Part shown: in pieces, positions 1 to 22,185 of the stretch
Layout: each line of letters begins with the position of its first letter
Numbering within the stretch: the stretch's first letter is position 1
IMG/VR virus record: IMGVR_UViG_3300009158_000224
Span: 1-22,185 of that record
Origin: a virus
Length of the DNA: 22,185 nt
Reading direction: 5' to 3' (one strand)
Made by a program: the position numbers and the translations under genes
Notes under the pieces: generated by a model
What the model was told of the DNA's origin: nothing
The model's database searches: none
The model's input: only the letters and a program-made list of their open reading frames with translations

Positions 1-2
1 AA

Positions 3-1190
3 GGCGACTTTGTGGCCAATCGGTTGGCACTGAACGCGCTGATGCGTTCAGTGATCGGCGGGATTGCCCTGGACGCTGATGGCGAGGACGCCATGTTTCT
101 GACCCGTTCGGCCGCCGGGGTCGATTCGATCATCGAAAGACTCAAGGATGAGGTGCAGGGGGCAAGCCGGATCCCCCATACCAAGCTTTGGGGCAGCTCC
201 CCATCGGGGTTGGGGGCCACTGGGCAGTCCGAGAAGTCGGATTTTGCGCAGGAGGTGCACATGCTCCAGGAGGACCACCTGGATCGGGCGCTGCGCCAGT
301 ACTACAAAACCCTGGCCGCCTGCTCAACCGATCGGGCAGCAATGGAATTGCCGGAGGATTGGCAGATTGATTTTCACAGCACCATCACCCTTTCCGACCT
401 GGAAGAGGCCGAGCTACGGGGCAAGGTGGCCTCGGCCGACAGCCAGTACCTCAACGCAGGTGTGTTGCAGCCCAACGAAGTGGCCGTGGCGCGTTTTGGC
501 GGGGCCAAGTTCTCGATCGAAACCACCCTGCTGGACCGCGAGAAGAATGGCGCGATCAAACAGGATCCCCAAAACCTGCCACCACCCACCTTTGGTGGTG
601 ACCTGGGCACTCTGCCCAATGAGGCCATTGGCCAGGGCCAGGGCCAGGGCCAGCAGCTGTCCCCCCGGGGGGACAGCGGGGACGAACGCGACGACGGTTG
701 CTGCAGCCCCTGCGACGCCGCCACCGCCAAAGGGAAGCCCGCCACCTGCAACGACGGCGCCGTCGACGGCCAGCAGCAGGCCGATGACCAGCTGGAGGGC
801 CAGCAAGCGGCGGCCGCCGAGGCCATCGCCAGGGCCATCGCGCAGGACGAGCGCCGCAAGGGCTGCGGCCGGCGGCCCGGGGTACGGGCGGACGGCAGCC
901 GGGTGACCGGTCGGCGGGTGGTGGCCGGCGTGCCAGTTGACGTCCGCAGCGATGGCAGCGCCACCCTGGTCGGACCCTACGGGCAGGCCCTGGCTCTGGA
1001 AGCGGCAGTGGGCTTTGACTCCACCGGGCTATGGGAGGTGCTGAGCCCAGCCGGCCAATGGACCGCCGTGGTGGGAGTGAAAGACCAGGCCATGGTGGTG
1101 GCCGCCGCCGGCCCGGGTGCCCGGGTGCGCCGCCTCGATGGCACTGACATGGTGGCGATGGGGGTCCGATGCGACAGCTATGAGCCATGA
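3..1190 (+). CDS. Phage portal protein, DUF1073/HI1409 family, 5'-truncated by window edge
   Basis: C-terminal part of a portal protein, which forms the dodecameric ring at the capsid vertex through which DNA is packaged. The frame is open back to base 3, so the GTG at 12 is unlikely to be the true start; the N-terminal half lies outside the window. The signature segment at about 178-235 reads TKLWGSSPSGLGATGQSE, matching the conserved 'G-SP-GLNATGE' stretch of DUF1073 portals. It is followed by the usual helical region and a 'LNAGVLQPNEVA' segment near 450-485. Beyond about base 585 there is a long extension unusual for the family: a GQGQGQ linker (625-655), a Cys-rich patch (GCCSPC, about 690-710) and a basic/Gly/Val-rich tail. 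It overlaps the next gene by ATGA. The family assignment is confident; the extension's function is unknown. Confidence 0.85.
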   Translation, partial: GDFVANRLALNALMRSVIGGIALDADGEDAMFLTRSAAGVDSIIERLKDEVQGASRIPHTKLWGSSPSGLGATGQSEKSDFAQEVHMLQEDHLDRALRQYYKTLAACSTDRAAMELPEDWQIDFHSTITLSDLEEAELRGKVASADSQYLNAGVLQPNEVAVARFGGAKFSIETTLLDREKNGAIKQDPQNLPPPTFGGDLGTLPNEAIGQGQGQGQQLSPRGDSGDERDDGCCSPCDAATAKGKPATCNDGAVDGQQQADDQLEGQQAAAAEAIARAIAQDERRKGCGRRPGVRADGSRVTGRRVVAGVPVDVRSDGSATLVGPYGQALALEAAVGFDSTGLWEVLSPAGQWTAVVGVKDQAMVVAAAGPGARVRRLDGTDMVAMGVRCDSYEP

Positions 1191-2617
1191 GCATTGACCG
1201 TCGGCTGGAGCTCCAGCAGCGGCTAAGCGACGAACTGCGGGGCCTGGAGGATGAAGCGATCGGGCGGATCGGTCGCGTCTTCGAGGGGGCCCTGCGGAAA
1301 ACGGTCGCACGCATTTTTGCGCAGCTCAATGGCATCGCCGCCCAACCCGCCTATGACCCAAAGACCACCCCAGGGGCGTTTTTGGGATCCACCCCCGAGG
1401 GGCAGGTATCCATCAATCCGGTTTTGAAGAATCAAGCCCAGCTGATCCTGCAGGGGCAGCTGCTCCAAGATCTCCGCCAGATCATCGACTCGATGCAGCT
1501 CTCCCCCCGGCAGATGGAGCGGCTGGAGAGCGAACTGAAAGCCCTGTTCGATCGGGCCCAGGGACTGGGCAGCGAATATGCCCTCCAGATCACCGGGGCA
1601 GAACTCGAGCCCTCCCTGGCGGCGCTCTCCCCTGAGGGGCAGATCGAGCGGCTGCCAGGCCAGGGCCAGGGCCAGGGGCCGGGCGACGGCCCGCCGCTGT
1701 TGCCCGGCCAGCAGGGCCCCGCACCGATTGACATGCCATCGGCGCCAGATCGGGGGTACCAGGGTGGGCAACGGCTGAGCCGGCTCTTCGATCTCAGCGG
1801 TGCGGTGATCGCGGCGGAACGCGATTTCAAGAGCCTGTCCGAGAACTACGCCAAAGAGCGTGATGCGGCCTCCGATGAGCACGTCAGGGCGTCAAAGGGT
1901 TACTACGCCAAGTGGTGGGCTGAATGGGGGGAGTCGGTGTCGTTTGAGACGGCGCGCCAGATGGCCCAGGGCCCCGATCCCCGGGCGCTGAAGGCCAAGC
2001 TGCGGGAGAGAATCCCAACCATCAACGAGGCCTTCAAAAACCGGGCGGAAACGATCGCCCGCACCGAAACCTTGATGGCATCTGGCGAGGCCCAAGAGCG
2101 GATCTACCGCCGGCTGCGGGTTGGCTTTGTGCAGTACCTGGCGACGCTTGATGACCGCACCTGCGAGTTCTGTGCGCCCCGATCCGGTTGCATCTACTGG
2201 ATTGGTGGGGTGAAAACCCCGATCCATCCGAACTGCCGCTGCGGCGAGAGCCCGATTACCTTGGAATCGCTGGTGATCCAGAACAGCATGGCGAAATCGC
2301 CGGAGCAGACCTGGGAGGCCGAGTTCCAGGCCCATGCGGCGGCCACCATGGCCTATTTCCGGGCGGCCGCCGGCGCCGATGCGGTGCCCCGGCCGGTCGG
2401 TGGGCCCGGGGACATGCGGGGCAAGTCTGCTGACTACCCCCTGATGGAGCGGAAAGGCCTGCCGCAAAGCGTGGCGAGGAACGCCTTGAGCCCAGATGAC
2501 CCACTGAACCAGGCCGCGCGCGATTGGCCAGCTGGTGACCCGGTGTGGTGCCCGCGGCGAGGATGGCTGGACCAACAGGCCAGGGCGGCCTACGAGGCGA
2601 TTTTGAGATCAGTTTGA
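1187..2617 (+). CDS. Phage head morphogenesis protein, Mu gpF / SPP1 gp7-like (minor head protein)
   Basis: A 476-aa minor capsid protein, translationally coupled to the portal by an ATGA overlap; portal followed by gpF-like protein is the standard head-gene order. The diagnostic region is near residues 290-360. It contains 'IARTETLMASGEAQ', then 'LDDRTCEFCAPRSG' (C326, C329) and 'HPNCRC' (H347, C350, C352), the conserved Cys/His cluster of the Phage_Mu_F family (PF04233), probably metal-binding. Residues about 160-190 form a Gly/Gln/Pro linker (PGQGQGQGPGDGPP) resembling the linker in the portal, separating a helical N-terminal domain from the Mu-F core. About 110 residues follow the core. 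Such proteins sit inside the head near the portal and may be ejected with DNA. The next gene converges 22 bp away. Confidence 0.88.
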   Translation: MSIDRRLELQQRLSDELRGLEDEAIGRIGRVFEGALRKTVARIFAQLNGIAAQPAYDPKTTPGAFLGSTPEGQVSINPVLKNQAQLILQGQLLQDLRQIIDSMQLSPRQMERLESELKALFDRAQGLGSEYALQITGAELEPSLAALSPEGQIERLPGQGQGQGPGDGPPLLPGQQGPAPIDMPSAPDRGYQGGQRLSRLFDLSGAVIAAERDFKSLSENYAKERDAASDEHVRASKGYYAKWWAEWGESVSFETARQMAQGPDPRALKAKLRERIPTINEAFKNRAETIARTETLMASGEAQERIYRRLRVGFVQYLATLDDRTCEFCAPRSGCIYWIGGVKTPIHPNCRCGESPITLESLVIQNSMAKSPEQTWEAEFQAHAAATMAYFRAAAGADAVPRPVGGPGDMRGKSADYPLMERKGLPQSVARNALSPDDPLNQAARDWPAGDPVWCPRRGWLDQQARAAYEAILRSV

Positions 2618-2618
2618 T

Positions 2619-2651
2619 CAAGTACCCGTCAAGTGCCCGTCAAATGCCCTT
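2619..2651. repeat. Three imperfect 11-bp tandem repeats at a gene junction
   Basis: The units CAAGTACCCGT (2619-2629), CAAGTGCCCGT (2630-2640) and CAAATGCCCTT (2641-2651) lie exactly between the converging stop codons of the head morphogenesis gene and the methyltransferase, overlapping the last codons of the latter. The position suggests a recombination or deletion scar where the reverse-strand cassette joins the structural operon. Confidence 0.6.
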
Positions 2652-3194
2652 GTCTTCAAGGGCAGCTTGCAATGTTGGCTGCTGTTTTTGCCGCGTCTCC
2701 TCGTGTCCTGAGCTGTTGGCGACCGCAACGCACCACCATCGATCCCGCTGATGGCAAGCACCCACAGCCGCTGCCGGTATGCAAGCCCATTCCGCGTCAT
2801 ACCCTGCCTCGGCCAGCGATCCGAGAACGTCGTCCATTCCTCGGTAAGTGATCGCTGCGACGTTTTCCAAGACGATGTATCGCGGTTGTACCAGGCGAAT
2901 GACTCTGAGCAGCTCGTAGAACAGGCCCGATCGGCTGCCAGCCAGGCCGGCACCCTTTCCGGCTAGGCTGATGTCCTGGCAGGGGAATCCACCGCAAACA
3001 ATGTCAGCTGATCCGGGTTCTGGTTGGAAGGTGCAGATGTCATCGTGAATTGGGACGGTGGGCCAGTGTTTGGCAAGGATGCGCTGGCAAAACGGGTCGC
3101 ACTCCACAAACTGCACGGTTTGAATGCCACCCAGCCAGCGAGCAGCAAGGCTGAAGCCGCCGATGCCGCTGAAGGTGTCAATCATTCGCAACAT
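2640..3194 (-). CDS. DNA (cytosine-5-)methyltransferase, C-terminally truncated (no TRD, motifs IX/X)
   Basis: This 184-aa protein carries the catalytic N-terminal half of a C5 methyltransferase, which transfers methyl from SAM to cytosine in DNA. Visible motifs in order are motif I 'DTFSGIGGFSLA' (residues 6-17), motif II acidic E31-C-D33, motif IV 'GGFPCQDIS' with catalytic C72, motif VI 'ENV' (110-112) and motif VIII 'HQRDRWW' (148-154). It ends about 30 residues later, so the target-recognition domain and motifs IX-X are missing; full-length enzymes usually exceed 300 aa. The stop lies in the 11-bp tandem repeats. Start ATG 3194 is 18 nt after the LexA-like gene; ATG 3185 is an alternative. 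It may be an inactive remnant, or may need a partner supplying the rest. Methylase identity is confident; activity is not. Confidence 0.85.
   Translation of the reverse strand: MLRMIDTFSGIGGFSLAARWLGGIQTVQFVECDPFCQRILAKHWPTVPIHDDICTFQPEPGSADIVCGGFPCQDISLAGKGAGLAGSRSGLFYELLRVIRLVQPRYIVLENVAAITYRGMDDVLGSLAEAGYDAEWACIPAAAVGACHQRDRWWCVAVANSSGHEETRQKQQPTLQAALEDKGI
2645..2664. terminator. Hairpin between convergent genes, possible weak bidirectional terminator
   Basis: A perfect 8-bp inverted repeat, TGCCCTTG and CAAGGGCA, separated by TCTT, lies at the tail-to-tail junction of the morphogenesis gene and the methyltransferase. No run of T follows on either strand, so intrinsic termination is uncertain. 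It may simply form a 3' protective hairpin. Confidence 0.3.
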
Positions 3195-3212
3195 GGTTTC
3201 ATTTTTATAGGC

Positions 3213-3476
3213 TCAAGAACAACTGTTGGCCATGTCTCTAGCGGCTTCTTCCGCACCTTCTCCTGTGAATTGCAGCGATCGGTGTCCATGGGGTTGCCAC
3301 GTCACCCAGCCCTTTGCCTTCAGCTGGGTCAAATGCTGGTGAATGCTACTCACGGTGGGAATTTCAAGAGCTTGCGCGAGCTCTTTTAGGGTTGGAGACT
3401 GCCCGTGGAGATTCTGGTGTTTGAGGATTGCCATGGCGACATCGTGCTGGCGGCGGGTTGGTTGCTGTAGTGCCAT
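3213..3476 (-). CDS. LexA-type winged-helix DNA-binding protein lacking the peptidase domain
   Basis: This 87-aa protein consists almost entirely of a domain resembling the N-terminal DNA-binding domain of LexA (PF01726). The pattern is an N-terminal 'RRQHDVAMAIL' helix, 'GQSPTLKELAQALEI' (helix-turn region), 'SSIHQHLTQLKAKGWV' (recognition helix and start of the wing) and 'HGHRSLQF'. The Ser/Lys autoprotease half of LexA is absent, so RecA-stimulated self-cleavage is not expected. It is the fourth gene of the minus-strand cassette, 32 nt after the 217-aa gene and 18 nt before the methyltransferase, so the last three are probably co-transcribed. A role as regulator of the cassette or of phage genes is inferred. 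Confidence 0.75.
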   Translation of the reverse strand: MALQQPTRRQHDVAMAILKHQNLHGQSPTLKELAQALEIPTVSSIHQHLTQLKAKGWVTWQPHGHRSLQFTGEGAEEAARDMANSCS

Positions 3477-3508
3477 TGTGAATCAGACAAGAAGAGCAAA
3501 AAATAAAG

Positions 3509-4162
3509 TCAGGAATGCCGCTTTAGTGCCTCCAACAACTGATGGGTTCGCCACTGCAACCACTTGGCCTCATCTTGTAATTGTCGTTCTTCTGTGGGGA
3601 ACATAACAGCCATGGACTGGCGACCCTTGCCGCTGATGATCTGGGTTAGCTTTTTCGAAAAATAAAAACCACCAAGGCTATCAACTAACCCTACATAAAA
3701 CCATTTGTTTGCATCATTTGGGGCTTGCTCCAGAAGGGATCCGAATTCTGCGGGTTGGGGCTCGGAAGTAACATTAACGGCAAGTGCCCAACGACGTTTG
3801 ACAAAAACCCAGCGACAAACCGGGTCTAACTCAGCTGTTTGGCCAGGATCCACATCAATGGGCGGCGGTGTGATGATGCGAATCTGCTCGGTTTCGTAAG
3901 TTGGCTGCGACAACAACCAGGCCCAGGGCCCAGCCAGTATCTGAGGCCGTAACCGGCCACTAATTTCCATGGCCAGATAGCGAAGCCAGCCCGACTGGGC
4001 TAGGCTCAGGCCTCGTCGCTGTGTGGCCAGCTGCAGGGCAAAGTCCCCAACGTTTTGATTGGCGCGATCGGCGTCAATCACGATCTTGCGCGCTTCGGCG
4101 TCAGTTAGATCGCATTCGAACTCAATAATGTAGCCGTTCTTTGTATGCAGTTGGATTAGCAT
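3509..4162 (-). CDS. Uncharacterised 217-aa phage protein
   Basis: I do not recognise the family. The ATG at 4162 is preferred: the frame extends upstream to 4336, but that part would read through a terminator hairpin and the 65-aa gene and encodes non-protein-like sequence. Residues 1-70 contain 'GYIIEFECDLTDAEARKIV' and 'QRRGLSLAQSGWLRYLAMEI', loosely reminiscent of small phage DNA-metabolism proteins with a 'GSLSxKQW' segment; this is weak. Middle and C-terminal parts look like a mixed alpha/beta soluble fold ('ANKWFYVGLVDSLGGFYFSKK', about residues 150-170) with no signal peptide or membrane segment. No strong Shine-Dalgarno is seen. It is the first gene after the terminator/attenuator at 4171-4203 and precedes the LexA-like gene. 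Confidence 0.65.
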   Translation of the reverse strand: MLIQLHTKNGYIIEFECDLTDAEARKIVIDADRANQNVGDFALQLATQRRGLSLAQSGWLRYLAMEISGRLRPQILAGPWAWLLSQPTYETEQIRIITPPPIDVDPGQTAELDPVCRWVFVKRRWALAVNVTSEPQPAEFGSLLEQAPNDANKWFYVGLVDSLGGFYFSKKLTQIISGKGRQSMAVMFPTEERQLQDEAKWLQWRTHQLLEALKRHS

Positions 4163-4170
4163 TGGTTCAC

Positions 4171-4203
4171 AAAAATAAGGGCACCAAGGCTTCCCTTGGC
4201 GCC
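4171..4203 (-). terminator. Intrinsic terminator / possible attenuator inside the minus-strand cassette
   Basis: Read on the minus strand, GGCGCCAAGG and CCTTGGTGCC form a 10-bp stem (one G-U pair) with a GAAG tetraloop, followed directly by CTTATTTTT. This is a convincing intrinsic terminator. It lies 18 bp after the stop of the 65-aa gene and ends 8 bp before the ATG of the 217-aa gene. It would therefore cap the first transcription unit, or attenuate transcription into the second. Confidence 0.6.
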
Positions 4204-4221
4204 ATGGGAAAGGAGAAAAAA

Positions 4222-4419
4222 TCAGCCTGAGACACCCACCACTTGAACGAGGGCGCCCAGGGCTTGAGCTGCGTGAGCCCGCAATCGCTCGGCATCCAGC
4301 CGAGTCAACTGATACGGCCGGTTGCACAGTTGCCAAAAGCCTGGGTCAAATCGATTCCAGGCCAAGTAATGAGGCATAACCCCTTCTGGCGTCACCAAGC
4401 GCACCAAATAGCTTTCCAT
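4222..4419 (-). CDS. Small conserved-looking protein of unknown function (65 aa)
   Basis: A compact soluble protein with plausible composition (YLVRLVTPEGVMPHYLAWNR near the N-terminus, then a helix rich in Ala/Arg/Leu). An AGGA sits about 9 nt before the ATG at 4419. It begins 5 nt after the stop of the upstream small membrane protein gene, so the two are likely one transcript, closed by the hairpin at 4171-4203. No family is recognised. The tight spacing and an uninterrupted frame with a normal amino-acid mix support it as a real gene rather than chance. Confidence 0.5.
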   Translation of the reverse strand: MESYLVRLVTPEGVMPHYLAWNRFDPGFWQLCNRPYQLTRLDAERLRAHAAQALGALVQVVGVSG

Positions 4420-4424
4420 AAAAC

Positions 4425-4742
4425 TCAGTCCTGGCGCAAAGTCGGGGCGACACTCGGGGCGACACCTCGCTGATACTGCAAGATCTCAACGGCGTCCCGC
4501 ATCTGCATGATGTGTGGAAACAGGATGGCACCGCCTACCAACAAAACCCAAGAAATTAGGTGGTTTCCAATCATCAAAAAAGACGCCACAAAGGAATCGA
4601 TTCCCTCGGATTTGCGCCTTTCGGATCGGCGCCTTTTGGCCGGCTGGCGAAACTTTTCACTTTGGAGTGATTCAGGATTTTCGCTGGTTTTGCAAGGAGG
4701 CAGCCGCCGGCTCTCAGCCAAAGCGGTGTTGGGTTGAGTCAT
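4425..4742 (-). CDS. Small single-pass membrane protein (105 aa)
   Basis: Start chosen at ATG 4742; an in-frame TTG at 4775 would add 11 residues but overlaps the candidate -10 box. The N-terminal ~50 residues are polar and strongly basic (QPAKRRRSERRKSE). One hydrophobic segment follows at about residues 56-80 (SFLMIGNHLISWVLLVGGAILF), then a short polar tail. With positive charges before the segment, the positive-inside rule predicts a cytoplasmic N-terminus. First gene of the cassette. Small membrane proteins in phage accessory units can act in superinfection exclusion or as holin-like proteins, but nothing in the sequence decides this. Confidence 0.5.
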   Translation of the reverse strand: MTQPNTALAESRRLPPCKTSENPESLQSEKFRQPAKRRRSERRKSEGIDSFVASFLMIGNHLISWVLLVGGAILFPHIMQMRDAVEILQYQRGVAPSVAPTLRQD

Positions 4743-4774
4743 GGGTCCGATCAGTAATCGGTCTGGACTTGTCA

Positions 4775-4802
4775 AGCATACAGGATCTTGGATGGCATGG
4801 AA
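4775..4802 (-). promoter_or_regulatory. Candidate promoter for the minus-strand cassette
   Basis: On the minus strand, TATGCT (4780-4775) resembles a -10 box. It is preceded at 16 bp by TTCCAT (4802-4797), a poor -35. Transcription would start about 30 nt before the ATG at 4742. Only the position and the -10-like hexamer support it. Confidence 0.25.
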
Positions 4803-4811
4803 GGGCGCGCC

Positions 4812-4827
4812 CTGCCGCTGGCGGCAG
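4812..4827. promoter_or_regulatory. Inverted repeat in divergent intergenic region, candidate operator
   Basis: CTGCCGC and GCGGCAG flank a 2-bp centre, a near-perfect 16-bp dyad, with outer arms AGGGC (4802-4806) and GCCCT (4832-4836). It sits between the divergent starts at 4742 (minus) and 4877 (plus), just upstream of the candidate cassette promoter. It could bind a regulator such as the cassette's LexA-like protein. No T-run follows, so a terminator is unlikely. Confidence 0.35.
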
Positions 4828-4876
4828 CCGTGCCCTGGCCGATCGCCTTAGCTTGACCAGACACCAACTGATTCGC

Positions 4877-5197
4877 ATGATCGAAGAACAATTTGCCCTG
4901 AACGCACTCGCCACTTGGGTTCACGCAAACGGGATTCATCAGGTCAGAACCGCATTGGCATTTGCCAATCAAGCGGCCCAGCAAGCAGACATTGATAGCG
5001 ATGGTCTGGCGGCCGTGTTGTTAGAAGAGGGAGAACGCCTTCGCATTGAGCCCACCCAAAGTGGTGTTACAACCGATGAGATTGCTCCAGTGCCAAATCC
5101 GGAGCAAGATCCGGGGCAAGATCCTGACGAGGCAAATCCTCCACAAACCCAGTCACATCAAGCAAAGGAGGCAAAGCCTGACAAGAAAAATCCGTAA
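4877..5197 (+). CDS. Uncharacterised acidic 106-aa protein
   Basis: The start is uncertain: ATG 4877 is chosen, and TTG 4853 would add 8 residues. The frame is open farther upstream, but that part opposes the membrane-protein gene and is probably non-coding. Residues 1-60 look helical (ALNALATWVHANGIHQV, then 'ANQAAQQADIDSDGLAAVLL'). The C-terminal 40 residues are low-complexity, rich in Asp/Glu/Pro/Gln ('NPEQDPGQDPDEANPP') and end in a Lys-rich tail. I recognise no family. It is in the same frame as the next gene, separated by one TAA and six sense codons, and may have been, or may still be, joined to it. Confidence 0.5.
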   Translation: MIEEQFALNALATWVHANGIHQVRTALAFANQAAQQADIDSDGLAAVLLEEGERLRIEPTQSGVTTDEIAPVPNPEQDPGQDPDEANPPQTQSHQAKEAKPDKKNP

Positions 5198-5215
5198 CAT
5201 GTTAATCAAGGTTCA

Positions 5216-8077
5216 TTGACACCAAGAGAAACAACAGTGGATGTCAGGCAGGAAACAGCGTCGCTCGTTAAATCAATCATTGACGAGCTGATTCACGACA
5301 GCGTGCATCTGCTGACTCTCAATACATCTGTCGCCACTGGTGAAACTACTGGCACCTTTCGTGCTGGCCAATTGGTCTACAACTACAAAATTCAAGGCGA
5401 TAACGTTACTTATTCGCCCGTTAGTGACAATTCAGCTGGACGCGCTGACGCCAAGCGGGGCACAGCACGCAAAACGGTGCCCAGGGGGCATCCTGGATTC
5501 AGGCGGCTCGAAACCCGCATGGCGCGACTGGACGGTGCGACTGCCGCCATGGCGGCGATTGATCCGATCACGGCGCCACTGACGGCGGTGCTGGCCGCAT
5601 CGCTGCCTGGGGCAGCCGTTTTGAGCTGGGACCGGCAGCACGCCCCCCCGGGACAAAGCCTCACCGGGCGAGTGGCGGCATCTGGGCTGGTTTACCAGTT
5701 TCGCGTCGATGGCGAAGCCGTGCGGTTCCGCCCAGCCTGGGATGGCGAGACTGATGCAACCTGGGCGGCGAGGTCTGAAGGATTTCTGGCGGCCCGGGGC
5801 CACCGCCTCGATTTCCGTGACACCCGAACCAAAGGCAAGAGCGCCAGCAAGCGGCGGTGCACCACCGGCTATGGCTGCGGGGCCTCCTGCATCTCAGTGA
5901 ACAAGGAGTGCGTCATCAGGGCCGCCAGCGCCATCGGCAAGGAGCGGTTGCGGCGGCTGCAGGAGCTAGTCAGGCAGGGCGACCCAAATGCCGGGAAGGT
6001 GCAGGCGGCCGTGCAGGCAGGGCGCAATCAAAAGGCCAAAGGCCTGTTGGAGGGCCGGCAAGTGGAGCGGTTGCGCGCAATGCTGCAAGATCCGGCGGTT
6101 GCCCAGATGGTCCGCAGCGGCAAGGTGCCCGCAGCAACGGCCGCGGCGCCCGGCCCCGGCCTGGGGGGGGCCGGCCTGGGGGGCCCCGGCCCAGGGGGTC
6201 TGGCAGGGACCGTGGCGGTCGTGGCGCCGGACTCCATCGCGGTGGATCCCAAGCGCTTCCAGTTCAAGCTCAACTCATCTGCCAGCGGAGAGGTTGGCTC
6301 CCTTGCCGGCATCAAAAAATGGGACGACAACCTCGCCGGGGTGATCTCGGTGTGGCAGGACCCGGCCGATGGCAAGACCTATGTCGTGAACGGGCACAAC
6401 CGCCTCGCATTGGCCAAACGGATGGCGGCAGAGTCCGTGACGATCCGGTACCTCAAGGCCGCCAATGCCAACGAGGCCCGGGCGATCGGGGCCCTGCAGA
6501 ACATCGCCCAGGGCCAGGGCAGCGGCATCGATGCAGCGAAATTCTTCCGGGATTCCGGCATCACCGATCAGGCGGCCGTTGAACGCGCCGGCCTCCCCCT
6601 CCAATCCGGCAAGGCCGCCCAGGGCCTGGGGCTGGCCCGGCTGCCCGAGTCGATGTTCCGTGCGGTCATTGACAACGAGCTTTCAATCGCCCGTGGCGCG
6701 ATCATCGGCAATTCAGGGCTGAGCAAGGCCAAACAGGCCGAAATCGGCAAGCTGTTGCGGCAGCGCAAAAACATCTCCGATGGCACCCTGGCGGAGTACG
6801 TCGAAAACTTGGCCGTCAGCGAGGCCAGCAAGCAAGGGGCCCTTGACCTCTTCGGGGGGCAAGAAACGGTAGACAACGGCCTGGCCCGGGCGGAGCTTGC
6901 CAACAACCTGCGGCGCAAGCTGGCCCGGGAAAAATCGCTCTTTGCCACCGTCAGCAAAAGCCGCGCGGCCGAGGCCCTCCAGCAGAAGGCCGGCAACAAG
7001 ATCAACCAACGAGAAAGCGCCGGAGTTGCCGCCGAGGCCGATCAGGTGCTGAGGGTGTTCAAGGAGCTGAAGGACAAGGCCGGCCCGATCGCCACCGCCC
7101 TCAACAGCGCCGCCAACCGCATGATGAAGGGCGACCCGGCCGCCCTAGTGACGAAGGAGCTGGAGGAGCAGGTGATCGCCGCCATGCAGCTGGAGCTGGA
7201 ACGGGCCGGCTTGCGCAAACCGAAGCACATCGCCAACGAGGCACCCACGGCCAGCATGTTCGACAGCCTCATCAGCCGGATCATCCGCCTGGATGCTCGC
7301 GCCCGAACCACCCCGGGCCAATTGCCCTTGATGGCCGGTGGTGCCCAACTCGATCTGGGCATGCAGCGTGGCAACACCACCAGCCAGGCGGGCCGCAAGC
7401 CAGCGGCGGTAGGCCGGGCCGCCAAGGCCGCGGCGACCGGCAATAGCAAAGCCGGCAAGCCCTGCGGGGATGGTCACATCTCTGCAGCTCTCACCTGCCA
7501 CAAAGGAGGTGCAGGGGCCGGCAATGGGGCCATGGTCTACGCCGGTGAAAGTGATGACGGCAGCCGGTTTGTTGATGCCAAGCCGAACGCCGCGCCGTTG
7601 TTCAAGATCCCCCCTCGCCAGGAAACACCAGCAAGCCCAACGGCCAGCAAAACCCCGCTGGCCGCTGCCATGCGCCAGGCAATCCAGCAGATGAAGGCGG
7701 CAGACGTTCGGCAGATGTCGATGCTGGCCAACCAGCTGTTCGAATCCGAATGGAGCCTGGAGCGCAAAGGCAAATGGAAGGGAATGACCAAAGCTGCCGC
7801 CCAACAGGCCTACATACAAGAGTTCGGCCAACTGCAGGAAGCACAAGCCCAGCGACAGCAGCAGAGTCAGCAAACTCAAACGGCAGGCAGTGGCACGCCG
7901 ATGAAGCTGTCCCAGCGCATGCGACAGCTGACTGAGACGATGAAAGCGTCTGACGAGCGGATGGCAAAGTTGGGGAAACAGATCTTTGAGCTGCGCCGCA
8001 GGACGTTGGACCTGGATGATCCCTCGCCAGGTGCAATGCCAGGGGCCACTCGACGGGCACTGCCAAAGGGGAAATAA
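5216..8077 (+). CDS. Large polyvalent-type protein with DdrB/ParB-like domain (953 aa)
   Basis: Start is TTG 5216 with AAGG 4 nt upstream; GTG 5237 is an alternative. Residues ~42-70 and ~131-178 hold two related copies of a small module ('LVYNYKIQGDNV' and 'LVYQFRVDGEAV'). A Cys motif C-x5-C-x3-C-x6-C follows at C215, C221, C225, C232 (TGYGCGASC core), then a Gly/Pro linker (~residues 305-335). Residues ~340-450 match the ParB/DdrB-like domain of polyvalent proteins: a DPKRFQFK-type start and VNGHNR (391-396), the ParB-type 'GH-R' signature. A helical region follows, then residues ~692-764, duplicated in the next protein. The C-terminus has a repeated ~25-aa helix (MKAADVRQM / MKASDERMA). 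Polyvalent proteins are thought to enter the host with phage DNA and counter host systems. Domain calls are good; whether it is a nuclease is unknown. Confidence 0.72.
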   Translation: MTPRETTVDVRQETASLVKSIIDELIHDSVHLLTLNTSVATGETTGTFRAGQLVYNYKIQGDNVTYSPVSDNSAGRADAKRGTARKTVPRGHPGFRRLETRMARLDGATAAMAAIDPITAPLTAVLAASLPGAAVLSWDRQHAPPGQSLTGRVAASGLVYQFRVDGEAVRFRPAWDGETDATWAARSEGFLAARGHRLDFRDTRTKGKSASKRRCTTGYGCGASCISVNKECVIRAASAIGKERLRRLQELVRQGDPNAGKVQAAVQAGRNQKAKGLLEGRQVERLRAMLQDPAVAQMVRSGKVPAATAAAPGPGLGGAGLGGPGPGGLAGTVAVVAPDSIAVDPKRFQFKLNSSASGEVGSLAGIKKWDDNLAGVISVWQDPADGKTYVVNGHNRLALAKRMAAESVTIRYLKAANANEARAIGALQNIAQGQGSGIDAAKFFRDSGITDQAAVERAGLPLQSGKAAQGLGLARLPESMFRAVIDNELSIARGAIIGNSGLSKAKQAEIGKLLRQRKNISDGTLAEYVENLAVSEASKQGALDLFGGQETVDNGLARAELANNLRRKLAREKSLFATVSKSRAAEALQQKAGNKINQRESAGVAAEADQVLRVFKELKDKAGPIATALNSAANRMMKGDPAALVTKELEEQVIAAMQLELERAGLRKPKHIANEAPTASMFDSLISRIIRLDARARTTPGQLPLMAGGAQLDLGMQRGNTTSQAGRKPAAVGRAAKAAATGNSKAGKPCGDGHISAALTCHKGGAGAGNGAMVYAGESDDGSRFVDAKPNAAPLFKIPPRQETPASPTASKTPLAAAMRQAIQQMKAADVRQMSMLANQLFESEWSLERKGKWKGMTKAAAQQAYIQEFGQLQEAQAQRQQQSQQTQTAGSGTPMKLSQRMRQLTETMKASDERMAKLGKQIFELRRRTLDLDDPSPGAMPGATRRALPKGK
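7289..7507 (+). repeat. Duplicated ~220-bp coding module, copy A
   Basis: It encodes about 73 residues running from LDARAR through PGQL, GRKPAAVGRAAKAAAT and AGKPCGDGHIS to the C-x10-C-H-K-G end. Copy B is at 8141-8362. DNA identity is highest in the second half, where 7385-7470 and 8250-8335 are nearly the same. Confidence 0.85.
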
Positions 8078-8080
8078 GCA

Positions 8081-10288
8081 ATGTCAACCGACGGCCGCCT
8101 GGCGCTGCTCCAAACCCGACTTGATGCCCTGGCCGCCCGGCTTGATGCCCGTGCCCGTGCCCGATCGGCCCCCGGCCAGCTGGATCTGCTCACCGGTGGC
8201 GGAGCGCAAGCAGAACTCCCCCTGGGCGGCACCACCGGTCAAGGGGGCCGCAAGCCATCAGCGGTAGGCCGGGCCGCCAAGGCCGCGGCGACCGCCAACA
8301 GCAAAGCCGGCAAGCCCTGCGGGGAGTCCCACATCTCGGCGGCCAAGCAGTGCCGCAAAGGGGAGACAGGCGAAAGCCAGGAAGGCCAGGAAGCTCCAGC
8401 TGACAAGCCGGCAGCAGGGCGGAAGGGAGGACGCCCAACAGCACCTGCCGACCCCCGGGAGGGAACCACCGGAGCGGTTGAGTCTGGTGACTATGAATTC
8501 GCCCGAAAATCCGAGGTCCCGAACGCCGGGGAAGACCTGGCCCTATCGGCCCGCCATCGGCGAAACATGTTCTCGGGGTTGGCGGCGGAGGAAGCCGCCG
8601 GCACCGCCGAAAAGAACCTCACCCGCGACAACCTGCTCAAGGCCACACCCCATGACCTGATCACCGGCATGACCCCGGCCAACAGCTTGAGCAGCCTGCA
8701 GAGTTACCTCACGCTCCAGGCGTTCCCGGCGCGGCCGTACAGCGAGAAGGAACTGGCGGGTTACCAGCGGGCAATGGAACGGCAGGCGCGGCCAGGGATG
8801 CAGTCCATGGCTGTTTCTCCGGAAGGCCTGCGGAAGCAATATCACGATGCTTTTCAGCAGCTCCATGGGCTGGTTCATGCGCTACAAAAACATGCCGATC
8901 CTAATGCCAATCGTTTAGTCATTCTAAAATGGATTAACGATAAGGTTCGAGAGTTACGGCAGCAAACAGGCGACACGTCGTCTTATGCAATCGGAACAGC
9001 AAAAGACCCATACAATCCTGTAGCCAACAGTCTGATTGATTTTTCGCGGCGCATTGGCCGCCGGGGGACTACCTCCGTCCCTGGGAAGATGGAAGATTTC
9101 TCCCGTCGGCTCAAGGCCGCCATGGGCAACGACTTTGGGTCGGCTAAAACCACCTTGGAAAAGGCGAGGGAAATTGCGACCCGGATCATGGAGGGCAGCA
9201 GCGTCAACGAGGCCTTCGGGACCGTCGGCGCCAATGGCAAGCGGCGCTTTAATCCGGCGGATCTCTACGTGGCCCCGGCCAATCGCCAAGGGGGCCGCAA
9301 CGTCGGTGGCTCGACGATTGAGCAGGGCACCGATTTCATTCTCCAGGGTTCCGGGTTCCGAGGTCTGCAGTTTGGCAACAGCGTTAGCGATGACGAGCGC
9401 AAGCACCACCTGAAGAAGGCGGCCGAGGCCCTAGCCGACCTGGCCGATGTGACCGGCCTGCCTGATGAAGCCATGGGCTTGAAGGGTTCTCTGGGCCTGG
9501 CCATTGGCGCCAGAGGGCGAGGTGCTGCACTGGCTCACTTCGAGCCAAAGCTCAAGGTGATCAACCTCACTCGCAAACGGGGCATCGGCACCCTCTCCCA
9601 CGAATGGGGCCACGCTTTGGACAACTACCTGGGGCTGAAGGCCGGGGTGGCGGCGAGCAGCGCCCCCAATAGCGACAGAATCCACCCGGACCACGTTTTC
9701 CTCACCAACTCAGGCAAACCGTGGGAGAAGGATCCCCAAAACCCATCCCCCGTGATCGACGCGATGAAGGCCGTGAAAGAGGCCCATGTCACATCGGGCT
9801 TCATGGATCAAGTGGATAAGGAGTCCAGGGGCCTGAAAAGGGCCATGGTTTTCAATGAGGACTACTGGCGTTCGCGGCCAGAGATGTTCGCTCGATCATT
9901 TGAAGCCCACATTGACCGCAAGCTGCAGGCCCTTGGCCGGGCGAACACCTATCTGACGCAGACCCCCGACTCTTTGCTATGGCCGACTGCTGAGCAGTCC
10001 GAAGCAATGGCGCCAGCCTTTGATCGGCTGATGGCCGCCGTGCGCGCAGAGCACTTTGCCAACGCACCAAAGCGTAATGATGCAAGGGGTGTCCGCATTG
10101 ATCGTTTCATGGCCGCCTTGGCACGCAACACGCCTCAGAAGCCGAGAAAGCAGCCAGGGCAAACTGAACCCGAGCAAAAATCCGAATCTCCCGCCACCAA
10201 AGCCCCGATCAACTGGGACAACGTCGCCAGCGAAGTGAAGACCATGCTGGAGCTGGACCCCAAGGATCCAGAAGACGGCACCGATTAG
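8081..10288 (+). CDS. LPD1-type polyvalent protein with HEWGH metallopeptidase-like motif (735 aa)
   Basis: Start ATG 8081 lies 3 nt after the previous stop with AAGGGG upstream. Residues 1-20 are a short helical start; 21-94 are the module shared with the preceding protein; 95-150 a polar linker. Residues ~425-520 match the large polyvalent-protein-associated domain LPD1: 'FRGLQFGNSVSDDER', 'KKAAEALADLADVTGLP', 'LGLAIGARG', 'LAHFEPKLKVINLTRKRG', then HEWGH (H507, E508, H511), the HExxH zinc-peptidase signature. E608 in 'EMFARSFEAH' is a candidate third ligand. Proteins with this domain are mobile-element or phage products expected to act early in a new host. A stretch around 8870-9020 is visibly AT-richer than its surroundings. 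Protease activity is inferred, not shown. It ends 4 bp into the convergent XRE gene. Confidence 0.8.
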   Translation: MSTDGRLALLQTRLDALAARLDARARARSAPGQLDLLTGGGAQAELPLGGTTGQGGRKPSAVGRAAKAAATANSKAGKPCGESHISAAKQCRKGETGESQEGQEAPADKPAAGRKGGRPTAPADPREGTTGAVESGDYEFARKSEVPNAGEDLALSARHRRNMFSGLAAEEAAGTAEKNLTRDNLLKATPHDLITGMTPANSLSSLQSYLTLQAFPARPYSEKELAGYQRAMERQARPGMQSMAVSPEGLRKQYHDAFQQLHGLVHALQKHADPNANRLVILKWINDKVRELRQQTGDTSSYAIGTAKDPYNPVANSLIDFSRRIGRRGTTSVPGKMEDFSRRLKAAMGNDFGSAKTTLEKAREIATRIMEGSSVNEAFGTVGANGKRRFNPADLYVAPANRQGGRNVGGSTIEQGTDFILQGSGFRGLQFGNSVSDDERKHHLKKAAEALADLADVTGLPDEAMGLKGSLGLAIGARGRGAALAHFEPKLKVINLTRKRGIGTLSHEWGHALDNYLGLKAGVAASSAPNSDRIHPDHVFLTNSGKPWEKDPQNPSPVIDAMKAVKEAHVTSGFMDQVDKESRGLKRAMVFNEDYWRSRPEMFARSFEAHIDRKLQALGRANTYLTQTPDSLLWPTAEQSEAMAPAFDRLMAAVRAEHFANAPKRNDARGVRIDRFMAALARNTPQKPRKQPGQTEPEQKSESPATKAPINWDNVASEVKTMLELDPKDPEDGTD
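8141..8362 (+). repeat. Duplicated ~220-bp coding module, copy B
   Basis: The matching copy of 7289-7507, here near the N-terminus of the 735-aa protein (residues ~21-94). The same blocks occur in the same order: LDARAR, PGQLDLL, GRKPSAVGRAAKAAAT, AGKPCGESHISAA, C-R-K-G. Direct orientation, about 850 bp apart, so recombination between copies would fuse the two genes. Confidence 0.85.
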
Positions 10289-10584
10289 AGGGCCAGCAGG
10301 GCATCGGCCGATACCTGCAGCACCTGGCAGATCACCCTGATCTGCGCCGGGGATGCCGAGGCCCTGCCCAGCTCAAGTTTGGCGATCCAGGGCTGGCCGA
10401 CACCGGCGCATTCAGCCAGCTGGGCCTGGGTGAGGCCCCGCCGGTGGCGGGCGGTTCGGATGCGGCCGCCCATCTCCCGCCGGACGTACGGGGCAGGAGG
10501 GACCACAAATGGGCGGTCCTCAAACATGCCGATGCGGAATAAAACACGATTCAGGCTAAGGAAACCCGCAGTTTGGTATCTCAT
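10285..10584 (-). CDS. XRE/Cro-CI family transcriptional regulator
   Basis: The last ~60 residues form a canonical HTH_3 domain: 'IRTARHRRGLTQAQLAECAGVGQPWIAKLELGR' pattern, ending 'VICQVLQVSADALLAL'. The DNA-recognition helix is GVGQPWIAKLE. The start is uncertain. ATG 10584 gives 99 aa but leaves only 14 bp to the divergent gene and puts the start codon inside the inverted repeat at 10569-10592. ATG 10527 (80 aa) or ATG 10473 (62 aa, just the HTH) leave room for a promoter, and none has a clear Shine-Dalgarno. The longest frame is given as the outer bound. It is a lone reverse gene between plus-strand late genes, overlapping the LPD1 gene's stop by 4 bp, and is probably autoregulated. Confidence 0.85.
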   Translation of the reverse strand: MRYQTAGFLSLNRVLFRIGMFEDRPFVVPPAPYVRREMGGRIRTARHRRGLTQAQLAECAGVGQPWIAKLELGRASASPAQIRVICQVLQVSADALLAL

Positions 10585-10592
10585 CCGAACTG
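10569..10592. promoter_or_regulatory. Inverted repeat, candidate operator for the XRE regulator
   Basis: CAGTTTGG (10569-10576) and CCGAACTG (10585-10592) are inverted copies with 7 of 8 positions matching, separated by 8 bp. It lies where the XRE gene and the DUF2213 gene diverge. Size and spacing fit a dimeric Cro/CI-type site that could control both directions. Confidence 0.4.
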
Positions 10593-10598
10593 GGTGGT

Positions 10599-11924
10599 GT
10601 GAGCGAGGAATGGAGGTTTGACCGTGGCGCCATTAGCCCCAACTGGGAGAAAACCCCAGATGGGTTCTTGCGTGTCCATGGAACCTTCAGCCGTACCGGT
10701 TGTCTCTCCTACAAGCGAGCAGACGGCAGCACCCAGGTCGAATATCGCCCGGAAGAAGAGGTTGCTCATCGCGATTCAATTCTTTCGCTTGGGGGATTGC
10801 CCGTCACCCATGAGCATCCCCCAGAGCTGCTGACCCCTGCCAACACTCGGCAGTATCAACGCGGATCGACTGGAACCGAAGTCGTATACGACAACGGTTT
10901 TGTCAAAGGCGTCGTCATCCTCACAGACGCCGAACTCATCGCCGCCGTTGAACGCGGCGATGCCAGGGAATTGTCGATTGGCTATCGCGTTCAGATTGAT
11001 CGCACACCAGGGGTTACGGCCACAGGTGAGCGATACGACGCGATCCAGCGACGCATCGTGGGAAACCATTTGGCGGTGACCAAGGAAGGCCGATCTGGGT
11101 CTGAGGTCCGGCTGCACATGGATTCCGCATTCTCGATCGATCCACCACCCTCTCCGCCATCACCCCCCCCCTTGGAGGCCCATGAAATGACCACGGCTGT
11201 TGCAGCACTGTCCAGCGCCACCGCGACCTTGGCCACCGCCCTGGCGGGCCAAAGCCGCTCGGATGGCAAGCAACGCTCCATGCTCATGCAGGAAATGGCG
11301 ATGGATATGGATCCTGAAGATGACCCCGACGGCGACCCCGAGGAAACCTCTGAAGAGGAGGGCATGGAACCCGAAGTTATGCGAAAGCCCAAAAAACCGA
11401 TGGCCAGGCGTCGCCGTAGTGACAGCGTGGTGTCACGGCAGGAATACGAGCGGGTGGTGAACGCGCTGGCTGACAGCGAGCGAGCACACCAGACGGATCT
11501 TGGCCGGATGGATGCGATCAGCGAACGGCTCGCCGAACTGGAAGCAGATCTGGACAAAAGGCTCGATTCCAGCGAGATCTGTCTCGATGCGCTGGTCACC
11601 GAAAAGCTGGAGCTGCTGGAGCGGGCCAATGAATTGGCCGGTGAACGAATTGACCATTCCGGCCTATCGACGCGACAACTGCAACTGGAAGCAATGCAGA
11701 AATCGGGTGTGGCGATCGAGCGCTTCGATAGTAAATCCGACGAATACGTGGCCGCGGCATTCGACACCTACTGCGATGCCAACACCAGCCCCAACCGCCT
11801 GGACCACTCATCCGCTCTGAAGCTCCTGCTTGGCAAAACTTCGGGCAATTCTGAACCCGATCCCCGCGAAATATTTAAACAACGGCTTGAGAATGTTTCT
11901 CGACAACCGTTGACCAGCAATTGA
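10599..11924 (+). CDS. DUF2213 prohead protease fused to scaffold protein (441 aa)
   Basis: GTG 10599 is the first start after an in-frame TAA at 10557. Residues ~1-185 match DUF2213, the maturation-protease-type protein of HI1409-portal phages: 'TPDGFLRVHGTFSRTG', 'EYRPEEEVAHRDSILSLGGLPVTHEHP', 'GFVKGVVILTDAELIAAV', 'ARELSIGYRVQID', 'RRIVGNHLAVTKEGRSG'. Residues ~186-441 look like a scaffold: an acidic low-complexity stretch (MDMDPEDDPDGDPEE), a basic patch (KKPMARRRR) and a long coiled coil (ISERLAELEADLDKRL onward). A protease-scaffold fusion expressed from one gene with an internal start is the lambda C/Nu3 arrangement, and a strong internal start is present at 11187. The protease cleaves scaffold during prohead maturation. 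A nine-C run (11163-11171) lies at the domain border. Confidence 0.82.
   Translation: MSEEWRFDRGAISPNWEKTPDGFLRVHGTFSRTGCLSYKRADGSTQVEYRPEEEVAHRDSILSLGGLPVTHEHPPELLTPANTRQYQRGSTGTEVVYDNGFVKGVVILTDAELIAAVERGDARELSIGYRVQIDRTPGVTATGERYDAIQRRIVGNHLAVTKEGRSGSEVRLHMDSAFSIDPPPSPPSPPPLEAHEMTTAVAALSSATATLATALAGQSRSDGKQRSMLMQEMAMDMDPEDDPDGDPEETSEEEGMEPEVMRKPKKPMARRRRSDSVVSRQEYERVVNALADSERAHQTDLGRMDAISERLAELEADLDKRLDSSEICLDALVTEKLELLERANELAGERIDHSGLSTRQLQLEAMQKSGVAIERFDSKSDEYVAAAFDTYCDANTSPNRLDHSSALKLLLGKTSGNSEPDPREIFKQRLENVSRQPLTSN
11174..11178 (+). promoter_or_regulatory. Internal Shine-Dalgarno GGAGG for the scaffold start
   Basis: GGAGG is followed after 8 nt by an in-frame ATG (11187). It is the best ribosome site in the window, yet sits inside the protease-scaffold gene, exactly at the domain boundary. 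Most true gene starts here have weaker sites or none. Confidence 0.6.
11187..11924 (+). CDS. Probable independently translated scaffold protein (nested in the DUF2213 gene)
   Basis: From ATG 11187 (codon 197 of the longer product) the same frame encodes 245 residues. They include 'MTTAVAALSSATATLATALAG', the acidic stretch, the basic patch and the coiled coil, without the protease part. The GGAGG 8 nt upstream supports separate translation, which would give excess free scaffold over protease-scaffold fusion, as for lambda Nu3 inside C. It is inferred from the start signal and domain layout. Confidence 0.5.
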   Translation: MTTAVAALSSATATLATALAGQSRSDGKQRSMLMQEMAMDMDPEDDPDGDPEETSEEEGMEPEVMRKPKKPMARRRRSDSVVSRQEYERVVNALADSERAHQTDLGRMDAISERLAELEADLDKRLDSSEICLDALVTEKLELLERANELAGERIDHSGLSTRQLQLEAMQKSGVAIERFDSKSDEYVAAAFDTYCDANTSPNRLDHSSALKLLLGKTSGNSEPDPREIFKQRLENVSRQPLTSN

Positions 11925-11960
11925 CCTCTCATTACTTAACTGTCCTCTTGCTAATTGACC

Positions 11961-12518
11961 ATGGCCTTGATCGTTACACCCACTGCATCAGTCGTTGATG
12001 ACGGCGCCCAAATTGCCTATCCGCTGACCATGGATCGGGGCAACCCCGGCCAAATTGCCGATCTACGGGACGCGACCATAGCCACTGGGCACAATGAAAC
12101 CGCAGCTCGGATCCCGTTTGGCATTCCGGTGAGGCTGAACGGCTCTGGCCTCCTCAACAACAGCTGTATTCCCCTCACGGCCGCCGGCAGCATTTTGGGG
12201 CTAACTGCCCGGACTGCAGTTGCCGAACGCGATGGCCCCTCCGGTGCCTACGCCGATGGCATCCCGATTGGTGCCGCCGTCAATATTCTTACCCGTGGGC
12301 CCCTCTACCTGGAGGTGATTGAAACCGTGGCGCTGACCGACAGCCTGCGGTACTTCAAGTCCGGTCCAAATGCCGGCAAGTGGGGCAAGACAGCATCGGC
12401 TGGCAATTCGCTGCTTCTGACCGCTGGTAACTGGGCAATTCGAAAGGCCGGCGCCGTAGGAACCGTCCTGCTTCTGGAAATCAACACCCCAGCGGCATTG
12501 AGTTTCACTGCCGACTGA
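11961..12518 (+). CDS. Capsid structural cement / decoration protein
   Basis: A 185-aa protein from ATG 11961 (a TTG at 11955 would add two residues). It has a beta-rich, Gly/Ala/Thr-rich sequence with segments typical of the DUF2190/Gp24-like cement proteins that stabilise the capsid after expansion: 'RGNPGQIADLRDATIATGHNET', 'IPFGIPVRLNGSG', 'LTAAGSILGLTARTAV' and a late 'GPLYLEVIETVALTDSLRYF'. Its place between protease-scaffold and DUF2184 capsid gene is the usual one in HI1409-type head modules. No signal peptide or membrane segment. No strong Shine-Dalgarno. Confidence 0.72.
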   Translation: MALIVTPTASVVDDGAQIAYPLTMDRGNPGQIADLRDATIATGHNETAARIPFGIPVRLNGSGLLNNSCIPLTAAGSILGLTARTAVAERDGPSGAYADGIPIGAAVNILTRGPLYLEVIETVALTDSLRYFKSGPNAGKWGKTASAGNSLLLTAGNWAIRKAGAVGTVLLLEINTPAALSFTAD

Positions 12519-12550
12519 TCACTTTTCCCAACCCTTCGCCAATCATCACC

Positions 12551-13483
12551 ATGGCCACTCGACTTGATGCCCAGGCAGCCCCTGGAGCCTTTCTGCAAAA
12601 GGAGCTGCAATACGTCCAAGCCAGGGCATACGTAAAGGAATACCCCGAGATTATCTATCCCAAAATCTTGCCGGTCAGTTTTGAGGTTCCGGAGGGTGCC
12701 GATACCCATAAGTACGATATTTGGGATCGTGTTGGCGAGGCGGACTTTATAAGCGACAGCGGTGATGATCTGCCCACTTCAGATGTTAAGCGAGGTGAGG
12801 TTATTAACGCAATCCGTCAGATTGGCACTTCGTTTAGGTACACCACTGATGAAATCCGCAAAGCGCAGTTTTCAGGAATTAGGCTTGATCAGCGCAAAGC
12901 TGATTCTGCGACCCAATCAATTGAAGAGCGGCACAATCGGTGTGCTCTCTTCGGGGCGCCTGGCACAGGTCTAAAAGGATTCTTCAACCATCCAGCCGTA
13001 GACAGGCTGGTGCTCACCGGCAGCGCCACCGACGGCTGGTTTGATGCCGCAAATATCACCCCTGACCAAATGGTTGCCATCCTCAATGAAGGCATTACCT
13101 ATCAAGGCACTGTTTCCAACCAAGTTGAGGCCGCTGACAGTCTTCTGATGCCCTATGTCGACTGGCGCAAGGTGACCACCACAAAGATGGGGACTAACGA
13201 TTCCAAGACCGTGCTGAACTTTTTCTTGGAATGTAACCCTCAAATCAAGCGGGTAATGCCAATCAACGAATTGGAACCGTCAAAATCCGGCGGCAACCTT
13301 ACTGCCAGGCGGATGGTTTTGTACAAATATTCCGAAGATAAAATAAAGTATATGATCTCCATGGCAACCAAGTTTTTACCTCCTCAGCCCATCAATCTGG
13401 CCTTTAAGGTCCCTGCCGAAAGCAAAAGCGCCGGTACACAAATCACATTCCCCAAGTCCGTGACCTACATCGATAAAGGCTGA
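12551..13483 (+). CDS. Major capsid protein, DUF2184 family
   Basis: This 310-aa protein is of the expected size for DUF2184 major capsid proteins (HK97-like fold) that accompany DUF1073 portals and DUF2213 proteases. Recognisable stretches are 'FLQKELQYVQARAYVKEYPE', 'ADTHKYDIWDRVGEADFISD' (E-loop region), 'IRQIGTSFRYTTDEIRKAQ', 'GLKGFFNHPAV' and 'LLMPYVDWRKVTT', with 'KFLPPQPINLAFKVPAESK' near the C-terminus. It assembles the icosahedral shell with scaffold and portal. The coding DNA is visibly less GC-rich than the head-completion genes after it. Start ATG 12551 has no Shine-Dalgarno; the leader is AC/T-rich. Confidence 0.85.
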   Translation: MATRLDAQAAPGAFLQKELQYVQARAYVKEYPEIIYPKILPVSFEVPEGADTHKYDIWDRVGEADFISDSGDDLPTSDVKRGEVINAIRQIGTSFRYTTDEIRKAQFSGIRLDQRKADSATQSIEERHNRCALFGAPGTGLKGFFNHPAVDRLVLTGSATDGWFDAANITPDQMVAILNEGITYQGTVSNQVEAADSLLMPYVDWRKVTTTKMGTNDSKTVLNFFLECNPQIKRVMPINELEPSKSGGNLTARRMVLYKYSEDKIKYMISMATKFLPPQPINLAFKVPAESKSAGTQITFPKSVTYIDKG

Positions 13484-13525
13484 TCATCTTAATTCTGATT
13501 CACATACCCAATCGCCTCCCGTTTT

Positions 13526-14068
13526 ATGGCTGCTACTGCAACTGTTCCCGCTTCAGCCTCTGCCAAGCCTGAGGTTGTTTCCGCCCTGGCGCCGGACCCT
13601 ACGCCTCCCGCCGCCCCAGCCGCTGAAGTGGAGGCTGGGGCGGCGGCTCACCGCCGTCTTGCCATCGCCTACACCCCTGAGGTGATCGAGGCGCAGACGG
13701 CTGCGATCCCCGCTGGCGACTTTGTCGTCTGTTGGGTGGGCCAAGAAGAGCGCCTCATCCTCAAACCCGGGCTGAATTTCGACATCGATCCTGGGCTGTG
13801 GGAAAAAGCCAAGGAGCGCGCCAGCGTCCAAGAACTGTTGGGTCAGCGGGCGATTGAAGAGATCGACCTGGGCGGCCCGACCGTTAACGACACACCCGCC
13901 TTTGGCGTCACGGTGATCAAAACGTGCGACCAGTCCACGGCACTGCGCTTGGTGCATGTGTCGCGTGATGCCAAGCAGCTAGAAGGCTGGCTGGCCATGG
14001 AAGAGCGCACGCCGGTGCGCAACAACATCGCCAACAAGCTCAGGCAGCTCAAGGACGGGAAGAGCTGA
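13526..14068 (+). CDS. Uncharacterised head-region protein (180 aa)
   Basis: The N-terminal ~45 residues are an Ala/Pro/Val-rich disordered stretch (TPPAAPAAEVEAGAAA). The remainder looks globular, with 'IAYTPEVIEAQTAAIPAGDFV', 'EERLILKPGLNFDIDPGLWEKA' and a C-terminal basic helix 'NNIANKLRQLK'. I recognise no named family. The 'lkpGlN-dvd...W' pattern recalls small proteins that often follow phage capsid genes. It lies 42 bp after the capsid gene and 2 bp before the DUF4054-like gene, so it is probably a head or head-completion component. A very stable 14-bp hairpin lies in its 5' coding part (13608-13646). Confidence 0.6.
   Translation: MAATATVPASASAKPEVVSALAPDPTPPAAPAAEVEAGAAAHRRLAIAYTPEVIEAQTAAIPAGDFVVCWVGQEERLILKPGLNFDIDPGLWEKAKERASVQELLGQRAIEEIDLGGPTVNDTPAFGVTVIKTCDQSTALRLVHVSRDAKQLEGWLAMEERTPVRNNIANKLRQLKDGKS
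13608..13646. repeat. Perfect 14-bp GC-rich inverted repeat within coding sequence
   Basis: CCGCCGCCCCAGCC (13608-13621) and its exact reverse complement GGCTGGGGCGGCGG (13633-13646) are separated by 11 bases. As RNA it would be the most stable hairpin I found in the window. It lies 83 nt inside the gene that directly follows the major capsid gene. No U-tract follows. Confidence 0.7.
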
Positions 14069-14070
14069 TC

Positions 14071-14379
14071 ATGGCGGTCCCGACCCTGGAGGCATTCCTG
14101 GAGAGATTCCCGGAGATGGTCATTCACCCGGTGCCGGTGATTGAAGATGCCCTGCTGGTGTCGGGAAAACTGTGTGCTGCGGAAATTTGGGGCGACCTGC
14201 ACGACAGCGGTGTGGGCTACTACGCAGCCCATCTGCTTGATCTGCGCAACCGCGAGATCGGCGCCATGGTCGGCCAGGCCGTCACGGGCATCTCTGGCAC
14301 AGGGGTGAACGCCACCTTCTACGGCCAGCAATACGAAGCGCTGCGCTCCACGCTGCCCGTCTTGGGGATGGTTTTCTGA
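14071..14379 (+). CDS. Head-tail connector, DUF4054-like
   Basis: A 102-aa protein with the pattern of DUF4054 adaptors: 'FLERFPEMVIHPVPVIEDALLVSGKLCAAEIWGDLHDSGVGYYAAHLLDL' in outline, i.e. an initial 'RFPE', a helix leading to W-G and a 'GYYAAHLL' helix, then 'GVNATFYGQQYEAL'. Such proteins dock under the portal to extend the connector. Starts 2 bp after the previous stop; its TGA shares an A with the next ATG (TGATG), consistent with coupled translation. Start is fixed by the tight spacing. Confidence 0.68.
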   Translation: MAVPTLEAFLERFPEMVIHPVPVIEDALLVSGKLCAAEIWGDLHDSGVGYYAAHLLDLRNREIGAMVGQAVTGISGTGVNATFYGQQYEALRSTLPVLGMVF

Positions 14380-14777
14380 TGTCCATTCCGTCGCTGCCGA
14401 GCTCAAACTACGGCACCCACGCCAATGCTGTCCTGACATTTGTGGTGAGCGGCTTTGCCACGGTGGACGACCCGGAGACGGGCAATCCGGTGCCCCGGCC
14501 GGAAACGCTCACCTACACCGCAGCGCTGCGTATCGCACAGCCCGACTGGAAGGGCCAGCCGGGGATCGACATGACCGACTACAACTGCTCGGGCCGGCTG
14601 CTGGAGCCCCCCACCCTGGATCCACGGCTCACCAGTGGCTCCCAGGCAGAGGCCACCATCAATGGCTACAGCGGCACCTTTGAGCTGCGGCCGGACATCG
14701 GCATCAATCGGGTGGCCCTGCCTGCCATCCGCCAAGCGATCCATGGCAAATTCACCATCGTCGGAGGCAGCCGCTGA
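14379..14777 (+). CDS. Head-completion/neck protein of unknown family (132 aa)
   Basis: A small beta-rich protein with 'ANAVLTFVVSGFATVDDPETGNPV', 'LTYTAALRIAQPDWKGQPGIDMTDYNCSGRL' in outline, and 'GTFELRPDIGINRVALPAIRQAIHGKFTIVG'. I recognise no precise family. Position between a DUF4054-like connector and a gp10-like neck protein, with one-base stop/start overlaps on both sides, makes it a head-tail joining component. The single-domain size (~130 aa) and hydrophilic composition fit this. Confidence 0.62.
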   Translation: MSIPSLPSSNYGTHANAVLTFVVSGFATVDDPETGNPVPRPETLTYTAALRIAQPDWKGQPGIDMTDYNCSGRLLEPPTLDPRLTSGSQAEATINGYSGTFELRPDIGINRVALPAIRQAIHGKFTIVGGSR

Positions 14778-15205
14778 TGCCAATGGTCGACCTGCGGATC
14801 AATAGTGCCATCGATGAGACCTTCACCGATTTTGCGGCCTACCTGGCCCGGCGTTTTACGGCCGAAATCCGGGAGGACAAATGGAACTGGCCCACCGATC
14901 CCTCCCCCCGGGACATCGTGGACACCGGCAACCTCGCCAAATCGCTACGGGTGGTCGGGCCCGAAACGGTTGATAGCCGCATAGAGATTCGTTTTGAGTG
15001 GGCAGCTCCTTATGCGGCTGCCGAGCATGACGGTGCGGTTTTCAAGCGAACCGGCAGCAACGGGCAGGCCCTGACGATGCCGGCCCGGCCCTGGTCCCGG
15101 CCGGTGCTGTATGACCGGACCACCCTCCAGGAGTACTTCGAGCGGCGTTATGCTTTGGCCATGCAGCGCCAGGGCGATGGGGAAGAGCCTGAGGATGTGG
15201 CATGA
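14777..15205 (+). CDS. Neck / tail-completion protein, HK97 gp10-like
   Basis: A 142-aa protein. It has an early helical part, 'DTGNLAKSLRVVG' near residue 50 (compare 'DTGaLrrSi' in gp10-like proteins), then 'IRFEWAAPYAAAEHDGAVF' and 'MPARPWSRPVL', the 'YA..vehG...PaRPf' pattern of the HK97-gp10 family. These proteins join head and tail. The start overlaps the previous stop (TGATG) and its end overlaps the next gene by ATGA. The C-terminal acidic tail is probably flexible. Confidence 0.7.
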   Translation: MPMVDLRINSAIDETFTDFAAYLARRFTAEIREDKWNWPTDPSPRDIVDTGNLAKSLRVVGPETVDSRIEIRFEWAAPYAAAEHDGAVFKRTGSNGQALTMPARPWSRPVLYDRTTLQEYFERRYALAMQRQGDGEEPEDVA

Positions 15206-15639
15206 GCGACCAGCTGGTCGAACGTGGCGCCAACCTGCGCCAGATCCGAGAGCAGCTGCTGGATCTCTTCGGCGCCCAGCTGGGCGTCTACGTCCTGCCC
15301 TCTGGGGCGACCAGGATTGCCTTTTGGATCACCGGCGGCGGCAAGGGTCAGCATCGGGTGCCACCGGATTGGCGGATCCGCGGCATCGAGGCCGTTCTGC
15401 AGCGCCGTCCCGTTCGGCAGCCGCTCGGCGGCATCGGCACGATCATTACCAACCGCATCTGGTCGTTGACATTTGTGTGTTACGACTCGACCCAAACCCT
15501 GGATGAAATCGACCTGTTGATCCTCCGGGCCTTTCCGGATGCGCAACGGCGCCCCCGTGCTGCCACCGACGACACCTACGAGCAGCTGAATGTGGAGCTG
15601 CCGGATGTCGTTACTATTCAACCAATACAACTCACTTAG
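15202..15639 (+). CDS. Tail terminator-like protein (145 aa)
   Basis: Size, position (after the gp10-like gene and before the tail tube) and alpha/beta pattern fit a tail terminator or completion protein, which caps the tail tube and fixes its attachment to the head. Visible segments are 'NLRQIREQLLDLFGAQLGVYVLPSG', 'QPLGGIGTIITNRIWSLTFVCYD' and 'DEIDLLILRAFPDAQRRP'. I recognise no specific family. Starts in an ATGA overlap. Followed, just after its TAG, by a run of eight C that forms the leader of the next gene. Confidence 0.55.
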   Translation: MSDQLVERGANLRQIREQLLDLFGAQLGVYVLPSGATRIAFWITGGGKGQHRVPPDWRIRGIEAVLQRRPVRQPLGGIGTIITNRIWSLTFVCYDSTQTLDEIDLLILRAFPDAQRRPRAATDDTYEQLNVELPDVVTIQPIQLT

Positions 15640-15651
15640 ACCCCCCCCACA

Positions 15652-16662
15652 ATGACTGAAATTGCAATCGGCGCCAGCATCCACAAAGCAACCCGCAGTC
15701 TGGTACGGGTGGTTCCCTTAACCCTGCCCAATCGCTTATATGCAACCAGGGATAGCGCAGGCTTGATCACCCTGCCAACCCTACCTACAGGACAGGGCTA
15801 CGTCAATATGCCAGGTGTCACTAAACTTTCCTTTCAAATTGACGACAGAGAAGAAGAGTTCAACCTATTTGGCGATAATGGCTGGCAAGATTCTGTGACA
15901 GTAGGCTCAAAAGTCACCGGTTCAGGTGAGATATTTTTTATGCGCAACATCCAAGTCTCAGCAGCTTCGGCGCCAGTATTCCAGGGCGACTACTCCGCAG
16001 ACTTTGCCATAATTGAACGGTCGCGCTACGACAAAGATTTTGAGGTTTATATTGAATTTCTCAAGGAAATGGGCCGCGCTCAAGGTACAAGCGGTGATTT
16101 TGTTTATGATTATGCTGGATTTAACGGCGTATTTAGGGGATACAATGATCCCAATGCCAGCAACGCGGGCCTTACCAAAATCAGTTTTAATCTGATGAGC
16201 CGCAACGATGCAGTATTTGGCCGTTACATTTCCGGCCCAACCCCTCTGCCAATTGGAGAAATCCAATCCACCCAGCTAGCGACGGCGCCGAGCTCGGGCA
16301 CCCGTCGCTGGGCCACATCCCCGGTGGACAACGCATCCTCCGTGGCAGTTTCGGCCGCGATCACCGTCACCTACACCAGCGACGGCACCGCTGCCCTGAC
16401 GCAGCTTGCCCTCCCCCCGACCGGTGGCGGTGGCTTCCGCCTGGAGAATGCCTCCTCAGGCGTCCAGATCTTGGCGGGCGTGGCGCTGGCAAACAACGTG
16501 GTGACGATCACCCCGGCCGCTTCCCTGCCGGCGGCCACAATCCTGCGGCTGCGGGTGGCCGATGGCGCCATCCAGCAGTCGGTGGACGCCTCCAACAACG
16601 CATCGGCCAACGGTGTGCGCAAGCCCCTGCTGGGCTTTGCCACCACCTTCCGGACTGCGTGA
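15652..16662 (+). CDS. Major tail (tube) protein with C-terminal bacterial Ig-like domain
   Basis: 336 aa. Residues ~1-210 look like a siphophage tail-tube protein ('GYVNMPGVTKLSFQIDDREEEFNLFGDNGWQDSVTVG', 'SGEIFFMRN', 'YIEFLKEMGR'). Residues ~213-325 resemble an SbsA/Big_5-type Ig-like domain: 'ATSPVDNASSVAVSAAITVTYT', 'NNVVTITPAASLPAATILRLRV', 'GVRKPL'. Ig-like domains on tail tubes decorate the tail surface and may aid weak binding to cells. The tube part is encoded in AT-richer DNA than the Ig part, with the change near 16270, suggesting the Ig domain was acquired separately. The start has no Shine-Dalgarno; eight C (15641-15648) lie 3 nt before the ATG. Confidence 0.75.
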   Translation: MTEIAIGASIHKATRSLVRVVPLTLPNRLYATRDSAGLITLPTLPTGQGYVNMPGVTKLSFQIDDREEEFNLFGDNGWQDSVTVGSKVTGSGEIFFMRNIQVSAASAPVFQGDYSADFAIIERSRYDKDFEVYIEFLKEMGRAQGTSGDFVYDYAGFNGVFRGYNDPNASNAGLTKISFNLMSRNDAVFGRYISGPTPLPIGEIQSTQLATAPSSGTRRWATSPVDNASSVAVSAAITVTYTSDGTAALTQLALPPTGGGGFRLENASSGVQILAGVALANNVVTITPAASLPAATILRLRVADGAIQQSVDASNNASANGVRKPLLGFATTFRTA

Positions 16663-16687
16663 ACCTCATCGCCAGCCGGAGCCCTCG

Positions 16688-16948
16688 ATGAATGACCCCG
16701 GCTTCTACCCCCTATTTGCGGCAGGGGACGGCTCCTGCCATTTGATCCACTGCAAAGTGACCTGCAACCGCATGGAGGTGGCCGTGATGATCATTGAGCC
16801 ATCGTTTGGCGATGAATGGGCCCAGGTAACATCGGAGGCGGACTACGGGGGCGATCGTTGCGCCGTAAAGCTGCCAGCAGCCTGCGTGAATGCAAGCGAA
16901 AGACTTAAGATCTATAACGCAAGCCTTCCCTACAAAACGCTCGAATGA
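16688..16948 (+). CDS. Small uncharacterised protein (86 aa)
   Basis: ATG 16688 is chosen because GGAG lies about 7 nt upstream and the longer open frame overlaps the tail-tube gene in unlikely sequence. It contains three Cys within 'GSCHLIHCKVTCNR' plus two more later, and a mixed alpha/beta-like remainder. No family is recognised. It sits between tail tube and tail chaperone, and overlaps the chaperone start by ATGA. Possibly a tail-assembly accessory protein. Confidence 0.55.
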   Translation: MNDPGFYPLFAAGDGSCHLIHCKVTCNRMEVAVMIIEPSFGDEWAQVTSEADYGGDRCAVKLPAACVNASERLKIYNASLPYKTLE

Positions 16949-17538
16949 CGACCAAGGCAAGGGATGCAGTCTTTGCATCATTTGAAGAACAATTTGTTGA
17001 ATTTGGCCCCATTCGATTGCGGCAATACAGCGATTTGCTAGGTGGAGAGATTGAGGAATATGACCGGCAGCAACGGGAATCGGCCCAGTTGATGCTGCAG
17101 GTGAGTGAGATTGCTCGAACCATTGGCGAGCACCCGAATTCTGGGATGGATGCCGATCAGGCTTTCGTCCTGCTGAGCAGCCCTCAAACCGATGCCGCTC
17201 TCAAGATCTCCGTGGCCATGAAATGGGGCCCCCCGGGCGGCTTCGGGTGCATTGCGCCCTTGTTGCCTGCAAAGGAGGAGCAGCACACCCGCATGATCAC
17301 CCTGGCGGTGCTTAGCCGCGGCTCCGCCCAGGTGAATGGCGAATGGCTGCCCCTGCGGGAAGGCTGGAGCGACGCAGACTCCCGGGCGCTGCCGGGCAAA
17401 CTCCGCACCGCCATCATCAATTTCATGGTGCAAGAAGGCAAGGGCGGGCCCCAGCCGGCAGAAGCGGGGGAGGCGGGGGGCGCCGGGGGGGGAAAGCCCC
17501 AGGGGGCGCCAGAAAGCAAACCATCCACGAACAAATAG
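16945..17538 (+). CDS. Tail assembly chaperone, short form (lambda gpG-like role)
   Basis: A 197-aa protein just before the frameshifted ORF and the tape-measure gene, the conserved position of tail assembly chaperones. The N-terminal ~150 residues are globular ('RLRQYSDLLGGEIEEYDRQQRE', 'ITLAVLSRGSAQVNGEWLPL'). The C-terminal 45 residues are a Gly/Pro/Ala linker (GEAGGAGGGKPQGAPE) in which the slippery site GGGAAAG lies (codons 183-184). Most ribosomes would end at TAG 17536-17538; a fraction shift -1 into the downstream ORF and make a 338-aa product. Both forms would coat the tape measure during tail assembly. Sequence similarity to a named family is not recognised; the assignment rests on position and the slippery site. 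Confidence 0.72.
   Translation: MTTKARDAVFASFEEQFVEFGPIRLRQYSDLLGGEIEEYDRQQRESAQLMLQVSEIARTIGEHPNSGMDADQAFVLLSSPQTDAALKISVAMKWGPPGGFGCIAPLLPAKEEQHTRMITLAVLSRGSAQVNGEWLPLREGWSDADSRALPGKLRTAIINFMVQEGKGGPQPAEAGEAGGAGGGKPQGAPESKPSTNK
17490..17496 (+). other. Programmed -1 ribosomal frameshift site GGGAAAG
   Basis: In the chaperone frame it reads G GGA AAG; slipping one base back re-pairs as GGG AAA. This heptamer is the one used in phage lambda G/GT. It lies within the overlap of the two frames, the second of which has no good start of its own. A run of eight G (17485-17492) leads into it. No clear downstream pseudoknot is seen. Confidence 0.8.
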
Positions 17539-17960
17539 CAAACCTACGGGCGTTTTTAGAGCGAAAACCAACCGATTGGAATAGCATCTACTTTCGCCTG
17601 GCTAGTTCTGATCTGCATGATCCCCGCTTTCATGCAGATCAATTCCATTTGCAACCAGTCGGCCACATCTTTAAGGCGGTCGAATGGCTCAATGAGCATG
17701 ATCAGCAGAAGGCCAACATCCTCTCCCACACCACGGCCCGGCTGGCGGCGATCGTCCTGGCGATTGGATCCCAGGGCACGGCCAAAAGCGACCACACCGA
17801 ATTTCTGCCCTTCTTGGCGCCACTCCCTGGTGGCAAGCCCAACATCAAGCCAGCTGTGATCGCCACCATTGAGGGGCTGATTCGCGCCAGGCGTCTGCCC
17901 ATGGCCATCGTCGCCCTGCTGGCGGAGGACATTCGCTCGACCATGAAACCGGCAGAATGA
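17496..17960 (+). CDS. Tail assembly chaperone frameshift extension (lambda T-like), expressed by -1 shift
   Basis: After the shift at 17490-17496, reading continues in the -1 frame from 17496 for 154 residues to TGA 17958-17960. The full product spans 16945-17960 (184 + 154 = 338 aa). The extension starts with a short basic linker and then 'IHEQIANLRAFLERKPTDWNSIYFRL', followed by a helical domain ending 'MAIVALLAEDIRSTMKPAE'. The frame has an ATG at 17343, but translation from there gives Arg/Gly-rich antisense-like residues until about 17510, so independent initiation is unlikely. In lambda the T part recruits the tape measure and major tail protein; the same role is inferred. The tape-measure gene follows by 19 nt. 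Confidence 0.75.
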   Translation, partial: APGGARKQTIHEQIANLRAFLERKPTDWNSIYFRLASSDLHDPRFHADQFHLQPVGHIFKAVEWLNEHDQQKANILSHTTARLAAIVLAIGSQGTAKSDHTEFLPFLAPLPGGKPNIKPAVIATIEGLIRARRLPMAIVALLAEDIRSTMKPAE

Positions 17961-17979
17961 CCAACAGGCAAATGGTTCG

Positions 17980-20900
17980 TTGGCAGGTGGGGATGTCGAT
18001 CTCGGTGCTGCCGTACTGCGGCTCTATGGCGATCGCAGCGAGCTGGACAAAGAACTAGAGAAACTGCGTCGATATACCGAACAATTAGAAAAGCAGGGCA
18101 TCAAGGTCAAATTTGACGCCGAAACCGGCAACGCCACCCGCGAGGTGAACACCCTCCAACAGAAGCTGGTGGGCCTGCGCAGCACGCTGGAGGCCGTGAG
18201 CCGGGGCATGGAGGGAGATGCGTCGGCCTGGGAGGGCCTCGCCGACATGCTCACCAAGGCGGGCAAGAGCGCCGATGGCGGCTCTGGCGGCATCTCCAAA
18301 ATGGCCGGTGGCCTGGCCGGCCTCAGCCGGGCGGCCGGGGTGGCGCTGCCAATCCTGGGTCAGATCGGCCTGGCGGCCATGGGCCTGCAGGCAATTTTCA
18401 ACGGTGTGGCCGCGGCCGTTGGCTCGATCACCGGGCCCCTGCAGGCCCTGTCTCAGCAGACGGGCGAATTCAACAAACAGGTGGCTGAGGCCAGCATCTT
18501 CACGTCACAGGCCTTTGCCGTGATCGGCCCGGACGGCAAAGCCATTGAGGGGACCTCAAACCAGATGCGGGCCCTACGCGGCCGGATCACAGGCGAATTC
18601 AAGGAAATCCAAAAGGAAGTGGCGATGATTTCGGGCGCTACCTCCAGTGAGGTGTACGACGCATTTAATATCATCAGCCAGAACAACTCTGGATTGGGTA
18701 AGCAGGGCGAAAACCTTAGCAATGTCACCAAGCTTTCGACTCGCATCGCTGCGGCAATGGCGACGCTCAACATCCCTGGTTATCAGTTGCGGGGAGAGGC
18801 CAGCAGCCTGCTGAGCGGCAATGTTCAACCTGGTGATGAGCTGGCGATGAAGCTCTATGGCCAGGGAGCTGGCGAGCGGATCCGCACCTTGCAAGCAGAA
18901 GGTAAATACTATGACGACTTGATGGATAAGCTAAATAAGCTATATGACGGGCAGAAAGTATTGGCGGCATCGCTGGAGAACACGATGAGCAATTTTCAAG
19001 ATGTGATGCAGTCAATAAATACCAGTGGAGGCCAGGGGTTTGAACGTGGGTCATCCCGTGGATTACAGGCAATTCTGACGCCGCTGACGGAATTAAAAGA
19101 CACCTTTGGGGACAATATGAGGTCCATAGGTGAAATGCTTGAACCAGTCATTGTTTTAATGGGGCAGGTTGTAGGCGCACTTGTCCCATTGGTATCTATG
19201 GGTGCATCGGTCAATCAGATTGTAGCCGACATGTCCGCATTGCTTGGCAACATGTTAGGCGCCATAATTACACCAATAATCCAGTTTGTAACGGCAGGAC
19301 TCATCACAATTGCCAAGACGTTTCAGCTATTGGCGTCGCTGGTATCGACAATGCTGCGGCCTATCACGCTGTTTTTCCGCCTGATTGGCCAGCAGGGGGG
19401 AGACTATAGCGATAACGCCTTCGACAAAATCAACGACACATTGGATAGCCTAATAGAGAAAAGCGAGAGGCTGGGTGCAGTTATCTCGAAACCCTTCATT
19501 GCCGCTGCCCAGGCCGCCGCCTGGCTGGAAGGCAAGGCCCGGGGTCTTAGCGACAAGGACATCCGGACGCGGCAAGCCGACATTGCCGCCGAATTTGCCG
19601 ACAAAATCGGCACCAACGACAAGATCAGCCTGCGCAGCATCAATGTCTCGCCGCTGGCCAAGCAGATGCAGCAGGAGGCGGAGAAGCGCTACGCCGGGGC
19701 GATTCCAGAAGAGAAGCAACTGGCCAAAACCAAAGAGCTGGCCGATATCAAAGAGAAGATCTACAACAACGAGATCACCGCCCTCAACCAGGGGCTGGCC
19801 CTGCTGCAGGCCCAGCGGGCCGTGCAGGAGAAGCTGTTTGGCCTGGCCGATGCCCGGCGCGGGCTGGATACCCAGCGGGCTCAGTTTCAGGTGTCGGTGG
19901 CGGCATCCCCCGAAGCCCGAGCCCAGGCCGAAGACCGCCGCAATCAACTGGCCAACACCCAGGAACAGCAACGGATTCGTGAGCGGGTCACCGCCTTGCA
20001 ATCGGAGAAGGCAATCCAACAGCAGCAGCTGGAGATCAGCATCCGCCAGGCGGCCATCCAGCAGCAACAGCTGACCATCCAGCGGGCCGAAATCGACGTG
20101 CAGCGGCTCAAAACCCGGCTGGCGATGGAGGATTTTTACCAAAAAGCCCTAAACGCTGCTCCCAACTCTGCTGAGCAGAAGTATTTGCTTGCCAACTACG
20201 AATTACAGAAGGACATTCTTTATATCTATCGCCAGCAGATGGAAGCGGCCGATCGTGCCGTGGCCCTTTCCGCTGAAGGTGCCACCAACTTGCGTCGCAC
20301 CGGGGCCCTGCAGCAGCAAAGCCTCGACATCCAGCAACAAGCTCTGGGCGTCCAGGTCGAAGCGGCCAACCTCAGCCTGGCCCAGCAGCGGGTGTTGACC
20401 CGGCTAAACGAACAGGAGCAGGCGATCAAAAACAACCTTGCCGAACGCACCCAGGTGGAAACCCGGTTGCAGAATGGCCGCCAGCAGGAGATCGCCATTC
20501 TTGAGCGCCAGCGCAATGCCCAGGAAAAGCTGCAGGCGATCGAAAAAAGCAGGGCCGACCTGGCCAAGGCCCGCCTCGATGCCAATGCGCAGGATGCCGA
20601 GCGCATGCTGTCGCTGGCCCGGGCCCAGGCCGATGCCCGCAACAACCCCTCATCGGTGTCGGCGGTGATCGGCGCCCAGATCGAGGCCCTGGCACTCGGC
20701 CGCACCGGGCTGGTGAGCGAGGCCGATGCTGTTCGGGAGCTCTACAACGCCAAGGCCCGGCAGCTGAACCTGGAGCAATCGGTCGCCCGCCAGCAGCTGG
20801 AGTTCCAGCAGAAGCGGGAGGCTTCCGAGCAGCGGATCGCCCTGCTGCGCCTCCAGGTGGAGCGCACCAGCCAGAACATTGCCCTGCTGAACCTGGATTC

Positions 20901-22185
20901 GGCCCGGCAACAGCTAAAGGTCCAGGCCCAACGCGACACTCTCAGTGGTGCCACCGGGGCCGCGGCGCCGCCAGTGATTACCAACGGCAGCAGCCAAACA
21001 CAGGCACTTGTGGCCGCGGCAAGACGTTTAGGAGTAAATCCGCTCGATCTTGCTACAATAATTGGTTTTGAAACGGGGGGAAGCTACAACCCCAGCCAAT
21101 GGGGCGGAGACAAAGGGAAATACATGGGCTTGATTCAATTCGGGCCGCAAGAAAGAAAGCAATATGGCGCCTATCCTGGCCAAAGTTTTGAGGAACAGGT
21201 TATGGGGCCAGTGGTTCGTTATTTTCAGGACCGCTTTGCTGGCCAGGGAATGTCGACACAAGGCGCCAGTCTTTTGACGCTTTATAGAACAGTATTGGGG
21301 GGAAATCCAAGGGCCAATATTTATGGTACTGATGCTTTTGGAACCAGCCCTTCCAGTGGGGTGGCAGCAATGGGAGCACATCGAAACGAAGCCCAACGCA
21401 GATTTTTCAATGGTTCAATGCCCAACTCTGTTGCAACTTCCACAGTGCCAGCCACTGTGACCCTGGCCGCCCAACCCCTCGAAAAGCCGCTGAACAGCCT
21501 GGGCAACAGCCTCCAGGCCAACACCGACAGCATGGAGCAGACGCGCCAGTTGCTGGCCAACATTGACACGGCGATCAAAGACCTGCAGGAGGAATTGGGA
21601 GGGACCAGAACCCGCAATGAATTCGACACCGAAGCCCTGAGAATCAACCAGGCGGAGCAAAGCAGGGCCATGGAGGTGGATCGGATGGGCGCCCAGCTCA
21701 AGGCTGAAATCCTTAACTCCCCCCGCGGCCGACTGGCTGCCGGCCTGACGGAGGACACCGTGGGCGGGTTGGGCGGCGGCGTCCGCCAAGCGCTTTCTAC
21801 GGCAATGCAGGGCGGCGACATCCGGGGGGCGATCGCCCAGGCCCTGGCCGGCACCGCCGATCGCCTGGCCCAGACCACCCTCAATTCCATCCTCGCCCCC
21901 CTCGAACAGCTGCTCACCGGGAACCTGTTCCAGGCCCTTAGCGGCTTTAGCGGGGCGGCCGGGCAGCAGATGACCGCTGCCCAGCTGATGCTGCGGGCGG
22001 GTCAGCTGATGGCCCAAAGCGGCGTGGGCAGTGGCTTTACACCAGGTGGCGGTGGCGGGCTGGGGTTGATCGGCGACCTCTTCGGAGGCCTAGGCCCGGG
22101 TGCAGGGCTTGTGGGTGCCGGCATCAAGGGCCTAGGCAGCGCCTTCAATGTCACCGACTTCCCGCTGGCCCAGTTTGCCGCCGGC
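17980..22185 (+). CDS. Tape-measure protein with embedded peptidoglycan-hydrolase domain, 3'-truncated by window edge
   Basis: 1402 codons are open to the last base. TTG 17980 is chosen: the frame has a stop at 17944 and no other usual start before 18208, and it gives 'MAGGDVDLGAAVLRLYGDRSELDKEL', the usual tape-measure opening. Residues ~15-75 are helical; ~110-150 and ~388-467 are hydrophobic (e.g. 'MLGAIITPIIQFVTAG'), the segments thought to form the DNA channel in the cell envelope. Residues ~567-987 are a Gln/Ala-rich coiled coil. Residues ~1008-1147 resemble a lytic transglycosylase/SLT-type domain: 'LGVNPLDLATIIGFETGGSYNP' in outline (catalytic-type E1031), 'YMGLIQFGP'. A helical part and a Gly-rich end follow. 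Tape measures set tail length; the enzyme domain would cut the wall at entry. Confidence 0.88.
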   Translation, partial: MAGGDVDLGAAVLRLYGDRSELDKELEKLRRYTEQLEKQGIKVKFDAETGNATREVNTLQQKLVGLRSTLEAVSRGMEGDASAWEGLADMLTKAGKSADGGSGGISKMAGGLAGLSRAAGVALPILGQIGLAAMGLQAIFNGVAAAVGSITGPLQALSQQTGEFNKQVAEASIFTSQAFAVIGPDGKAIEGTSNQMRALRGRITGEFKEIQKEVAMISGATSSEVYDAFNIISQNNSGLGKQGENLSNVTKLSTRIAAAMATLNIPGYQLRGEASSLLSGNVQPGDELAMKLYGQGAGERIRTLQAEGKYYDDLMDKLNKLYDGQKVLAASLENTMSNFQDVMQSINTSGGQGFERGSSRGLQAILTPLTELKDTFGDNMRSIGEMLEPVIVLMGQVVGALVPLVSMGASVNQIVADMSALLGNMLGAIITPIIQFVTAGLITIAKTFQLLASLVSTMLRPITLFFRLIGQQGGDYSDNAFDKINDTLDSLIEKSERLGAVISKPFIAAAQAAAWLEGKARGLSDKDIRTRQADIAAEFADKIGTNDKISLRSINVSPLAKQMQQEAEKRYAGAIPEEKQLAKTKELADIKEKIYNNEITALNQGLALLQAQRAVQEKLFGLADARRGLDTQRAQFQVSVAASPEARAQAEDRRNQLANTQEQQRIRERVTALQSEKAIQQQQLEISIRQAAIQQQQLTIQRAEIDVQRLKTRLAMEDFYQKALNAAPNSAEQKYLLANYELQKDILYIYRQQMEAADRAVALSAEGATNLRRTGALQQQSLDIQQQALGVQVEAANLSLAQQRVLTRLNEQEQAIKNNLAERTQVETRLQNGRQQEIAILERQRNAQEKLQAIEKSRADLAKARLDANAQDAERMLSLARAQADARNNPSSVSAVIGAQIEALALGRTGLVSEADAVRELYNAKARQLNLEQSVARQQLEFQQKREASEQRIALLRLQVERTSQNIALLNLDSARQQLKVQAQRDTLSGATGAAAPPVITNGSSQTQALVAAARRLGVNPLDLATIIGFETGGSYNPSQWGGDKGKYMGLIQFGPQERKQYGAYPGQSFEEQVMGPVVRYFQDRFAGQGMSTQGASLLTLYRTVLGGNPRANIYGTDAFGTSPSSGVAAMGAHRNEAQRRFFNGSMPNSVATSTVPATVTLAAQPLEKPLNSLGNSLQANTDSMEQTRQLLANIDTAIKDLQEELGGTRTRNEFDTEALRINQAEQSRAMEVDRMGAQLKAEILNSPRGRLAAGLTEDTVGGLGGGVRQALSTAMQGGDIRGAIAQALAGTADRLAQTTLNSILAPLEQLLTGNLFQALSGFSGAAGQQMTAAQLMLRAGQLMAQSGVGSGFTPGGGGGLGLIGDLFGGLGPGAGLVGAGIKGLGSAFNVTDFPLAQFAAG
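18029..18036. repeat. HIP1 palindrome GCGATCGC
   Basis: A perfect copy of the octamer strongly over-represented in many cyanobacterial genomes. A second copy is at 21829-21836. The inner CGATCG recurs across the window. Confidence 0.6.
21829..21836. repeat. HIP1 palindrome GCGATCGC
   Basis: Second perfect copy, within GGCGATCGCC, in the distal tape-measure gene. Together with frequent CGATCG this suggests adaptation to a cyanobacterial host. Confidence 0.6.

Follow-up and report, generated by a model that had tools for sequence, protein, structure and literature searches.

A recurrent cysteine core with an R-x-D-[A/S] leader probably tags proteins for packaging into the heads of cyanobacterial phages

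Why would two adjacent giant proteins, encoded among the head genes of a phage, share one short, basic, cysteine-containing module? The question arises in IMG/VR virus record IMGVR_UViG_3300009158_000224, of which we analysed positions 1 to 22,185 (22,185 nucleotides; hereafter the window). Its gene content includes a portal C-terminus, a MuF protein, the two proteins that share the module (P0001 and P0002), a DUF2213 maturation protease, the major capsid protein and tail genes. The original prediction took the module for a common tag on proteins delivered with phage DNA. Our comparisons indicate that tagged proteins of many cyanobacterial phages are probably packed into the particle for delivery to the host. 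The relevant features of the window are as follows.

1187-2617, plus strand: MuF-type protein of head morphogenesis, encoded upstream of P0001 and P0002.
5216-8077: P0001 open reading frame (ORF).
5501-5815, plus strand: alpha-beta4-alpha domain of P0001 in an AlphaFold2 model, N-terminal to the four-Cys tag.
5804-5911, plus strand: third tag, of P0001, in the four-Cys form, with an HRLDF element, a basic linker and CTTGYGCGASCISVNKEC (residues 215-232); phrog_33618.
6206-7132, plus strand: ParB-like domain of P0001, matching the C-terminal part of the portal-family profile phrog_21 (2.6e-48).
7289-7510, plus strand: tag copy 1 (P0001 residues 692-765), with an RLDA element (7286-7297), a linker and the Cys core GKPCGDGHISAALTCHKGG (7454-7510).
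7375-7488, plus strand: recently copied linker and core DNA of copy 1 (114 bp).
8081-10288: P0002 ORF.
8081-8362, plus strand: N-terminal leader of P0002 (residues 1-23, MSTDGRLALLQTRLDALAARLDA, with RLDA at residues 13 and 20) and tag copy 2.
About 8138-8362, plus strand: tag copy 2 (P0002 residues 20-94), with an APGQL linker and the Cys core GKPCGESHISAAKQCRKG (8309-8362).
8230-8343, plus strand: recently copied linker and core DNA of copy 2 (114 bp).
9338-10051, plus strand: HExxH metallopeptidase-like (CLCA_X, partial match) and LPD1 region of P0002.
10599-11924, plus strand: DUF2213 head maturation protease with a scaffold-like C-terminus and RFD at residue 6.
12551-13483, plus strand: major capsid protein (PF09950), N-terminus MATRLDAQAAPGAFL, with an RLDA element as in the tags.

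Searched against the record with tblastn, copy 1 matched copy 2 at 72% protein identity over 71 residues (E=1.5e-25) and gave no third match, and every sequence block named in the original prediction was found in both copies. The copies had been described as near-duplicates at both levels; this holds for the protein, whereas for DNA it holds over an inner 114 bp only (7375-7488 against 8230-8343; 87.7% identity, 143 bits, E=9e-39, compared with 24.7 bits for the best of 60 random segment pairs). Outside this stretch, the LDARAR, PGQL and C-KG blocks are kept at the protein level only, and recent copying in the window is confined to the linker and the start of the core. Written as a 53-bp DNA pattern, the core GKPCGxx[HFYL]Ix5CxKG matched exactly twice in the window and never in 100 shuffles. 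Across phages, the supposed 73-residue module is an R-x-D-[A/S] element, a variable linker and a Cys core of 14-18 residues. The basic linker, on which the idea of DNA binding was based, is its least conserved part.

Far from being confined to this pair, the module recurs widely near head genes. We obtained 155 non-redundant tags (<60% identity) from IMG/VR contigs and two isolates, with the core consensus CGxx[C/H/F/W]Ix5C and four residues invariant in a diverse set of 27 sequences. The DNA pattern for GKPCGxxxIx5CxKG matched 99 stretches in IMG/VR, and the four-Cys form, CxxGYxCGxxCIx5C, to which the P0001 core at 215-232 belongs, occurs in at least 119. The 2-Cys and four-Cys forms are homologous, being joined by a profile comparison in which the four-Cys tag of P0001 matches the H-form profile at E=5e-7. 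Of the tagged ORFs, 183 have a single tag, 64 have two, 18 three, 2 four and 1 five, at a median spacing of 529 residues. The core is matched by phrog_33618, whose PHROG label is 'function unknown'; Pfam gave no match over it in P0001, P0002 or 30 tagged proteins, and AlphaFold2 gave it no confident fold. A scan of 84,980 genomes of bacteria and archaea for the tight 2-Cys form alone, as GKPCGxx[HFYL]I, gave no match; the pattern was checked on the window. The bare 40-residue module found no match in phage records by tblastn; the isolates were identified with complete proteins or longer tag sequences as queries. An LDL-receptor class A module was considered and rejected: the only candidate, PDB 2m7p, scored E=0.2 and was partial relative to the six-Cys LDLa pattern.

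Position ties the tags to head genes. Of 110 tags in 21 contigs, most are found between 3 and 12 kb upstream of the major capsid gene; 88 fall within 16 kb of it, compared with 64 expected from a uniform distribution, and the closest relatives have a few outliers at 18-39 kb. The whole genome of PaV-LD encodes the Cys core in exactly seven ORFs, all seven between portal and tape measure, and two of its tagged products are labelled in GenBank as 'virion structural protein' (ORF081) and 'minor virion protein' (ORF085). In the stretches of CL131 that were searched, three ORFs (gp044, gp047 and gp048) hold seven cores, and none of these lies outside the interval from capsid to tape measure.

The cargo is varied, comprising ParB, HExxH/LPD1, kinase, zeta-toxin, ADP-ribosyltransferase and NlpC/LRAT types. 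Pfam matches include the kinases APH, ABC1, Kdo and RIO, zeta toxin (1.7e-27 and 5.8e-26), ADP-ribosyltransferase (2.4e-5 in PaV-LD ORF079, weak in contig L151), M90-type metallopeptidase, LPD1 and LRAT/NlpC. Close relatives (L003-L011) encode additional tagged proteins at the same position between the MuF and protease genes: two kinase-like ones, of 387 and 458 residues, and one of 1567 residues with three tags. The profile phrog_16619 ('minor head protein') unites MuF, zeta-like and tagged ADP-ribosyltransferase regions. For P0001, a relative in P-SCSP1a lies a few genes past the tail tube gene, the usual place of T7-type internal virion proteins. A model of P0001 residues 96-335 had no significant match in a fold search of the PDB; against a viral structure library it had one match at E<0.001, G9BWI2, whose length (591 residues) equals that of PaV-LD ORF079, and the weaker matches include a Nodularia phage protein. 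A candidate polyprotein is CL131 gp048 (L113 7171-12606), whose 1811 residues contain five tags and a repeated GHSAGG motif of lipase-like type.

We consider it fairly likely that the module is a modular head-cargo tag serving a full scheme of packaging, cleavage and release. A short leader, at the N-terminus or between domains, would end in R-x-D-[A/S], followed by the linker and the compact Cys core. Tag bearers would be built into the prohead alongside capsid and scaffold proteins, whereupon the DUF2213 protease would cut R-x-D-[A/S] in the capsid N-terminus, in its own scaffold part and in the cargo. The freed enzymes, now beginning with the Cys core, would exit the particle with the DNA, and an ORF carrying two to five tags would encode a polyprotein from which several cargo units arise. 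This reading is least secure as to what the Cys core itself does. A bolder version is a real prospect that we hold only tentatively: two or more distinct head lineages of cyanophages may share a so far undescribed effector code in which the Cys core is the mark of virion cargo, irrespective of enzyme activity, with R-x-D-[A/S] cleavage in DUF2213 phages splitting giant multi-tag proteins into injected effectors. On this version, the tag by itself would be enough to predict injected effectors from sequence.

Evidence from virions comes from the cyanophage S-CBWM1. APH, ChoK and Rio2 kinases are reported in its particles by a published proteome (see PMC10665884), and its APH, ChoK and RIO kinases each encode a four-Cys core at the N-terminus. 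In APH the core, MSGKKCTRGKSCGSACV, lies at the annotated start; in ChoK and RIO it requires a start upstream of the annotated one. The S-CREM2 authors caution that such enzymes may be co-purified instead of packaged. The S-CBWM1 kinases have the core without an R-x-D leader; consequently, core and R-x-D are separable, and the core cannot depend on DUF2213 cleavage. The prediction of a common tag on head-carried proteins is thus well supported by unrelated cargo beside head genes and by these virion kinases, but its notion of a single unit gives way to two separable parts. Kinase homologues examined in S-CRM01, S-B68, S-N03 and S-TIM5 contain no Cys core, so the core is one of several ways. 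In three of these phages (S-CRM01, S-B68 and S-N03, which are T4-like cyanophages; L251-L253), the core-less kinase ORFs share another repeat with a neighbouring ORF, of the type GL-x-x-x-G-x-G-x-x-x-DP-x-TG-x-V. A number of N-termini there are similar to the capsid-targeting peptides of T4 (SFDQFLSE, LDSFIKE, FSSFIAE).

The leaderless S-CBWM1 core also fits a rival account, unlikely in our estimate yet deserving serious attention, in which the Cys core works in the host cell, by binding a partner, a metal or a membrane or by stabilising the effector, and virion entry is owed to other signals, such as the R-x-D leader or fusion with MuF or portal proteins. Many cores in one group of contigs (L022, L026, L037 and others) are consistent with this account: an Ala-rich hydrophobic stretch often follows the 2-Cys core within about 25 residues, as before a membrane segment. 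So are small proteins on two contigs (L015, L062), which have signal-like N-termini and end in CCKHCSKGKPCG(N/D)SCIARNK(T/E)CHKGPGCAC, a Cys-rich sequence related to the core but not in a head context. Yet the cargo has no common biochemistry (kinases, ADP-ribosyltransferases, zeta toxins, a peptidase, ParB), and the core nevertheless clusters in the head block.

Under the head-cargo tag reading, the R-x-D-[A/S] element is likely to be the maturation-protease site, judging by where it occurs. RxD[AS] lies within 45 residues upstream of the core in 101 of 149 tags (shuffle mean 7.6, maximum 19) and downstream in only 3 of 152. Any R-x-D precedes the core in 127 of 149, leaving about 15% of tags without one, and its frequency is about equal in internal (67/76) and N-terminal (60/73) tags. 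Of 14 non-redundant capsid proteins, 12 begin with the same element near the N-terminus under automatic start choice (shuffle mean 0.57), and 13 do once the annotated start of CL131 is used; the window has MATRLDA, PaV-LD TTRLDA and CL131 EIRMDA. R-x-D occurs at the N-terminus of all 22 DUF2213 proteases (22/22), and their C-terminal (scaffold) parts contain 93 R-x-D[AS] (shuffle mean 8.2, maximum 16). The window's own protease has six R-x-D-[A/S], compared with 0.52 expected from composition. PaV-LD has 23 R-x-D[AS] in its head block and one elsewhere (2.4 versus 0.056 per 1000 residues, 43 times denser), and CL131 has 17 versus 4. In the AlphaFold2 model, the predicted R-x-D of P0001 forms the border between the folded domain and the disordered linker.

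In Synechococcus phage S-CBS4, the capsid N-terminus contains RMD and the protease five RxD[AS]; despite R-x-D in its head proteins, no Cys core was found in its first 31 kb. Nodularia phage 2AV2 differs in both head protease and capsid family; its capsid N-terminus lacks R-x-D, and none of 16 proteins checked has the Cys core. Several head-block proteins and the prohead peptidase of 2AV2 (L246) have LDF near the N-terminus (NLDFRR, TLDFHE, DLDFCE, TLDFPR), possibly a site of another protease.

That R-x-D-[A/S] is instead an uncut docking motif for the scaffold or the capsid interior seems to us distinctly improbable. The capsid R-x-D is so N-terminal that cutting there would take off only about 5-12 residues, which suits docking, but the repeated R-x-D in the scaffold part of the protease fit self-processing. 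Further, a T1-like phage whose protease is of DUF2213 type has a capsid protein that migrates at 29.7 kDa compared with 34.7 predicted (PMC4070988); this protein has K-x-D-A at residues 4 and 24, and the protease N-terminus has RYDS. Among 50,697 phage records, 1738 contain similar proteases, T1-like coliphages included. Functionless recent tandem copying of a linker between adjacent genes, which the 88% DNA identity of the inner 114 bp and the diverged flanks would suit, is highly implausible and largely refuted, because the core, with its four invariant residues, and R-x-D recur on unrelated cargo in many contigs and isolates.

Among known systems, the best reading is that the head-cargo tag works like the T4 capsid-targeting sequence (CTS) without being a member of that class, since sequence, motif and protease differ. 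The CTS of T4 internal proteins and Alt is removed by gp21, and CTS-type sequences occur on varied proteins (PMC9026906). Both systems place a short propeptide on unrelated cargo, N-terminal in T4, where Alt is an ADP-ribosyltransferase; in both, cargo, capsid and core or scaffold proteins have a common motif, here a putative protease site that also recurs in the protease itself. The T4 CTS sequence and the gp21-type site ending in Glu are absent here; in their place are R-x-D-[A/S] and a DUF2213 protease. The motif is followed by a Cys core, and some tags are internal to long proteins that carry several. A further parallel is SPN3US, in which gp245 cuts after AXE in ejection proteins (PMC10052503). 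There, a single prohead protease with a three-residue, acidic-ended motif serves capsid, portal and many ejected proteins, but motif and phage group differ and the accessible part of that paper describes no common Cys module.

As multidomain proteins with ParB, metallopeptidase (MPTase) or LPD domains amid head genes, P0001 (ParB-like) and P0002 (HExxH-like and LPD1) fit the class of polyvalent proteins, described in PMC5512222 as including DdrB-ParB, MPTase and LPD domains, MuF fusions and the processed and packaged DdrB of phage P1. Its available sections describe no common tag, and the word 'cysteine' is absent from the paper. The account of cyanophage virion-associated kinases (PMC10665884) likewise mentions no shared tag in the portion available, although its S-CBWM1 members carry the Cys core.

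If the head-cargo tag reading is true, a short sequence signature shows which phage proteins are packed and injected, a largely open question beyond T4, P1 and a few models. DUF2213 maturation proteases would also gain a cleavage motif open to testing, and foreign proteins might be loaded into such heads by means of the tag.

Three smaller features of the window deserve mention. A short C5-methyltransferase-like ORF lies on the minus strand between the MuF gene and the tagged pair (2640-3194). Just upstream of the DUF2213 protease, on the opposite strand, is a small HTH-like regulator gene (10285-10584), and an HTH-like gene occupies the same spot in S-CBS4 (L242 13837-14127) and CL131 (L114 34126-34437). 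Ahead of the tape measure gene, an overlapping ORF pair in different frames (16945-17960) is arranged as in frameshifted tail chaperones.
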